64,000 bases of DNA. Origin: Algoriphagus pacificus. GTDB taxonomy: Bacteria > Bacteroidota > Bacteroidia > Cytophagales > Cyclobacteriaceae. The position numbers were made by a program, and so were the translations under genes. The stretch spans positions 979,859 to 1,043,858 of the forward strand of contig NZ_JAFKCU010000002.1 in the NCBI RefSeq assembly GCF_017254845.1, written 5' to 3'. Positions within the stretch are counted from its first letter, which is position 1; every line of letters starts with the position of its first letter. Positions 1 through 64,000 of the stretch are shown piece by piece. The notes under the pieces are model-generated. The model saw only the letters and a list, made by a program, of their open reading frames with translations, made no database searches and had not been told where the DNA came from.

Positions 1-678
1 TGGAATAATAAAAGGCATCCATTTGTGACCCAAAAAAGTTCTTCCAATTAAGTAAGCGGCTTTGTTTCGATAGAAGACAGACTTTAGAATCTGTGTTCTG
101 GTTTCTGAGGCAACACTATAACGGGTTAAAATAACTTTCCGAACTCCCTCAATAAGAAATTCAATATCCTTTTCCTTATCCATGAAAGGAGCTCCAAAAT
201 CATAATCATCCAGAATCTGACGGATGATCTTATCAAGCCCGAGTCCGGTAGGGTAGGTTCTGATCAAATCCGAATTTTCACGGATACTGCAAAACTCATG
301 TCCTTCCATCACAAACATCAACTCCTCATCGATTGCGATACCTTCAAATGTTTTTCGGATTACAGAGTTGAAAAAAGTTTCGGCAATCTCTAATTCAGCT
401 AAATCAGAAATAAGACTGGCGTAATTTTCTTTAATCTTTTTCCAAAGGACTCGATCTGTAGATTTTTCTGAGAGTAATTCCTTACAGGATTTTGCCAAAG
501 GGAATAAAAGGTCTTTGTACAAACGAAGCCTTTGTTTATGATTCAATTGGATTGCTTTCCAATTTCTCTCACTAAAATATTTTGGTGTCAGGCGGGTATA
601 AGCATTAAAAGAATAGATGTAAGTTTTAAATCCATCCAAAATTTTTTCTGCAACCTGAAAATCAATGGTTTTGTCCAT
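1..678 (-). CDS. aceK: Isocitrate dehydrogenase kinase/phosphatase AceK, N-terminal part
   Basis: The leftward reading frame from the ATG at 678-676 stays open to the window edge (226 codons), so only the N-terminal part is visible. The translation matches the AceK regulatory domain: EIAETFFNSV aligns with EIAESFFNSV of E. coli AceK, and FYRNKAAYLIGR with FYRNKAAWLVGK. AceK phosphorylates and dephosphorylates isocitrate dehydrogenase in the cytoplasm and so directs carbon between the TCA cycle and the glyoxylate shunt. The kinase core, expected after about residue 300 of some 580, lies outside the window, so catalytic residues cannot be checked. No glyoxylate-shunt gene is visible beside it. 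Confidence 0.85.
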   Translation of the reverse strand, partial: MDKTIDFQVAEKILDGFKTYIYSFNAYTRLTPKYFSERNWKAIQLNHKQRLRLYKDLLFPLAKSCKELLSEKSTDRVLWKKIKENYASLISDLAELEIAETFFNSVIRKTFEGIAIDEELMFVMEGHEFCSIRENSDLIRTYPTGLGLDKIIRQILDDYDFGAPFMDKEKDIEFLIEGVRKVILTRYSVASETRTQILKSVFYRNKAAYLIGRTFLGHKWMPFIIP

Positions 679-995
679 TCTTGAGAATAAATTCCTACTG
701 TTTCAGGTCACAAGGTAATACGGATAAAATTTTTTAAGATTTTTTAGAGATTATTTATCCTGATTTTTAGGGGATTAACATAAAAAAAAGGTAGGGAAAT
801 AAAATTTTGAAAATCTTTCGCAATCGATTGTTTGGAGGAAATAAAAACATTTTCTACTTTTCGCAAGTATTCATGAATTGAATATCTACAATAGGTTTAA
901 TAGGTTTGAGAGCAGGAAAAGGCCAGGATTTTATCCAGGCCTTTTTTGTTTTTTATTGCCGCTAGATTAGTTTCATCTTTTGCTAATAGATTTCC
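679..995. other. Divergent intergenic region with an orphan terminator
   Basis: This 317-base AT-rich gap separates leftward aceK from a rightward lipoprotein gene. I see no convincing reading frame. It holds a rightward intrinsic terminator at 918-950 with no protein gene upstream on that strand. A weak promoter-like pair, TTTTG at 805-809 and TTTG at 831-834, lies about 85 bases before it, so a small RNA of roughly 80-110 nt is possible. That is inference only. Confidence 0.4.
918..950 (+). terminator. Intrinsic terminator with no gene upstream
   Basis: AAAGGCC-A-GGA (918-928) pairs with TCC-A-GGCCTTT (934-944), with a single A-A mismatch, and a T-rich tract follows. The orientation is rightward. 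The only protein gene on the left is divergent aceK, so what it terminates is unknown. Confidence 0.65.
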
Positions 996-1694
996 ATGAG
1001 AGCAAACCATTCTTCCAGCATTTACATTTGTTTGATTTTCGCACTTGCCTTGGCATTTATCTCCTGCGAAAGTTCAGATACTTCCTCAGAAAATCAGGAG
1101 GGAACTATCAATGCTTCTGAGGAAGAAGCCAGAAGAATCAAAAGCTTTTTGGAAATGGGCTTAGGTCAGAAATCTGATTGGAAATCTCATTGGGCAGGGG
1201 AACTTGGACCTTTTGAAGGAGTGGATTTTACTTTGATACAAACCGATTCCATTGATCCAATGGAAATGCCAGAAACTAATCCGATTCTTCCTGATGATCC
1301 TTTGTTCCCATATCAAATAAAGCATCCGGAAGGCAATGGCACGATGGATATTTACAGCTACAAAATAGAAGCTCAAGATGCTGTGGCATCTCCTTTTTTC
1401 AATCCCGACTCAGAAGTAATCTGGTATAGGGAAGATGGAATGAGGGAAAGACTTCTTTTTATGGGGCCTTCAGGTATGTTTGAAGAAGGGCTCTGGTTGA
1501 ATAATGAAACCTTTGTGGTCTTTGGATATTTTCAGGAGGAGGTAGGATACAGACCCATGGCATGGATTATTGATTTGGGAAATCATCTAGTTCATAAATT
1601 CCAACACTCCTCCACTTCAAGTACCTACCAGCCTGAGTCTTACATCAATGAAAAGATCAAAAAAGTAGATTTGAGTATGAATGGAGTTTCATAA
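996..1694 (+). CDS. Hypothetical lipoprotein
   Basis: This 232-aa protein has a type II signal peptide: a short basic start (MRANH), a hydrophobic stretch and a lipobox ending AFISC at about residues 20-24. It should therefore be lipid-anchored in the cell envelope. The mature part is acidic and rich in aromatic residues and proline, with no motif I recognise. Its last 14 bases overlap the start of the Nudix gene, which suggests translational coupling and joint transcription. No function is assigned. Confidence 0.7.
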   Translation: MRANHSSSIYICLIFALALAFISCESSDTSSENQEGTINASEEEARRIKSFLEMGLGQKSDWKSHWAGELGPFEGVDFTLIQTDSIDPMEMPETNPILPDDPLFPYQIKHPEGNGTMDIYSYKIEAQDAVASPFFNPDSEVIWYREDGMRERLLFMGPSGMFEEGLWLNNETFVVFGYFQEEVGYRPMAWIIDLGNHLVHKFQHSSTSSTYQPESYINEKIKKVDLSMNGVS

Positions 1695-2319
1695 TGCAAT
1701 TACTATTTTAAAAAATGGGCTTCAAAAGCCTTTACCAGGAGTTGATGCACATCTTGCGATGTCTCCGACTCCATTTGATATGAGGAGGTTTAGTCTAGAG
1801 CGACCAAAAAACCACCGGAAAGGGGCAGTACTTCTGATGCTTTATCCAGATGAACAAGGACAGGCATTTTTTCCCTTGATTAAAAGACCGGAATATGATG
1901 GAGTCCATAGTGGACAGATAGCTTTACCTGGCGGGAAAATGGAACCGAGTGATCCGGATTTAATTTTCACTGCCCTTAGAGAAGCTTCTGAAGAGGTAGG
2001 TGTGAATCCAGATGAGGTCGAAATTCTTGGGCAAATGACGGATTTGTTTATTACTCCAAGTAATTTTTTGGTAACTCCTGTGATTGGTCTGGCCCATTCA
2101 AAACCTGATTTTATTCCAGAAGAAAATGAAGTCGATAGAATTATCCTGACCACTATCAGTCATTTGAGTAGACCGGAATTTAAGAAGCGAAAGTTCTTAG
2201 AGCTGGGTGAAAATTTTCGATTGGATACACCTTATTTCGAAATTGAGCAAGAAGTAGTCTGGGGTGCCACCGCAATGATTTTGGGAGAGTTTCTTCAGAT
2301 TATGGAGAACGGAAAATAA
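1681..2319 (+). CDS. Nudix hydrolase, CoA pyrophosphatase (NudL-like)
   Basis: This 212-aa cytosolic protein carries LPGGKME (82-88) and the Nudix-box core REASEEVG (100-107), whose glutamates bind the catalytic Mg2+. The segment leading into the box, with LIKR and HSGQIALPGG, matches the extra signature of the NudL/YeaB subgroup, which cleaves CoA to 4'-phosphopantetheine and 3',5'-ADP. The length is normal for the family. The ATG at 1681 lies inside the preceding lipoprotein gene. Family membership is clear; CoA as substrate is inferred from the subgroup. Confidence 0.85.
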   Translation: MEFHNAITILKNGLQKPLPGVDAHLAMSPTPFDMRRFSLERPKNHRKGAVLLMLYPDEQGQAFFPLIKRPEYDGVHSGQIALPGGKMEPSDPDLIFTALREASEEVGVNPDEVEILGQMTDLFITPSNFLVTPVIGLAHSKPDFIPEENEVDRIILTTISHLSRPEFKKRKFLELGENFRLDTPYFEIEQEVVWGATAMILGEFLQIMENGK

Positions 2320-2381
2320 TCCAGATTACATTTTCTGGACTTTTTATTGGTATTATAGCAATTCACAACGTATTTCGAGCC

Positions 2382-3635
2382 ATGGAAGAACACAGCCCTC
2401 TTTTTACCAATGATGCCGTAGTTTTCGGGATTTTGATGGCCATTTTGGCTTTTGTTTTTGCCACCTCGGCAAGTTCAAATTCCTTTTGGAAGAAATTTTA
2501 CAAAGTGGTTCCGACCGTTCTGCTTTGCTATTTTATTCCCGCATTGTTCAATTCTTTTGGGTTGATTTCTGGTGAAACTTCTGGAATTTATCAAGTCGCA
2601 AGCCGGTACTTACTACCTGCTTCTTTGGTTCTTTTTACTATAAGTATAGATCTAAAAAGCATTTTGAAATTAGGGCCAAAGGCATTGACGATGTTTTTGG
2701 CAGGTACAATTGGGATCATGTTGGGAGGTCCTTTGGCTTTGGCCACAGTCGGTTTTATCCAACCAGAATTATTGGGTGGAAGTGGGCCAGATGAGGTTTG
2801 GAGAGGATTAGCTACTATTGCGGGATCTTGGATTGGTGGTGGAGCAAATCAAACTGCCATGCTTCAAGTATTCGGAGCAAGCACTTCCTTGTTTAGCCAG
2901 ATGATTGCTGTGGATGTTTTGATCGCCAGTTTATGGATGGCTGTATTGCTTTATTGGGCTGCAAAACCCGAAATCATAGATAATAAATTTAAAGCAGACA
3001 GTTCGGCTATCTATGCTCTAAGAGATAAAATTGAAAAGTTTAGGGAAGGAATCATGAGAATTCCCAGCCTTTCTGATACGATGATTATCCTCGGGGTTGG
3101 ATTTGGGGTTACAGGATTGGCGCACTGGATGGCAGATGGTATTGCACCTTGGATTGGTGAGAATTATCCCAATTTGAGCCAATATTCATTGGATTCAGCC
3201 TTTTTCTGGATAGTTGTTATTGCTACCACTGCTGGCTTATTGCTATCATTTACCAAAGCAAGGAATCTAGAAGGAGCTGGAGCATCTCGAATGGGTAGCG
3301 TTTTATTATATGTGTTAGTCGCATCCATTGGGATGCAGATGGATTTATTGGCAATTTTTGAATCCCCAATTCTATTCTTGATAGGTATTCTATGGATGTT
3401 TTTTCATATACTCATTATGCTTGTGGTAGCATATTTGATCAAAGCCCCTTTCTTCTATGTGGCTGTGGGGTCTCAGGCAAATGTAGGCGGAGCAGCATCT
3501 GCTCCAATTGTAGCATCTGCATTTGATCCATCATTGGCTCCAGTAGGTGTGCTTTTAGCGGTCTTGGGTTATGCTGCGGGAACTTATGGTGCCTATCTTT
3601 GTGGTTTGATGATGCAGGCAATTTCAGGAGGTTAA
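2382..3635 (+). CDS. DUF819 family integral membrane protein
   Basis: This 417-aa protein has about ten hydrophobic segments over its whole length. Glycine-rich membrane motifs such as GSWIGGGANQ and the later SQANVGGAASAP resemble the DUF819 (YjcL-like) family, whose two halves look like those of secondary carriers. It probably moves a small solute across the inner membrane, but the substrate is unknown. The next gene starts on the base after its stop codon, so the two are cotranscribed. Confidence 0.8.
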   Translation: MEEHSPLFTNDAVVFGILMAILAFVFATSASSNSFWKKFYKVVPTVLLCYFIPALFNSFGLISGETSGIYQVASRYLLPASLVLFTISIDLKSILKLGPKALTMFLAGTIGIMLGGPLALATVGFIQPELLGGSGPDEVWRGLATIAGSWIGGGANQTAMLQVFGASTSLFSQMIAVDVLIASLWMAVLLYWAAKPEIIDNKFKADSSAIYALRDKIEKFREGIMRIPSLSDTMIILGVGFGVTGLAHWMADGIAPWIGENYPNLSQYSLDSAFFWIVVIATTAGLLLSFTKARNLEGAGASRMGSVLLYVLVASIGMQMDLLAIFESPILFLIGILWMFFHILIMLVVAYLIKAPFFYVAVGSQANVGGAASAPIVASAFDPSLAPVGVLLAVLGYAAGTYGAYLCGLMMQAISGG

Positions 3636-3878
3636 ATGAATTCTAATCGGAAACTTATATTTATCTGTGGTGGATCGGATTGTAAAAAATGCGGTTCCAA
3701 AGAGCTTAGAAAAGAAATTCAAAGAGAAACAAAGACTGGAGAGCTTAAAGGTTCTTGTAAAATCATTCGAACCAAATGCATGGATTTTTGTAAAAGTGGT
3801 CCAGTCGTTATAGTAGGGGAGCAAATTATTAAAAAAGCAACAAGCCAAAAGGTATTCACTCAACTAAAAAAGTCCTGA
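3636..3878 (+). CDS. Small thioredoxin-like [2Fe-2S] ferredoxin
   Basis: This 80-aa protein has cysteines at 11, 16, 19, 41, 48 and 52. The spacing and the ending CMDFCKSGP match the thioredoxin-like [2Fe-2S] ferredoxin family related to the NuoE C-terminal domain; C11, C16, C48 and C52 are the likeliest cluster ligands. It should be a soluble one-electron carrier. Its ATG abuts the stop codon of the DUF819 gene, so it is translated from the same transcript. The stop codon lies inside the stem of the downstream terminator. Its redox partner is unknown. Confidence 0.75.
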   Translation: MNSNRKLIFICGGSDCKKCGSKELRKEIQRETKTGELKGSCKIIRTKCMDFCKSGPVVIVGEQIIKKATSQKVFTQLKKS

Positions 3879-3892
3879 TTTCTCAGGACTTT
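3869..3892. terminator. Bidirectional terminator between convergent genes
   Basis: AAAGTCCTGA (3869-3878) pairs perfectly with TCAGGACTTT (3883-3892) around a four-base loop. T-rich sequence follows on both strands, more strongly leftward (TTTTTT). It serves the rightward ferredoxin gene and the leftward YbjQ gene. The 5' arm contains the ferredoxin stop codon. Confidence 0.85.
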
Positions 3893-3896
3893 CATT

Positions 3897-4217
3897 TTAT
3901 ATTTTCGAAATTTTTACTGCGGTTCCGCTTACCGTTACCATTAACATTCCGTCTCGAATCGTCTCATAGTCTAGGTCAATTCCTACTACTGCAGTCGCTC
4001 CAAAAGTTCTTGCCTGCATTTCCATTTCTGTCATGGCTGTCGCTTTTGCCTCTCTCAAAACTTGCTCATATGCAGAGGACCTTCCTCCAACAATATCTGT
4101 GATACTGGCGAAAAAGTCTTTAAAGACATTAGCTCCAATAATGGTTTCTCCGGAAACAACTCCTAAATAACTGTCAATGCGGTAACCGTCTAGGCTGGGT
4201 GTAGTTGAAATAATCAT
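3897..4217 (-). CDS. YbjQ/UPF0145 family protein
   Basis: This 106-aa protein starts at the ATG at 4217, which gives the family-typical start [12 protein letters not shown]; an upstream in-frame start at 4271 adds 18 residues of non-family sequence and was not used. Family hallmarks are [14 protein letters not shown], an Arg/Ser-rich turn (GGRSSAYE) and [12 protein letters not shown]. YbjQ proteins form pentameric beta rings and are often labelled heavy-metal binding, but the biochemical role is unsettled. It is a single gene ending at a shared terminator. Confidence 0.85.
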
Positions 4218-4375
4218 AAAGTGGTTTTTGAATTTTGAATAAATTAATTTCCAAGATATCACGGATTTCATAGAATGATGGTTTTGATTTTCTTTTTTTG
4301 GGTCACCAACTTTAGAACTATCGATTAAATTTTATTTTGATGAGTCGGAAATAAGACTTGGTTATTAAAGTTACT

Positions 4376-4408
4376 TTTGGCCATATTAGCTGTCATTTTA
4401 TAACTTTA
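4376..4408 (+). promoter_or_regulatory. Possible promoter of the hybrid kinase gene
   Basis: TTTG (4376-4379) and TAACTTTA (4401-4408) are 21 bases apart and resemble the Bacteroidota -33/-7 pair TTTG and TAnnTTTG, with one mismatch in the -7 box. The transcript would start near 4414, about 30 bases before the ATG at 4447. Confidence 0.35.
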
Positions 4409-4446
4409 GTGTAAAACATTGGAGTCATAAAAGTGGATTCCCAGCT

Positions 4447-7400
4447 ATGACAAAGTTTCAACAATTCGATATTTCTGATTTCTTCGATCAAATGAGCGAA
4501 CCGCTTTTTTTGATTGATTCTGAGGAAATACTTTTTTTTAATAAGCACTTCAGGTCGAATTTTGAGCTTTTGGAAGATGATTGGAAGCTTTTTATTGATA
4601 ATCCCTCTGTGCAGGAAAACATGGAGAGATATTTTAAAGGTGAAGAGCTCAAACAAATATCTTTTTACAAATCATTAAAAACCCATGCTTCAGAATTCCA
4701 CCTTTTTGAGTGGAGTTTTGTGCCTTTGCCATCAAGCTACTCCGATAGATTTTTAATCCTTAAAGGTGTTAGATCCAAGTTCTATGCAGAATACATGCAG
4801 GCTGATCAGCCGGGTAATACCTTAGAGCAAGCAAATTATAACCTAAGGTATTTAGAGAGTATTCTGAATAATACCCATGATTTGATTACTGTCTTAGACA
4901 AGGATGGAAATTATAAATTCATCGGTCCATCTGTGGGTCAAAAGCTTGGGTATAAAGTAGAGGATATCGTAGGTAAGAATTTCAAGGATTTTATTCAGGC
5001 GGGAATCATAAAAGTTGTAAAAGGTAGTTTTGAGGAGGTCCTGCAAACAGATCAAGAAGTCAATATTGATTTTTGGATCATGAAGGAAAATGGCACCAAA
5101 TTATACATCGAGTGCTACGCCAAAAATCTACTCAATCACCAGCATATCAAAGGTATAATATTCAGTGCCAGAGATGTTACAGAATATAAGGAAACAGATC
5201 TATCGCTACAAAGACGCTATGAGCTTGAGAATTTAATCAATAAAATTTCGTCTCATCTTATTAATGAAAACCCCAAAGAGCTGAAGAAAAACTTGGGAGA
5301 GGCATTGTCTTATGTAAGTGGTTTTTTGAATGCGAGTTGGTCAAAGATCTTGATTAGAAGCTCCGAAACTGGAAAGTTTGAAGCTTTAAATGAATGGAAA
5401 TCTGAATCATTCGAAAAAGGTGATGTTCCAAAATCGGAAAGTTTAGAAACGGCGATTTCTGAAAAATTTGAATCCGATAATTATGAAAAAGTAAAATTGC
5501 TTCGATGGTCTGAAGACCTCTCGATTTTGTTTATTCCCATGATTTCTTCCCAGCGACTGAAAGGAGTTGTTTTGTTGGGTATAAAACAAGAGGATTTAAA
5601 GCAAGAAGAAAGTCAGTTTCAGGTTTTAAGACAGTTAGGTGATGTTTTGTCTGGTTCTTACCAAGGCAATCAGCTGCTCAGGAAGATTGAACGAAATGAG
5701 AATCTTCTGGCTACTACAGAGCTTTTAGCTAAGTCAGGTTCTTGGAGATATAGCCAGCACAGAGGACGTTTTCATTTTTCGGGTGGTCTGGCACATATGT
5801 TTGGCTTAGGTTCCAGTCCCACATATGCCAAGTTTTCTACTATGATTTATAGTATAGATAAGCCATTCAGGGCAGAGTTTATACAGAATCTGAAAACCAC
5901 TATCGCTACTCAGAAATCTACCTCTGGAGAATTCACAATGCTTTCTCCAGATAAAAAGAAAGCGATAATCAGCTATGAAATTGATGCCAGAACTCATTTT
6001 TTCAATAAGAGTCTGGAGGTCTTTGGCTTCTGTACGGATATCACCCATAAACGAGCCTCTGAAGAATACTTATTGCTACAATCCCAGATTCTTGCCCAAG
6101 TATCTGATCCTATTGCAGTGACTGACTTAGATTTGAATTTTATCTATGTGAACGAGGCTGCAATGAAGCTTTGTAAGATTGATGAAAAGGAAGAATTTCA
6201 GGGAAGTATTTATAAGTTTTTTGAATTTGAAAATCTGGAAAGTTCCCTTGAGGAAATTATCCGACATCAGGAAATTGGAGCTTTATGGGAAAAAGAGATT
6301 TTCATCAAAATCTGTGGCAATCAGGCAGAGCCATTTGATGTTTCCGTTCAGGCGATTCATTCTGATAAAAATGAGAAGATCGGCTACTCTTTTGTGCTGA
6401 GGAATTTAAAGGAAAAATATGCCTCTGAACAATTAGCCAATAGGGCTAAAATGATTGTCGAAAATAGCCCGGCGGTACTTTTCCGGGTGAATCCAAACGA
6501 GGATTTTCAAATAGTTTATATTTCTGAAAACATCAGCCGATTTGGATATAATTCAAAAGAACTGATGGAGTCCAAGAAATCATTTTTGGATTTATTATAT
6601 CCTGAAGATGCCAGAATGATCCGTGAGAAGTCAAAGTTGATTAAGACTTCGCAGGGTGTTCATTCCTTCTCTGGATCCTATCGCATGAGAAAATCAGATG
6701 GGACTTATGTGTGGATAGAAGATCAAACCCAAGATGTAAAAGATGAAACCGGCAAAATTATCCTTCATGAAGGATTAATGCAGGATATCAATGACAGGAA
6801 AAACCTGGAAGTGATCAATGAAGAACGGGATCGACAGTATAGAATTCTGGCTTCAAATATTCCCGGGACTAACATCTTTTTACTGGACAAAGAGCGAAAG
6901 TATATCGTAGCAGAAGGAACCAATTTTGAAAATTGGGGTATGAAACGAGAGGACTTCGAAGGGAAGTTTTTGTGGGAAGTTCATCTAACACCGTACGAAG
7001 AAGTTACTCTTTTGCTTGATCGGGTTTATTACGAAAGGGAGATTATTGATTCTGAATTTGAGATCAATGGGAGATATTACTCCAGAACATTCAGGCCTAT
7101 TGTCATTCAGGATCAGGTAGAGTTTGTGCTAAGTATCATTCGTGATATCACAGATGAACATCAGGCCAAACTTGACTTGCTTCAATCAGAAGCCAAATAC
7201 AGAACTTTGGTAGAGGAATCTACTGAAATCATATTCTCACTAACGGAGACATTCATTTTACAATATGTTTCTCCAAATGTGCATCAATTTTTAGGGTATC
7301 ATGCAGAAGATGTAATCGGTAGGAGCATCTTTGAATTTTTGAATCCAGATGATATGGGCGAGTTCCAGAAAATACTGGAAACTACCTCTGATTTCCTTGC

Positions 7401-8742
7401 GCAAAACCAATTCTTGGAATTTAGACTAATGCATAAGAATGGGGAATATAAAGTGTTTAATTCCAATGGAAAGCTAATCCATGATAATTCTGGTAAAGCA
7501 AAATACTACACCGGAATAGCTAGGGATATTTCTAAACTGAAAGAGGCACAGCGGGAATTGCTGAAGGCAAAAGAAAATGCAGAACAAGCGTCTTTGATCA
7601 AATCTCAATTCCTATCTGTGATGAGTCATGAGATCCGAACACCGATGAATGCGGTTATTGGTCTTTCTCATTTATTGGTGGAGGAAAATCCTAGGCCGGA
7701 TCAATTGGAAAACCTGAAAACTTTGCAGTTTTCGGCAGAGAATCTCATGGCTCTGATTAATGATATTTTAGATTATAACAAAATCGATTCGGGTAAGCTT
7801 GAATTGGAGTTGCTCCCATTTGATCTGAAGAATGTAATCAATAGAATCGTCCATTCCCATAGCTTCCAGGCCAGTGAAAAATCATTGAAAGTTTCCTGTG
7901 AATTTGATCCGAATACACCAAAACTGGTTTTGGGGGATCAGGTCAGATTAGGTCAGATTATCAATAACCTTGTTTCCAATGCTATCAAATTTACTGATAA
8001 GGGTTATGTGAAAATCAGCCTTAGCGAGCTGAAAAGGGAAGAGGGTTATTCTACTATGAAATTTGTTTTTGAGGATTCTGGTATCGGAATTCCAGAGGAT
8101 AAGATCAATAGTATTTTTGAGGCGTTTACCCAAGCTTCCTCATCAACTACTAGAAAATATGGTGGCACAGGTTTGGGACTTGCTATTGTAAAGAGGCTTG
8201 TAGAATTGTTTGGTGGAACAATATCAGTTAGACCGAATCCATCAGGTGGAAGTATTTTTGAATTTTCAGTCAAATTCAAAGTTGAGGAGGATGATAAAAA
8301 AGCTGAAAAGGGAGTAACCTACGCCTCCTCAAAATCCCTAAAGGATGCCTCAATATTAGTTGCTGAAGACAATTATGTCAATCAGATCCTGATCCAGAAA
8401 TTCCTTAAGAAATGGCATGCCGGAAATTTGGTCATAGCTTCTGATGGAGAAGAAGCGCTTGAAGCTTTCAAAAATGGATCATTTAATTTGGTTTTGCTTG
8501 ATTTGCAAATGCCAGTAATGGATGGCTTTTCTGTTGCTAAAATGATCAGGTCGCTTCCGGATAAGAAAAAACGAAAAGTTCCGATTTTGGCTCTGACGGC
8601 TACTTCATTGCATGAAATCAAGGAAGAGCTGAAATCCATTGGTTTTGATGATTTTGTGCCCAAGCCTTTTGTCCCGGAGGTACTCTATGATAAATTAATC
8701 AAGCACCTTAACAGGAAAGATCACTCTGATATTTCGTTTTAG
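4447..8742 (+). CDS. Multi-PAS hybrid sensor histidine kinase
   Basis: This 1431-aa protein has no signal peptide or membrane segment, so it is probably cytosolic. Approximate order: divergent PAS (10-110), PAS (135-250), GAF-like (260-410), further PAS domains (420-535, 540-655, 660-785, 790-905, 908-1035), dimerisation/phosphoacceptor domain with MSHEIRTPMN and His1061, ATPase domain with N box NNLVSNAIKF, DSGIGIP and GGTGLGLAI, then a receiver domain (1302-1425) with Asp1352 in LLDLQMPVMDGF. Phosphate should pass from His1061 to Asp1352 and on to an unseen Hpt protein or regulator. The many PAS domains suggest redox, ligand or light sensing, but no cofactor residues could be assigned. No partner regulator lies beside it. 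Confidence 0.9.
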   Translation: MTKFQQFDISDFFDQMSEPLFLIDSEEILFFNKHFRSNFELLEDDWKLFIDNPSVQENMERYFKGEELKQISFYKSLKTHASEFHLFEWSFVPLPSSYSDRFLILKGVRSKFYAEYMQADQPGNTLEQANYNLRYLESILNNTHDLITVLDKDGNYKFIGPSVGQKLGYKVEDIVGKNFKDFIQAGIIKVVKGSFEEVLQTDQEVNIDFWIMKENGTKLYIECYAKNLLNHQHIKGIIFSARDVTEYKETDLSLQRRYELENLINKISSHLINENPKELKKNLGEALSYVSGFLNASWSKILIRSSETGKFEALNEWKSESFEKGDVPKSESLETAISEKFESDNYEKVKLLRWSEDLSILFIPMISSQRLKGVVLLGIKQEDLKQEESQFQVLRQLGDVLSGSYQGNQLLRKIERNENLLATTELLAKSGSWRYSQHRGRFHFSGGLAHMFGLGSSPTYAKFSTMIYSIDKPFRAEFIQNLKTTIATQKSTSGEFTMLSPDKKKAIISYEIDARTHFFNKSLEVFGFCTDITHKRASEEYLLLQSQILAQVSDPIAVTDLDLNFIYVNEAAMKLCKIDEKEEFQGSIYKFFEFENLESSLEEIIRHQEIGALWEKEIFIKICGNQAEPFDVSVQAIHSDKNEKIGYSFVLRNLKEKYASEQLANRAKMIVENSPAVLFRVNPNEDFQIVYISENISRFGYNSKELMESKKSFLDLLYPEDARMIREKSKLIKTSQGVHSFSGSYRMRKSDGTYVWIEDQTQDVKDETGKIILHEGLMQDINDRKNLEVINEERDRQYRILASNIPGTNIFLLDKERKYIVAEGTNFENWGMKREDFEGKFLWEVHLTPYEEVTLLLDRVYYEREIIDSEFEINGRYYSRTFRPIVIQDQVEFVLSIIRDITDEHQAKLDLLQSEAKYRTLVEESTEIIFSLTETFILQYVSPNVHQFLGYHAEDVIGRSIFEFLNPDDMGEFQKILETTSDFLAQNQFLEFRLMHKNGEYKVFNSNGKLIHDNSGKAKYYTGIARDISKLKEAQRELLKAKENAEQASLIKSQFLSVMSHEIRTPMNAVIGLSHLLVEENPRPDQLENLKTLQFSAENLMALINDILDYNKIDSGKLELELLPFDLKNVINRIVHSHSFQASEKSLKVSCEFDPNTPKLVLGDQVRLGQIINNLVSNAIKFTDKGYVKISLSELKREEGYSTMKFVFEDSGIGIPEDKINSIFEAFTQASSSTTRKYGGTGLGLAIVKRLVELFGGTISVRPNPSGGSIFEFSVKFKVEEDDKKAEKGVTYASSKSLKDASILVAEDNYVNQILIQKFLKKWHAGNLVIASDGEEALEAFKNGSFNLVLLDLQMPVMDGFSVAKMIRSLPDKKKRKVPILALTATSLHEIKEELKSIGFDDFVPKPFVPEVLYDKLIKHLNRKDHSDISF

Positions 8743-8800
8743 CATTAATTTTGCCTGCAAGGAAGCTTGTCTGTAGACTGGTTTCAAACAGAGTAAATTC

Positions 8801-10117
8801 ATGCCCTTTTTTTTACGTATTTCTTTCATCACCTTATTTCTAGGCTTCACTTTAAGTCTTTCTGCTCAGCAACTTGTGACCAAAAGGTCTGCATTTTATG
8901 TGATGGCTGGAACTTCGGGTGCCAAATTGAGGCAACTTGACCAGCTGCTGGAGGATAGGGGATTGACGGGGTTGAGAAATAAATACCATACGATTGGTTT
9001 GGGATATCAGGCCCGTTACAATGATTTTGTAATTGGAATGGAATTGTACCACAACAGGGGATCAAAAAGTGAATTTGATGATTATGCTTTGAACTACAGG
9101 ACTTCCAGAGCTTTGCTTAATGTGGGGTATGCTTTTATAGAGGAGTCCAAATTCCAATTGATTCATTACATGTCGATTGGAGCAGGTTTTTTGAACTTCC
9201 AGATGTTGCCAAAGCATCATACAGACAACTTAGACGCTTTTTTATCAGATCCCGCTGAGGGATTTTTACTTCGGAAAAAAGACATCCAAAAAGGCTCACA
9301 ATATTATGGCAACCTATTGACCGAAACTGGTTTTCAACTGAGTTACGATTTTGATTTGCCAGGAAGAAAAGAAGCATTGGAAATATTGCTTAAGCTTGGT
9401 TATTCTTTCAGTCCTTTTGAGGGAAAATGGAATCTAAATGGAGTTTCATTTGACAATGCCCAAAGTGGAGCTTTTGTCAGAGTTGGAGCTGGTTTGACTT
9501 TGCCGGATAGAAATTTCTTTTACAAAGACGCAACAGTTGGTATTTACCTCCTGAGAGGGATCCATTTTACCTCACCAGATCGATTCAATGAGAAATTAGA
9601 AGAAGCTGGTTTAAATCCTTTGGATGGATCACCTTCGAATTGGGGATTGAGAATCTTGGGAGAAACCGGGTCCTTTTTATACGGAGCGGATATCTTCAAT
9701 TTGGCGATGAGTGGTTCTGCCAATAATCTCAGAAACCATTCACTAAATAGCCTTCGTGTTTATGGAAATATGGGGATGAAATTTATCCAGTTTAAAAATA
9801 TTGCAATCGGTGGATTGGCTGGCTTTGGATATGGAAATATCAGATATACATTGTCGAAAAAAGACAAACCAGATTTTCCAGAATTGTTCGAAGAAAGAAA
9901 GTTTGACGGATACCTCAAAAACAGTGGTTTGATGGCTAAACCAGAGCTCTTTGTCGAGTATGGAATCCCAATGGGAAAAAGGAATCTTTTCGATCTGGTT
10001 TTAAATACCTCTGTAGGCTACGAACTTCCTTTAGCAAACTATAAATTAGGTGATTTGAGCATGTCAAGTTACATGGCTGCTCCTTATTTAAGTTTTGGAA
10101 TAGGCTTGAGGCCTTAA
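8801..10117 (+). CDS. Predicted outer-membrane protein with internal duplication
   Basis: This 438-aa protein has a cleavable signal peptide ending near SLSAQQ. Its mature part consists of alternating aromatic/glycine strands typical of outer-membrane barrels. It splits into two similar halves (about residues 35-225 and 235-438). Each half has a helix-like start (QLLEDRGL, KLEEAGL), a glycine/aromatic strand series and a late matching pair (LPGRKEALEILLKLGYSFSP, MGKRNLFDLVLNTSVGYELP). I do not recognise the family. It follows the hybrid kinase by 58 bases in the same direction and may share its transcript. Confidence 0.65.
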   Translation: MPFFLRISFITLFLGFTLSLSAQQLVTKRSAFYVMAGTSGAKLRQLDQLLEDRGLTGLRNKYHTIGLGYQARYNDFVIGMELYHNRGSKSEFDDYALNYRTSRALLNVGYAFIEESKFQLIHYMSIGAGFLNFQMLPKHHTDNLDAFLSDPAEGFLLRKKDIQKGSQYYGNLLTETGFQLSYDFDLPGRKEALEILLKLGYSFSPFEGKWNLNGVSFDNAQSGAFVRVGAGLTLPDRNFFYKDATVGIYLLRGIHFTSPDRFNEKLEEAGLNPLDGSPSNWGLRILGETGSFLYGADIFNLAMSGSANNLRNHSLNSLRVYGNMGMKFIQFKNIAIGGLAGFGYGNIRYTLSKKDKPDFPELFEERKFDGYLKNSGLMAKPELFVEYGIPMGKRNLFDLVLNTSVGYELPLANYKLGDLSMSSYMAAPYLSFGIGLRP

Positions 10118-10189
10118 TACTTTTTTAAGATTAGCTCCTTTTACTTGTCAAATTTGCGCTATCCCACTGTTTTATTGGTAAAATGATAT

Positions 10190-10197
10190 TACCTTTG
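10190..10197 (+). promoter_or_regulatory. Promoter -7 element of the met operon
   Basis: TACCTTTG matches the Bacteroidota -7 consensus TAnnTTTG exactly and sits five bases before the first base-paired arm of the SAM riboswitch, where transcription would be expected to begin. The -33 element is poor: only a TG-containing tract lies near 10166-10170. Confidence 0.5.
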
Positions 10198-10201
10198 GTC
10201 A

Positions 10202-10300
10202 GCTTATCGAGAAAGACCGAGGGAAGGGCCCGACGACGTCTTAGCAACCTGAACCAAGGTGCTAATTCCCATCCCGAAATTTCGGGAACAGATGAGCGGA
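10202..10300 (+). promoter_or_regulatory. SAM-I (S-box) riboswitch
   Basis: The conserved S-box core is present in order: CTTATC of P1 (10203-10208), GAGGGA and GGCCCGACGA, TTAGCAACC, AAGGTGCTAATTCC, and the closing GATGAG (10291-10296), which pairs with the first arm. The variable P4-like hairpin is ATCCCGAAATTTCGGGA. SAM binding is expected to repress the downstream metH/metF genes. No clear terminator stem plus T-run follows, so the switch may act on translation or through the alternative pairing offered by the repeated GATGAG at 10291-10296 and GGATGAG at 10298-10304. Confidence 0.93.
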
Positions 10301-10357
10301 TGAGTCTTTGTACTTTTTTCCGTGGTTTGCTCGATAGGTTATAGATTAAAACTGACG

Positions 10358-11410
10358 ATGCAAAACAGAACAGAACTCTTACTTCAGCAAATTTCAAATC
10401 GTATCTTGATTCTTGATGGTGCCATGGGTACCATGATTCAGCGATATACGCTGACAGAAGAGGATTTTAGAACTCCAGAGCTTGCCGATCACCCCAAATC
10501 CTTGAAGGGAAACAATGATTTGCTGTCTTTGAGCAGACCAGATATAATTCAGGCTATTCATAGAGAGTATTTTGAAGCTGGGGCTGATATTATCGAGACC
10601 AATACATTTTCAGGTACTACGATTGCACAGGAAGACTATGGTTTGGCGCATTTGGCGTATGCAATCAATTTTGAGTCGGCTAAACTAGCCAAAGCAGTAG
10701 CTGAAGAGTACTCGGCAAAAACTCCTGATAAACCACGTTTTGTAGCAGGTGCTATTGGCCCAACAAATCGAACAGCTTCTCTTTCTCCAGATGTAAATGA
10801 CCCTGGCTATAGAGCAATTACATTTGATCAATTGGCTACTGCTTATGCAGAGCAGGTGAGAGGTTTGTTGGATGGTGGGTCAGATATTTTATTGGTAGAA
10901 ACTATTTTCGATACCTTAAATGCAAAAGCGGCCTTGTATGCAATCCAAGATGTTTTTGAAGAAAGAAATATACCTTTAGATCCCAAAGATGGTGGGATTC
11001 CAATCATGATTTCCGGGACTATTACGGATGCCTCCGGAAGAACACTTTCCGGACAAACTACAGAAGCTTTCTTGATTTCCATTTCACATGTGCCTTTGCT
11101 TTCCGTTGGTTTAAATTGTGCTTTAGGGGCAAAGGAATTAAGACCTTACCTTAAAGTTTTGGCTCAAAAAGCACCATTTTATGTGAGTGCTTATCCTAAT
11201 GCAGGCCTGCCGAATGAGTTTGGGGCCTACGATCAAGGAGCAAATGAGATGGCGGATCAAGTCAGAGATTTTTTAAAAGAAGGAATGCTGAATATTCTTG
11301 GGGGCTGCTGTGGCACCACTCCAGAACATATTTCAGCATTGGCTAAGCTATCCGCAGGTTTTCAGCCAAGAAAAATTAATCAAGAAGAAGTAGAAGAAAC
11401 ACTGGACTGA
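10358..11410 (+). CDS. metH: Methionine synthase, homocysteine-binding subunit (split MetH N-part)
   Basis: This 350-aa protein is the Hcy/betaine methyltransferase barrel of cobalamin-dependent methionine synthase, which binds and activates homocysteine through zinc. The zinc ligands are visible: Cys254 in [13 protein letters not shown] and Cys317-Cys318 in [21 protein letters not shown] near the N-terminus is the family signature. I chose the ATG at 10358 ([11 protein letters not shown]); a GTG at 10322 would add 12 unrelated residues lying just after the riboswitch. The rest of MetH is a separate gene four bases downstream. Such splits are known in Bacteroidota, so this is not a frameshift: the C-part has its own ATG. 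Confidence 0.93.
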
Positions 11411-11414
11411 GGCG

Positions 11415-14111
11415 ATGGAAAATAGAAATTACATGAAATTATCAGGGCTAGAGCCCTTGGTACTGACTCCTGAGATAAATTTTGTCAACATAGGTGAGCG
11501 AACCAATATTACTGGTTCCAAAAAATTTGCACGATTGATCCTAAATGGCCAATACGATGAGGCTTTAGAAGTCGCTTTGGATCAAGTTAGAGGGGGAGCA
11601 CAGGTACTTGATGTCTGCATGGATGAAGGTATGCTTGATGGCGAATTTGCCATGGTCAAGTATCTGAATCTTTTGGCTTCAGAACCTGAGATAAGCAGAA
11701 TTCCAATTATGATTGATAGCTCCAAATGGGCGATCATTTTGGCAGGTTTGAAATGCATCCAAGGCAAAGGCATCGTGAATTCAATCTCTCTCAAAAACGG
11801 AGAAGAGGAATTTATCCATCAGGCAAAAACTATTAAAAAGTTTGGCGCCGCGGTGGTTGTGATGGCTTTTGATGAAGATGGGCAAGCGGATACCTATGAG
11901 AGAAGAATAGAAATCTGCGAAAGGAGTTACCGAATTCTGGTTGATGTTGTAAAATTCAATCCACAGGATATCATTTTCGATCCAAATATTTTCCCAGTGG
12001 CAACAGGGATGGACGAGCACAAAAAGAATGCACTTGATTTTTTCCTAGCTACAAAATGGATCAAAGAAAATCTTCCTGGAGCCAAAGTTAGTGGAGGTGT
12101 AAGTAATGTCAGCTTTTCATTTAGAGGAAACAATCCTGTAAGGGAAGCGATGCATGCAGCATTTTTATACCATGCCATCCATCATGGAATGGACATGGGG
12201 ATCGTCAATCCAACCATGCTGGAAGTGTATGATGATATCCCAAAAGACTTGCTAGAGCGCGTAGAAGATGTGTTGTTTGATAGGAGAGAGGATGCGACTG
12301 AGCGATTACTTGACTTTGCTGAGACGGTAAAATCATCTGGCAAAAAGGAAATTGTCAATGAAGCATGGAGATCCGATCCAGTTTCCAAAAGAATTGAACA
12401 TGCTTTGGTAAAAGGGATTTTGGATTTTATTGTTGAAGATACCGAAGAAGCCAGACAAGAACTTCAAAACCCTCTGAAGGTGATTGAAGGACCGTTGATG
12501 GATGGGATGAATGTGGTGGGGGACCTATTTGGAGAGGGAAAAATGTTTCTTCCTCAAGTGGTGAAGTCTGCCCGGGTGATGAAAAAGGCTGTGGCCTATT
12601 TAGAACCATTTATGCCTCTGCCTGAAGAAGGCCAAGAGGAGAGTTCCTTGAAAAAAATCCTGATGGCAACTGTCAAAGGGGATGTTCATGATATTGGAAA
12701 AAACATTGTAGGTGTTGTTTTGGCTTGCAATAGTTACCAGATCATTGATTTGGGTGTAATGGTGGATGCTCAGAGAATCATAGATGAAGCCATTAAAAAC
12801 AAGGTGGATATCATCGGATTGAGTGGTTTGATTACACCGTCATTGGATGAAATGGTCAATGTAGCTTCAGAAATGGAGCGACAGGGATTAAAGATTCCTT
12901 TATTGATTGGTGGAGCTACTACTTCCAGAATCCATACTGCGGTAAAAATAGACCCTGTCTATAGTGGAACTGTGGTGCATGTCACTGATGCGAGTAAATC
13001 AGTTCCAATTGCCGGAGAGGCAATTTCTGAGGAAACGAAGGAAACTTACCGCTTAAAAATCAAGGAGACTTATGCACAACTTCGAGTTGAACATGAATCC
13101 AAGCAGACCTTAAAGCAGCTAGTTTCCTACGAGGAAGCAAAGGCAAATCCTGTATCAATTGACTGGGAGAATTTCACACCTGTGAAACCAAAAACTCTAG
13201 GAAATACGGTTTTGGAAAACCTTGATCTCTCAATTTTAAGGAAATACATAGACTGGACTCCATTCTTTAGCACTTGGATGCTAAGTGGGAGATATCCAAA
13301 GATTTTAGAAGATCCGATAGTGGGTGGTGAGGCCAAAAAGCTTTTTGATGACGCAAATCAAATGTTAGATCGGCTGATTTCTGAAAAGTGGCTTTCTGCG
13401 AATGCAGTTTTTGGAATTTATCCTGTGAAAAGAGTGGAGGATGATGCTATGGTGCTGGATGAAAATGGAAATACCATTGACAAATTCCATTTCCTGCGTC
13501 AACAAGGCAAGAAAGGAAAAGGAGTTCCTAACCGATCTTTGGCGGATTATATCCATCCAGAAAAGGTGGACTTTCTTGGATGTTTTGCAGTGACAGCTGG
13601 TACTGGAATGGAAGCAAAATTGGCTGAATTCCAAGCTGCAGGAGATGATTACAACGATATTTTGTTTAAAGCTTTGGCAGATAGATTAGCTGAGGCAGCT
13701 GCAGAGTATGTTCATGAGATCGTCAGAAAGGATTATTGGGGCTATGCCTCTCAGGAGTCATTGGACAATGATTCATTAATTAGAGAAGAATATCTGGGGA
13801 TTCGTCCTGCGCCAGGCTATCCTGCTTGCCCAGAACATTCTGAGAAAATCACCATTTCAAAATTATTGGAAATGGAAAAAAATACCGGGATTCAACTTAC
13901 CTCTAGCTTTGCGATGTATCCGACCTCTTCAGTTTCTGGTTTCTATTTTGCCAACCCTGAAAGTAAATATTTTGGCCTTGGAAAAATCGGAGAAGATCAA
14001 GTGGCAAGCTATGCATCCAGAAAAGGCATCTCCTTAAAAGATGCAGAGAAATTGCTATCTCCAAATTTAGCTTATCAGCCCCAAATTAACCTCGCTACTC
14101 AACCTATATGA
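11415..14111 (+). CDS. metH: Methionine synthase, folate/B12/activation subunit (split MetH C-part)
   Basis: This 898-aa protein carries the remaining MetH modules in normal order: pterin-binding barrel (about 20-280, starting [14 protein letters not shown]), cobalamin cap (320-410), B12-binding Rossmann domain (415-560) with His425 of DVHDIGKN as lower cobalt ligand, and the SAM-binding activation domain (600-890) with R797[11 protein letters not shown]. It transfers the methyl group of 5-methyl-THF to homocysteine held by the N-part and can be reactivated by SAM plus a reductant. It is coupled to metF by a 4-base overlap and controlled by the SAM-I riboswitch upstream. Confidence 0.95.
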
Positions 14112-15061
14112 AAATAACTGAACACCTGGAAAACGCGAAAGAAACGCTTTTTTCATTTGAAATTTTGCCTCCTCTAAAGGGACAAAGTCTGAAAGAATTG
14201 CTTGAAGGAATTTCTCCTTTAATGGAATTCAAGCCGCCATTTGTGGATGTGACATATCATAGAGAGGAATACATTTACAAAAAACATCCCAACGGGCTTT
14301 TAGAGAAAATCAGCACTAAAAAACGACCAGGAACGGTTGGGATCTGTGCTGCGATCATGAATAGGTTTCAGATTGATGCAGTCCCTCATTTGTTATGTGG
14401 AGGTTTCACCAAAGAAGAGACTGAAAACGCTTTGATTGACTTGAACTTCATTGGAGTTGAAAATGTATTGGCTTTGAGAGGAGATGCTCCCAAGACTGAA
14501 GGAAAGTTTATTCCCGAGCCAGATGGGCATCATTTCGCTAGCGAATTGGTAGAGCAGATCGTCAGGATGAATAATGGAAAGTACCTTCATGAAGAAACTG
14601 AGACTAGTTTCCATACAGACTTTTGTGTGGGAGTAGCAGGATATCCAGAAAAACATTTTGAAGCCCCTTCGATGAAGTTTGATCTGAAGAGACTGAAAGA
14701 AAAAGTTGACAAAGGAGCGGAATACGTTGTAACCCAAATGTTTTTTGACAATCAAAAGTATTTTGAGTTTGTCGATCAAGTAAGAGAAGCTGGAATCAAT
14801 GTTCCTATCATTCCAGGAATCAAACCAATCACAACAATTGGACAGATTACGATGTTGCCTAGGACTTTCTTTTTGGATCTTCCGGATGCTTTGATGGATG
14901 AGTTGGAAAAATGTAAAACAAATGCAGAAGTAAGAGAAGTGGGGATTGAATGGTCTATCAATCAGTGTAAAGAATTGGTTAAAGCAAAAGTGCCATCCTT
15001 ACACTTCTATACCATGAGCAAGGCTAGCACTACTTATGCAATTGCCAAGGAAGTATTTTAA
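14108..15061 (+). CDS. metF: 5,10-methylenetetrahydrofolate reductase
   Basis: This 317-aa FAD-dependent TIM-barrel enzyme reduces methylene-THF to methyl-THF, the methyl donor for MetH. Typical family features are FSFEILPP near the start, [22 protein letters not shown] and ADYV-like [12 protein letters not shown]. The ATG overlaps the metH stop in an ATGA arrangement, which implies translational coupling. It is the last gene of the riboswitch-controlled operon and is followed by a terminator. Confidence 0.95.
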
Positions 15062-15082
15062 AGTCTCCATTGCTTAAAAATA

Positions 15083-15112
15083 AAGAAACCCACCAAAATT
15101 GGCGGGTTTCTT
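15083..15112. terminator. Bidirectional terminator after metF
   Basis: AAGAAACCC-A-CCAA (15083-15096) pairs with TTGG-C-GGGTTTCTT (15099-15112), with one internal mismatch. The T-tract is stronger leftward (TTTATTTTTAAG), so it probably ends both metF and the convergent lipoprotein gene. Confidence 0.8.
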
Positions 15113-15134
15113 AGTTTAGAGGGGAATATGGTGA

Positions 15135-15656
15135 TTAATCCTTCTCTAACTCTATTCGAATTTCTTCGAATTTTTCTTTTGATTCTTTGTTTAGCTTTTC
15201 AAAGTTTTTTTCTAGCCAAGTAATACTTTCTTGGGTGGTTTCTTCAATATCCTCTAAGGTGTTTTTAGTACCTTTCTCGATATCTTCACTGGTTTTTTCC
15301 CACCATAGCTCCACATTTTTCATGTGCATGTCAGCAGTTTCCTCAAAAATCTGTTGTTCGTTTTTACCGTTTTCGACAATCATTTCATATCGATTTTCGA
15401 TCATTTCGATTTTTTCATCGTCGGCATTCAAGTCTTTATAAATTACTTCTGCTTTGGAATCCAAACTATCATAATGCTCATCGATAACAGTCCAATTATG
15501 GACAGGAACAATTTTTACTGCTGTTTCAAGGCTGTCTACATAATTCTCAAGATTTGAGGTTACTTCAATTCTGTCCTGCTCACTATATTCTTTTGTTTCG
15601 CAGGCAAAAACCGAGACTAAGGCAGCTCCGATTAATAAAGTTGATTTAGTTTTCAT
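15135..15656 (-). CDS. Small acidic, helical lipoprotein of unknown function
   Basis: This protein of about 173 aa begins at the ATG at 15656; a TTG two codons earlier is also in frame but unlikely. It has a lipoprotein signal (MKTKSTLLIGAALVSVFACE) with the lipidated Cys near residue 19. The mature part is strongly acidic and predicted helical, with repeated charged heptad-like stretches (EDIEKGTKNTLEDIEETT) that could form a coiled coil on the periplasmic side of a membrane. No family was recognised. It is a single gene. Confidence 0.65.
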   Translation of the reverse strand: MKTKSTLLIGAALVSVFACETKEYSEQDRIEVTSNLENYVDSLETAVKIVPVHNWTVIDEHYDSLDSKAEVIYKDLNADDEKIEMIENRYEMIVENGKNEQQIFEETADMHMKNVELWWEKTSEDIEKGTKNTLEDIEETTQESITWLEKNFEKLNKESKEKFEEIRIELEKD

Positions 15657-15943
15657 AGTCAATTGTGGTTGGTTTGTACTACAACTGTAACAATGAGCTT
15701 ACCAAAAAAGAACGCATTTAATCAGAAATGGGGAAATGTAGGCTAATAGGCTTTAATCGCAGATTTTTGCAGGAATAATTAGTTGATAAAATAATCTGAC
15801 TGATGGATCTCTCTATTTTTAGTAGGAATATTCTCCCCATATTATCCATAAAGTTCACAAAATTAACGAGTTGTATAAAAATGAATTGAGTAGGGGAGAT
15901 ACAGTTTTCTTGATTCTAATGTACTTCAAATAAAAGTGAAGGG

Positions 15944-16828
15944 ATGATTCCTTTTCCTTTTGTAATTTCAGGCATGATAAAGTTGATTGAATGTCCGAGG
16001 GATGCAATGCAGGGAATTCCCCATTTTATTGATACTGCCATCAAAGCAGCTTATATCAATCAATTATTGGAAGTGGGATTTGATACGATAGATTTTGGGA
16101 GTTTTGTAAGTCCAAAAGCAATCCCACAGATGAGAGATACGGAAGAAGTTTTGAGTTTACTGGATCTCCATCATTCCAAATCAAAACTATTAGCGATTGT
16201 AGCTAATCGAAGAGGGTCGGAGGATGCCTGCCTTTTTCCGGAAATTGATTATTTGGGTTTTCCGCTTTCAGTATCTGAGACTTTTCAGCAAAGAAATACC
16301 AATAAGTCGATCGCAGAAGCATTTGAGCTTGTTGAGGAAATACAAAATCTCTGTGAAGTAAAGGGTAAGACATTGGTTACATACCTCAGCATGGGATTTG
16401 GAAATCCTTATGGAGATCCTTATTCACCGGAAATGATTGCTGAATTTGTAGAAAAGCTCAAAGAATTAGGAATTAAAATCATCTCACTTTCAGATACCAT
16501 TGGAGTTGCAACTCCAGAATTGATTACCGAGTTATTTCAGGTTCAAACCAATTCATTTCCAGAGTTAGAGTTTGGAGCTCATTTGCATAGTACGATTGAC
16601 ACTATTTCTGAGAAAGTAGCAGCAGCAATCAAAGGAGGCTGTAACAGATTCGATGGTGCATTAAAGGGTTTTGGGGGTTGTCCAATGGCTAAAAATGAAC
16701 TTGTTGGAAACATGGCAACTGAGGTAATGATTGATACACTAGAAAAATCAGGTTATGAATTGGGATTGAATAAAAGAGAATTGAATGAAGCTATGAAACT
16801 TACCAATTTCGTATTTTTAGAAAGTTGA
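15944..16828 (+). CDS. Hydroxymethylglutaryl-CoA lyase-like protein
   Basis: This 294-aa TIM-barrel protein belongs to the HMGL-like family. Visible landmarks are IECPRDAMQG (in place of EVGPRDGLQ), GFDTIDFGSFVSP, ISLSDTIGVATPE and HLHSTIDT, with the divalent-metal ligands expected in the Asp of RDAMQG and the HLH motif. GCNRFDGALKGFGGCPMA carries the catalytic-loop Cys of HMG-CoA lyases. It should cleave HMG-CoA to acetoacetate and acetyl-CoA in leucine breakdown. Family conservation starts about MIKLIECPRD, so the inner ATG at 15974 may be the true start. A PepSY gene follows one base later. Confidence 0.8.
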   Translation: MIPFPFVISGMIKLIECPRDAMQGIPHFIDTAIKAAYINQLLEVGFDTIDFGSFVSPKAIPQMRDTEEVLSLLDLHHSKSKLLAIVANRRGSEDACLFPEIDYLGFPLSVSETFQQRNTNKSIAEAFELVEEIQNLCEVKGKTLVTYLSMGFGNPYGDPYSPEMIAEFVEKLKELGIKIISLSDTIGVATPELITELFQVQTNSFPELEFGAHLHSTIDTISEKVAAAIKGGCNRFDGALKGFGGCPMAKNELVGNMATEVMIDTLEKSGYELGLNKRELNEAMKLTNFVFLES

Positions 16829-16829
16829 A

Positions 16830-17381
16830 ATGAAAAATCCTGTTCAATCAAAAGTCAAAGCTTTAAGGCTCTATCGGATTTTTCACCGCTGGCTGGGAAT
16901 TCCACTGATCCTGTTTTTTTTCATTATTGGGATTACATCAATTCTATTGGCTTGGAAAAAGAAAGTTGAGCTTTTGCCTCCAACTTCTAAATCTCAGTCT
17001 GAATCAAAGGAACAATGGATCTTGCCATCTGAAATGATCCAAGTTGCACAGCATGCCATGGATAGTCTAGGGGAATCAAATGAAGTGGATAGAATAGATA
17101 TAAGACCAGATAAAGGAATTGCGAAGGTTACCTTTAAAACTCATTTCTCGGAAGTTCAAGTAGATGGCTTTAGCGGTAAAATCCTTTCTATTGACACTCG
17201 CCATTCTGATTGGATTGAAAAGGTACACGATGGAAGCATCATTGATTTTTATGTTGATTCTGATGAGACTTCTAAACTTATATATTCATCCTTGACATCC
17301 ATCGGATTGATTTTGATGAGTATCAGCGGTTTCTATTTATGGTATTTTCCCAAAAAAATCAGGAAGCTCAAGCAATCCTAA
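16830..17381 (+). CDS. PepSY-associated transmembrane protein
   Basis: This 183-aa protein has an N-terminal membrane helix (about 20-45) after a basic RLYRIFHRWLGIP stretch, a periplasmic PepSY-like segment with VDGFSGKILSIDTRHSDW, and a second membrane helix near 153-172 followed by a short basic tail. Such short PepSY-TM proteins are often linked to iron uptake or reductase-like functions, but no substrate can be assigned. It starts one base after the HMG-CoA lyase-like gene. Its stop codon overlaps that of convergent dprA by three bases. Confidence 0.7.
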   Translation: MKNPVQSKVKALRLYRIFHRWLGIPLILFFFIIGITSILLAWKKKVELLPPTSKSQSESKEQWILPSEMIQVAQHAMDSLGESNEVDRIDIRPDKGIAKVTFKTHFSEVQVDGFSGKILSIDTRHSDWIEKVHDGSIIDFYVDSDETSKLIYSSLTSIGLILMSISGFYLWYFPKKIRKLKQS

Positions 17382-18496
17382 GTCAGCAAAGTATATTTTT
17401 TCCCAGGAAGTGATTTTACTATTCCTTCGAATTCTAATGATAGTAATTTAGAGGAAAGCAATCCTAAGGGAATGTCAGTTTGAATGGAAATTTGGTCGAT
17501 TTCTGCCGTTCCTTTCTCAATTAGCAATTGCAAAATTTTTACCTCTTCTGCTTCCCTATTCGATAAATCCAAAGTAGGTTTCTTGATTTTAACCTCACCC
17601 GGTTTGCTCCAAAACAAAGCTTCTGCTATGTCATTTGGTCCCGTATAAATGGATGCTTTCATTCGTTTGATCAATTGATTGCACCCTTCACTATATGGTG
17701 ATTGTAAATTTCCAGGCACTGCAAAAACTTCTTTGTCATAGGAGAAGGCAATTTCAGCTGTGATCAAAGCGCCACCTTTTTCAGCGGCCTCTACTACTAT
17801 CAAAGCATCTGATAATGCTGCAATAATCCGGTTTCTAGCAGGAAAATTACCTGGAGTCATGCTTGATCCTGGCGCATATTCACTGATTATTGCTCCGTTT
17901 GGAAGCATCGCTTCAGCAGTTTTCTTATGGGCAGACGGATAGATTTGACCAATAGGCGAACCCATGATTGCAAGTGTGGGAAGATTTGCTTGGAGTGCAG
18001 CTCGATGTGCTTCGATGTCGATGCCATAAGCTAAACCAGAGATGATTGTGGGTTGGTAAATGGCTAAATCCTCAATGATTTTGCGGGTGGCTGCCTTACC
18101 GTATGAAGTAGCACTTCTAGTCCCTACAATTCCCACCGTTCTTTCCATTGTGAAATCCGGATTTCCTTGGTAGAAAAGTAGAGCAGGGCTATCTTCTTGA
18201 GCTTTTAATCTGCTGGGAAAATTAGGATGAATAGAACTTGTGATTTTATAGCCTTTAGCATCACATAATTCTATCAGTTCATCGGCCTTTCTCAGCAAAG
18301 AATCTTTTTGATTTCTTAGCGCTAATAGTTTTTCTCCGACTTTTGGGGTTTTAGCTGCTTTTCCTTTCGGTAGTTCAAAAAATCTTTGGGCTGATCCCGT
18401 GTAAGCAATAATAGCTTTGAAAATACCTGGTCCAATTTTAGGAGCCGACCAGAGAGCCACAAAATATCTTAGCTCCTCATGTGTTGGATTTTGCAT
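17378..18496 (-). CDS. dprA: DNA-processing protein DprA
   Basis: This 372-aa protein has an N-terminal helix-hairpin-like region, a Rossmann-type DNA_processg_A domain (about 85-290) and a C-terminal winged helix. Motifs are VGTRSATSYGKAA, ISGLAYGIDIEAHRAAL, GSPIGQIYPSAHKK, NFPARNRIIAALSDALIVVE and KGGALITAE. DprA binds incoming single-stranded DNA and loads RecA during natural transformation. The usual GxGID of the family reads GSPIG here, a small deviation. It overlaps the upstream MerR gene by 20 bases, so the two are translated from one message. Confidence 0.92.
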   Translation of the reverse strand: MQNPTHEELRYFVALWSAPKIGPGIFKAIIAYTGSAQRFFELPKGKAAKTPKVGEKLLALRNQKDSLLRKADELIELCDAKGYKITSSIHPNFPSRLKAQEDSPALLFYQGNPDFTMERTVGIVGTRSATSYGKAATRKIIEDLAIYQPTIISGLAYGIDIEAHRAALQANLPTLAIMGSPIGQIYPSAHKKTAEAMLPNGAIISEYAPGSSMTPGNFPARNRIIAALSDALIVVEAAEKGGALITAEIAFSYDKEVFAVPGNLQSPYSEGCNQLIKRMKASIYTGPNDIAEALFWSKPGEVKIKKPTLDLSNREAEEVKILQLLIEKGTAEIDQISIQTDIPLGLLSSKLLSLEFEGIVKSLPGKKYTLLT

Positions 18497-18830
18497 TGAA
18501 TTCTTCCCGGATATTGATTAAAAAATCTTTGATCTGCTGAAGTTTCTGAACCGCAGCAACTTTGTCAAAACCTTGTTCTTTTCCGGATTTAATTACATCC
18601 TGTGCACCTTGAAGAGTGTATCCTTTTTCTTTGACGAGATGGTAGATGTAGCGAATCTTTTCTATGTCATCTTTTACATAGCGACGATTTCCCTTCTTAT
18701 CTTTTTTGGGATGAATGATATCAAATTCTCCCTCCCAATAGCGGATTAAAGATGGAGCAACCTTAAACATTTGTGCTACTTCCCCAATGGAATAGTATTT
18801 TTTCTCTATTTCTCGTTCTTTGTACGGCAC
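18477..18830 (-). CDS. MerR family transcriptional regulator
   Basis: This 117-aa protein begins with a GTG at 18830; no ATG is available ahead of the DNA-binding domain. The winged helix-turn-helix is clear: YYSIGEVAQMFKVAPSLIRYWE followed by the wing RRYVKDDIEKI. A short helical stretch (about 75-112) should form the dimer interface. There is no Cys-based metal site and no effector domain, so the inducer is unknown. Small MerR proteins of this type sit near dprA or DNA-uptake genes in Bacteroidota. Any link to competence is inferred from position only. Confidence 0.85.
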   Translation of the reverse strand: MPYKEREIEKKYYSIGEVAQMFKVAPSLIRYWEGEFDIIHPKKDKKGNRRYVKDDIEKIRYIYHLVKEKGYTLQGAQDVIKSGKEQGFDKVAAVQKLQQIKDFLINIREEFNAKSNT

Positions 18831-18916
18831 TTTTAAAAATGGTTTAACACTAAATTAATCAATTTGGTAAACAATAAATCAGCTTCTAAGGAAGGTTTAG
18901 AAAAAAAACGGAAAAT

Positions 18917-19621
18917 TTAGCGATTTAGTACCTGAAGCATCTGAACAGCTGCAAGACCAGCAGTTTCGGTTCTCAATCTACTCTTTCCAAGGGATACTGG
19001 TTTAAAGCCTTTTGAAAGTGCAAGCTCTATTTCCTTAGGATCAAAATCCCCTTCAGGACCGATGAGAATCAGATAATTACCTTTTGGTTTTGCTAAATCT
19101 ATTAAATGATGATCATGATTTTCATCTACGTAAGCGATGTATTTTTGAAAATCACCAAATACTGGATTGTCTATTAATTCTTTAAAATCAATGGTTTGGT
19201 TGATTTTAGGAGTATGAAATTTCAAACTTTGCTTGCAAGCCGAAATCATCTTTTTTTGAAGTCTCTCAGTTTTAAGAAAACTTCTTTCAGAATTTATGGT
19301 AGATAGCAAAGTCAATTCATGAAAACCGATTTCGGTTATCTTTTCAATCATCCATTCCATTCGATCAGGACTTTTGGTAGGCGCAATAGCCAGATGAATG
19401 TGAAAATCATCTGCTGGAATGCGTTCGCTTGAGATCACCTGGAGTACTGATTTTTTAGGATTGGCATCAGTCAGCCTGCATTCATACAGATTCCCTTCTC
19501 CATCAGTAATATGGACGAGATCTCCCTCTGACTTTCTTAGAACCCGAGTTAGATGCTTGGATTCTTCTGGTTCCAGATTGATAGTTGGAGGAATTATACC
19601 TTGTTGAAAAAAGAGCTGCAT
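18917..19621 (-). CDS. rsmE: 16S rRNA m3U1498 methyltransferase RsmE
   Basis: This 234-aa SPOUT-class enzyme methylates N3 of U1498 in the decoding region of 16S rRNA using SAM. The N-terminal PUA-like part includes ESKHLTRVLRKSEGD. The SPOUT knot shows KSPDRMEWMIEKITEIG, LIGPEGDFDPKEIELA and LGKSRLRTETAGLAAV, the family's cofactor-binding signature. Length and start are normal. It is leftward and divergent from the padR gene. Confidence 0.95.
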   Translation of the reverse strand: MQLFFQQGIIPPTINLEPEESKHLTRVLRKSEGDLVHITDGEGNLYECRLTDANPKKSVLQVISSERIPADDFHIHLAIAPTKSPDRMEWMIEKITEIGFHELTLLSTINSERSFLKTERLQKKMISACKQSLKFHTPKINQTIDFKELIDNPVFGDFQKYIAYVDENHDHHLIDLAKPKGNYLILIGPEGDFDPKEIELALSKGFKPVSLGKSRLRTETAGLAAVQMLQVLNR

Positions 19622-19668
19622 GAGATGCCAAAATTAAAATTTATTCTTTGAGAAAGAACCTAATCTTT

Positions 19669-19676
19669 CAAAGTTA
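19669..19676 (-). promoter_or_regulatory. Possible -7 element for rsmE
   Basis: On the minus strand these bases read TAACTTTG, an exact match to TAnnTTTG, and lie about 48 bases upstream of the rsmE ATG. No good -33 TTTG is found at the usual distance, so the call rests on the -7 box alone. Confidence 0.3.
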
Positions 19677-19763
19677 ATCCGATATCAGACCGGTTTTAGG
19701 AGATCATGATGTTAATGTAAAAAAGCAAGAAGATTGAATTGAAGAAAAATATTTTCAAATATA

Positions 19764-19807
19764 ATTTACAAATGTGAATGAAATCAATTAGATTCATATT
19801 TGTAAAT
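19764..19807. promoter_or_regulatory. Palindromic operator upstream of padR
   Basis: ATTTACAAATGTGAAT (19764-19779) and ATTCATATTTGTAAAT (19792-19807) form an inverted repeat matching at 15 of 16 positions around a 12-base centre. A further ATATTTGTGAT half-site lies at 19811-19821, directly before the ATG. The size and position suit a dimeric winged-helix repressor controlling its own promoter; a CATATTTG box resembling a -7 element lies within the right arm (19795-19802). Confidence 0.65.
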
Positions 19808-19821
19808 ATAATATTTGTGAT

Positions 19822-20160
19822 ATGAAAGGATATCATTTAGGCGAGTTGGAAGAGCTGGTTTTATTGATTGTTGGGATTTTGGATCAGGAAGCTTACGGTG
19901 TTTCGGTAGCAGAGGAGATCAAAAATCAAATTGGAAGGAAAGTCAATATTAGCGCGATCCATACGGTTTTAAACCGGCTAGAAGAAAAGGGTTTTGTCAA
20001 ATCTCATATGGGTGGAGCTACAGAAGAAAGAGGGGGTAGAAGAAAGCGTTTGTTTAGTCTTTCGGCAAGTGGTAGAGCTGCTATCAATGAAGTGAAACTG
20101 GTCAGAAACCGATTATATGATCAATTGCCACCATTAGCACTGGATTTTTCAAATGGATAA
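19822..20160 (+). CDS. PadR family transcriptional regulator
   Basis: This 112-aa winged-helix protein has the PadR pattern: LGELEELVLLIVGILDQEAYGVSVAEEI, the recognition region ISAIHTVLNRLEEKGFVKS, the wing containing ERGGRRKRLFSLSASG, and a short C-terminal dimerisation helix. PadR regulators usually repress an adjacent transporter until bound by a ligand. The gene overlaps the permease gene by eight bases, so the regulator and its likely target are translated together, and a strong inverted repeat lies directly upstream for probable autoregulation. The ligand is unknown. Confidence 0.9.
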   Translation: MKGYHLGELEELVLLIVGILDQEAYGVSVAEEIKNQIGRKVNISAIHTVLNRLEEKGFVKSHMGGATEERGGRRKRLFSLSASGRAAINEVKLVRNRLYDQLPPLALDFSNG

Positions 20161-22759
20161 GAAACGCAACTATTATCCGCCCAGACTAGCCGATCGATTT
20201 TTGGAGTTTTATTGCCTACCAGAGCGATTGGAGCAGATCCAAGGTGATGCCTACGAGATATTTTACATGGATTTGGAAGAAAGAGGATTGGCCTATGCTC
20301 GATTTAGGTTCATTTTCCATGTGTTTAGTTTTTTCAAATGGAGCAATATCGGGTTCAGCAAATTCATGCATTTAAAAAATAATAACGGGGTTATGATTAG
20401 AAGTTATTTTAAAATCGGTTGGAGAAATATTCTGAAGCAAAAAGGCACAACCTTTATTTCAGTTTTTGGACTATCATGTGCAGTAGGATGTTGCATTGTT
20501 GCTTATTTATTCATAGCAAACATCTGGTTTAAGGGATTAAATCAACCCAATAAAGATGAAATCTATCAGTTAGTTTATACCACCGAAGAGGTAGAGGGGC
20601 CAGTAACGTATGGAACTGTGGCAGAACCTGTTGCCGAATTGATTCCTGATAATCTGAACAAAGTAAAGAATCATACAAAGGTTTTGATGGAATTCCCCTT
20701 GTTGATCCAAGATAATGAGAGTTATTATGAACGCTCACTTTATGTGGAACCTTCCTATATGGAAATGTTTCAGTACCGGATGGAATTCGGATATCCGGGT
20801 GCTTTGAGGGAGACAGATCAAGTCATTTTAACCCATCAACTATCAGAAAAGCTATTTGGAGACATAAATCCTATAGGTCAGGAACTGTCCTTAGTAATCA
20901 ATGGGGAAGAAAAACTCTACAAAGTCGGAGGGGTTTTACAGGATTTGAAAGACATGGACATGTTCAATTTTGAGCTTCTTGTCAATATTGAGTCTCATCC
21001 ATATAGAACCACAGATATCCCTTTAAAAGATGCTTGGAGTAATGAGTTGTGGACATTCATCCAGGTAGGAGAAGGGGCTGAAATTGATCAACTAGAGTCG
21101 GAATTGGATGTATTTACTCAAATCCAAAACGAGATCAATCCAGATAAGCCATATACCAAAATGGGTCTGATTGCTTACTCGGATATTATTTATAATGTAG
21201 GCAAAATTGAAAGAGGAGTAAGGGACTTTTTAGGAATCGGTCCACAGATTCTTTTAGGTACCATTGGGCTCTTTATTCTTCTTTTGGCGGTTTTCAATTA
21301 TATCAATTTATCGGTATTGATGGCTTCAAAAAGATTAAAAGAGATAGGTGTGCGAAAAGTAATTGGAAGTAAAAGAAGTCAATTGGTTTTCCAGTTTCTA
21401 AGTGAAAACCTCTTGGTCTGCTTTTTTGCAATTTTTCTGGGATGCCTTCTAGCTGGTTTTATTTTTCTTCCTGGCTTTAATGACATAGCCTCTAAAAACC
21501 TTCAAATCGATTTATTCAGGGATAAAAAGATCTGGATCTTTTTAGGTGCGATGCTATTAATAGTCACTTTGATTACCGGCTTGTATCCAGCTACTTATCT
21601 ATCCTCATTTAAGCCAATAAGGATACTGAAAGGAAATCAAAAAATTGGAAGCAAAAGTGTTTTTACAAGTGTGTTGTTATCCTTTCAATTTATCCTAGCA
21701 ATCATCAGTATGGTAGCAGCAATTGCTTTTGTACAGACAAATCACATCAATTCCAACAGAGATTGGGGGTACAGTTCAGCAGATAAGATCATTGTTAATG
21801 TTCCGGATTCTAAGGATTATGTTCCCTTAAGAAATAAGCTTTCAGCTCTTTCCTCTGTGATAGAAGTAAGCGGTAGTCAGGACTATGTGGGAAATTGGAT
21901 AGGAGAAAAGGAAGTGGAAATGGGAGACGAGAAGTACAGTATCAACTTCTTGAGCGCAGAGTCTAATTATCCTGAATTACTTGATTTGGAATTGAGAGAA
22001 GGGAGAATGTTTAATCCCGACTTGATTACGGATACACAGGAGTCATTATTGGTGAATCAAACTTTTCTTGACCAGTTTGGTTTGGAATTTCCACTTGACC
22101 AAACAGTAACAATTGATAGCGCTGATTACCATGTTATCGGAGTGGTGGAGGATTTTCATACGACATTTTTCAAAAATGCCATAGAACCAATGGCGATCCG
22201 CGCTTCTTCTGATTCGGTATTTAATTACTTGACTTTGAAAATGAATCCCGGTTCGGCTGAAAGTTCCATGGAGACAGTCAAAAAAATATGGCATGAAACT
22301 GTGCAACTAGGACTATTTGAAGGAAAGTTGCAGACGGAAGTGTTTGAAAATGAAATCGCAGATGTGAATGGGGTTTCAAAGTTAATTTCGTTTTCGGCAA
22401 CCCTTTCTGTTATCCTGGCGCTTTTGGGCCTTTTCGGCTTAGTGTCCTTGAATATGACTGCTCACATCAAAGATTATTGTATAAGAAAAGTCTTTGGAGC
22501 AAACATAGAGGACCTATCTAAAAAATTATTGAAGAGGTATGTGATTATCTGGGGGATAGCTGCTGTGATTGGAAGTGTTTTCTCGGTCTTCTTCATTTCG
22601 TCCTTCCTAGACAGCTTTTTTGCTTTCCATTCTGGAGTAGGAATCATACCTCTAGGTTTCGCTTTATTTATTTTATTAGCAGTGGTCATGACTACTGTTG
22701 CTTCGCAAATTTGGAAAGTGATCAAAGCAAATCCAGCGGTGATTCTTAAATCTGAGTAG
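20153..22759 (+). CDS. FtsX/MacB-type ABC transporter permease with N-terminal prefix domain
   Basis: This 868-aa protein starts with a soluble prefix domain (about 1-75, containing ADRFLEFYCLPERLEQIQGD) known from permeases paired with PadR regulators. A typical permease start (MIRSYFKIGWRNILKQKG) follows at residue 81. Then come TM1 (101-122), a MacB-like periplasmic domain, an FtsX membrane block (about 365-510), a second TM-periplasmic unit and a final FtsX block (745-865). These permeases export or extract lipids, peptides or antibiotics with a separate ATPase. No ATPase gene is adjacent, so it must be supplied from elsewhere. Substrate unknown. Confidence 0.87.
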   Translation: MDKKRNYYPPRLADRFLEFYCLPERLEQIQGDAYEIFYMDLEERGLAYARFRFIFHVFSFFKWSNIGFSKFMHLKNNNGVMIRSYFKIGWRNILKQKGTTFISVFGLSCAVGCCIVAYLFIANIWFKGLNQPNKDEIYQLVYTTEEVEGPVTYGTVAEPVAELIPDNLNKVKNHTKVLMEFPLLIQDNESYYERSLYVEPSYMEMFQYRMEFGYPGALRETDQVILTHQLSEKLFGDINPIGQELSLVINGEEKLYKVGGVLQDLKDMDMFNFELLVNIESHPYRTTDIPLKDAWSNELWTFIQVGEGAEIDQLESELDVFTQIQNEINPDKPYTKMGLIAYSDIIYNVGKIERGVRDFLGIGPQILLGTIGLFILLLAVFNYINLSVLMASKRLKEIGVRKVIGSKRSQLVFQFLSENLLVCFFAIFLGCLLAGFIFLPGFNDIASKNLQIDLFRDKKIWIFLGAMLLIVTLITGLYPATYLSSFKPIRILKGNQKIGSKSVFTSVLLSFQFILAIISMVAAIAFVQTNHINSNRDWGYSSADKIIVNVPDSKDYVPLRNKLSALSSVIEVSGSQDYVGNWIGEKEVEMGDEKYSINFLSAESNYPELLDLELREGRMFNPDLITDTQESLLVNQTFLDQFGLEFPLDQTVTIDSADYHVIGVVEDFHTTFFKNAIEPMAIRASSDSVFNYLTLKMNPGSAESSMETVKKIWHETVQLGLFEGKLQTEVFENEIADVNGVSKLISFSATLSVILALLGLFGLVSLNMTAHIKDYCIRKVFGANIEDLSKKLLKRYVIIWGIAAVIGSVFSVFFISSFLDSFFAFHSGVGIIPLGFALFILLAVVMTTVASQIWKVIKANPAVILKSE

Positions 22760-22795
22760 GGTTAGTTTAAAAAATCTTTGAAGAAGTATTTTATA

Positions 22796-22828
22796 AGAGT
22801 TCAAGGTTAAATACTTGGACTCTTTTTG
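22796..22828 (+). terminator. Terminator of the padR-permease operon
   Basis: AGAGTTCAAG (22796-22805) pairs with CTTGGACTCT (22814-22823), with one G-T wobble, and TTTTT follows. Confidence 0.8.
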
Positions 22829-22843
22829 TTTTGGGTAAGGACA

Positions 22844-22878
22844 TAAAAAAAGCACATTTCAAAGATGAAATGTGCTTT
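22844..22878 (-). terminator. Terminator of deaD
   Basis: AAAGCACATTTCA (22849-22861) pairs perfectly with TGAAATGTGCTTT (22866-22878). Read leftward, a run of seven T follows the stem. It lies about 25 bases after the deaD stop codon. Confidence 0.88.
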
Positions 22879-22903
22879 AAACCAAATTAACCTTATAACC
22901 AAT

Positions 22904-24655
22904 TTATCCTTTAGATATTTCCATGTTAACATTTTTCCCTTTGATGGTATTGTTCTTCATGACTTTGATCACGTGATCTGCGTCTTTCTGAGGAACATCC
23001 ACAAATGAGAAGTTGTCATAGATATCGATTCCTCCGATAGATCTACCAGGAACGCCTGCTTCTCCAGCAATTGCACCAACGATATCATTTGGACGGATTC
23101 TATCTCTTTTGCCAAGGTTGATAAACAATCTTGCCATGTTGGCTTCACGAACTCTTTCTGGTCTTCTGCCTCCGTCTCTTTCACGTCCTCCATCTCTTCC
23201 GCCTTCGCGTCTTCCGCCTTTTTCGCCACGGCCGAATCGGTCACTTCCACGGCTTTCACCACGACCGAATCTTTCTCTTCCACCTTCACGTCCACCTTCT
23301 CTTCTTCTGTCCCCATAAGATTCCAAGCTGAAATCCTTGTCTCTCATTTCTTTGACAGCATCTCCCATATGAAGTTTCATCAAACCAAGTGCAATCTGTT
23401 CGATAGAAAGTCCTTCAGTCAATAATTGACCAACTGTTTCTTCATAAATCTGATTGTCTTCCTCTTTGCTTAAAACTCTATGAACATCTTTCACAAATTG
23501 AGCTTTCTTCAACTCAATCAATTCAGACACAGATGGAGGAGTCATCTTGTTGATGGTAGCTTTGGTAAATCTTTCTAAATCACGGATTTTACCAAGATCT
23601 CTTCTTCCAGTAACAAAGTTGATAGCGATTCCTGACTTACCTGCACGTCCGGTTCTACCGATTCTATGTACATAAGATTCATCGTCAAGCGGAAGGTCGT
23701 AGTTGAATACTGCTTCTACATTATCAACATCAATACCTCTAGCTGCCACATCTGTAGCAACCAATACTGTACAAAGTCCCTTACGGAATTTGTTCATTAC
23801 TTTATCTCTTTGAGCCTGAGAAAGATCTCCGTGAAGAGCCTCTGCTAGGATTCCTTTAGAACCCAAAGATTCAGTGGCTTCATCTGTCATCCTTTTGGTG
23901 TTACAGAATACCACGCTCAAAGCATAGTTATTAACTGTCATCAGTCTAGCCATCAATTCAAGTTTCAAGGAAGGCTTAACTTCATAAAACACCTGCTCGA
24001 TGCTGTCAACAGTCAATTCTTTTTTAGCAACCTTGATGATTTCAGGATTGTTCTGATATTTCCTTGTAAGATCCAAGATTGGTTTTGCCATTGTTGCGGA
24101 GAAGAAAACTGTCTGTCTTTCTTCTGGCATTTCCTGCAAAATTGCTTCGATATCATCTCTGAAGCCCATATCTAGCATTTCATCAGCCTCATCTAATACG
24201 ATGATACCTGCGCCATCTAGTTTCAAAGTTCCTCTGTTGATGTGATCTTGAACTCTACCTGGTGTACCCACTACAATCTGAACACCTCTTCTAAGGGTTC
24301 TGATTTGCTTGTCTATGGATTCGCCACCGTAGATCGCTACAGAATTGATTTTTCTGTGGAACTTGGCTAGTTTTTGAATTTCACCTTCTACTTGAACTGC
24401 TAGTTCACGAGTAGGGCAAAGGATGATAGCTTGTGGTTGATTTAGATCTGGATCGACCAAATCAATGATTGGAATCGCAAATGCTGCAGTCTTTCCAGTA
24501 CCGGTCTGAGCCTGTCCGATGACATCTCTACCTTGCAATACGAAAGGAATAGCTTGTGATTGAATCTGGGAAGGTTGGGTATAGCCCATCTCTTCCACTG
24601 ACTTAAGAATTTCCGCAGAAATTCCCAAGTCGGAGAACTTGAGTGTATTTTCCAT
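22904..24655 (-). CDS. deaD: DEAD-box RNA helicase, DeaD/CsdA type
   Basis: This 583-aa ATP-dependent helicase unwinds RNA during ribosome assembly and mRNA turnover, notably in the cold. Motifs in order are the Q motif (FSDLG...GYTQPSQIQ), AQTGTGKT (49-56), PTRELA, TPGR, DEAD (155-158), SAT, then in the second RecA domain ATDVAARGID and HRIGRTGRAGKSG. An Arg/Gly/Glu-rich linker (about 450-500) leads to a C-terminal DbpA-type RNA-binding domain (about 505-575, RLFINLGKRDRIRP, GAIAGEAG). It has its own matched promoter and a roughly 100-base structured leader, which suggests post-transcriptional control. Confidence 0.95.
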   Translation of the reverse strand: MENTLKFSDLGISAEILKSVEEMGYTQPSQIQSQAIPFVLQGRDVIGQAQTGTGKTAAFAIPIIDLVDPDLNQPQAIILCPTRELAVQVEGEIQKLAKFHRKINSVAIYGGESIDKQIRTLRRGVQIVVGTPGRVQDHINRGTLKLDGAGIIVLDEADEMLDMGFRDDIEAILQEMPEERQTVFFSATMAKPILDLTRKYQNNPEIIKVAKKELTVDSIEQVFYEVKPSLKLELMARLMTVNNYALSVVFCNTKRMTDEATESLGSKGILAEALHGDLSQAQRDKVMNKFRKGLCTVLVATDVAARGIDVDNVEAVFNYDLPLDDESYVHRIGRTGRAGKSGIAINFVTGRRDLGKIRDLERFTKATINKMTPPSVSELIELKKAQFVKDVHRVLSKEEDNQIYEETVGQLLTEGLSIEQIALGLMKLHMGDAVKEMRDKDFSLESYGDRRREGGREGGRERFGRGESRGSDRFGRGEKGGRREGGRDGGRERDGGRRPERVREANMARLFINLGKRDRIRPNDIVGAIAGEAGVPGRSIGGIDIYDNFSFVDVPQKDADHVIKVMKNNTIKGKNVNMEISKG

Positions 24656-24661
24656 GATGTG

Positions 24662-24719
24662 TCCTTACTTTTCTTGCCATGTACTCCTAGTGATTATCCC
24701 AGACAAGCGACAGTAAGGA
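24662..24719 (-). promoter_or_regulatory. deaD leader helix covering the ribosome-binding region
   Basis: In the leftward transcript, TCCTTACT (24719-24712) can pair perfectly with AGTAAGGA (24669-24662). The second arm ends six bases before the deaD ATG and contains a Shine-Dalgarno-like AAGGA, so the helix would hide the initiation region. The leader is about 100 nt from the predicted start site. A role in temperature or feedback control is inference from the arrangement and from the known behaviour of cold-shock helicase leaders. Confidence 0.5.
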
Positions 24720-24761
24720 TTTCACGGCTCAGAAAAATTGTTATTTGTCTTATTGACGGTG

Positions 24762-24792
24762 CAAAAGTAAAATAAAATATTTTGAAATCAAA
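24762..24792 (-). promoter_or_regulatory. Bacteroidota-type promoter of deaD
   Basis: Read leftward, TTTG (24792-24789) is followed after exactly 19 bases by TACTTTTG (24769-24762). This is a full match to the phylum's housekeeping promoter TTTG-N19-TAnnTTTG. Transcription should begin near 24756, leaving a leader of about 100 nt. Confidence 0.75.
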
Positions 24793-24859
24793 CTTATTTT
24801 CAAAAGTTTCTTAAACTACTGCCTAAAATATGGGGTTTCAGAAGAAAAATATTTGGTTT

Positions 24860-25654
24860 TTAGATAAATGACTTGTCTTTCGACGCCTCAGTAATCATTT
24901 CTTCTGCTAATTCTTTGCCCAAATATTTGTCAATCATACCATGCGCAACATATAAAAGTGGGGTCAAAACCAAAGCCACGGTAAACTTATAGATGTAATT
25001 CATGATGCCAACGGCAATAACTTGGCTGATGCTCCAGTTGCCAAAAAGGTAAAAAGCGATACCTAAAACGACAAAAGAATCTATGAACTGGGAAACAAAT
25101 GTTGATCCGGTAGCCCGAAGCCAAATCATTTTTTCTCCCGTGACTGCTCTAAGCTTTTGGAAGACATATACATCTATCAATTGCCCTAAAAGGAATGCAG
25201 TCAAAGAACCGATGATGATTCCTCCTCCTTGACGGAAAATTGTATTGAAGGCGTAATTGATATCAAAGCCATTGCCTGTTGGGGTTTCGGAATTGACATC
25301 CAGCCAAAAATCTGCAGGCACCAAATTGGTGACCACACTGATGACCAGAAATACATAAGCAATGAGTCCGGCAGTCAGAAAACTTATTTTACGGACGCCT
25401 TTTTTTCCAAAATATTCATTGATAATATCTGTTGTAATGAACACAACAGGCCAGATTATAGCTCCTGCTGTCAGATTAAAATCCAGAACAAATTCTCCAA
25501 AGAATACCCAGTTTACCGGTTCAAATCCTAGTGTTTTTTCACCAGAAAAAATCTTAACACCAATGATTTCTGCCAGTATTGCATTGGTCAGAAATATCCC
25601 AGCTAAAATAAGGAAGAGGTTTGTTTTACGAGAGCTTTGGCTTTTGTTCAGCAT
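24860..25654 (-). CDS. yhhQ: Queuosine precursor transporter (YhhQ/VUT family)
   Basis: This 264-aa inner-membrane protein has about six hydrophobic helices and the family landmarks NAILAEIIGVKIF near the N-terminus, DIINEYFGKKGVRKISF, and WLRATGSTFVSQFIDSFVV. YhhQ proteins import queuosine precursors (preQ0/preQ1) for tRNA modification. It begins one base after the rnz stop and is the last gene of the purC-STAS-rnz-yhhQ run. Transport of preQ bases is inferred from the family. Confidence 0.88.
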   Translation of the reverse strand: MLNKSQSSRKTNLFLILAGIFLTNAILAEIIGVKIFSGEKTLGFEPVNWVFFGEFVLDFNLTAGAIIWPVVFITTDIINEYFGKKGVRKISFLTAGLIAYVFLVISVVTNLVPADFWLDVNSETPTGNGFDINYAFNTIFRQGGGIIIGSLTAFLLGQLIDVYVFQKLRAVTGEKMIWLRATGSTFVSQFIDSFVVLGIAFYLFGNWSISQVIAVGIMNYIYKFTVALVLTPLLYVAHGMIDKYLGKELAEEMITEASKDKSFI

Positions 25655-25655
25655 C

Positions 25656-26576
25656 TTAGTCGATAGGATAGGTGGTACCTTCTTCGCTGAGGATACTAGC
25701 AGGAAATATCTCTGTCGCCTCAGATAGCATTAGATCAAGTTCCTTGTATCGGGAAGAAAAGTGTCCTAATAATAAGCGCTTTGCACCGGAAATGGAAGCT
25801 ATTTCTGCTGCCTGAGCTGCGGTACTATGGAAAGTTTCGGCAGCTCGAGGTCCATCTGCATTCATAAACGTAGATTCATGGTATAGCAAATCAACGCCAG
25901 CCAGGTATTTTGCTAAGCTAGGGTCATAGATCGTATCAGAACAAAAGGCATACTTTCTAAGTGGATGAAGAGGGAAAGCATACTCACTGACCCTTACTAT
26001 TTTTCCGTCTTTTTCCTTAAAATCAACTCCAGACCTAATGGAGTGAATTGCTTCCAATGAAATAGGGTTCTTTTGAAGTTTTTCTTTGATCAAATTCCTT
26101 AAACTCGCTTTCTCTTCTATCAAAAAACCCGTGGTCGGCAATCGATGCTTTAAAGGAAAACTTGAAACTTTGAATTTAGGATCCTCAAAAATGACTTGAA
26201 ATCCATTTGGATCTGTTTGTACAAAAGTGAGAGTGTAAGAAAGTTTTGTGTTGCTCCAACGGAAATTTGTGGTGATGATTTCATCTAATCCTTGCGGGCC
26301 AAAAATTGTCAGAGGCTTTTTCCTCTTTGCAAGATTATAGGAAGAGAGCAAGCCTACTAAGCCTAAATAATGATCGCCATGAAGATGGCTTATAAAAATA
26401 TTGGAGATTCGGGAAGCTTTGATTTTAAATTTTCTCAGCTGAATCTGAGTTCCCTCTCCGCAGTCCAGGAGCAAAAGCTCCTGGCCAAAACGGATAACTT
26501 GTGAGGTATGGTTTCTTCCATGAACTGGTATGGAAGAGGTATTTCCTAAAATGGTGACTTCAAAGTCTGAGATCAA
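25656..26576 (-). CDS. rnz: Ribonuclease Z
   Basis: This 306-aa metallo-beta-lactamase-fold nuclease matures the 3' ends of tRNAs. The zinc motif HLHGDH spans residues 64-69 and matches the HxHxDH signature; further landmarks are LDCGEGTQIQ, LLYHEST and LLLGHFSSRY. The start is a TTG at 26576; no ATG exists before the conserved FEVTILG. It overlaps the STAS stop codon by four bases and is preceded by a purine-rich GAGGAGGAGG inside the STAS coding end, so translation is probably coupled. The length is normal. Confidence 0.93.
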   Translation of the reverse strand: MISDFEVTILGNTSSIPVHGRNHTSQVIRFGQELLLLDCGEGTQIQLRKFKIKASRISNIFISHLHGDHYLGLVGLLSSYNLAKRKKPLTIFGPQGLDEIITTNFRWSNTKLSYTLTFVQTDPNGFQVIFEDPKFKVSSFPLKHRLPTTGFLIEEKASLRNLIKEKLQKNPISLEAIHSIRSGVDFKEKDGKIVRVSEYAFPLHPLRKYAFCSDTIYDPSLAKYLAGVDLLYHESTFMNADGPRAAETFHSTAAQAAEIASISGAKRLLLGHFSSRYKELDLMLSEATEIFPASILSEEGTTYPID

Positions 26577-26953
26577 TCCTCCTCCTCTTCTTCTTCGCCA
26601 CTTTCAATTTCATACATAAAGATCGCTTCACCAGCTTCCTCCAATGTACTTACCAAGTTTAGCTTTTTATCCAACATGGAGATTTTCAAAAGCTTCATTA
26701 CATGATCTTGAACGCCTGAAATCACAAAGATTCCGCCGTTTCTACTGAATTCTCTATCACCAACTAGGAGTGCACTTAGACCACTGGAATCTACGTACTT
26801 AACCTGGCTCAAATCCAACACCATGTGAGGGTAACCTTCTGCATGGATAGTAAGGATTTCAGATTTCAAAGCTGGGGCAAGAAGCGAGTCTAATTTTTCC
26901 TCCATCGGGGAAAAGACTACATATTGTTCTTTTTTATCAATTGAGTATTTCAT
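26573..26953 (-). CDS. STAS-domain anti-sigma-factor antagonist
   Basis: This 126-aa cytosolic protein is one STAS domain with the phosphorylation-site motif YVDSSGLSALL (Ser56/Ser57) and a helix typical of SpoIIAA/RsbV proteins, followed by an acidic tail of nine Glu/Asp residues. Such proteins bind or release an anti-sigma kinase depending on serine phosphorylation. No kinase or sigma factor lies nearby. It starts 15 bases after purC and overlaps rnz by four bases. The acid-rich tail also supplies the GAGGAGG-type sequence in front of the rnz TTG. Confidence 0.85.
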   Translation of the reverse strand: MKYSIDKKEQYVVFSPMEEKLDSLLAPALKSEILTIHAEGYPHMVLDLSQVKYVDSSGLSALLVGDREFSRNGGIFVISGVQDHVMKLLKISMLDKKLNLVSTLEEAGEAIFMYEIESGEEEEEED

Positions 26954-26968
26954 AACAGTTATATGAGG

Positions 26969-27907
26969 TTAGCCCAAATGGGCAAGTATTGCATTTTCAA
27001 TTCGATTAGCAATTTGAGAAGTTTCTGCTTTCTTAAATTGTTCACCGGTAATTTTTTCGAAGAGCTCAATATAGCGATCAGAGATGCTTTCTACAATTTC
27101 GTCAGTCATTTCAGGAACAGTTTGTCCGTCTTTTCCCTGGAAACCATTTGCAATCAGCCATTGTCTGACAAACTCCTTCGAAAGTTGTTTTTGAGGAAGC
27201 CCCTTGTCCTGATTTTCTTCATATCCATCTGCATAGAAATAACGTGAAGAATCAGGTGTATGGATTTCGTCTATCAAGAGAATTTCGTCTCCAAACTTAC
27301 CAAATTCATATTTGGTATCCACGAGTATCAATCCCATTTCGGAAGCCATTTCCTGACCTCTTTTGAATAGGGTACGAGTATATTTTTCTAAAACCGCGTA
27401 ATCTTCCGGGCTGACAATTCCTTGGGAAAGGATTGCCTCTTTAGAAATATCTTCGTCATGTCCTTCAGAAGCTTTGGTAGTAGGGGTAATGATAGGCTCA
27501 GGGAAAGGATCGTTTTCACGCATGTTTTCAGGCATTTCAACTCCGCAAAGCATTCTCTTGCCTAATTTGTATTCTCTTGCCGCATGCCCAGCCATATAGC
27601 CTCTGATGACCATTTCAACCTTAAATGGTTCACACTTTTTGCCAATGGTCACATTAGGATCAGGAGTAGCAGTGACCCAATTTGGTACAATATCAGATGT
27701 TGCAGAAAGGAATTTTGCTGCAATTTGATTTAACACTTGTCCTTTGTATGGGATAGGCTTGGGTAAAACCACATCAAATGCGGAAATTCTATCTGAAGCA
27801 ACTACGACCAGTTCTTTCTCGAAAATATATACATCCCTTACTTTTCCTTTGTAAAACCCGACTTGACCGGGGAATTGGAATTGAGTTTCTTTTATCGCGT
27901 TGCTCAT
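26969..27907 (-). CDS. purC: Phosphoribosylaminoimidazole-succinocarboxamide synthase
   Basis: This 312-aa enzyme joins aspartate to CAIR with ATP to make SAICAR in purine synthesis. Family features are YKGKVRDVY near the N-terminus, [40 protein letters not shown] and LVDTKYEFG. It is the long PurC form found in Bacteroidota and eukaryote-like groups. It leads a leftward run of closely spaced genes (purC-STAS-rnz-yhhQ). Confidence 0.95.
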
Positions 27908-27970
27908 ACTAATTCAGTTTTGGCAAAAATAGAAAAAGCTTTGCCTTTCTGCCCTCCACATTTCTAATAT

Positions 27971-29053
27971 TTATAATTTTTGAAATCTTTTTTCAATGGT
28001 TTCGACTCGGATCAGATTTCCTTGCTCATCATAAAACTCATGTTTGCCAGATAACTCGCCTTTATTGTAGCGTCGAATTTCTTCAATAGAGCCATCTTCC
28101 CGAAAAATTTTGGTTTCTCCTTCCAGCCTACCATTTACATAATGGAGCACAAAATTCACTTGGCCATTTTCGAAGTAGGTAGTTTCATCCACTGCATTTC
28201 CCTGGTCATCAAAAGTTCTCTGGACCTTCAATTTTCCAGATTTGTAATATTCTTCGTAAGGAATAACTGCGACACCTTTTTTGAACTCACCTTTTTCCTT
28301 CAATTCTCCTGTTTCGTAGAATTCTTTTAGCTCACCCTCTACCAAATCTTTTTTATAGGTACTTCTCAACAATGGTTGGCCGCTTGGATAGTTTCTTTCA
28401 TAAAGACCATGCAATTCACCTTTCTTGAATTCCCGAATAGCCTCGATTTCTCCATTTGGAAAATAAACAGTTTCTCTACCTTCTAAATCTCCCTCCACAT
28501 AATTAGCGATAATATGGGGAGATCCATCTTCGTAAAACTCTTCATATGAGCCATCTAAGGTTCCTTCTGTGTAGTTGATTTTTGAAGCTAAAATTCCGTC
28601 TTCAAAATATTTTTCACTTAAACCATGAGGTTTATTGTTCTTAAAAACTGTTCTGTCTTGAAGTTGACCATTCTCCCAATAGGTCAAAACCAATCCCTGG
28701 ATTTGATTGGATTCATAGGTCAGTTCCTGGCGAACTTGACCATTCGGGTAAAAGCTTTTACTCGGACCGGTTCTATCATTATCGACAAACTGGGTGATGC
28801 GCGTAGTATCTCCGGTAAAAGGGTTTAAATCATAAAAAAAGCCATCTCTTTTATCGTCTTTCAAATTTCCAATCTGGATTAGATTTCCATCCTCGTCAAA
28901 TCGACGAACTTGCCCTTGAGCAAGTCCATTTACTTTCACGAAAACTTCTTTCAAAACGGGAAACTCTCCACCATAATAGGTCCGAACAGTGTCTTGGCCT
29001 TGGACAGAGCCAAACGAAAGAAGGGAAACTATCAGGAGAAAATAAACTTTCAT
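27971..29053 (-). CDS. Secreted MORN-repeat protein
   Basis: This 360-aa protein has a signal peptide (MKVYFLLIVSLLSFGSVQGQ). The rest is a chain of roughly 22-24-residue MORN_2 repeats, each with a YFENGQ- or FYEDGS-like core followed by a basic/acidic turn (examples SFYPNGQVRQE, TYWENGQLQDR, KYFEDGILASK, EYYKSGKLKVQ). The family is often named YwqK-like antitoxin, but here the exported, repeat-rich form points to a beta-sheet envelope protein of unknown role. A perfect hairpin lies 18 bases upstream. Confidence 0.8.
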   Translation of the reverse strand: MKVYFLLIVSLLSFGSVQGQDTVRTYYGGEFPVLKEVFVKVNGLAQGQVRRFDEDGNLIQIGNLKDDKRDGFFYDLNPFTGDTTRITQFVDNDRTGPSKSFYPNGQVRQELTYESNQIQGLVLTYWENGQLQDRTVFKNNKPHGLSEKYFEDGILASKINYTEGTLDGSYEEFYEDGSPHIIANYVEGDLEGRETVYFPNGEIEAIREFKKGELHGLYERNYPSGQPLLRSTYKKDLVEGELKEFYETGELKEKGEFKKGVAVIPYEEYYKSGKLKVQRTFDDQGNAVDETTYFENGQVNFVLHYVNGRLEGETKIFREDGSIEEIRRYNKGELSGKHEFYDEQGNLIRVETIEKRFQKL

Positions 29054-29070
29054 TTTTGGATAAAAAGAAA

Positions 29071-29093
29071 CCGCAAGACAAAATGTCTTGCGG
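29071..29093 (-). terminator. Hairpin between thiolase and the MORN gene
   Basis: CCGCAAGACA (29071-29080) pairs perfectly with TGTCTTGCGG (29084-29093) around a three-base loop. Read leftward it is followed by TTTCTTTTT, so it should terminate thiolase transcripts. It ends only 18 bases before the MORN start codon, so it also shapes that gene's 5' leader if there is read-through. Confidence 0.75.
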
Positions 29094-29110
29094 AATATAA
29101 GGATTTGAGA

Positions 29111-30292
29111 TTAAAGTTTTTCGATGACAATCGCGGATGCACCGCCACCACCGTTACAGATTCCAGCGACGCCGATCTGTGCATCTTTTTGGTGAAGGAC
29201 TGAATTAAGCGTGCTAATAATCCTAGCTCCGGAAGCACCTAGCGGATGCCCCAAGGATACGGCTCCTCCAAATACATTGATTTTATCATTGTCTAGATTC
29301 AATTCTTTTTGATTGGCTAGAGCTACTGCTGAAAACGCCTCGTTGATCTCATAGAAATCAATGTCTTCTGTGCTCAAACCAGCATGTTTGATAGCTTTTG
29401 GGATGGCTAGAGCAGGAGCTGTTGTGAACCAAAGTGGATCAGTTGCAGCATCTGCAAAGCCTCTGATTTTCGCGAGTGGTTTCAAACCTAACTCTTCTGC
29501 TTTTTCCTTACTTACTAGAACTAAGGCAGAAGCACCATCATTCATGGTAGAAGCATTGGCAGCGGTTACAGTTCCTTCCTTGTCAAAAACTGGTCGAAGT
29601 GATGGAATTTTGTCGAACATGACATTCTTATACTCCTCATCTTCATCGATTAGGATAGTTTCTCCTTTTCTTCCCTTCATTTCGACAGGGACCACCTCAT
29701 CTTTGAAATATCCTTTGGCCCAGGCGTCTGCTGATCTTTGATATGATTGGATCGCGTAGGCATCTTGAGCTTCTCGGCTGATGTTCATTTCCTTGGCGGT
29801 GTTATCAGCACAATTACCCATTGGGAATTTATAGTAAACCTCAAAAAGTCCATCTTTCACCAGGCCATCCACGAATTCAGCATTACCATATTTATAGCCA
29901 AATCTAGCTTTTGGAACATAGAAAGGCACGTTTGACATGCTTTCCATTCCACCTGCCACTACTACATCATTGATGCCTAGCATAATGGATTGTGCTCCGA
30001 ACATAACGGCTTTCATTCCAGATGCACATACTTTATTTACTGTAGTACAAGGCACTTGATAACCAATTCCTGCTCCAATTGCTGCTTGTCGCGCTGGAGC
30101 TTGGCCAAGATTTGCAGAAATTACATTTCCCATGAAAACTTCCTGTACCTCTTCGGCTTTAACGCCACTTTTGGTTAAGGCTCCTTTGATGGCTGTACTT
30201 CCTAATTCTACTGCTGTCAATCCAGCTAATTTTCCTCCGAAACTTCCTAGGGGAGTTCTTACAGCTGAAACGATATATACTTCTTTGATCAT
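29111..30292 (-). CDS. Acetyl-CoA C-acetyltransferase (thiolase)
   Basis: This 393-aa enzyme has the full thiolase set: nucleophile Cys89 in VNKVCASGMK, the GGMESMSN motif, the His of GGAVSLGHPLGASGARI, and the second Cys in GICNGGGGAS. It condenses or cleaves acetoacetyl-CoA with CoA in the cytoplasm. Length and sequence fit the degradative/biosynthetic acetyl-CoA acetyltransferases rather than FadA. It may work with the HMG-CoA lyase-like enzyme encoded at 15944-16828, but they are not in one operon. Confidence 0.93.
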   Translation of the reverse strand: MIKEVYIVSAVRTPLGSFGGKLAGLTAVELGSTAIKGALTKSGVKAEEVQEVFMGNVISANLGQAPARQAAIGAGIGYQVPCTTVNKVCASGMKAVMFGAQSIMLGINDVVVAGGMESMSNVPFYVPKARFGYKYGNAEFVDGLVKDGLFEVYYKFPMGNCADNTAKEMNISREAQDAYAIQSYQRSADAWAKGYFKDEVVPVEMKGRKGETILIDEDEEYKNVMFDKIPSLRPVFDKEGTVTAANASTMNDGASALVLVSKEKAEELGLKPLAKIRGFADAATDPLWFTTAPALAIPKAIKHAGLSTEDIDFYEINEAFSAVALANQKELNLDNDKINVFGGAVSLGHPLGASGARIISTLNSVLHQKDAQIGVAGICNGGGGASAIVIEKL

Positions 30293-30374
30293 GTTTATTT
30301 GGGTTTAATTCATGTGAGGAGTTATATGTAGCATTTTTTTCATTCGCTACCTGCAGACAATTCAACTCTCACTC

Positions 30375-31001
30375 TTACCAGTCAGGAATCCCTCTTTTTG
30401 GTCTTTGAGTGGGTTTCTTTTTATTCTGCTGAATGTAGCGTAGTTCTGCTGCATTCATACTTTCCAGGATTTGAGCTGCCTGCTCTGGAGTCAAATTCAT
30501 TGCTTTAAGCTTCTCTTTAAACTCCTCCATTGCTTTTTGACGATCAGCTAAGTTGGCGTCCATTTGATCATTGGCATTTTCGCCAACTTCATCTTGGGTC
30601 TGTTCCGAAGGATTTCCTTCCTGACCTTCTTTAGCTTTATCCTCCTCGGTTTTTTCGCCTTGGTCCTTCTGTTGCTGATCTTGCTCAGACTGCTCTCCTT
30701 CGCCTTTTTGGTTTTCGTCTTTTTGTTGCTGATCCTGATTTTGCTGTGGATCTTGATTTTGCTGTTGTTTTTCTTGGTCTTCTTCCTGTTCTTTTTCCAG
30801 CTTTTCTTTCAAAGCTTGAAGTTTAGCATCGCTAGGATATTTTCCTAAGCCTTCGTTGACTGTATTCAATGCTAAATCTTTTTCAGTTTTGACATAGGAT
30901 CTGGCTGCCCGATTGAAATAATCACCGGCTGTTTGTGCTTGCACTTGCGTGAAAGCCAGTCCTGTCATGAGACCAAGAAGTATGAGAATTTTATTTTTCA
31001 T
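30375..31001 (-). CDS. Secreted Gln/Glu-rich TPR-type protein of the Bat cluster
   Basis: This 208-aa protein has a signal peptide (ending near TQVQAQ), a short TPR-like helix pair (about 25-65), a low-complexity Gln/Glu/Lys/Asp stretch (about 68-145) and a C-terminal helical segment ending in a Lys/Arg-rich tail. It resembles the BatC-like proteins of aerotolerance (Bat) operons. It overlaps the preceding TPR gene by 11 bases. The biased segment is a real translation, not a shadow: codons are mixed CAA/CAG and GAA/GAG. Confidence 0.7.
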   Translation of the reverse strand: MKNKILILLGLMTGLAFTQVQAQTAGDYFNRAARSYVKTEKDLALNTVNEGLGKYPSDAKLQALKEKLEKEQEEDQEKQQQNQDPQQNQDQQQKDENQKGEGEQSEQDQQQKDQGEKTEEDKAKEGQEGNPSEQTQDEVGENANDQMDANLADRQKAMEEFKEKLKAMNLTPEQAAQILESMNAAELRYIQQNKKKPTQRPKRGIPDW

Positions 31002-31635
31002 CGATTTCTGTTACTTCTGTTAGACTACTTATAAACTCCTGATAGGCCGCAACAGTTTCATCTTGTTGCAAAGCTTCGTTCATGAGGTTTAAAGCATCTT
31101 TAAATCTAAACTGTTCTACCAGTCGATCTGCTTCAGCCTTTTTGCGCTTCGCAAATTCAGATGGTTCAGGTTTATTTTGATCCTGCTCTTTGCGTTCCTT
31201 ATCTCTTTGCAACCAACGAGCCAACATTTCATAATTGTATCTCGCGACCTCATTTGTTGGGTCTTTGATCAAGGCTGATTGGAATTTACTTAAAGCCGCT
31301 TCGTACTCTTGTTTATTTCCCAGCAGTACTCCTGATTGATTATATGCAAAAGAGGAAAGCCTTTTATTAGGTGCAAGGGATGCTTTATCATAAGATGCAG
31401 TAGCCTCATCTGGTTTTTCGGCATGATGATAACTCAGGCCTAAATCGAAATCAAACTCGGGGGAAGCATATTGAAAATTTTCGATCAGTGCCAAGTGTTT
31501 CTCCACAGCCAATTCATAATTAGCTTGAGCATAACTGTCTTCTGCTTCTTCTATTGCACTGTTGAGCCTGGATACTCTTGTCCAGGAACTTGGGATCAAT
31601 ACAAGTGTTGCTACTAATACTTTGCTCCAACTCAT
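30991..31635 (-). CDS. TPR protein of the Bat-like cluster
   Basis: This 214-aa protein has an N-terminal hydrophobic stretch (about 5-15) that may act as signal or anchor, then TPR helices (about 25-135) such as NYELAVEKHLALIENF and EYEAALSKFQSALIKDPTNEVARYNYEMLA, and a charged C-terminal part. TPR proteins of Bat operons are thought to hold envelope complexes with the VWA partner. It starts one base after the VWA gene and overlaps the next gene by 11 bases. The exact homologue (BatB/C/E class) is uncertain. Confidence 0.7.
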   Translation of the reverse strand: MSWSKVLVATLVLIPSSWTRVSRLNSAIEEAEDSYAQANYELAVEKHLALIENFQYASPEFDFDLGLSYHHAEKPDEATASYDKASLAPNKRLSSFAYNQSGVLLGNKQEYEAALSKFQSALIKDPTNEVARYNYEMLARWLQRDKERKEQDQNKPEPSEFAKRKKAEADRLVEQFRFKDALNLMNEALQQDETVAAYQEFISSLTEVTEIDEK

Positions 31636-31636
31636 A

Positions 31637-32602
31637 TTATAACTTAATGGTTTTGATTGGTAAAATCATATCCAATAAAGATAAGGCTAAAGCAACAAGG
31701 AGAAAATAAAAATACTTGTTGGCGGAAGCTTCTACTACTCTGGAACCAGTGACTCCGCCTTCTAGCCTTTCTAATCTATTGATCAAATCTCCAACTTCTT
31801 GAACTTCATCCGATATCTCAAAGTATTGACCATCTGTTTCGGCAGCGATTTGCTGTAATGGCGTCCGCTCCAGGATCGATTTAGCAGGTTGGCCTGTTTG
31901 AGGATCAATGACAACTCCATTTCCTCTAGGGATCGTACTTCCAGTTTCTGTACCTATACCTAATGAAAAGACTTTCACTCCGAGATCACTTAATTCAGAA
32001 CCAATTCCTTCCAGTTCATCTCCGAAATTTTCTCCATCTGAAATCAAAATCACAGACTTGGATTTGATTTCTTGGGATTCATCTTGTTCAAAACGATCCA
32101 AAGCGATTCTTAAAGGTGCATTGAGGTCAGTTCCTGAATTTGGCACCAAACCAGTATTTAATCCGTCAATGTAGAGTTGTAAAACGCTTTGGTCGAAAGT
32201 CAGCGGACATTGTAAAAAAGCTTCCGAACTGAAAATGATTAATCCAATTCTATCGGAAGGAAAACTTTTGGTGAATTCTTTTAACTCAAACTTAACACGT
32301 TGAAGTCGGCTAGGCCCTATGTCAGTTGCGTTCATAGACTGGGAAAGATCCACAGCGATGAAGATATCTTTCCCTTCTTCTTTAATTTCTTTGGTAGAGG
32401 TGCCAATAGATGGACCTGCGAAAGCAACTAGAAAAAGCAGAAAATAGGTAATTCGGAGGACCATTTTGGTAAATAGTCTTCTTTTCTCTACTTCAAGGCG
32501 CCTATTAATGGACCAATACCTGTAGAGATAAATTATATAGAGCAAGCCAAAAATGCCTGCTAGGAGTAGCGTGAGTTTTACGTCGGGATATGCCCAAATC
32601 AT
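31637..32602 (-). CDS. BatA/BatB-like von Willebrand factor A membrane protein
   Basis: This 321-aa protein has two N-terminal membrane helices (about 9-28 and 48-66), a periplasmic VWA domain and a C-terminal helix (about 298-316). The MIDAS metal site is complete at its first element: DLSQS with Asp85, Ser87 and Ser89, followed by Thr in NSGTDLNAPL and SDGENFGDE. The layout is that of Bat proteins. The usual partners (MoxR ATPase, DUF58, BatD) are not in this cluster; only two TPR genes follow. The start codon lies close to a divergent TonB receptor gene. Confidence 0.85.
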   Translation of the reverse strand: MIWAYPDVKLTLLLAGIFGLLYIIYLYRYWSINRRLEVEKRRLFTKMVLRITYFLLFLVAFAGPSIGTSTKEIKEEGKDIFIAVDLSQSMNATDIGPSRLQRVKFELKEFTKSFPSDRIGLIIFSSEAFLQCPLTFDQSVLQLYIDGLNTGLVPNSGTDLNAPLRIALDRFEQDESQEIKSKSVILISDGENFGDELEGIGSELSDLGVKVFSLGIGTETGSTIPRGNGVVIDPQTGQPAKSILERTPLQQIAAETDGQYFEISDEVQEVGDLINRLERLEGGVTGSRVVEASANKYFYFLLVALALSLLDMILPIKTIKL

Positions 32603-32745
32603 AACCTGAAATTATAAAATAAACCTTACTTTAAAAGCAGGATTAAGACGAGTGGGTCAAAGCAGTGTTTGGATTCTGAAGAATTAACAAACATTAATTT
32701 TCCTAAACCGTCTAACATTGAAGTTAAATCACCAGTTTATCATAA

Positions 32746-35148
32746 ATGCGTCATTTTTTTAGACCAGTAAATATTTTATTTGTTTGGATTCTATTCGGGA
32801 TTTCAAACCCAATTTTTGCTCAGGAACCAGCTCTTTTAAGAGGAGTGGTCTTGGACGTTTCCAATTCAGAGCCCTTGATTGGTGCCAATGTCTATTGGGA
32901 AGATGACTTGAATTCTGGAGTCGTTACCGACTTGAATGGTCGCTTTCAAATACAATCAAAAGAGTTGCCAGCCAGACTGGTGGTTTCCTATGTGGGTTTT
33001 GAAAAATCAATTCGGAATATTTCAAAAAGTGAGGCCGAAAAAGAAATCAGGTTCTTTTTGAAACCATTAGAAATGTCGCTGGATGAAATCATCATTCAAG
33101 AAAGAAGACCAGATGAACAAATCCGGAATCTAGAAACGGGAAAGGCAACGATTCCCATGCAGACATTAAAAAACATTCCTGCCTTGTTTGGGGAAGTTGA
33201 TTTGCTGAGAAGCCTTCAGCTTTTACCAGGAGTCCAAACTGCCGGAGAAGGAACCACTGGTTTATTTGTAAGGGGAGGATCTGCAGATCAAAATCTTGTG
33301 CAAGTTGATGGAGCACCCATATTCAATCCATCGCATTTTTTTGGATTCTTTTCGGTTTTCAGTCCAGATGCATTAGACAAGGTTGATTTGTATAAAGGAA
33401 ATATGCCAGCAAGCTATGGTGGAAGATTGTCAGCCTTGATTGATGTGACTTTGAAAGAAGGAAATAACGAGCAAATTCATGGAGAAGGTGGAATTGGAAG
33501 TATTTCTTCCAGATTGATGTTAAATGGTCCTTTGTTTTCCGATAAATCCACTTTCGCTATTTCGGCGAGGAGAACCTATGCAGACCTGTTTTTGAAGCTG
33601 TCAAACAATGAGGATGTCAGAAACAATAAATTGAACTTTCATGACTTGAGTGCCAAGTTTGCTTTCCGAATAGGAGAGAAGGACAAAGTTTCGATCAGCA
33701 GCTATGAAGGAAGTGATTTTCTGGGTTTGGATGAACAATTTGGACTAGGCTGGAGAAACTGGGTAAGTTCTCTTTATTGGGCACATACGATCTCAGATAA
33801 TTCATTTTTTGACCTTGAACTTTATAATTCGAGGTATAATTATAAAGTTGAATTCGAGGATCCTAACGCAGGTTTCAAATGGGAAAATAGACTTTCTGAA
33901 TCAGGAGCCAAAGGTCAATGGACTTGGTTTACATCAGACAAAATCCAATCATATTGGGGTTTCCAAACCCAATATTATCATTTTGCCCCAATCCAACTTG
34001 ACCCAGCAGCAGGTAGTGCGATCGAATCAATTCAGACCAATCCGAAAAATGGAGTCCTCAATAGTGCTTTTGCAGGGATGACTCTTGAAGTTAATCCACG
34101 ATTGAGTACTGAAATTGGGCTTCGTTGGGGATTTTACAATCAAGTGGGTAGAGGTGTGGATTATTTCTATGAAGGTGATATTCCAAGTGATGAAGTACCT
34201 ATTGTGGATACATTGAGTTATGGAGCTTTTGAGTCTATGAACTTTTATCAAGGCTTGGAGCCTCGGGTGGCATTAAGATACTTGATCAACGATGAATTTT
34301 CCCTCAAGGCAGCTTACAATAGGAATTTTCAATATGTGCAGATTGCTTCCAATAGCTCTGCAGGATTACCAATCGATAGGTGGATTCTAGCTGGAGAATA
34401 TGTGTCTCCTTTGCGATCTGATCAGGTTTCTCTCGGACTATTTAGAAACTTCAATGAAAACAGATGGGAGTTTTCAGTAGAAGGGTATGCAAAGGATATT
34501 AGGAATGTGATTGATTTGAAAAACGGAGCGTCTGTTCTTTTCACAGATCAGGTGGAAACTGAAATTCTATCAGGAGATGGCTATTCGTATGGACTGGAAT
34601 TTTTACTTCGAAAAAATGTAGGGAAAACCACCGGATGGCTTTCTTATACCTATTCCAGAACCTGGAGAACGATCCCAGGAATCAGTTTGGGCCAAAAATA
34701 CAATCCCCGATATGACAGACCTCATGATGTTTCATTGGTTTTGAACCATGAATTTTCAAATGCATGGTCTGCCGGACTGACATTTGTCTATACAACTGGG
34801 CAAGCAGTGTCCTTCCCGATCGGTACCTATGAGGTAGATAATCAAGTCTTGCCGCTGTATTCGGAGTTTAGAAATAAAGATCGTTTTCCGGATTACCACC
34901 GGATGGATGCCTCGGTGACCTGGAAAAACCCAGATAAAGGAAGAAAATGGAGAGGAAGTTGGAACTTCAGTATTTATAACCTTTATGGAAGAAAGAATCC
35001 TTTTGCTTATGAATTTAGAGAAGTACTGAATGGTAAAATCAATTATGATCCGGATGTCGATGGGCCTGTTGTCTCAAGAGAGCAAAGTGTGGTCATGACC
35101 TACTTGTTTACATTTTTGCCATCTATTACCTATAATTTTCAATTCTAA
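32746..35148 (+). CDS. TonB-dependent outer-membrane receptor
   Basis: This 800-aa protein has a signal peptide (about 1-26, ending NPIFAQ), a carboxypeptidase-D-like regulatory domain (about 30-115, GVVLDVSNSEPLIGANV and VVSYVGFEK), a plug (about 130-240, FVRGGSADQNLVQVDGAPI) and a 22-strand-type barrel ending in the aromatic residue Phe800, as outer-membrane barrels do. It should import a ligand using TonB energy. The next gene, two bases on, encodes a DUF4249 lipoprotein, a common partner of this receptor subclass. The ligand is unknown. Confidence 0.9.
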   Translation: MRHFFRPVNILFVWILFGISNPIFAQEPALLRGVVLDVSNSEPLIGANVYWEDDLNSGVVTDLNGRFQIQSKELPARLVVSYVGFEKSIRNISKSEAEKEIRFFLKPLEMSLDEIIIQERRPDEQIRNLETGKATIPMQTLKNIPALFGEVDLLRSLQLLPGVQTAGEGTTGLFVRGGSADQNLVQVDGAPIFNPSHFFGFFSVFSPDALDKVDLYKGNMPASYGGRLSALIDVTLKEGNNEQIHGEGGIGSISSRLMLNGPLFSDKSTFAISARRTYADLFLKLSNNEDVRNNKLNFHDLSAKFAFRIGEKDKVSISSYEGSDFLGLDEQFGLGWRNWVSSLYWAHTISDNSFFDLELYNSRYNYKVEFEDPNAGFKWENRLSESGAKGQWTWFTSDKIQSYWGFQTQYYHFAPIQLDPAAGSAIESIQTNPKNGVLNSAFAGMTLEVNPRLSTEIGLRWGFYNQVGRGVDYFYEGDIPSDEVPIVDTLSYGAFESMNFYQGLEPRVALRYLINDEFSLKAAYNRNFQYVQIASNSSAGLPIDRWILAGEYVSPLRSDQVSLGLFRNFNENRWEFSVEGYAKDIRNVIDLKNGASVLFTDQVETEILSGDGYSYGLEFLLRKNVGKTTGWLSYTYSRTWRTIPGISLGQKYNPRYDRPHDVSLVLNHEFSNAWSAGLTFVYTTGQAVSFPIGTYEVDNQVLPLYSEFRNKDRFPDYHRMDASVTWKNPDKGRKWRGSWNFSIYNLYGRKNPFAYEFREVLNGKINYDPDVDGPVVSREQSVVMTYLFTFLPSITYNFQF

Positions 35149-35149
35149 G

Positions 35150-35986
35150 ATGAAAAAAGTTTGGCTGCTAGTACTCTGTTTGTGCTTCTTTTCCTGTCAG
35201 GAAGAAGTTTCATTGCCTTTAGCTACTATTGATGGTGTGGTACCAGTAATTGAGGCAACTTGGTCAGATGTCCCCTTTTATAATGAAGTAAGAGTGACTT
35301 TGGCGCAGAATTATTTTGACCCTTCTGATGTAACTGTTGTTGACAATGCGCTCGTGAGTATCTTGATAGAAGGAACTACAATCAATATCCCTTTTTATTT
35401 CAATGATGACACACAGAGTTATAAGCCAGTTCGGGAAAGCAATACGGCAATTGTTGGCGAAACTTATGTGCTTCAGGTTTTTTGGGAAGGAAACTATTAT
35501 ACTTCTCGAGGGGTAATGCTTGCCCCACCAACCGTAGATAGTTTAACTTATTCTTACCAAGAAGAGCGGCTTTTTAGAGATGAGGGATACTATATAAAAG
35601 TGTATGGGAAGATACCTTTTGAGGAGGATAACTATTACAGAATCAGAATTATAGAGAATGATACATTAAGAAATGATAGAGAAGATTATTTGTTGTTTGA
35701 TGATACGTTTGGTCTGAAATTCTTTGAGGAAGGTCTGGAGCTGAACTATGCTTTTCAAAATAAAGACAAGGTACGTTTGGAACTGTATCGTATGAATAAG
35801 GATATCTATGATTATTTCACTGAGCTAGTCGGGGTACTTTTTAATGATGGGGGTTTGTTTAGTCCTCCTCCTCAAAACCCAGATACCAATATCATTGTCC
35901 GAGAGGGAGAAGGTGATGTCCTTGGCTATTTCATGGTTACTCCGATCCTAACTGAAACAGTTTTTATCAGAAATGAAGATAATTGA
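35150..35986 (+). CDS. DUF4249 family lipoprotein
   Basis: This 278-aa lipoprotein has a clear lipobox (FFSCQEE, Cys near residue 17) and the DUF4249 body, rich in beta strands, with the family's early statement VPVIEATWSDVPFYNEVRVTLA and a later EEDNYYRIRI-like stretch. These proteins are encoded with TonB receptors in Bacteroidota and probably sit at the cell surface as accessory binding partners. It starts two bases after the receptor stop codon. Confidence 0.85.
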   Translation: MKKVWLLVLCLCFFSCQEEVSLPLATIDGVVPVIEATWSDVPFYNEVRVTLAQNYFDPSDVTVVDNALVSILIEGTTINIPFYFNDDTQSYKPVRESNTAIVGETYVLQVFWEGNYYTSRGVMLAPPTVDSLTYSYQEERLFRDEGYYIKVYGKIPFEEDNYYRIRIIENDTLRNDREDYLLFDDTFGLKFFEEGLELNYAFQNKDKVRLELYRMNKDIYDYFTELVGVLFNDGGLFSPPPQNPDTNIIVREGEGDVLGYFMVTPILTETVFIRNEDN

Positions 35987-36004
35987 TAACTTTTTAAAAT
36001 ATTA

Positions 36005-36020
36005 ATCGTAATATTGCGAT
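36005..36020. promoter_or_regulatory. ArsR operator 1
   Basis: ATCGTAATATTGCGAT reads almost the same on both strands (14 of 16 bases). It lies seven bases before the arsR start codon. A near-identical copy occurs before the next gene. Confidence 0.7.
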
Positions 36021-36026
36021 ATAATT

Positions 36027-36371
36027 ATGGGGGTTACCAAAACAGATTTATTTACAGCTGATCAAAATGAGCTGGCTAGACTAGCCAAAGCATTGGCACA
36101 TCCTGCGAGAATAGCGATCATTCAGTATTTGCTGAAAACAAATAGCTGTGTAAATGGCACTTTGGTTCAGGAGCTAGGATTAGCTCAAGCTACTATTTCT
36201 CAACATTTAAAAGAATTGAAGGAAATAGGGCTTATTCAAGGAACCATCGAGGGGGCATCTATTAGTTATTGCATCCATCCGGGCAATTGGGGAGAAACTC
36301 AGAAATTACTTAACCAGCTTTTCGATACCTATACCAACCAATCCTGCTCTGGGGGAGGAAACTGCTGCTAA
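36027..36371 (+). CDS. ArsR/SmtB family metalloregulator
   Basis: This 114-aa winged-helix repressor has the ArsR core ALAHPARIAIIQYLLK and recognition helix LGLAQATISQHLKELKE. The usual helix-3 metal site ELCVCDL is not present; the region reads NSCVNGTLVQELGL with a single Cys. A C-terminal tail QSCSGGGNCC supplies three cysteines and may bind the metalloid instead. Dimers should bind the two palindromes at 36005-36020 and 36390-36405 and leave DNA when metal or metalloid binds. It opens the three-gene group. Confidence 0.87.
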   Translation: MGVTKTDLFTADQNELARLAKALAHPARIAIIQYLLKTNSCVNGTLVQELGLAQATISQHLKELKEIGLIQGTIEGASISYCIHPGNWGETQKLLNQLFDTYTNQSCSGGGNCC

Positions 36372-36389
36372 AAAAATTTGAATTTATTT

Positions 36390-36405
36390 ATCGTAATATT
36401 ACAAT
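36390..36405. promoter_or_regulatory. ArsR operator 2
   Basis: ATCGTAATATTACAAT matches the operator in front of arsR at 13 of 16 positions, with the left half identical. It lies four bases before the ATG of the DUF6428 gene, giving this gene its own repressible start. Confidence 0.7.
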
Positions 36406-36409
36406 CAAT

Positions 36410-36883
36410 ATGAAACTATCAGAAATCAAATCAAAATTGCCAAGTTTGGGAGAATTGGTATTTATACTACCCAATGGAGAATCAGTTCCAGCCCATTTTC
36501 ATGTTACTGAAATCGGTCAAATCAATAAAAAATTCATAGACTGTGGTGGGAAATTAAGAGATGAAAAGGTGATAAATTTTCAGCTTTGGGAAGATGGAGA
36601 TTTTGACCATCGACTAGGAGCGAATAAACTGCTTCATATCATCGAATTGTCCGAGCGAGTTTTGGAATTAGAAGATTTAGAAGTTGAGGTGGAATATCAA
36701 TCCGATACGATAGGAAAATATGGATTGGAATTTGGCCAAAATGAATTTCAACTGACTCCAAAAATGACTGCTTGTCTAGCAAAAGAAAGTTGTGGAGCTC
36801 CAAGTGCAAAGCAAAAAGTAACTTTGGCTGGTCTTAAAATTAAAGAAGGTACTTCATGTGCCCCAGGAGGAGGATGTTGTTAA
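36410..36883 (+). CDS. DUF6428 family protein
   Basis: This 157-aa soluble protein shows the DUF6428 features PNGESVPAHFHVTEIG, FIDCGG and FQLWEDGDFDHRL. The family is repeatedly found beside arsR and arsenate-reductase-like genes in Bacteroidota; its function is not established. Its tail SCAPGGGCC is close in form to the tail of the neighbouring ArsR protein, and Cys residues in CLAKESCGAP add further thiols. A second ArsR-type operator directly precedes the gene. The phosphatase-like gene starts nine bases after its stop. Confidence 0.8.
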   Translation: MKLSEIKSKLPSLGELVFILPNGESVPAHFHVTEIGQINKKFIDCGGKLRDEKVINFQLWEDGDFDHRLGANKLLHIIELSERVLELEDLEVEVEYQSDTIGKYGLEFGQNEFQLTPKMTACLAKESCGAPSAKQKVTLAGLKIKEGTSCAPGGGCC

Positions 36884-36891
36884 ATTTGGGT

Positions 36892-37515
36892 ATGCATTTA
36901 TTTCCAGAAATTGATCACACTTTCAAGAGCTTTAGAAAAAGAGCAATATCAGCAGAAAGGAAGTCTTTGTTGGAGCCAATAATTGAGTATATGGTTACCC
37001 AAATCAGCAAAGAGAAAATAGCCAAGCTGAATTTTATTTGCACCCACAACAGCCGGAGAAGTCAGTTTTCCCAGATTTGGGCTCAAGTTGCAGCTTATTA
37101 TTTCAATTTGCCTGTGGAAAGTTATTCAGGTGGAGTAGAAGTAACTGAGTTCAATGCTCGTGCTGTTGAGGCATTGCAAAGAGCTGGTTTTGAAATCAAA
37201 TCCACTGGGGATAATAATCCAATTTATGAATTAAGCTTTGCCAAAAAGGAAAAACCTATTGTTGCATTTTCTAAGGTATTTGATGATGAATCAAACCCTA
37301 AATCATCTTTCGCAGCAATCATGACTTGTGACCATGCGGATGAAACTTGCCCTTTCATTCCTGGCTGTGAGGCAAGAATTCCATTAAGGTTTGAAGATCC
37401 CAAAAAGTTTGATGAGACTCCATTAGAAAGTAAGATGTATTCCGAGCGATCTCAGGAGATAGCATCCGAATTGTTTTTTGCTTTTGAGCAAGTCCAAAAA
37501 CTTGTAAAAAAATGA
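36892..37515 (+). CDS. Arsenate reductase-like low-molecular-weight phosphatase
   Basis: This 207-aa protein has the LMW-phosphatase/arsenate reductase active site CTHNSRRS: Cys50, five residues, Arg56. Additional Cys residues lie in MTCDHADETCPFIPGC, and the family reduces arsenate with thioredoxin-like relay cysteines. I chose the ATG at 36892; earlier in-frame ATGs at 36856 and 36874 lie inside the preceding gene. It belongs to the ArsR-controlled group, but no Acr3 or ArsB efflux gene is present. Arsenate as substrate is inferred from the context. Confidence 0.85.
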   Translation: MHLFPEIDHTFKSFRKRAISAERKSLLEPIIEYMVTQISKEKIAKLNFICTHNSRRSQFSQIWAQVAAYYFNLPVESYSGGVEVTEFNARAVEALQRAGFEIKSTGDNNPIYELSFAKKEKPIVAFSKVFDDESNPKSSFAAIMTCDHADETCPFIPGCEARIPLRFEDPKKFDETPLESKMYSERSQEIASELFFAFEQVQKLVKK

Positions 37516-37520
37516 ACAGG

Positions 37521-37552
37521 CTTCAACTCAATTAATTTTAATTGAGTTGAAG
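37521..37552. terminator. Terminator between the arsR group and the receiver gene
   Basis: CTTCAACTCAATTAA (37521-37535) pairs perfectly with its inverse at 37538-37552, and TTTTTCTTTT follows rightward. The leftward receiver gene ends within the right arm: its stop codon is at 37540-37538. Confidence 0.9.
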
Positions 37553-37909
37553 TTTTTCTTTTAGAAGCTTAAAATCTACAGGCTTGGTCAAAAACTCATC
37601 TGCCCCCAAGCTTTTAGCAGTATTGTAATTTTGCTCGTCTCCATAGGCTGAGATCATCATCACAATTGGTTTAGGAACCAATTCTTTTTGTTTGATTTCC
37701 TTTAAAAGCTCTAAACCACTCATGCCTGGCATATTAATATCCGAAAGGATCAAAATTGCCTCATGGTCTAGCTTATCGATGTATTGCAAGGCCTCTTTTC
37801 CTGAAAAGGCAAATACGAAATCCACTACTTTGGATCGTATTTCCTTCCTGAACCGCTGTTCAAAAAGAGTCTTCACATCTTGTTCGTCATCTACAACTAG
37901 GATTTTCAT
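37538..37909 (-). CDS. Single-domain response regulator
   Basis: This 123-aa protein is a receiver domain alone: acidic pair ILVVDDEQD at the start, phosphoacceptor Asp in LILSDINMPGMSGL near residue 57, and the late KPVDF lysine. With no output domain it probably works as a phosphate relay or acts by protein contact, like CheY. It lies three bases after the 1234-aa kinase gene, its likely partner. Its last three codons and stop are part of a terminator stem. Confidence 0.88.
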   Translation of the reverse strand: MKILVVDDEQDVKTLFEQRFRKEIRSKVVDFVFAFSGKEALQYIDKLDHEAILILSDINMPGMSGLELLKEIKQKELVPKPIVMMISAYGDEQNYNTAKSLGADEFLTKPVDFKLLKEKLQLN

Positions 37910-37912
37910 ATG

Positions 37913-40900
37913 TTAATTTTTTGGAATTATTAGTTTGAATTGAGCACCATTGCCCGGTTCTGAATCTACCAGGATTTCTCCTCCATGATATCTAATAATA
38001 TCATAGCTAAGAGATAGTCCTAGACCTGTACCTTGTCCGGTAGGTTTGGTGGTGAAAAATGGCTGGAAGATCTTTTGCTTTACTGAATCGGGAATTCCGT
38101 TTCCATTGTCTTGGATTAGGATTTCGATGTGATCATCCAGATTTTTAGTTGTTACTTTTACTGTTGGATTAAATTCACTTCCATTTAATTTTTGCTTTTT
38201 TTCTGAGACTGCGTGGAATGCATTTGTGATCAGGTTCAGAATAACCCTTCCCACATCTTGAGCTACAACGTTGATTTTGGGCATTCCAGCGTCAAAGTCA
38301 GTTTCCATACTTGCATTGAAGGATTTGTCTTTAGCTCTCAGTCCATGATAAGAAAGCCTCAGGTATTCATCAGCAAGTGCATTGATATCTGTAGGATCTT
38401 TTTGCCCATTACTGGACCTGCTGTGTTGTAGCATTCCCTTGACGATGGCATCGGCTCTTTTTCCATGGAAGCTGATTTTTTCTTCATTGTCAGAAATGTC
38501 CTTAGTCAGAGCAATAACTTCATCCAGGTTTCCATTAGCCAGTTCTTCTCGAAGTTCCTCCAAAAGTTCAGCGTTGACTTCAGAAAAATTATTTACAAAA
38601 TTCAATGGGTTCTGGATTTCATGCGCTATTCCTGCTGTCAACTCACCCAAGGATGCCATCTTTTCAGATTGAATCAATTGAGTTTGCGTATTCTTTAACT
38701 CATCGATTTTTTCTTTGAGTTGAAGAGTTCGATGATTTACTTTTTCTTCTAGAATTCGATTTTCTTTCTGAAGCCACTGAGATCTAACATATACTATAAT
38801 ATAAACTAGCGCTGCAAAAAGCGAAGCAAAAAGAAGGTAAGCCCACCAAGTTTGCCACCAAGGAGGGAGAATTGTGAACTTGAATGTTGCTGGTTCACTC
38901 CATTTTCCATTAAATCCACTCGTAGCAACCTTAAACTCATAATTGCCAGGAACGAGATTGTAATAGTTTTTAGAACTGTTCTTTGGAGAAGGATCTGTCC
39001 ATTTTTCATCAGCCCCCTCTAAAATATATCGGTATACGATCTTGTCTCTTCCTTGAATGGATGGATTGATAAAGGTGAAACTGAAGGAATTTAGATCGTA
39101 AGGAACTGTCATGCCTATCGGAATAAGGCTAATCATATCCAGACTGTCCCATTTGATTTTATTGTATTCTACCTCACTGGAATCAGCCGGAAAGTTAGAT
39201 TTTGTATAAAAAGCAGTTTGCTCACTATTCCAAATAGTATCAGACTCGGTCAATTTGTTTTTGATGAAGTCCGCATTTGCGAATTGTGGATTTTGATCCA
39301 TCACATTCACCTTGGTCAAGGAAATCTGCGGAGTCAGTGTATCCAATTCAGCTTTTTGATTTATCACCGAAAGAATAGGGGCTGCCGACCACCACATAAT
39401 TCCTTTGGAAGTTATGATAGCTGTAGCTTGGTTGTAATCATTGAAAGGGAAACCTTCCGGTTTGCTGAATCTAGAAAACCTCCAAGGCTGATTCGGATTT
39501 CTACTAGTAGGTCTATTCACCTCCACGATTCCATTGTCAGTGCCGATGAAAATATCGTCTTCAACCGTTAGGATGTCATACATAATAGGAGGGTTCATCC
39601 CATGCTCAGAAAGCACATTTGTAATTGACATGGAATCCAAATTCAAGATGGAAAAGCCACGATCACCTCCGATAATAATTTCACCATCCTTAGATTGGTC
39701 AATCATGGAAACATAATCACTTGGGAGTCCATTAAATTTTCCTAGATAGACAATTTTGTCTTTTTCCTTATTTAGCACATTGATTCCAAGATCATTGCCC
39801 AGCCAGATATTTCCTTTTTTATCTTCCTCTACCAACCAAACTCGATTGGAGGCCAATCCTGAGAATTCATTGATAAAGTAAAATGAATTGTCAGAAGGAG
39901 TGTATTTGAAGAATCCATCTAGTGAACCGAGCCAAATTGTTCCATCTGCAGTCTGATGGGCTTTCCAAAATATTCTGGAAACTTTCCTGTCAAACTGAAA
40001 GATCTCTGCTTCGCCCTTATCCAAATCTATAATTACAAACCCACCCACGCTACCAACAAGTAATCTGTTTTCTGATAAAACGCTGATTGATCGTTGGTTA
40101 TTCGGATTTAGATTTTCAGGGAATTTTACCAAATAGAGTTTTTCAGTTTTAGGATCATACACATTGATCCCCTCGTATTGAGCCATCCAGATTCTGCCTT
40201 CTTTATCCTCCCCAATTCCCCAAGTGTCATTACTGGCAAGTCCGGTTGATTTATCAAAGTGCTGACTTAGCATACCAGTTGGATTAATCAGGAGAACGCC
40301 TCTAGATGCTGTTCCAACCCAAATATTACCTTTGGAATCAGTCAGACTTCCGCTTGGTAGGCCTGTCGTTCTAAATTCTGCACCAGAAGGGATTTTTTTC
40401 AAAAGCTGCTTTTTCTTGTCAAAAATGGTGATGGTGTCGTTATCTATGACCCAAATCCTGTTTTTTGAATCGAGATTGAATGCTTTTGCTCCATTATGAA
40501 ATCCCTGATCTGCACCCAGTTTATATTGTGCTTTTTCGGAAAGTGAGATTCCAAATGCATCTTTTTCGGCAAAGCTAGAGAGCCAAATTGTTCCGTCAGG
40601 GTCTTCAAAAAAATCATAAATAATGGACTTCAATGTCATGCCTTCATCTTCTCCCAAAATGCGGATTACATTCCTTTGGGGATTAAGTATACCCAAATTG
40701 CCATTGTATCCCATCCAGATATTTTTCTGAGAATCCATGAAAATCCCTGCTGAGAAAAACCCTAATTTCTTGTTCAGAGTATTCATGTATTTCATGGATC
40801 TTTCCTCAGGATCTAATTGGACGATGCCCTGACTGGTATTAGCAAACCAAAAATTCCCGTTTTCATCTTCGATTCCCCGGGTATAATCACTGCCTATTTT

Positions 40901-41617
40901 ATAGACTTCTACCAGTTTAAGAATTGGGTCCAAAAAATAAACTCCACTGCTATTGGCCACCATCATAAGTTTGCCAGAACTGGTTTCACTGATATCCACG
41001 ATCGGATCTATGTTCCCATCCGCATTTCTTAAAATGAAACTGTAATTCTGGAATTGATCTCCTGTAAATCTGTGAACACCCTTTTCGCTAGAAAGCCAAA
41101 TGGAGCCTTTTTCATCATCAAAAATGGAGTAAATCGCATTTCCAATGAGGCCTTCGCTTTGACCTATTCTAATAATTCCTGAAGTAGTCCCAGGACTTTT
41201 CGTTAATGGACCGAGGAGTGTAATTTCAGGTTGATGGAGAATAAATTTCAGATAGGGTACATCAATTTTTTTGATAGTATCCAGATCAATCTGAATTTCT
41301 TCTGGATCATCCCAATTAATAGGTGTATTGGTAATTGGAGCCTCTAAAGGCTTGAAAGCAAAGGTGCTAAAGTGTTTGGAAGGGTAGTTTTCAAGATTGA
41401 ACTTGATTTTAGTAATGGTTGGGACGCTGTCTTGCCCAAGTTTTTTCCATTGGATAGGCTTAAATTCAGGGAAAGCAAAATCCTGCGCTTGCGGAGTAGT
41501 ATAGCCAGAAGGATTTTTGGGGAATGGAGTTTCGGTTTTTGTATGACAAGCAGCCATCATCGCCATCATTAAGATGACCGTAGCCCAACTCGTTAATATT
41601 TTTTTTCTAAACTCCAT
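37913..41617 (-). CDS. Two-component-regulator-propeller sensor histidine kinase
   Basis: This 1234-aa protein has a lipobox-like signal ([11 protein letters not shown]), a large periplasmic beta-propeller region of repeated short blades (about 140-760, for example [39 protein letters not shown]), a Y_Y_Y domain (about 855-925), a membrane helix near 935-955, a coiled coil, a phosphoacceptor region with His999 in GIAHEIQNP and an ATPase domain ([19 protein letters not shown]). It should sense a periplasmic signal and phosphorylate the receiver protein encoded just after. The signal may be a polysaccharide fragment, as in related propeller kinases, but this is not shown here. Confidence 0.9.
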
Positions 41618-41628
41618 TTGACTTTTTG

Positions 41629-42957
41629 TTATAGTTTAATAGTAATAGAAGTTCCTTTGCCAACTTCACTATCTACTTTGATACTTCCTCCATGAGCTTT
41701 GATAATATCATAACTAAGGCTGAGGCCTAATCCTGTACCCTGACCAGTTTCTTTGGTTGTAAAAAATGGCTGGAAAATCTTATCTCTAACAGCCTCGGGG
41801 ATGCCGTTTCCATTGTCACTGATACATATTTCAATTCCATCTGCTAGCTTTTTGGTGCTGACTTCTACTACAGGTTGGAAAGTCTCTGGATTTTGAGATT
41901 TTTTCTCATTGACGGAGAAAAACGAATTATTAAACATGTTTAAAATCACCCGACCAATGTCTTGTGGCACTACTTCTATATTGGGTAAGCTTGGATCAAA
42001 ATCAGTTTTGAAATCAGAATTAAATGATTTGTCTTTTGCTCTTAGTCCATGATAGGAGAGGCGCAAGTATTCATCAATCAGATTATTGAGATCAGTCGGT
42101 TCTTTTTGGCCAGAGCTCGTTCTAGAATGCTGCAGCATTCCTTTGACAATCGAATCAGCTCTTTTACCATGGTGATTGATTTTTGAGAGATTTTCCTTTA
42201 AATCTTCACAAATAGCTTTGACCTCTTCATAATCTCCATTTTCTATTTCTTCCACCATTTCATCCAAAAGTTCATTGCTAACTTCCGAGAAGTTGTTGAC
42301 AAAATTTAATGGGTTTTGAATTTCATGCGCAATTCCAGCCGTCAATTCTCCCAGCGAAGCCATTTTTTCGGATTGGATCAATTGGGCTTGAGCTTCTTTT
42401 AATTCTTTTAAGGTTTCTTCAATTTGTTCTTTGGCCTTTAAAAGTTGCTCGTTTTTCTGTTTTAAATCCTTGGTTTGCGCATCAACTTGCTTTTGTAACT
42501 CTTCATTTTTCCTTTTCCATTCAGTGAGGTGCCAAGCATCATTTTCAACATTGACAGGTGTGCTTCCATGCCAATGGACGAGCTTCCACTTGTTTTTCTT
42601 CCATTCAAATAATGTACTGAGTCTAAAATCCACAGAATTTGAACCTTGTGGTGTTTCAATATCAAGAACAAAATCACTGATTAATAAGGCTGAATTTTCA
42701 TCATCGCTTATCCATTGGATTTTAGCATTGTCATTATAGCTGACTGAAATACCCAATACCTTAGATTGCTGATATTGGATGCCTAACACTTCTTTAAAAT
42801 GTTTAAGTCCAATTATCTTTTCGTCTTTGGTAGTTCCAAATCCCGTGACTTCCTCTATGATAAGCTCATCCATTTGATCAAAAGGGAATTCTTGGGTGAA
42901 AGTCACCAGAATAGTCTCATGAGTTTTTTGGAGCAATTGGCTTTTTTCTGAATCCAT
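41629..42957 (-). CDS. Histidine kinase with SnoaL-like N-terminal domain
   Basis: This 442-aa cytosolic protein pairs a SnoaL/NTF2-like domain (about 1-135, ending WKLVHWHGSTP) with a long coiled coil (about 143-200), a phosphoacceptor region (His211 in GIAHEIQNP) and an ATPase domain ([26 protein letters not shown]). From about residue 195 it is closely related to the C-terminal part of the next kinase. The N box reads NMFNNSFFSV, where its neighbour reads [10 protein letters not shown]. It starts the leftward kinase-kinase-receiver group and may form mixed signalling with its neighbour. The ligand is unknown. Confidence 0.88.
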   Translation of the reverse strand: MDSEKSQLLQKTHETILVTFTQEFPFDQMDELIIEEVTGFGTTKDEKIIGLKHFKEVLGIQYQQSKVLGISVSYNDNAKIQWISDDENSALLISDFVLDIETPQGSNSVDFRLSTLFEWKKNKWKLVHWHGSTPVNVENDAWHLTEWKRKNEELQKQVDAQTKDLKQKNEQLLKAKEQIEETLKELKEAQAQLIQSEKMASLGELTAGIAHEIQNPLNFVNNFSEVSNELLDEMVEEIENGDYEEVKAICEDLKENLSKINHHGKRADSIVKGMLQHSRTSSGQKEPTDLNNLIDEYLRLSYHGLRAKDKSFNSDFKTDFDPSLPNIEVVPQDIGRVILNMFNNSFFSVNEKKSQNPETFQPVVEVSTKKLADGIEICISDNGNGIPEAVRDKIFQPFFTTKETGQGTGLGLSLSYDIIKAHGGSIKVDSEVGKGTSITIKL

Positions 42958-43499
42958 TATTTTATGTACTCTTAGCTGATCTTCAGCGTATTTTGGGTTC
43001 TAAAATTTTATCATTTCTGTTCTTGCAAAAATTGTTGAATCACAAGAGGGTTAAATCCTGGAAATTTTAAATCAGGTATTCATACCCGTCTAAGAGTTGA
43101 AAGAACTGCTACTAAAACTTTTATACTCACCCCAGTCCGGACTCTTTTTGTTTGGTAGTATTGAAAAAGAAGAATATCGGTATCTGATGTTTGGCTAGGT
43201 GGATAAACCTTTTTTAATCCTAGAAATGTTAAGTTTCTTACTATCAGATAATTTAAGAGAAAAAAGTGGAAATAATATCTTTTTTCGAAAAATGAAATGC
43301 AAATATTTAGGTTTGAAATATTTTAATCGGCTTCATTTGTATTTAAAGACAGATTCCAATCTATTTTTTCAGTTGTAATTATCTGATAATGATTCCTAAA
43401 TCTCTCAAAAGCAGAAAAATATCACTCTTATCAATAATAAAATCGTAGATATATGAAAATTTCGTAGGGTTTTTAAATAATTCATTTTACATTGGGGTT
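42958..43499. other. Divergent intergenic region before the first BlaI gene
   Basis: This 542-base AT-rich gap separates leftward kinase genes from rightward blaI-like genes. I found no supported coding frame or RNA gene. A perfect palindrome AGTCCGGACT (43134-43143) precedes CTTTTTG but has no loop for a good hairpin. The right end holds the half-sites and start region of the BlaI gene. Confidence 0.5.
43443..43467 (+). promoter_or_regulatory. Operator region of the first BlaI/BlaR module
   Basis: TCGTAG occurs at 43443-43448 and again at 43462-43467. The second copy lies 38 bases before the ATG, the same distance as in the second module, and the sequence between (TCGTAGG then TTTTnAAATAA then TACATTGG) is shared by both. 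I infer that these bind the BlaI-like repressors. Confidence 0.5.
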
Positions 43500-43874
43500 A
43501 TGAATGAATTGAACCACAACGAAGAACTGATTATGGGCATCTTCTGGAGGCTTGAAAATGCCTTGGTGCGGGATGTCCTAGAAGAATTGCCTGAGCCGAA
43601 GCCACCCTATACTACGTTGGCTTCTTCCATTAGACTCTTGGAAAAAAAGGGCTATTTAAGTCATAAGACTTACGGTACTACACATCTCTTTTACCCTGTA
43701 ATATCACAGGCGGAGTACAGTAAGAAAAGCATCAATCGAATTGTAAAAAATTTCTTTGAAGGCTCTGTGAGTAATTTCTTGTCTTTTATGGTCAAGGAGA
43801 AAAATATTTCTGATGATGAAATTCAGGATTTACAGAAACTGATTGATGATTACGATAACCCTGAAAAGAAATGA
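43500..43874 (+). CDS. BlaI/MecI-family transcriptional repressor (module 1)
   Basis: This 124-aa winged-helix protein has the BlaI pattern: NHNEELIMGIFWRLENALVRDVL, the recognition region PPYTTLASSIRLLEKKGYLSHK, and a C-terminal dimerisation part (KNFFEGSVSNFLSFMVKE). Family members are inactivated when a membrane peptidase of the BlaR1 type is activated. The gene overlaps the peptidase gene by four bases (ATGA). It is a close paralogue of the protein encoded at 45777-46148. The signal need not be a beta-lactam; see the partner gene. Confidence 0.9.
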   Translation: MNELNHNEELIMGIFWRLENALVRDVLEELPEPKPPYTTLASSIRLLEKKGYLSHKTYGTTHLFYPVISQAEYSKKSINRIVKNFFEGSVSNFLSFMVKEKNISDDEIQDLQKLIDDYDNPEKK

Positions 43875-45172
43875 ACGAGCTATTAACCTATCTTCTAGAG
43901 GCCAGCATTTGCTTAGCCATCTCTCTACTGTTTTACAAAGTCGTTTTAAGTGACTTGACATTTTTTGGATGGAACAGGGCAATCTTGCTGTCCATGTTGG
44001 GATATTCTGTGATTATTCCTTTGCTTTCTTTTCAGGTGACTACGGGGCCTGCAGTAATGCAAGAAGTTTTGCTTCCTGAATTTTTGGTGGGAAAACCAGT
44101 AGATCAAGAACCCAATTCTTTTACCGTTTTCCAGATTCTTTTTTCTATTTATTTGATAGGATTGATTTGGACAGCAACTAGGTTGATCTACGGCTTTGTC
44201 CAGTCATTCATTTTATTGGGTAAATCAGAACTTCTGTATTATAAGAATCAATATATCGCAGTTCATCCAGAGTTTACTCCAGCATCTTTTTTTCAATACA
44301 TTTTGCTTCCAAAATTTCACCAAGAAGATGAAGACCAGCAGCGGATTATTCTTCATGAATCTGTGCATGTGAGCAAAAAACATAGCTATGATTTACTTTT
44401 TGTTCAGATGGCCAAAGTGGTCTTCTGGTTCAATCCACTCATTTATCTTTTTGAAAATGCTATCCGGGAAGTGCATGAGTTCCAAGCCGATCAAGGCGTA
44501 ACCAGTTCTTATTCCCAATCTGAATATTCCCGTCTGCTGTTGAGACTTTTGACTGCAGGTAGGGGATGGCAGTTTATGAACAACTTCAACCAATTTCAAA
44601 CCAAAAAAAGAATTATCATGATGAACAAAACCAAATCCGACCAAAGCCAACTCGTTCGCTTTTTGATGGCTATTCCAGTCATGGGACTGATGTTTTTTGC
44701 CTTTTCCTGTGACATTGCCAAAGTAGATGAAGAAATGGAAGGTCCAACCCAAATGGGTGAACAGGCTAAAACAATGAGTCCGGCAGCTTTGAATGCGCGA
44801 TTAAAAACAGGAAAAGATGGAAATGAGATTTTTGATGTAGTAGAAACTCCTCCAAACCCTCCAGGAGGAATGGTAGGATGGAATGAATATTTGTCTCAAA
44901 ACTTGACTTATCCAAGCCAAGCAAGGGAAATGGGGGTAGAAGGAACCGTGATTGTGGTGTTTGTAGTTAACTCCGACGGTTCAATTTCTGATGTGGATGT
45001 TTTAAGAGGTATTGGGGCAGGTGCTGACGAAGAAGCGATGAGAGTAGTCCGAAATGCGCCTAATTGGACTCCAGGAGAGCAAAGAGGAAGAGCAATCAAC
45101 ACCAGAATGAGATTGCCAATTCGTTTCTTGTTAGGAGGTTCTGAAGTTGCAAAAACTTCAAATCCGGTTTAA
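43871..45172 (+). CDS. M56 (BlaR1-like) membrane peptidase with TonB C-terminal domain
   Basis: This 433-aa protein has membrane helices in the first 120 residues, the M56 zinc motif HESVH (162-166), and EVHEFQADQ supplying the third ligand. A fourth hydrophobic stretch (263-279) ends FSC at Cys280, like a lipobox, and is preceded by Met-Met-Asn-Lys (250-253). The C-terminal part (about 340-425) is a TonB C-terminal fold: YPSQAREMGVEGTVIVVFVV and DVDVLRGIGAGADEEA. There is no penicillin-binding domain, so the usual beta-lactam sensor is absent. On activation it should cleave or release its BlaI partner. Confidence 0.88.
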   Translation: MNELLTYLLEASICLAISLLFYKVVLSDLTFFGWNRAILLSMLGYSVIIPLLSFQVTTGPAVMQEVLLPEFLVGKPVDQEPNSFTVFQILFSIYLIGLIWTATRLIYGFVQSFILLGKSELLYYKNQYIAVHPEFTPASFFQYILLPKFHQEDEDQQRIILHESVHVSKKHSYDLLFVQMAKVVFWFNPLIYLFENAIREVHEFQADQGVTSSYSQSEYSRLLLRLLTAGRGWQFMNNFNQFQTKKRIIMMNKTKSDQSQLVRFLMAIPVMGLMFFAFSCDIAKVDEEMEGPTQMGEQAKTMSPAALNARLKTGKDGNEIFDVVETPPNPPGGMVGWNEYLSQNLTYPSQAREMGVEGTVIVVFVVNSDGSISDVDVLRGIGAGADEEAMRVVRNAPNWTPGEQRGRAINTRMRLPIRFLLGGSEVAKTSNPV

Positions 45173-45240
45173 ACTGATTTTCCTTAAGCAATCGAAATAC
45201 CTTCTAACTAATTCAATTATTTAGTTAACAATAAATCAAA

Positions 45241-45648
45241 ATGAAAACTCTCTCTAAACCAGCGCTTTTAATTTGCCTAACGGCAATAATGGCCTTTTTT
45301 CTTGGAATTCAAGAAGGAATAGCCCAATCAGAACAGGAGACATTCAAAGAAGTAGATCAAATGCCAGAATATCCAGGAGGGCAAACTGCTATGTATCAAT
45401 TCATGGCAGAAAACCTAAAATATCCTTCTGCTGCTAGAGAAAAAGGCATAGAAGGAACTGTTGTGGTTTCCTATATTGTCAATGTGGATGGGTCCATTTC
45501 AAATCCAGAAATCCTTCGAGGAATTGGTGGAGGATGCGATGAAGAAGCAATTAGAATTGTGAAGGCATTCCCAACTTGGAGTCCTGGAATTAAGGATGGT
45601 AAAAAAGTAAGAACAGAGATGAGACTACCTATTAGATACAAGCTTTAG
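45241..45648 (+). CDS. Secreted single-domain TonB C-terminal protein
   Basis: This 135-aa protein has a cleavable signal peptide (about 1-28, ending GIAQS) and then only a TonB C-terminal fold: NLKYPSAAREKGIEGTVVVSYIV and NPEILRGIGGGCDEEA. There is no proline-rich spacer and no anchoring helix after the cleavage site, so it would be free in the periplasm and could not transmit ExbB/ExbD energy by itself. It is highly similar to the C-terminal domain of the preceding membrane peptidase, 68 bases upstream. A terminator follows. Confidence 0.85.
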   Translation: MKTLSKPALLICLTAIMAFFLGIQEGIAQSEQETFKEVDQMPEYPGGQTAMYQFMAENLKYPSAAREKGIEGTVVVSYIVNVDGSISNPEILRGIGGGCDEEAIRIVKAFPTWSPGIKDGKKVRTEMRLPIRYKL

Positions 45649-45667
45649 TTAATGGTCTTATATTCGA

Positions 45668-45700
45668 AAAGCCTCTAGAATGATCTGGAGGCTTTTTTTT
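45668..45700 (+). terminator. Terminator after the TonB-C gene
   Basis: AAAGCCTCTAGA (45668-45679) pairs with TCTGGAGGCTTT (45684-45695), with one wobble pair, followed by a run of T. It separates the two BlaI/BlaR modules. Confidence 0.85.
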
Positions 45701-45709
45701 GTTAAAATT

Positions 45710-45743
45710 TACGAATATGTCGTGATATTACGAAATATTCGTA
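45710..45743 (+). promoter_or_regulatory. Operator region of the second BlaI/BlaR module
   Basis: TACGAATAT (45710-45718) and ATATTCGTA (45735-45743) are exact inverted repeats. Nested between them is TCGTGATATTACGA (45720-45733), itself nearly palindromic. The right TCGTAGG starts 38 bases before the ATG, as in module 1. Confidence 0.6.
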
Positions 45744-45776
45744 GGTTTTGAAATAAATGTTTTCTACATTGGAGCT

Positions 45777-46148
45777 ATGGAAGAACTTACAGCAAACGAG
45801 GAGCAGATCATGCGGATTTTCTGGAAATTGGAAAGGGCGATTGTGCGTGATATTTTGGATCAGCTTCCAGAGCCAAAACCACCTTATACTACTTTGGCAT
45901 CATCGGTTAAAGTATTGGAGAAAAAAGGGTATCTGGGACACAAGTCTTATGGCAAAACCAATGAGTATTTTACTTTGATTGCTGAGAGTGATTATCGTAA
46001 AAAGAGCTTTAACTCCTTGGTGAAAAATTTTTTCAATGGATCAGTTGAGAATGTATTGACATTTTTGGTAAAGGAGAAAAAGGTGACTGAAAAAGACCTG
46101 GAAGAATTACAGAAAATGATTGATGGATACGAAAACGATAAGAAATGA
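45777..46148 (+). CDS. BlaI/MecI-family transcriptional repressor (module 2)
   Basis: This 123-aa winged-helix protein is a close paralogue of the one at 43500-43874: TANEEQIMRIFWKLERAIVRDIL and PPYTTLASSVKVLEKKGYLGHK match it nearly position by position. It overlaps the following peptidase gene by four bases. Because both repressors have similar recognition helices and both promoters share half-sites, cross-regulation between the modules is likely. That last point is inference. Confidence 0.9.
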   Translation: MEELTANEEQIMRIFWKLERAIVRDILDQLPEPKPPYTTLASSVKVLEKKGYLGHKSYGKTNEYFTLIAESDYRKKSFNSLVKNFFNGSVENVLTFLVKEKKVTEKDLEELQKMIDGYENDKK

Positions 46149-47368
46149 TGCAAGGTGTTTTCACATACCTTTTGGAGAGTAGTTTGGCTTTAGTATTGGT
46201 AGCTATTTTCTATAAACTTGTCCTGGAAGATCTAACGTTTTTCGATCTCAGTAGAGCTTTTCTGCTTGTTTTGATTACTTGTGCTGCAGTGTTACCGCTG
46301 ATTTCTATTGATTTCCAATGGTTGGCTGAAGATTCGGTCAGGAGGGTAAATAACTCCCTGCCTTGGTTGAATGGAATTGAAAATCAAAATTTAATTCTTA
46401 CAGAAGAAAATAATTTGTCTTGGTATTATGTACCGCTTTTGGTGTACTTGGCAGGGCTCTTTTTTAGGCTGGTGAAATTAGGTTTTGGGATTTACAGAAC
46501 TTTGGTTTTGATAGCTCAATCACAAAAAATTGAGACTGATTCCCATACCCTCGTTATTAATCCAAAATTCATTCCTGCTTCCTTTTTCAATTTTATTCTA
46601 CTTCCGACTTATCAAGAGAATAATTCGGATCAGCAACAGATTCTGCTCCATGAATCGGTTCATATCCAAAAAGGACATTCATGGGATGTCTTATTTGTCC
46701 AGCTTTTGAAATCAGTTTTCTGGTTTAATCCTGCTATTTACATGCTGGAAAAACAGCTTCGTGAAGTTCATGAGTTTCAGGCTGATCAAGCCGTTACTAG
46801 TCAGTATTCCCCAGTTGCATATTCACGGTTATTACTAAGGCAACTTAGACAAGATTGTGGTTTGCAATTCATGAATAATTTCAATCAATTTCAAACAAAA
46901 AAAAGAATCATTATGATGAACAAATCAAAGTCAAATGGCTCCTTGAAAAGCAGGTTTCTGCTAGGTGTGCCAATGATAGTATTAATGATAGGCTTATTCT
47001 CCTGTGATATGGCCTTCAGTGAAAGTGAATTGACAGGAGTCTGGAAAGGCACCGAATTTAAATTCGAGCAAACAGCAGGTCCTGATTTAGTAGCGATGGT
47101 AGAAGGTGGAAGGGACCTTCACATTCAAAGTAGATTGGCTCTGAATGAGGATGGAACTGTACAAATTACTTCAGGTCAAGGTGAAATGAATGGAAGCGGA
47201 ACTTGGGTTTTAAAAGAGAATCAAATTGTGGTATCCATGGGAGGAGAGGACACTTATTATGAAATTCTTTCTTTAACTGATACAGAATTAATTACAAAGC
47301 ATGAAGTCGAATTCGAAACTCCAATGGGAAAACTTGCCGGAACGATTACACTAGAGTACGAGCGGTAA
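46145..47368 (+). CDS. M56 (BlaR1-like) membrane peptidase with lipocalin-like domain
   Basis: This 407-aa protein has N-terminal membrane helices and the zinc motif HESVH (169-173), with EVHEFQADQ as in its paralogue. The junction QTKKRIIMMNK is nearly identical to that of the first peptidase. The hydrophobic stretch 270-286 ends FSC (Cys287), lipobox-like. Beyond it lies a different output: about 115 residues with SELTGVWKGTEFKFE, NEDGTVQITS and GTWVLKENQIVVS, the pattern of lipocalin-like (DUF4923-type) domains. No penicillin-binding domain is present. The ligand is unknown. Confidence 0.85.
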   Translation: MMQGVFTYLLESSLALVLVAIFYKLVLEDLTFFDLSRAFLLVLITCAAVLPLISIDFQWLAEDSVRRVNNSLPWLNGIENQNLILTEENNLSWYYVPLLVYLAGLFFRLVKLGFGIYRTLVLIAQSQKIETDSHTLVINPKFIPASFFNFILLPTYQENNSDQQQILLHESVHIQKGHSWDVLFVQLLKSVFWFNPAIYMLEKQLREVHEFQADQAVTSQYSPVAYSRLLLRQLRQDCGLQFMNNFNQFQTKKRIIMMNKSKSNGSLKSRFLLGVPMIVLMIGLFSCDMAFSESELTGVWKGTEFKFEQTAGPDLVAMVEGGRDLHIQSRLALNEDGTVQITSGQGEMNGSGTWVLKENQIVVSMGGEDTYYEILSLTDTELITKHEVEFETPMGKLAGTITLEYER

Positions 47369-47380
47369 AAAATTTATTCT

Positions 47381-47403
47381 AATCTACGAATAAGTCGTAG
47401 ATT
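47381..47403. promoter_or_regulatory. Perfect palindrome after the second peptidase gene
   Basis: AATCTACGA (47381-47389) and TCGTAGATT (47395-47403) are perfect inverted repeats around ATAAG, and TTCTTAT follows. The arms contain the same CTACGA/TCGTAG sequence found before both BlaI genes. It could be a weak terminator, a third repressor site, or both. Confidence 0.5.
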
Positions 47404-47428
47404 TTCTTATAGGGTTTCTAAAAAAAAA

Positions 47429-47450
47429 GCACCATGGATTCCATGATGCC
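47429..47450. terminator. Bidirectional terminator before the M14 peptidase gene end
   Basis: GCACCATGG (47429-47437) pairs with CCATGATGC (47441-47449) with one mismatch. T-runs follow on both sides, eight or more leftward. It serves the leftward M14 gene and may stop read-through from module 2. Confidence 0.8.
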
Positions 47451-47471
47451 TTTTTCGTTTTACGATTTCTT

Positions 47472-50012
47472 TTAGTCCATTTGATTCCCAAAGAAAATAG
47501 CATTGAGGAAGAGTTTGTTTGTTCCAAACCAAGTACCTCTGAAGTTGGGAGAATCATAAAAGTTGATCACTCTTCCTCTTCCTACCGGTGAAATGATAAT
47601 GGAGGCAGATTTCTTGATCAGTTCAAGGTTTGAATCAGAAATGTATCCGCCCAGCAAAGGGTTTTCCGTGTAGCGGATCGGTGTGAGGTATTTGTTTTGA
47701 CTCGGCTGCATGAAAATGGAATTGTTTCTATAAACAGGCAATTGCTCTCTTCTATATCCATAAGTAATTGGATGTGTCAAGTCCATTCTTGCCATGTAAA
47801 TACTTCCTCCAACTTCCTTAGCTCCTTCAAATGCACTTCTATCCGCAAAAGGAAGTTCTTCCGGATCCGTAGATTCTCCTTGCTCAACAGGAGTTTCTTT
47901 AATAATCCCTTTTTGGTTCAAGTAAAGACTTGCAGATTTCATCGCAATGATGGTTCCGCCTCTTTGAGTCCAGTCTTTCAAATGGTTCAATACTGATTCT
48001 GGAAAAGAATTATAGTTTCCCGCAGGGAGGATAAGTGTGTTGTAATCAAAAAGATTTACCCGACCCATTTGATCAGAATTTACTTTGGTGATTGGCATGC
48101 CAACTTGAGAATCCAATAAATACCAGATTTCCCCAGCTTCGTAACTCGATACACCATCTCCAACTACCATGATCACTTTAGGCTCTGTGACTGCGCCGAC
48201 TAAATTTGAACCAAGATCAATTCCTTTCAAATTCAAACCTGTTTGAGTCGCATAGACTTGCTGATGGGTCGACTTAGAAAGGTTTTTAAGAACATCCTTC
48301 AAATTGTCTTCGCTGAGTTTTTGAAAACCTGTTGGGATCATCAATGTCCCAGCTGCAAAATCCACTGGACCTTTTTGAGTTTGGGAGGTAAAAGGGCGAT
48401 TGACTATTTCTACATGAACACCAGCTTCCTGCAGATTATAAAGCATTTTTGGAGCATAATAATCTGACCAATCAATCAAATAAGCATAAGCTTTATCGGT
48501 AGGGAATTCAAAATCTGCCGGGGAATTATCAGTGACTTCTGCACCTAATTTGACTCCGGCACTTTTGCCAAAAGGCATCCCATAGGTATGAGCCATTGTC
48601 CAGGTTGACGCATCATAAAAAACTGAATCAGCAAATTCGGTTACCTCTTCAAACATGGTTCTTACCATTCGGTATTGAGGTTGGGAAGTTGGTACAATCC
48701 ACGACTTCCCCTTTTTGAAAGAATAATCTCCAAGATTTAAATCGCTTTCGTTTTCATAAACCTTGATTTTATGATCCAACAAAAGCTGAACAAAAAGTCT
48801 GCTTCTGCTTTCATCAAATTCATCTCCGAATACATAATTTTTGGCAGCATCTTTTGAACCTTCATTCACGGCAGTTTCAAAAAACTCTCTCAGATATTCA
48901 TGCATGAAATTTTTATTGTCTAAAGCCGCTTCCATAGTGGCCAAGGAACTTCTCACATGATTCCGAATAGTAAATTCAAATTTGATTTCACCTCTTTGAC
49001 TGTCTTGCACATGTCCTCGGCTACTTGCTTGCTCAAATACTAAACCCAAACCTCCGTGAATATCCGGATAGGTACTTCCATAGCCGGGGTAGCTATTGTC
49101 AAATACTTCTTTGGACCAATATAGGCTGCCGATTTCATCTAAGTATTTGGAGAAATATTTCGCGAAACGGACGTTGATGTCGTCGTAATTTTTTCTTGGA
49201 ACTACAGGGTTTTCACTTCCATAAGGTTTGGTAGGCTCAAAGAAATACGTGCTATTTGTGCCCATTTCATGAAAGTCAGTAGTCACATTTGGATACCAGG
49301 TATGATACCAGGCGATTTTAGCCTGAGTTTCTGGATGTGCCAATGGAAGCCAATCCCGGTTCAGATCAAACCAATAATGGTTGGTTCTCCCTCCTGGCCA
49401 AACTTCATTATGCTCCCTATCCAATGGATCAGCAACAGGAGGGAAGCCTTTATTCGTATTTGCCCAATGACTATGACGATCTCTTCCATCTGGATTGACA
49501 GTTGGATCAATATGTACTATGGCATTTGCTTTAAGCTCTTGCGCCAATTCTGACTGGGAAGCCAAAAGCCAATAAGCAGTAAGCATAGCAGCCTCAGCAG
49601 AAGATGGTTCATTGCCATGGACTCCGTAACCTTGATGGATAATGGCAGGCATAGAACTCACATCTGGCATGGATTGCCTTGGATCTGCAAGCTGTAATTG
49701 CTTGAGTCTGATTTCTTCCAATTTCCCCATATTTTCCTCTGAAGCAATAGTCAGAATGATTTTAGGCCGAAGTTCATGGGTATAACCGATTACTTTCAAT
49801 TCAGCCCGATCCGAAAGCTCATCCAGTGTTTCAAAGTATTTTACGATTAGGTCATATCGTGTATGCCATTCTCCGATTTTATAGCCTAAGAATTCCGAAG
49901 GAGATGGAATGGCTGGATCAAATGTTTCTCCGGGAAAGAAGTAGTTTTCTTGCGCCTGACTGTTTAAGCATAAGAAAATCCCGAGTAAGAATGAGAGTAG
50001 TGGTTTTTTCAT
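47472..50012 (-). CDS. Secreted M14 zinc carboxypeptidase-like protein
   Basis: This 846-aa protein has a signal peptide (about 1-21). The M14 zinc site is complete: His132 and Glu135 in HGNEPSS and His248 in TTDFHEMG. Arg219 in DLNRDW and the catalytic Glu327 in LVFEQASSRG are also present. The second half is a class I glutamine-amidotransferase-like fold near residues 610-710 (VIMVVGDGVSSYEAGEIW, LILPAGNYNSFP), seen in several Bacteroidota M14 proteins. It should remove C-terminal residues from peptides in the periplasm or outside. Substrate unknown. It is a single leftward gene. Confidence 0.9.
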   Translation of the reverse strand: MKKPLLSFLLGIFLCLNSQAQENYFFPGETFDPAIPSPSEFLGYKIGEWHTRYDLIVKYFETLDELSDRAELKVIGYTHELRPKIILTIASEENMGKLEEIRLKQLQLADPRQSMPDVSSMPAIIHQGYGVHGNEPSSAEAAMLTAYWLLASQSELAQELKANAIVHIDPTVNPDGRDRHSHWANTNKGFPPVADPLDREHNEVWPGGRTNHYWFDLNRDWLPLAHPETQAKIAWYHTWYPNVTTDFHEMGTNSTYFFEPTKPYGSENPVVPRKNYDDINVRFAKYFSKYLDEIGSLYWSKEVFDNSYPGYGSTYPDIHGGLGLVFEQASSRGHVQDSQRGEIKFEFTIRNHVRSSLATMEAALDNKNFMHEYLREFFETAVNEGSKDAAKNYVFGDEFDESRSRLFVQLLLDHKIKVYENESDLNLGDYSFKKGKSWIVPTSQPQYRMVRTMFEEVTEFADSVFYDASTWTMAHTYGMPFGKSAGVKLGAEVTDNSPADFEFPTDKAYAYLIDWSDYYAPKMLYNLQEAGVHVEIVNRPFTSQTQKGPVDFAAGTLMIPTGFQKLSEDNLKDVLKNLSKSTHQQVYATQTGLNLKGIDLGSNLVGAVTEPKVIMVVGDGVSSYEAGEIWYLLDSQVGMPITKVNSDQMGRVNLFDYNTLILPAGNYNSFPESVLNHLKDWTQRGGTIIAMKSASLYLNQKGIIKETPVEQGESTDPEELPFADRSAFEGAKEVGGSIYMARMDLTHPITYGYRREQLPVYRNNSIFMQPSQNKYLTPIRYTENPLLGGYISDSNLELIKKSASIIISPVGRGRVINFYDSPNFRGTWFGTNKLFLNAIFFGNQMD

Positions 50013-50141
50013 GGATCCAATTTATTCCAAAATCGATTAGAATTTGTGGTAAAATCGGAAAAATCCATCAATGGTTTTTTGTTTGCTGTCAATTTGAAGT
50101 AATTTATCCCCGTTAGTATTTATCCTAAAATAATCTATTGT

Positions 50142-50909
50142 ATGAAAAAGACATCGCTGACCCTGGCGCTTACCTTATCTGCTTTTAGTATCAGCTTTTT
50201 AGCTTGTGCACAAGAGAAAACCCCGCCTCCGATGAAACCTGAGGCAACCGAATTTTATACTCCAGTACCTCCAAGAGTCACTCCTGGCGCTCACAATACA
50301 GCTCCACCATCTGATGCTATTGTTTTGTTTGATGGAACAAGCCTGAATGGATTTGTCAGTGCAAGAGATGGATCAAGCCCTGCGGAATGGACCATCGAAA
50401 ATGGTGAATTGGTAGTAACCCGAGGCAAAGGCGATATCCAATCCAAATTGGCTTTTGGAGATGCGCAATATCATGTGGAATGGTCTGCACCTACCGAAAT
50501 TGTAGGAGAGGGTCAAGGTCGTGGAAACTCAGGATTTTTCTTGATGGGATTGTATGAAGTTCAGGTTTTGGATAGCTACGAAAGTAAAACTTATACCAAT
50601 GGACAAGCTGGAAGTATCTATAAACAACATCCTCCTTTGGCAATGGCTTTGAGACCTCCGGGAGAATGGAATTATTATGACATCATTTTCAAAGCTCCTC
50701 GCTTTAATAAAGATGGAATCGTTACTTCCCCAGCGACTGTTACAGTCTTGATGAACGGAGTTTTGGTTCAAAACCACGTTACTTTGAAAGGTCCTACCGA
50801 ATACATCGGTATTCCAAATTATAAGGCACATCCAGAGGAATTGCCAATCAAATTGCAAGACCATGGAAACCCTGTGAGATTTAGAAATATCTGGATTCGC
50901 AAGCTTTAA
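50142..50909 (+). CDS. DUF1080 lipoprotein (3-keto-disaccharide hydrolase-like)
   Basis: This 255-aa protein has a lipoprotein signal (ISFLACAQE, Cys near residue 22) and one DUF1080 concanavalin-like domain: IVLFDGTSLNGFVSARDG, WTIENGELVVTRGKGDIQS and GNSGFFLMGLYEVQVLDSY. Some DUF1080 members cleave 3-keto-glycosides formed by Gfo/Idh/MocA oxidoreductases, and such an oxidoreductase gene follows 72 bases later, which supports that role. The substrate is not known. It is exported and probably lipid-anchored. Confidence 0.87.
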   Translation: MKKTSLTLALTLSAFSISFLACAQEKTPPPMKPEATEFYTPVPPRVTPGAHNTAPPSDAIVLFDGTSLNGFVSARDGSSPAEWTIENGELVVTRGKGDIQSKLAFGDAQYHVEWSAPTEIVGEGQGRGNSGFFLMGLYEVQVLDSYESKTYTNGQAGSIYKQHPPLAMALRPPGEWNYYDIIFKAPRFNKDGIVTSPATVTVLMNGVLVQNHVTLKGPTEYIGIPNYKAHPEELPIKLQDHGNPVRFRNIWIRKL

Positions 50910-50922
50910 TTACTCATTTGGA

Positions 50923-50956
50923 AGGAGCAGCATTTTCTATGTTGCTCCTTTTTTTG
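50923..50956 (+). terminator. Terminator after the DUF1080 gene
   Basis: AAGGAGCA (50923-50930) pairs with TGCTCCTT (50944-50951), and a T run follows. It falls between the DUF1080 gene and the oxidoreductase gene, so they may have separate transcripts or partial read-through. Confidence 0.8.
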
Positions 50957-50981
50957 TCAATACTCAATAAACCTAACAACC

Positions 50982-52322
50982 ATGTCATCAAGAAGACGAT
51001 TTATTCAAAACTCCATATTTGTAGGCGCAGGATTAAGTATGCCAAATATCTTGACCGCTGCAGATTTTGGAAGATATACCCGAAAAGTAAAACCATCAGA
51101 TCAACTGAATTACGGTTTGATAGGTGCCAATGGAATGGGTTGGTCCAATATGAACGCGCATTTGAAATTGCCTGAAGTTAATTGCGTGGCAATTGCTGAT
51201 GTCGATCAAAGCGTATTGGATCGAAGAAGTGAAGATGTATTCAAACTTCGCGGAACCCGTCCAAAGCTTTACAAAGATTATCGAAAGTTGCTAGAGGATC
51301 CAGACATAGATATTGTGATTATCGGGACTCCGGATCACTGGCATTGCCTGAATATGGTTGATGCGGTTTCAGCTGGAAAGAATGTCTATGTAGAAAAACC
51401 AATTGCCAATACTATTGAGGAATGTCAGCTCATGGTAAAAGCTCAGGAGCGCTACGGAAAAGTAGTTCAAGTAGGCCAATGGCAGCGATCTGGCTCTCAA
51501 TATGCCCAAGCGATTGATTATGTAAAATCAGGTAAGTTGGGTCAAATAAGATTGGTTAAATGCTGGGCTTATCAAGGTTGGATGAAACCAGTTCCTGTTT
51601 TACCAAATGGACCAGCACCGGCGGGAGTGGATTACAAAATGTGGTTAGGTCCTGCACCTGAGCGTCCTTTCAATCCTAATCGATTCCACTTCAATTTCCG
51701 TTGGTTTTGGGACTATGCTGGAGGCTTGATGACAGATTGGGGAGTTCATGAGATTGACATTGCGCTATATGCGATGGGAGTTAGCGCTCCAAAATCTGTG
51801 ATGGCTTCTGGTGGCAAATTTGCTTATCCAGATGATGCTTCCGAGACTCCAGACACCCTGCAAACTGTGTATGAATACGATGGATTCAATATGCTTTGGG
51901 AACATGCCACAGGTATCGATGGAGGAAATTATGGTACTACAGAAGGCATTGCTTTTATAGGAAACAATGCAACCTTGGTAGTAAATAGAGGTGGATGGAA
52001 AGTAATTCCTGAAACTGAAAACAAGGATGGTCAGCGTGTACCAAAAGTGGCAGAAGTTCCTCATACACCAGGAGTGGGAAATGCCTTAGATCATCATGCT
52101 AAAAACTTTATCGAAGCGGTAAAAGCAAATGACCCTAGCTTATTGAATTGTGCTATTCAAACTGGAAGTGTGGCTGCAATCAATGCTCAAATGGGAAATA
52201 TCGCGTACAAGACCGGTAAAAAAGTCTATTGGGATGCGACCAAAAATCAATTCACTGATGCCGAAGCAAACCAATTAATCAAAGCTCACTATCATAATGG
52301 ATGGGAGCTTCCGAAAGTATAA
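50982..52322 (+). CDS. Tat-exported Gfo/Idh/MocA oxidoreductase
   Basis: This 446-aa NAD(P)-dependent oxidoreductase begins with a Tat-like signal (SSRRRFIQN), as is usual for the exported members of this family. The Rossmann motif reads GLIGANGMGWSN, and EKPIANT provides the conserved catalytic Lys. WDYAGGLMTDWGVHEIDIA is in the substrate domain. It should oxidise a sugar, probably at C3 of a glycoside, with its own bound cofactor. The adjacent DUF1080 lipoprotein suggests a two-step keto-glycoside route. Substrate unknown. Confidence 0.9.
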   Translation: MSSRRRFIQNSIFVGAGLSMPNILTAADFGRYTRKVKPSDQLNYGLIGANGMGWSNMNAHLKLPEVNCVAIADVDQSVLDRRSEDVFKLRGTRPKLYKDYRKLLEDPDIDIVIIGTPDHWHCLNMVDAVSAGKNVYVEKPIANTIEECQLMVKAQERYGKVVQVGQWQRSGSQYAQAIDYVKSGKLGQIRLVKCWAYQGWMKPVPVLPNGPAPAGVDYKMWLGPAPERPFNPNRFHFNFRWFWDYAGGLMTDWGVHEIDIALYAMGVSAPKSVMASGGKFAYPDDASETPDTLQTVYEYDGFNMLWEHATGIDGGNYGTTEGIAFIGNNATLVVNRGGWKVIPETENKDGQRVPKVAEVPHTPGVGNALDHHAKNFIEAVKANDPSLLNCAIQTGSVAAINAQMGNIAYKTGKKVYWDATKNQFTDAEANQLIKAHYHNGWELPKV

Positions 52323-52348
52323 TATTGAAATACAAATGACGAAATACG

Positions 52349-52377
52349 AACCCTTCGAAGAAATTTGAAGGGTTTTT
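52349..52377. terminator. Terminator between oxidoreductase and Lgt-like gene
   Basis: AACCCTTC (52349-52356) pairs with GAAGGGTT (52367-52374), with T-rich sequence following rightward. It ends directly against the stop codon of the leftward Lgt-like gene. Confidence 0.75.
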
Positions 52378-54234
52378 CTATTTTTTGTAATTAAACCGGT
52401 ATCCAAAATTCACTAAAAACTGGCTGTTTTTTGAATCTCCATAGCCGTAACTATTGAATCCCGGATCTTTTGAAAATTGAAAAGTCATGTTGACTAAAAG
52501 CCTTCTTTCGATAATAGTTTGACCTTGGATAAATGTTCCTAAATCGCTTACCCCAACTCTCAATTTATTTCCAAATGGTAGTCCAAACCCAGAACCAATT
52601 GCTCCTTCAAATCTCATCCCAGGAAAAGGACTTGGAAGACTATTAGAAATACCCCCGTCTAAAAAGAGAATTCTTTCAGGACCAATTCTCATGTAAGTTT
52701 GGATATAAACCGGTGAGTTGACAATAAGCGTTGAGGGGTTTGCCGTATCAACCTCCTTTTCTGTGAAGGCATTCCAACCAAGGCTTCCCATATGAAGTCC
52801 ACCTCCCAATCCTACCCATTTCCAATCTTTTTTGACAAAGGGATTTACTGAGAAAAGCGTTTTTGTATTGGTTGTAATTGGGTCATTATCCAGTTTTTGT
52901 TCTGTCAAACTGCCATAGGAAAAATTAAGACCGTAGGTTAAGATTCCATTGTCAGTGATTTTTGACCTACCTAAACCTAGCCCACCTACCGAATAACTGG
53001 ACTCGAATGCAGAATATTGATAGTTATTTGAACAGCCTGTATTACTGCTTGAAGCACCTTTATAAACGGAAGTGGAAAAATAATCACCGGAGGAATATCC
53101 ACCAGTTATAAAATCATATCTCTTAACTTGAGTGCTGTCTTGAGGCAAAGTATTCCAAGTTTGGCTCATTAGAAAAATTGGTAGGATCATACTCGCTAAG
53201 ACGCCCCAGCGAAATTGCGGGACTGTATTTTCCTTGAAATAATGAACAGAAAAAAGTGCAATACTTGGAAAAAGCATCAGGTTCATTGCCAGCATCTCTG
53301 CGAAACTCATCCAAAATCTTAGTGACCAAGTCATCACTACTGTAATCCCAAGAAAGATAAATGCTGTTAAGAAGCTAGGAAAATAAGGTGCCTTACTTTT
53401 GGCTAAATCCTTGGTTTCTCTTTCTCTTTTCAGGATGATTATGGTGCAAATGATTGAAATGAAAATCAAGATCCATTGCATGGACTTCAAGCCAAAAAAC
53501 ACGGTTCCCCCCATCGCGTGTGCGCTTGGATCCCTAAAAAACTCTGTAAAAAATCTTATAAACGCCCATGTACTTAATGATGCCAAAAACAGATTGCCAG
53601 GTGTCTTGATTTTCTTTTTTAAGTAAAGTAAAACCAAGATAACTGCGATTCCATTAAGGACTTCATAGAACTGGAAAGGATGTAAGCTAGGAGTGGGCGA
53701 ACTTAGTCCCTCTATGAGTTCAAGATTGAAATAATGTGCATGTGGGGGACTATCAAACCCATATTTTACACCCCATGGTAAAGTAGTTGGAGTACCATAA
53801 CAGCAACCTAGTAGTAGGCAACCAAATCGCTGTAGGGCCAATCCCACTGGAAAAGCATATGCAAATGAATCAATACTTGAAATGGGGATTTTGAAAAGTT
53901 TAATCCCGATCAAAAAGCTGATTAATCCCAAAAGCACTCCACCTAATAGTACTTTGCCTTCTGCATCTGGAAGCACCAGGTTTTGGAAAAAATAGGACCA
54001 CTCTGTTGATCCATAAGAATTGATTTTGGTACCAATTATGAAAAAAAGCCTAGAAAATGCCAGCACGATTAACCAGCTGAAAAGCGGTATTTTTCTTTTG
54101 ACTCCTTGAATTACTAGGATAACTGTGACTGCTAGGAAGGCGATGATATAAAAAATATTAAAAAATGAGGAGAGGAATTCTCCACCAAGAATTAACTGAT
54201 TGAATGCTAAAAAAAATGCCTTCCAGCTCCCCAT
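52378..54234 (-). CDS. Lgt-like membrane protein with a beta-rich C-terminal extension
   Basis: This 618-aa protein has an Lgt-family fold in its N-terminal part (about 1-270). R136-FGCLLLGCCYG aligns with the Lgt signature RIGNFINGE of E. coli, H185-PFQFYE with HPSQLYE, and R227-FFTEFFRDP with the later conserved Arg region. The residues equivalent to Asn146 and Glu151 of E. coli Lgt are cysteines here. Two or more extra membrane helices follow (285-360). From about 370 to 618 the protein is Gly/Ser/aromatic-rich and strand-like (SSYSVGGLGLGRSKI, GLGGGLHMGSLGW), with three or more Cys. True diacylglyceryl transfer to prolipoprotein is doubtful. I found no sign of a frameshift. Confidence 0.75.
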   Translation of the reverse strand: MGSWKAFFLAFNQLILGGEFLSSFFNIFYIIAFLAVTVILVIQGVKRKIPLFSWLIVLAFSRLFFIIGTKINSYGSTEWSYFFQNLVLPDAEGKVLLGGVLLGLISFLIGIKLFKIPISSIDSFAYAFPVGLALQRFGCLLLGCCYGTPTTLPWGVKYGFDSPPHAHYFNLELIEGLSSPTPSLHPFQFYEVLNGIAVILVLLYLKKKIKTPGNLFLASLSTWAFIRFFTEFFRDPSAHAMGGTVFFGLKSMQWILIFISIICTIIILKRERETKDLAKSKAPYFPSFLTAFIFLGITVVMTWSLRFWMSFAEMLAMNLMLFPSIALFSVHYFKENTVPQFRWGVLASMILPIFLMSQTWNTLPQDSTQVKRYDFITGGYSSGDYFSTSVYKGASSSNTGCSNNYQYSAFESSYSVGGLGLGRSKITDNGILTYGLNFSYGSLTEQKLDNDPITTNTKTLFSVNPFVKKDWKWVGLGGGLHMGSLGWNAFTEKEVDTANPSTLIVNSPVYIQTYMRIGPERILFLDGGISNSLPSPFPGMRFEGAIGSGFGLPFGNKLRVGVSDLGTFIQGQTIIERRLLVNMTFQFSKDPGFNSYGYGDSKNSQFLVNFGYRFNYKK

Positions 54235-54461
54235 GATTTTGTTTTTATTAAAATTACATCTGAATGGGGTCTTTATTTATACATAACCAAAATTAAATTT
54301 TTCAAAAAATGCAAAATCAACTTTTCATTTTGGTAAAAAATAATAATTCTTAAATCCGGATTTGCGATTTAAGTCATTCAGACGTTTTAGAAATTTAAGG
54401 TTCCAGGAGGAATTCCATTAAAACAGATTTATCCTCGGACCTTATTGATTATTTTGAGAGC

Positions 54462-55718
54462 ATGTTTGATAGAAAACCAGCATTCATTGTTTTTTTGGTT
54501 CTTTTGCTTATTTCCTGCAAATCCACTCCCTTGTGGGAGGGCCAAGGACCTATTCAAATCATTGAAACAGAAGATAAGCCGATCCAGAAGCAGAACCAGC
54601 AAGTTTTTGATGCAGGAAATGGGGTCTTTTTTTCAAATCAATTTGACGGCGCAAGATTGAACCAAGTAGAAAGACTAAACGATACGCTGATCCAGATTAC
54701 TATTTTGCCAGAAAATGAGCCGATCAATCCCAGTCCCTGGTATGGCTTTAAAATTTGGTCTGAAAAATCTGAGGATTTTTGGATTCAGTTTAGTTATGGT
54801 GGCATTGGCTTTCATCGTTATTTCCCAAAAACTAGTCTCGATGGGATGAATTTTTCAAATGTAGATTCTGTGAACTTTTTTCAACCTGCTTCCGAAGAAA
54901 GAAGACCTGAAATGTCATTTTTGAGGATTGAGACTTCACCAGATACATTGTGGATAGCGGCACAGGATAGAGTTGGTACAAGTCATGTGCAGGATTGGAA
55001 AGAAAGTATTTTGGAACATGAATTTGTTGAACTCATCAAAATTGGAGAAAGCAAGGAGGGAAGGGCTTTAGAGATTTTGAAAATCGGAAATGCTGATGAT
55101 CAGGAAATGCTAATGGTAATTTCAATGCAGCATCCTCCTGAACTAACAGGTTTTTTAGCAATGCAGGCATTTGTTGAGGAACTTTGTAGTGACAGTCCTG
55201 CGGCAATCAAATTTAGGAAAAAGTACAATCTCTATGTCATGCCCCAGATGAACCCTGATGGGGTGGCAAATGGACATTGGAGACATAATTCAGGAGGAAT
55301 AGATCTGAATAGGGATTGGATCAACTTTAACCAGCCTGAGACAAAGGCTTTGTCCCAGTTTATGGAATCCAAAGTCAAGGAATCAGGCGGTAAGTTTGTT
55401 TTTGCAGCTGACTTTCATTCGACTTGGGAGGATATTTTTTACACTAACAATGAGGAGCTCGAAGGGAATTTTCCAGGTTTAATCCCAAAAGTCATCAAGA
55501 AATCTTCTAAAAGAATTCCGGGCTATGTTCCTAATATTCGTCCGAATGAAGGAGTACAAAGGAGTGTGACTTCCAATTCCTATTTCTTTTTTGTTCACCA
55601 AGCAGAATCTATGACTTTCGAAGTAGGGGATAACACGGAACGTGAAATAATCCAGATGAAAGGGCAGTTTCTAGCAGAAGAACTGATGAAAATACTGAAT
55701 AAGAAAAAGTGGAAATAA
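54462..55718 (+). CDS. M14 carboxypeptidase-like lipoprotein
   Basis: This 418-aa protein is a lipoprotein (LISCKST, Cys19). An N-terminal beta-sandwich-like part (about 45-175) precedes the M14 domain. Zinc ligands His224 and Glu227 sit in MQHPPELTG and His319 in ADFHSTWED; Arg284 is in IDLNRDW and the catalytic Glu386 in MTFEVGDN. The layout matches cytosolic-type M14 deacylase/carboxypeptidases with an added N-terminal domain, here exported. It has its own upstream region shared with the divergent Lgt-like gene. Substrate unknown. Confidence 0.88.
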   Translation: MFDRKPAFIVFLVLLLISCKSTPLWEGQGPIQIIETEDKPIQKQNQQVFDAGNGVFFSNQFDGARLNQVERLNDTLIQITILPENEPINPSPWYGFKIWSEKSEDFWIQFSYGGIGFHRYFPKTSLDGMNFSNVDSVNFFQPASEERRPEMSFLRIETSPDTLWIAAQDRVGTSHVQDWKESILEHEFVELIKIGESKEGRALEILKIGNADDQEMLMVISMQHPPELTGFLAMQAFVEELCSDSPAAIKFRKKYNLYVMPQMNPDGVANGHWRHNSGGIDLNRDWINFNQPETKALSQFMESKVKESGGKFVFAADFHSTWEDIFYTNNEELEGNFPGLIPKVIKKSSKRIPGYVPNIRPNEGVQRSVTSNSYFFFVHQAESMTFEVGDNTEREIIQMKGQFLAEELMKILNKKKWK

Positions 55719-55720
55719 AA

Positions 55721-55747
55721 AAACAGCCATAAAACTTATGGCTGTTT
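55721..55747. terminator. Bidirectional terminator after the M14 lipoprotein gene
   Basis: AAACAGCCAT (55721-55730) pairs perfectly with ATGGCTGTTT (55738-55747). T-tracts follow on both strands, so it also ends the leftward group of small secreted proteins. Confidence 0.88.
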
Positions 55748-55771
55748 TCCTTTTACATATTGTCAGTTTGG

Positions 55772-56161
55772 TCAAAAGGCCAGAGCAGCAAGCCCCAATT
55801 TGGATTTCAGAGGATTGATGGATTTGAGAATTTGACCAGAATATTTTTTGAACAAATCGCTGCCCATTAAATCTGTCAGAAACTTAGTTCTCTTGTTTTT
55901 TAGCCCTAAAAAGCTGGCTTTTTTGTCATCATCTGAAGCTGAGCTATCATTGATTTTCATCAATTCATCCACAAAGCTTTTATTGTTGCTTTCCAGTTTT
56001 CCTTTCTGGTCAGAACTCAAATCAAGTCCTTTAGTGTCGTTCAAAATTCCCAGAACTTGAGAAGATAAGTCCATTTTTGGAACTTTTAGGCCTTGCGCCT
56101 GAGCTGCAAAACCAATCAGAGATAATGCAAATGCAAAAGTTAAAATTTTTAGAAGTTTCAT
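55772..56161 (-). CDS. Small secreted helical protein, copy B
   Basis: This 129-aa protein has a signal peptide ending near AAQAQ. The mature part is helical and charged, with LDLSSDQKGKLESNNKSFVDELMKI and SASDDDKKASFLGL. It is similar along its length to the protein encoded directly upstream (56158-56556), whose corresponding segments are LKIDDSKKEELKSSNNQFLDEVLKI and SSDSDDNKRKSLLDL. The ATG overlaps the previous stop by four bases. No known family was recognised; the tandem copies and coupling suggest that the two act together. Confidence 0.75.
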   Translation of the reverse strand: MKLLKILTFAFALSLIGFAAQAQGLKVPKMDLSSQVLGILNDTKGLDLSSDQKGKLESNNKSFVDELMKINDSSASDDDKKASFLGLKNKRTKFLTDLMGSDLFKKYSGQILKSINPLKSKLGLAALAF

Positions 56162-56556
56162 AAGATCAATGTTGCTAGTTTGTATTTAGTTTTAAAAGGA
56201 CGGATTTTTCTCTTTATACTTTTTTTGTACTGTTTAGCAGTGTCTTCGCCAAGGATAGAGGAGAAAACACCTGATTGTTTTTTACCCAAGTCTAATAATG
56301 ATTTCCGTTTATTATCATCACTATCTGAACTACCTGCTATTTTCAAAACCTCGTCTAGAAATTGATTGTTTGATGATTTCAATTCTTCTTTTTTAGAATC
56401 ATCAATTTTCAAGTCATTTTCTGGAGAAAATACTCCTACCATGTCCTTTTTAAAATTCGGAGATGGAAGAGATATTTTTTGAGCGAAGCCATTCTGTATT
56501 GAAATAGCCGAAAGTAAAAAGCAGAAGGCAGCTATGAATAGATGTTTTTTCATCAT
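56158..56556 (-). CDS. Small secreted helical protein, copy A
   Basis: This 132-aa protein has a signal peptide (about 1-26, ending NGFAQ) and a helical, Lys/Asp-rich mature part paralogous to the next gene's product. Either of two adjacent ATGs (MMKKH) could be the start. It follows the DUF937-like gene after nine bases and overlaps the next gene by four bases. The function is unknown. Confidence 0.75.
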   Translation of the reverse strand: MMKKHLFIAAFCFLLSAISIQNGFAQKISLPSPNFKKDMVGVFSPENDLKIDDSKKEELKSSNNQFLDEVLKIAGSSDSDDNKRKSLLDLGKKQSGVFSSILGEDTAKQYKKSIKRKIRPFKTKYKLATLIL

Positions 56557-56565
56557 CTGAGAAGT

Positions 56566-57066
56566 TTATTTAAAAAAACCTTTTCCCAAATCCATCAAGC
56601 CACCAAGGTCCATTCCTCCGTCTTTGCCATTTCCCATCAGAGATCCAAGGAGATCAGTTGGATTTACTTTTCCCGAATTTCCCTGCAAAGCAGCAACTAC
56701 AGAAGACATAATGTCCTGATTGTCTTGAGGTGCATCGTTGACTCTTTTATTGAAAAAGTTAAGAATCATTGGTAGTGCAGCTGCTGCAATCCCCATAGCC
56801 TGTTCTTTACTGATTCCAAGTTTATCCATCAACCCTTCAGAGACATTTCCTTGAAGTTTTGAGATGACAGGCGCTGAAGGAGCTGTTTCATGCCCGGAAA
56901 ACATTTCCTTGACCCCATCCAACTCACCGGATGAAACTTGCTTTTGTAGACTTGAAAAAATCGTTTCTTTCAAGGCATTGGCTGAAGATTTTGGATTGGA
57001 TTGATTCATGCCTGAGAGCATTTCCTCCAAAGGGCCTTCAGCCAAACTTAATAATTGATCTAACAT
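56566..57066 (-). CDS. DUF937/YidB-like protein
   Basis: This 166-aa soluble protein has no signal peptide. The central part LGISKEQAMGIAAAALPMILNFFNKR and the early SSANALKETIFSSLQKQVSSGELDGVKEM resemble the DUF937/YidB family of helical proteins, which have no fixed function. The C-terminus is Gly/Met/Leu-rich (LLGSLMGNGKDGGMDLGGLM), as in that family. It leads a tight leftward group with the two small secreted paralogues. Confidence 0.75.
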   Translation of the reverse strand: MLDQLLSLAEGPLEEMLSGMNQSNPKSSANALKETIFSSLQKQVSSGELDGVKEMFSGHETAPSAPVISKLQGNVSEGLMDKLGISKEQAMGIAAAALPMILNFFNKRVNDAPQDNQDIMSSVVAALQGNSGKVNPTDLLGSLMGNGKDGGMDLGGLMDLGKGFFK

Positions 57067-57123
57067 GATTTTAAAAGTTTGTATAGGATAAAGTTCATTA
57101 AAATCAGTTTATAATCCAATAAA

Positions 57124-60100
57124 TCAATTTCCTTTTGGTCTGAAATACCGAATTGGGGCCTTAGGCTCTGGTTTTAATTCAATGCCTTCGGTCTTCAGCA
57201 GTTCCAAAGCAACTTGAATTGCGCGCTCCAATTGAGGGTCTTTTCCTGCGATAACATCCTTAGGCAATTGCTCCACAGGAATATCCGGCGAGATACCAAC
57301 TCCCTCTACAGCCCATTCTCCATCCGTATCATAAAAACCACCTCGAGGAGCTACCATTCTGCCTCCATCAACAAAAGGAGGCGTATCCCAAGTACCCACT
57401 AATCCACCCCAGGTTCTTGTTCCGATCAATGGGCCAATCTCCATTTTATTAAATAAGTAAGGAAGCAAATCACCCCCCGATCCCGCACGTTCATTGATTA
57501 GCATGACCTTTGGACCCCAGATTCCAGACATTGGCTGGGTAAATGGTTTATGATCATTTGCTCTGGAATTGAAATAACCTGTCAGTTTTCTATTCATGAT
57601 ATCCACCATATAATCCGCCGCAGATCCTCCTCCGTTGTTTCTCTCATCAATAACAGCACCTTTTTTGTCTTGCTGCGCAAAATAGTAGCGGTTGAAAGAC
57701 GTATAACCAGGTTGTCCTGTGTTTGGAAGGTAAACGTATGCGAGTTTTCCTTCGGAAAGCTCATCTACTTTTCTGCGATTGCCTTCTATCCAAGCGATGG
57801 TTCTGAGTTGATTTTCATTCGATACGGGAAGGACTAAAATGCTTCTTGAACCCTCGAGTCCTGGTTTAGAATTCAAATGAATTTTTGTCGGGACATTCGC
57901 CGAGCCTTCAAAGTAAGCATAGAGATTGGTTCCTTTTTCAATTGCTTTTCCATTTACTCCAACTAGGTATTCACCGACATTGGCTTCAGCTCCTACTTGT
58001 GCCAAAGGAGCATTTAATCCTGGATTCCAATCTTCACCAGTATAGATTTTCTTGATTTTGAAATTTCCGTTTTCCATTTCAAAATCTGCCCCTAACAATC
58101 CAATCGGAACTCGATCGATATCGGGAAAATCGCCTCCTCGAGTATAGCTATGTCCAACAGCCACTTCACCACCGATGATATCGATGATGTAATTCATATC
58201 TGTTCTATGTCTCACAGATGCTACCCAAGGCTTATACCACTCATAGATTTCATTCCATGGAGCTCCATGTACATTTTCCACGTAGAGAAAATCTCTCTGA
58301 TATCTCCAACCTTCACGGTAGATTTGCTGCCATTCTCCCGTGGGATCCACTTTGACTTTCATAGAAGCAATACTTTTTAAGGCTCCATCGCCTACTTTTT
58401 TTCCTGATCCAGAAGTTTCCAAAATACCCCAAGTTCCACCTGATTGATAGAGAAGGTTTTTGCGGTCATTCGATACCACAACCTGATTTACTCTTGGCAA
58501 AAAGTCTTCTGATTTCCTCTTGGTCAGATCGTATTTCTTGAGCACTGTTCCTTCATTCTGAACTACCTCCATATAAAATACCTGATTGGCCTGAGCAGGA
58601 GCAAGTCCTGAATAATTTCTGGTTGGAATATCGATAGCAATTATTCGATCCATAATTCCAGCTTCTGAAATCGTAACAGTTACCTTTTCATCCTTCTTTT
58701 TCTCATCTTCTTTAATAGTCTCTTCATCACTTTGAGGTAGAAGAGGGGAGGAATCAGCAGCGTTTAAAACAACAAAATACAAGGCTCTGGTCACGGGATG
58801 ATCGTAGCTACTCATATCCAACCACCCTGTATTTAATCCAAAATCGGTACTTGCAAGAAAATAGAGGTATTTGCCTGAGGCATCCCATTCCGGTGAGATG
58901 GCATCAGCCATGGTGTCAGTCACTTGGATTTTTTTACCACTAGCTACCTCATAGACAAAAATGGATTTCAACTGATTGTCCATCAATCTGGAGTAAGCGA
59001 TCCATTTTCCATCTGGTGACCAGACTGGATTCATGGTACGATCTGGGTGTGCGAAACGGTCAGTTTCCACAATTTTGCTGGTTCCCGAAGTAACGTTGGT
59101 AACCCAGATATTATAATCAGTATCAGTAAAAGCGATATGCTCATTGTCTGAAGACCATTCTGGCTTAAAGAAAAAACTTGGATCATTGATACTAATTGTC
59201 TTAGATACAATTCCTACTTGGTCAGCGATTACCAACTGATATTCCCCAGATTCATCGGAGAAATAAGCGACATTTTTACCGTCAGGAGACCAAACAGGAG
59301 ATCTTTCAGCTGATTTTGAAGTATTTGTCAGGTTTCTTCCAGCTCCGTTTTCTTTTGGGAAAGTCAGGATCTCACCTCTAAATTCAAAGATGGCTCTTTG
59401 GCCAGTGGGAGATAATTGTGGGTTCTGAAGTTGATTGGCTGTAACATTCGTCCAGCGTTCGCGAGCCCAGTGGAAGTCTCCGTTTACTGTAATTGGTACT
59501 TGTTTTAATTCTCCATTGCCAGGATTATAAAGGTGGAGATAGCCTCCTTGTTCGATAACAATCGCATCTGGTCCAGCATCAATACTTTTGATGTCAAAAT
59601 CTTTCAAAAAAGTCTCTTGCTTTTCTTGCTTGCTGCTTGGATCATAAGACCAAAGATTGGCAAGATTGTCCCGTTCAGAGATATAAAAAACTTTATTCCC
59701 GAACCAAACCGGGTCAGTATGACGCTCTTTGTCCGTTTGTGGAGTCATCTCCAAAGCGTAACTTTTCAGATCTAAAATCCAAATTGGTTTTGCCTGTCCA
59801 CCACGGTGATTTCTCCATTCTGGATCCCAGAAAGAAATCTGTTGATAGGCAACATGTTTTCCGTCTGGCGAAATCTCACCATTGACTGCCCGTGGAACGA
59901 TCATTGGACTAGGCATTCCGCCATTTACACTTATTTCAAAGAATTTAGATTCTTGAGTCGCATGGCCTTCTCTTCCTGAAGAAAAAATAACCTTAGTGCC
60001 ATCAGGACTCCAGCCGGTAACTAGATCAGCTCCGGGATGCCAAGTCAATCGTTTAGGTTCGCCTCCTTTGGTAGGAATCAAATACACGTCTGTATTTCCA

Positions 60101-60345
60101 TCGTATTCACCTGTAAAGGCAATCCAATTTCCATCTGGCGAGAAATGGGGTAAACTTTCTTCACCTTCATTACTGGTCATTCGGATGGCATTTCCTCCAT
60201 CTCGAGATGCCTTCCAAAGGTCGTTGGCATAAACAAAAACGATTTCGCTTTGACTTAAAGTAGGTTGACGAAGAAGTTGGGTTCCTTGGGGATAGACAAC
60301 TAAGCTTACAAGTGAAGCGGCAAAAAAGAGAAGTATTTTTTTCAT
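57124..60345 (-). CDS. Tricorn-like S41 protease
   Basis: This 1073-aa protein has a signal peptide (about 1-20), a WD40-like PD40 propeller region (about 25-530) with repeated SPDG and WSPDG turns, a linker, a PDZ-like segment (about 760-830) and a C-terminal S41 peptidase domain with nucleophile Ser956 in ERAGSGGDLLP. The layout is that of tricorn protease homologues, which degrade peptides through a gated propeller, but this one is exported. It is a single leftward gene. Its substrates are unknown. Confidence 0.92.
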   Translation of the reverse strand: MKKILLFFAASLVSLVVYPQGTQLLRQPTLSQSEIVFVYANDLWKASRDGGNAIRMTSNEGEESLPHFSPDGNWIAFTGEYDGNTDVYLIPTKGGEPKRLTWHPGADLVTGWSPDGTKVIFSSGREGHATQESKFFEISVNGGMPSPMIVPRAVNGEISPDGKHVAYQQISFWDPEWRNHRGGQAKPIWILDLKSYALEMTPQTDKERHTDPVWFGNKVFYISERDNLANLWSYDPSSKQEKQETFLKDFDIKSIDAGPDAIVIEQGGYLHLYNPGNGELKQVPITVNGDFHWARERWTNVTANQLQNPQLSPTGQRAIFEFRGEILTFPKENGAGRNLTNTSKSAERSPVWSPDGKNVAYFSDESGEYQLVIADQVGIVSKTISINDPSFFFKPEWSSDNEHIAFTDTDYNIWVTNVTSGTSKIVETDRFAHPDRTMNPVWSPDGKWIAYSRLMDNQLKSIFVYEVASGKKIQVTDTMADAISPEWDASGKYLYFLASTDFGLNTGWLDMSSYDHPVTRALYFVVLNAADSSPLLPQSDEETIKEDEKKKDEKVTVTISEAGIMDRIIAIDIPTRNYSGLAPAQANQVFYMEVVQNEGTVLKKYDLTKRKSEDFLPRVNQVVVSNDRKNLLYQSGGTWGILETSGSGKKVGDGALKSIASMKVKVDPTGEWQQIYREGWRYQRDFLYVENVHGAPWNEIYEWYKPWVASVRHRTDMNYIIDIIGGEVAVGHSYTRGGDFPDIDRVPIGLLGADFEMENGNFKIKKIYTGEDWNPGLNAPLAQVGAEANVGEYLVGVNGKAIEKGTNLYAYFEGSANVPTKIHLNSKPGLEGSRSILVLPVSNENQLRTIAWIEGNRRKVDELSEGKLAYVYLPNTGQPGYTSFNRYYFAQQDKKGAVIDERNNGGGSAADYMVDIMNRKLTGYFNSRANDHKPFTQPMSGIWGPKVMLINERAGSGGDLLPYLFNKMEIGPLIGTRTWGGLVGTWDTPPFVDGGRMVAPRGGFYDTDGEWAVEGVGISPDIPVEQLPKDVIAGKDPQLERAIQVALELLKTEGIELKPEPKAPIRYFRPKGN

Positions 60346-60695
60346 GAAAATGAGAGGAAATGGGTCAATTTTTTTTATCCTGAAAATGAATCCAAATAAC
60401 CTGTAAAAGAATAAATTGGATTTCTAAATGAATTAAGTTCTGTCTTTCAAGCTCAGAAAAAAATGTGAATTTAAAAAGGTGAATTATTTTACTTTTTAAT
60501 GTTCTAAAGTCCTGAGAAGGTTTCAATCTTGAAAGTTTATAGCCTTTCAAAAAAATAAAAGCTTATTTGATTTGATGCAAAGAAGCTTTTTGTGACCATC
60601 CAAAACCTAAATTAAAAAAGGTCTATTGGCTATTCAATACTTTGAGTTTATGACATTCTTGATATCAAGTAAAGAATCAAGTTTGCTGAAAATCC
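60346..60695. other. Intergenic region with one hairpin
   Basis: This 350-base AT-rich gap lies between two leftward genes. A 61-codon leftward frame at 60365-60550 has no recognisable features and I do not accept it. The only structure I can support is the hairpin at 60557-60590; the rest would hold the tricorn promoter. I see no other element. Confidence 0.5.
60557..60590 (-). terminator. Probable terminator of the GH99-like gene
   Basis: AAAAGCTT (60557-60564) pairs with AAGCTTTT (60583-60590) around an 18-base loop, and read leftward TTTTATTTTTTT follows the stem. It lies about 105 bases after the stop codon, farther than usual. Confidence 0.5.
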
Positions 60696-62240
60696 CTATT
60701 TCTTACCAAAGACTTCACGGATCGACTCTAAATAATCAAAGCCATGCCCTTCAGTGGGCTCGATGTAATTTCCTTCTAAATATTCATTCCAACAGCAAAT
60801 CATAACTGTGTTGCCATTCGTTGGCCTATATTTTCTGGAAACTTGTTGAGCCTCCTTCAATTTGGCTGTAAATGTAGCTTTGTTGCTATGCACTCTATCT
60901 TTTTGCGGTTCGCTGGGAAAGCCAGATGGTTGAGGCCAAGTTCCACCTGCTGGTCTCATATCCCATCCCATTGCCACCGGAACCTGATATTCGAAATCCG
61001 GATCAGATTTAAATTTCTCCGACCACATATTCCAATGACCCCGATAGGTATCTCTCATATCAGCATAGGACTTGTTATCTTTTTCCATAAAGTTATGGTA
61101 GACATAAGCGGTCATACCCTCAAATCCCATACTTTTTAATCTTGGGACATATTCCTGAAGTAATTGTTTATTCTGGTAGCTTCCGCCTTCCCAAGGTTTT
61201 GAAGGGTTTTTTGCAACCCATTCTGTTGGTAAACCATAAGCTCTTTCTCTTTCCAGCATTGGGCCTGCAGTTACTGCAATAAACTTAATTCCAGGAAGGC
61301 CTGCCTTTTTTGCAGTGCCTTGAGAAAGGTCCAGTAAATCTTTCAATTTCAAACCATAGTAAGCAGCACGTGATTCTGCGTCTTGCGGAAAGTAAAAATA
61401 GACAATAGGTCTTCCATCTTTTTCTTTTAAATAATCACCTCGTCCAAAATATTCGTCAATCCACAATTGGGTGATTTTCTCATGGACCTTCAGATAAAGC
61501 TCTTTATCCGGTTTTTCACCTTCGTAGTTTGCTTTTCTTGCCAGCTCCTCAGGGGATCCAATATTAAGCCAATGCATCCATCTTTCATGGCTGTCATCGC
61601 TCCAGTTGAGAGCCCATTTCATCTGCTTTTCTTTCGGCAGTTCGGCATTGACCTCAAGTAAGACTTTGAGTTGATCTCCCCATTCTACCAAACCAGGAAC
61701 AGCTACTCTGCCATCTCTATTGGTATCAATCTTCCATCCTTTTGGGTAATATATTTTGGACTGAGGACCAAAATAGAGATGGTAATAATAATGACGGCCG
61801 TAAAACCAATCATAGGCAAAAAAGTCTATTCCATAACTTTTCATGTACTCCAACTGCTTTTTTATCACCTCTGGATCATCTCGCTTGTAGAATCCTTTGA
61901 GTTCAGCAATTGGCTTTCTGTCTAAATAAGGGCCTTCGTATGGATACTTTGCATTATAAATTCTTCCCTTTGGCCCCCAGATGCCAGGATTTTGGAGACT
62001 TGAGCAATCGCCTCTTCCAGTGATACAAGACCAAAAACTATCTCGATCTATTGAAGGGTCAGGGGAGGTATTCCAAGAAGGCATAAAATAGACGCCTACC
62101 AATTCTTCATTGTCCTCCTGAACTGATGTAGCATCGAAAGATGCTAATCCAGCAGCAAACTTTTGAGTTTGGAGAGTATTGCTTTTTTCGCAGGAAAAGA
62201 GGAGAGAAATAAGAAATATAAGGAAGGTAGACTTTTTCAA
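60696..62240 (-). CDS. GH99-like domain lipoprotein
   Basis: This 514-aa lipoprotein has a lipobox (SLLFSCEKS, Cys near residue 17). The start is a TTG at 62240; the only plausible start ahead of the signal peptide. The body shows features of the GH99/WbsX-like family: GVYFMPSWNTSPDP, IDFFAYDWFYG, KWALNWSDDSHERW and the C-terminal WNEYLEGNYIEPT. These are alpha-mannan or related glycan hydrolases and glycan-synthesis partners. Substrate and catalytic residues could not be fixed from the sequence. It is a single leftward gene. Confidence 0.82.
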   Translation of the reverse strand: MKKSTFLIFLISLLFSCEKSNTLQTQKFAAGLASFDATSVQEDNEELVGVYFMPSWNTSPDPSIDRDSFWSCITGRGDCSSLQNPGIWGPKGRIYNAKYPYEGPYLDRKPIAELKGFYKRDDPEVIKKQLEYMKSYGIDFFAYDWFYGRHYYYHLYFGPQSKIYYPKGWKIDTNRDGRVAVPGLVEWGDQLKVLLEVNAELPKEKQMKWALNWSDDSHERWMHWLNIGSPEELARKANYEGEKPDKELYLKVHEKITQLWIDEYFGRGDYLKEKDGRPIVYFYFPQDAESRAAYYGLKLKDLLDLSQGTAKKAGLPGIKFIAVTAGPMLERERAYGLPTEWVAKNPSKPWEGGSYQNKQLLQEYVPRLKSMGFEGMTAYVYHNFMEKDNKSYADMRDTYRGHWNMWSEKFKSDPDFEYQVPVAMGWDMRPAGGTWPQPSGFPSEPQKDRVHSNKATFTAKLKEAQQVSRKYRPTNGNTVMICCWNEYLEGNYIEPTEGHGFDYLESIREVFGKK

Positions 62241-62444
62241 AACTGTTGAAATATTGAGAGTTAAGTTTTTAAAAATACAGGAATAATGCCACTTGTGGAA
62301 AAGTTTAATGCCTGATATAGGCTATTTCGGGTCGAAATAAATGAACTGCAAAAAAAAATATATGTAAAACATAAAACTGTTATTAAAATACAAATTAATT
62401 TTTTATTTATGTGGGAAATTTACAGAAGTAGATTCCTGATAAGC

Positions 62445-62485
62445 CCTTGGTAATTAGAGTTTTTTAGAGTGAATATTCACCAAGG
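62445..62485 (+). promoter_or_regulatory. Nested inverted repeats before the MBG-repeat gene
   Basis: GTGAATATTCAC (62469-62480) is a perfect palindrome. CCTTGGT (62445-62451) and ACCAAGG (62479-62485) form a second exact pair overlapping its right end. Located 32-72 bases before the ATG, they may be a regulator site; no binding protein can be named. Confidence 0.35.
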
Positions 62486-62516
62486 ATTGTTGAAAACAGA
62501 TTTTTATTAACAGCCT

Positions 62517-64000
62517 ATGAAAAATTTATACAAACCCACAGCCTTTGTGATGATGAGTTTGACCTTTCTCCTGTACCTGGGGAATGCTTTCTCAGTTATC
62601 GCCCAAAGTGGCACTGCCACTGTTACTACTGATAAGAATGATTATCCCCCAGGAGCAACAGTTTTAATTTCGGGTTATGGTTTTTGGCCTGAAGAAACCG
62701 TTACTTTACAAATCACTCATTATGATGATTGGGGTGATAATTCTGCTGAAGTTCATCAACCTTGGATAATAAGTTCTGATGGTCAGGGAAATATTTCCTC
62801 CTCATGGTATATCCCAACAGACCAAGACGAATTTGGAGCTACTTTATTACTAACTGCAATTGGTTCTTTAAGCGGGGAGAAAGCTGAATGGTTATTTACA
62901 GATGCAGGTAATTTTACTTATTCTACTACATTAGGAAAAAGTTCTTCTTTGACTTTGTCTGCAGGTGTTAGTGATAACTCTACTTTAGGTGTTGATGTTC
63001 AAGCGCCTAAAAATAATAATAGTTTTACGGCAAGTTTAAATTTCACTCAGGATTCAGGACCTAGTATTGGAATTGGGAGTGGATCTAATGAAATATTTCT
63101 TTCAAGTATTTCTAATTCTTTTTCAACAGGAGGGGCTCAAGGAAATGATGATACAAAACAATATCCTATAAATGTTTCTGTGGGAAGCGCCGTCCCAAAT
63201 GGAACATATATTTTTAAAGCTTTGGCAACATCCAGTACAGGTAACCCAAATAACGGGCAAGGTTGGATTTTTACTGTTGTTGTTGGGTCTGGTAGCACAG
63301 GCGGATCTATAGGTTCTGTTTCAATTGGTACTCAAAGTAATATGGTCACCTACGGAACTTCAACAATCACAAATTATAGCATTACTTCTGTAAGAGGTTC
63401 TAATGGAAATGTTAATGGAACTTATTCTGTTTCAGGATTACCTGCTGGTGTTACTGGTGTTTTTTCTTTAGTTAATTTCAATTCGACAGGTTCTGATCCA
63501 TTTCCGGGGACTAATTTGGAATTAACTGTTCCTAATAATTTGGTTGCTGGTTCTTACGAATTTTCAGTTACACTTTCCGACGGAGGTAGTTTAGCTTCTA
63601 CTATTGGAACTTTGATAGTTTCACCTCGCCCAATCACCATCGAGGCCCAAGACAAGAGCAAGACCTACGGTGAAGCGAACCCTGAACTTACAGCAACAGT
63701 AGATGGAACGGTAAATGGTGATGTTCTGGATTACAGTCTGGCTACCACAGCCACGCAGTTCTCCGGAGTTGGAGGCTATCCGATCACCGTAACGCTGGGC
63801 TCAAATCCGAACTATAGCGTAACGCCAACCGCTGGTACACTGACCATTGATCCGAAGGCAGCAACAGTGGTTGCCCAAGACAAGAGCAAGACCTACGGTG
63901 AAGCGAACCCTGAACTTACAGCAACAGTAGATGGAACGGTAAATGGTGATGTTCTGGATTACAGTCTGGCTACCACAGCCACGCAGTTCTCCGGAGTTGG
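62517..64000 (+). CDS. Large secreted MBG-repeat protein, 5' part
   Basis: The frame from the ATG at 62517 is open to the window edge (494 codons shown). It has a signal peptide (MKNLYKPTAFVMMSLTFLLY ... SVIAQSG, cleaved near residue 29). An Ig-like or beta-sandwich region follows (about 30-375, with TTDKNDYPPGATVLISGYGF near its start), then repeated MBG domains from about residue 376, each 76 aa with QDKSKTYGEANPELTATVDG and YSLATTATQFSGVG. Such proteins are cell-surface adhesins or secreted matrix proteins. The C-terminal sorting domain lies beyond the window. Function is inferred from the domain type only. Confidence 0.9.
   Translation, partial: MKNLYKPTAFVMMSLTFLLYLGNAFSVIAQSGTATVTTDKNDYPPGATVLISGYGFWPEETVTLQITHYDDWGDNSAEVHQPWIISSDGQGNISSSWYIPTDQDEFGATLLLTAIGSLSGEKAEWLFTDAGNFTYSTTLGKSSSLTLSAGVSDNSTLGVDVQAPKNNNSFTASLNFTQDSGPSIGIGSGSNEIFLSSISNSFSTGGAQGNDDTKQYPINVSVGSAVPNGTYIFKALATSSTGNPNNGQGWIFTVVVGSGSTGGSIGSVSIGTQSNMVTYGTSTITNYSITSVRGSNGNVNGTYSVSGLPAGVTGVFSLVNFNSTGSDPFPGTNLELTVPNNLVAGSYEFSVTLSDGGSLASTIGTLIVSPRPITIEAQDKSKTYGEANPELTATVDGTVNGDVLDYSLATTATQFSGVGGYPITVTLGSNPNYSVTPTAGTLTIDPKAATVVAQDKSKTYGEANPELTATVDGTVNGDVLDYSLATTATQFSGV
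63645..64000 (+). repeat. Tandem MBG repeats, identical at DNA level
   Basis: The unit starting GCCCAAGACAAGAGC at 63645 recurs at 63873, a period of 228 bases (76 codons). The second copy is identical to the first over all 128 visible bases (63873-64000 against 63645-63772). The repeats have visibly higher GC than the rest of the gene upstream. Confidence 0.9.

Follow-up and report, generated by a model that had tools for sequence, protein, structure and literature searches.

Tandem M56 peptidases of Algoriphagus pacificus as probable fusions with lipoproteins, with a putative internal type II signal peptide

Two M56 membrane peptidases encoded in a 64,000-nt stretch of the Algoriphagus pacificus genome (the window) are probably, judging from sequence comparison, M56-lipoprotein gene fusions in which the fourth transmembrane segment (TM4) acts as an internal type II signal peptide and Lgt and LspA free the tail as a lipoprotein. 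In each protein a membrane peptidase of the BlaR1 type (M56) would be fused in frame to a lipoprotein, and TM4, running from cytoplasm to periplasm, would double as the internal signal. Lgt would lipidate C280 of the first protein and C287 of the second, and LspA would cut directly before these residues, so that a TonB_C or a lipocalin domain would stay in the periplasm on a lipid anchor, as the counterpart of free lipoproteins encoded by the same operon in relatives. The peptidase would keep TM1-TM3 and a stub of TM4 and, when activated, would cleave BlaI and derepress the operon. Comparison with relatives demonstrates the homology of tails and free lipoproteins, the register of the cysteines and the conservation of the motif. 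We infer lipidation and cleavage at the Cys, and the proposal includes action of LspA on a signal inside a four-helix protein. Proteolysis of BlaI by the window peptidases is presumed by analogy with BlaR1 of S. aureus.

The Algoriphagus genome carries two BlaI-M56 gene pairs in tandem, with all features on the + strand. The stop codon of the first BlaI-family repressor gene (43500..43874; Pfam Penicillinase_R, E 1.9e-26) overlaps the ATG of the first M56 gene (ATGA), which encodes 433 aa with a TonB_C tail (43871..45172; M56 E 2.9e-17, TonB_C E 7.4e-19). A stand-alone exported TonB_C protein follows (45241..45648), with, by eye, a signal-peptidase-I (Q-rule) type start, GIA/Q. The second repressor gene (45777..46148; Penicillinase_R, E 1.4e-27) likewise overlaps the ATG of its M56 gene, which encodes 407 aa with a lipocalin tail (46145..47368; M56 E 7.3e-16, Lipocalin_4 E 2.7e-5). 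LspA is encoded in the genome. A palindrome, TACGAAATATTCGTA (45729..45743), lies 48 nt 5' of the second BlaI gene and is a putative BlaI operator; another, TACGAATAAGTCGTA (47385..47399), lies directly 3' of the second M56 gene. We rejected a genome-wide BlaI regulon based on the palindrome: genome-wide, the pattern occurs less often than a reversed control pattern (14 versus 63 sites), and 5 of the 14 are at two M56 loci, so only local autoregulation is suggested.

Both proteins belong to peptidase family M56, with the zinc motif HExxH (HESVH at residue 169 of the second) and M56 profile matches above the cut-off. A sequence-only reading of this DNA had described two M56 open reading frames with a common junction, different tails and no beta-lactam sensor, and all of this was borne out. 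No penicillin-binding domain was among the Pfam matches of either protein, the tails matching TonB_C and Lipocalin_4, and scores against the generic BlaR1 equivalog were 36.4 and 32 bits, versus a cut-off of 400. A sequence search of the PDB matched the first protein to BlaR1 (E 3.2e-4); the same search with the second gave no BlaR1 (best E 1.2). The junction QTKKRIIMMNK is identical in the two (44597..44629 and 46892..46924) and in the first lies, by sequence and model, where the helix that precedes TM4 ends. The Met pair begins at residue 250 of the first protein and 257 of the second, and FSCD at 278 and 285, respectively, which confirms the numbering of C280 and C287. Identity between the two proteins extends through FSCD and then fades into the unrelated tails.

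The end of TM4 resembles a lipoprotein signal. In the first protein, residues 264-279 follow R263 and precede Cys280 (44660..44710); in the second, residues 271-286 follow R270 and precede Cys287 (46955..47005). Each thus has a positive residue, 16 uncharged residues and Ser-Cys, and neither protein has a cysteine other than C280 or C287 C-terminal to its peptidase domain. With three helices ahead of it, the segment lies inside the protein and is not the N-terminal signal peptide of a bacterial lipoprotein; the earlier description of each peptidase as preceded by a lipoprotein-like start was right about the start and loose about its place, which is inside each frame and before the tail. In the model, the helix 258-279 stops one residue before Cys280, and the periplasmic placement of this end rests on topology by analogy with BlaR1. 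The first tail has the TonB_C domain of a TonB energy transducer (44900..45127; Pfam residues 344-419). The second has a lipocalin-like domain by Pfam and model (47030..47293; Pfam residues 296-383); the model of residues 287-407 (pLDDT 88.3) best matched the Bacteroides ovatus lipocalin 4gzv in the PDB. The second tail shares its fold with the Bacteroides lipocalin-like proteins 4gzv, 4iab and 4i95 at 15-17% identity; each solved chain consists of one domain, about 133-142 residues long.

Relatives encode both tails as free lipoproteins, 3' of the M56 gene and with the Cys in register, which strongly supports the fusion of a peptidase gene and a lipoprotein gene offered earlier as one of three explanations. 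Stand-alone lipocalins began with a lipobox signal peptide in 8/8 cases from an HMM search that did not require a Cys, although its seed started at S286-C287. The Cys was invariant in 12/12 rows of fused and free lipocalins, the first row having been trimmed to begin at that Cys. For TonB_C, the HMM seed had no Cys, and [SA]C lay immediately before the E-[IL]-EGPT linker in 11/11 stand-alone proteins among the matches listed (L139 being a near-copy of L046); two proteins labelled free, L070 and L118, are incomplete M56 tails and were excluded from the counts. One free TonB_C set, also used for spacing, was chosen by a pattern that contains the Cys; its Cys is therefore circular and was not used as a count. 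The last charge is 12-18 residues from the Cys in free lipoproteins. The gene order at free-lipocalin loci is M56-TonB, tonB, lipocalin in 6/8 and M56-TonB, lipocalin in the other two (L134 and L144), and loci of the window type carry BlaI and the M56-lipocalin fusion in place of the free lipocalin gene. By eye, the free lipocalin L126 starts with MNK and a TM4-like signal.

The Cys at the end of TM4 is conserved among close relatives. [SA]C was present in 57/58 distinct Algoriphagus-type homologues, the exception (L059) having FSF instead of FSC, and the spacing between the last charge and the Cys was 16 residues in 57/57, in TonB_C and lipocalin types. Under a strict rule that requires a hydrophilic stretch after the Cys, 9/57 Cys-bearing members, including both window proteins, no longer qualify. 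A later Cys was found in 15/48 strict-lipobox members.

Sites for signal peptidases recur at the end of TM4 across the phylum. We compared the outward ends of TM4 in 153 Bacteroidota representatives with those of TM2 in 142. A Cys was in the boundary window in 71/153 versus 0/142, and a lipobox in 45/153 versus 0/142; 500 shuffles gave a mean of 8.8 lipoboxes and at most 20. After clustering at 50%, 21/96 versus 0/86 retained a lipobox, and shuffles gave 9 or fewer. The strict rule gave 39/153 where a permissive SPII label gave 50/153, with TM2 still at 0/142. The TM2 control and the shuffles rule out chance or an alignment artefact as the source of the TM4 sites. The signal for Q-rule sites of signal peptidase I was weaker: 18/153 at TM4 versus 1/142 at TM2, with bare Ala-Gln in 20/153 versus 8/142 windows, and at 40% clustering 7/64, equal to the largest shuffle. 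A small residue preceding the site (FS, FA, FT) is also found in homologues lacking the Cys, so [AGS] at -1 does not count as a separate line of evidence. On the tree, 15 changes are required to explain the permissive SPII label, and well-supported branches force at least 7 of them; this label includes false SPII calls such as L014, L200 and L236, with the Cys inside the helix; L128, an incomplete sequence, was left out of one tree. Permissively, 72/153 representatives have no TM4 site and 15 more have a weak AxA only; strictly, 98/153 have none. Cutting is thus not needed family-wide.

These results make it unlikely, if conceivable, that the fusions stay uncut, TM4 being simply a fourth helix that keeps the tail tethered, as in intact BlaR1, while the Cys would be left over from the lipoprotein gene or would lie at the membrane surface by chance. 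TM4 does fit an ordinary transmembrane segment, many homologues have no site there, L059 lacks the Cys, and BlaR1 signals through a tethered sensor. However, a leftover residue is hardly expected to persist in 57/58 proteins at fixed spacing across both tail types, close relatives though they are, or recur phylum-wide alongside signal-peptidase-I sites. Moreover, C-terminal to the peptidase domain the window proteins lack a second Cys with which a disulfide could form, though the 15/48 members above do have a later Cys. Putative cleavage at the Cys, also suggested by the sequence-only reading, is well supported by these comparisons.

Release of an outer domain by a signal peptidase has a precedent. 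According to the cryo-EM study of S. aureus BlaR1 (8exp-8ext, PMC9834060), signal peptidase I SpsB cuts that protein after its last transmembrane helix. BlaR1 shares with the window proteins a BlaI partner, an M56 zinc peptidase, an outer-face domain after the last helix and a signal-peptidase site at the helix end, putative here; in contrast, it has a penicillin-binding domain and a type I site, whereas the window proteins have a lipobox (type II) and tails with free lipoprotein homologues. Other M56 homologues likewise end TM4 in xxA/Q (2/5 in the same genome, by eye), as in Bacteroidetes Q-rule substrates of signal peptidase I, with Gln where the window proteins have Cys; the passages of that study consulted treat ordinary signal peptides, not internal ones (PMC5837995). 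Signal-peptidase shedding of the BlaR1 sensor is already known, and the lipoprotein version would be new: titles and abstract starts searched, with subscription literature thinly covered, held no description of an M56 or BlaR1 lipobox. A BAM complex paper was set aside, the apparent M56 match in the part seen being a catalogue number (M5625), with no BlaI protein found there. In a P. gingivalis hemin study (PMC10470040), an M56 gene and its adjoining BlaI gene appear in tables of altered methylation or expression, too thin as evidence.

Cutting might instead be regulated shedding as in S. aureus, turning the receptor off or over while ligand shields the site. We regard this variant as improbable, and its probability overlaps with that of the preferred reading. 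Such shedding has been proposed for BlaR1, in which SpsB cuts at Gly331 and the site is exposed in the basal state (PMC9834060). A lipid anchor, however, would hold the domain at the membrane and not shed it. LspA, moreover, matures its usual substrates constitutively. We favour constitutive maturation over turnover, given the interchange of free and fused forms.

The Met-Met pair is a feature of the peptidase. K-R-x-x-M-M, placed by the model at the end of the helix preceding TM4, is kept in M56 proteins without a lipobox (L004 and L005 of the same genome), and Leu or Ile replaces the second Met in 58/115 homologues from other clades, as Leu does in 5/58 members of this one. Synonymous sites at the junction are only modestly conserved (10th of 128 windows). 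The A-rich tract noted earlier is real, with an A fraction upstream of the junction Met of 0.476 versus 0.267 at the clade's remaining internal Mets, yet much of the richness is due to upstream Lys/Arg codons: clade Mets preceded by at least three K/R have a fraction of 0.35, and junction values outside the clade (0.448, 0.459) are not above those of K/R-matched Mets (0.466, 0.475). Lys near the junction is AAA in 95/116 versus 61/104 in the clade's other Lys pairs, and the preference also holds outside (174/198 versus 830/1086, pooling members with and without a lipobox, most of them without). Internal initiation at Met-Met, yielding a free lipoprotein besides the full-length peptidase, is therefore most improbable: the A-rich context, the AAA bias and the L126 start speak for it, but the motif occurs in lipobox-less homologues, the bias extends beyond the clade, the second Met varies, the motif sits at a helix end, synonymous conservation is modest and A content outside the clade is unexceptional.

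A further, rather improbable reading is that the module senses lipoprotein maturation: uncut, unlipidated receptor would build up when Lgt, LspA or trafficking is overloaded, and the tethered form would be active and destroy BlaI. If so, M56-BlaI pairs of Bacteroidota would be envelope-stress sensors with their own SPII or SPI processing as the signal. If the fusion with an internal type II signal peptide is correct, a good part of this widespread Bacteroidota receptor family would be a polyprotein of peptidase and lipoprotein split by the lipoprotein machinery. Because the swap sits at the Cys, this would explain how one peptidase scaffold changes its periplasmic partner, and signal-peptidase cutting of BlaR1 would become part of a broader family pattern.

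The two window M56 proteins are alike up to and including FSCD, which by eye ends the fourth membrane helix (TM4) in both, and are divergent beyond it; the Cys is therefore the swap point. The five genes concerned are on the + strand of the window, in the order BlaI, M56 with a TonB_C tail, exported TonB_C, BlaI, and M56 with a lipocalin tail, and in both pairs the BlaI gene overlaps the start of the M56 gene with its stop codon. The TonB_C protein between the two modules (45241-45648) is stand-alone and has a signal-peptidase-I type start ending GIA|Q; some relatives have two or three exported TonB_C genes at this place, some with a longer N-terminal part. On the - strand, two histidine-kinase-like genes (37913-41617 and 41629-42957) with closely similar kinase ends, judged by eye, adjoin the module. 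The genome containing the window is Algoriphagus-like, since the nearest named loci in the locus search were from Algoriphagus species, at ≤72% identity.

Free lipoproteins with these tails exist, for both lipocalin and TonB_C, which answers a question raised by the sequence-only reading. Searching six-frame ORFs of the loci with HMMs, we found eight stand-alone lipocalins, including two close copies (L134 and L144) and four cut by the locus end (L128, L123, L126 and L072). All eight open on a short signal peptide carrying a lipobox, whose Cys is in register with C287 of the lipocalin-tailed window protein (the alignment had six free rows, L063, L069, L134, L144, L072 and L126, without L123 and L128, and six fused rows). 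Among stand-alone TonB_C rows from the HMM search, 11/11 having the E-[IL]-EGPT linker (most of the 11 also aligned) have [SA]C directly before it, and the same linker follows C280 in several fused proteins.

We surveyed gene order in 76 loci, many ending at ~3.7 kb, where absence is uninformative. Six of the eight free-lipocalin loci have M56+TonB, tonB and then the lipocalin, and two (L134 and L144) have M56+TonB followed directly by the lipocalin. Loci of the window type (L038, L039, L041 and the window itself) carry BlaI and M56+lipocalin in place of the free lipocalin; L071 has the same pair, with the first module absent from the 3 kb upstream. The lipocalin tree (13 rows) required one change between free and fused, on a weak branch (46/0, 39% of bootstraps). 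In L048 (4337-5005; also L252), a free TonB_C gene holds, after its own signal-like start, TM4-lipobox DNA copied from the adjacent M56 gene; by eye, ~2 of 60 bases differ. Judged by this near-identity, the copy is a recent transfer of the TM4-lipobox segment.

We took 224 distinct M56 proteins reaching the profile end, from 254 loci and the window, and clustered them into 153, 96 and 64 representatives at 70%, 50% and 40% identity. Representatives without a clear TM2 were left out of the TM2 control (leaving 142 at 70%). At 70%, the outward end of TM4 had a Cys in 71/153 and a lipobox in 45/153, compared to 0/142 at the outward end of TM2; shuffled TM4 windows gave a mean of 8.8 lipoboxes and a maximum of 20 (500 shuffles). 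Q-rule (signal peptidase I) sites were at TM4 in 18/153 and TM2 in 1/142 (shuffle mean 5.0, maximum 12); the bare Ala-Gln dipeptide was in 20/153 TM4 and 8/142 TM2 windows. At 50%, TM4 had a lipobox in 21/96 and a Q-rule site in 14/96 (TM2, 0/86 for each; shuffle maximum 9 for each), and at 40%, in 14/64 and 7/64 (TM2, 0/54 for each; shuffle maxima 9 and 7). The Q-rule excess thus did not stand out at 40%, where shuffles reached the observed 7. For the permissive lipobox rule (50/153 versus 0/142), Fisher p was 1e-16, too small given relatedness. On the tree, the permissive label, some instances of which are false, required 15 changes, at least 7 of them forced by well-supported branches, so the lipobox was gained or lost several times. 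No recognisable site was present in 72/153 representatives by the permissive rule and 98/153 by the strict rule.

The window's own genome has five M56 matches, all five over the family cut-off. Reading the TM4 ends by eye, we found VTA|QQ in L005 and ASA|QQ in L001, both resembling Q-rule sites, and no site in L004. xxA|Q ends TM4 in several Bacteroidota M56 proteins besides the window pair: L005 again, L156-L160, L169, L172, L176, L181 and L192. Since this is the published Q-rule site, the motif suggests that the tails of those proteins are released as soluble proteins.

The Algoriphagus-type clade comprises 58 distinct sequences with ≥42% identity to a window protein, with 51 TonB_C tails, 6 lipocalin tails and 1 cut by a contig end. 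Outside it, by the permissive rule and unclustered, 22/54 proteins with TonB_C tails and 12/112 with other tails had a lipobox. [SA]C is kept in 57/58 members. The exception, L059 (2989-4419), is an Algoriphagus M56 protein reading FSF, with Phe for the lipobox Cys; either this protein naturally lacks the Cys or its sequence contains an error. In all 57 Cys-bearing members, 16 uncharged residues separate the last charge from the Cys, a constancy that may come partly from a lack of indels. Residue +2 is Glu/Asp in the 48 strict-rule cases and Asp/Asn in the other 9; both window proteins fail the strict motif rule because the residues following their Cys are mixed. The E. coli lipoprotein sorting rule is said to fail in Bacteroidetes (PMC5837995), and therefore residue +2 does not tell the final membrane of the tail.

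The probable BlaI operator is TACGA-N5-TCGTA, in most cases 48 nt upstream of BlaI. TACGA-N3-6-TCGTA occurred ≤200 nt upstream of 33/191 BlaI-like genes, where simple shuffles predicted 0.15. Pattern matches to TACGA-N5/6-TCGTA lie at 45729-45743, a candidate operator before the second BlaI, at 47385-47399, and elsewhere in the genome at G000:C1:194523-194592; 5 of the 14 genome-wide sites are at two M56 loci. The first BlaI of the window has half-sites only, two of them.

In the mechanism we propose, BlaI would keep the operon down, and TM4 of the membrane-inserted M56 protein would run outward. At the TM4 end, Lgt and LspA (an LspA gene is present in the genome) would lipidate and cut the protein, and the released tail would join the operon's other exported TonB_C proteins and lipoproteins. 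On a presumed signal, the M56 peptidase would cleave BlaI. In Staphylococcus aureus, the signal peptidase SpsB is reported to cut BlaR1 within the linker that joins its last TM helix to the sensor, cutting is blocked by Gly331Lys, and the authors propose a role in receptor turnover (PMC9834060); signal-peptidase cutting at this place is therefore already known. The window proteins resemble BlaR1 in having a putative signal-peptidase site at the end of the last TM helix but differ in having a lipobox there. As far as the literature was searched, what is new is the lipobox at that place and its exchange with free lipoproteins.
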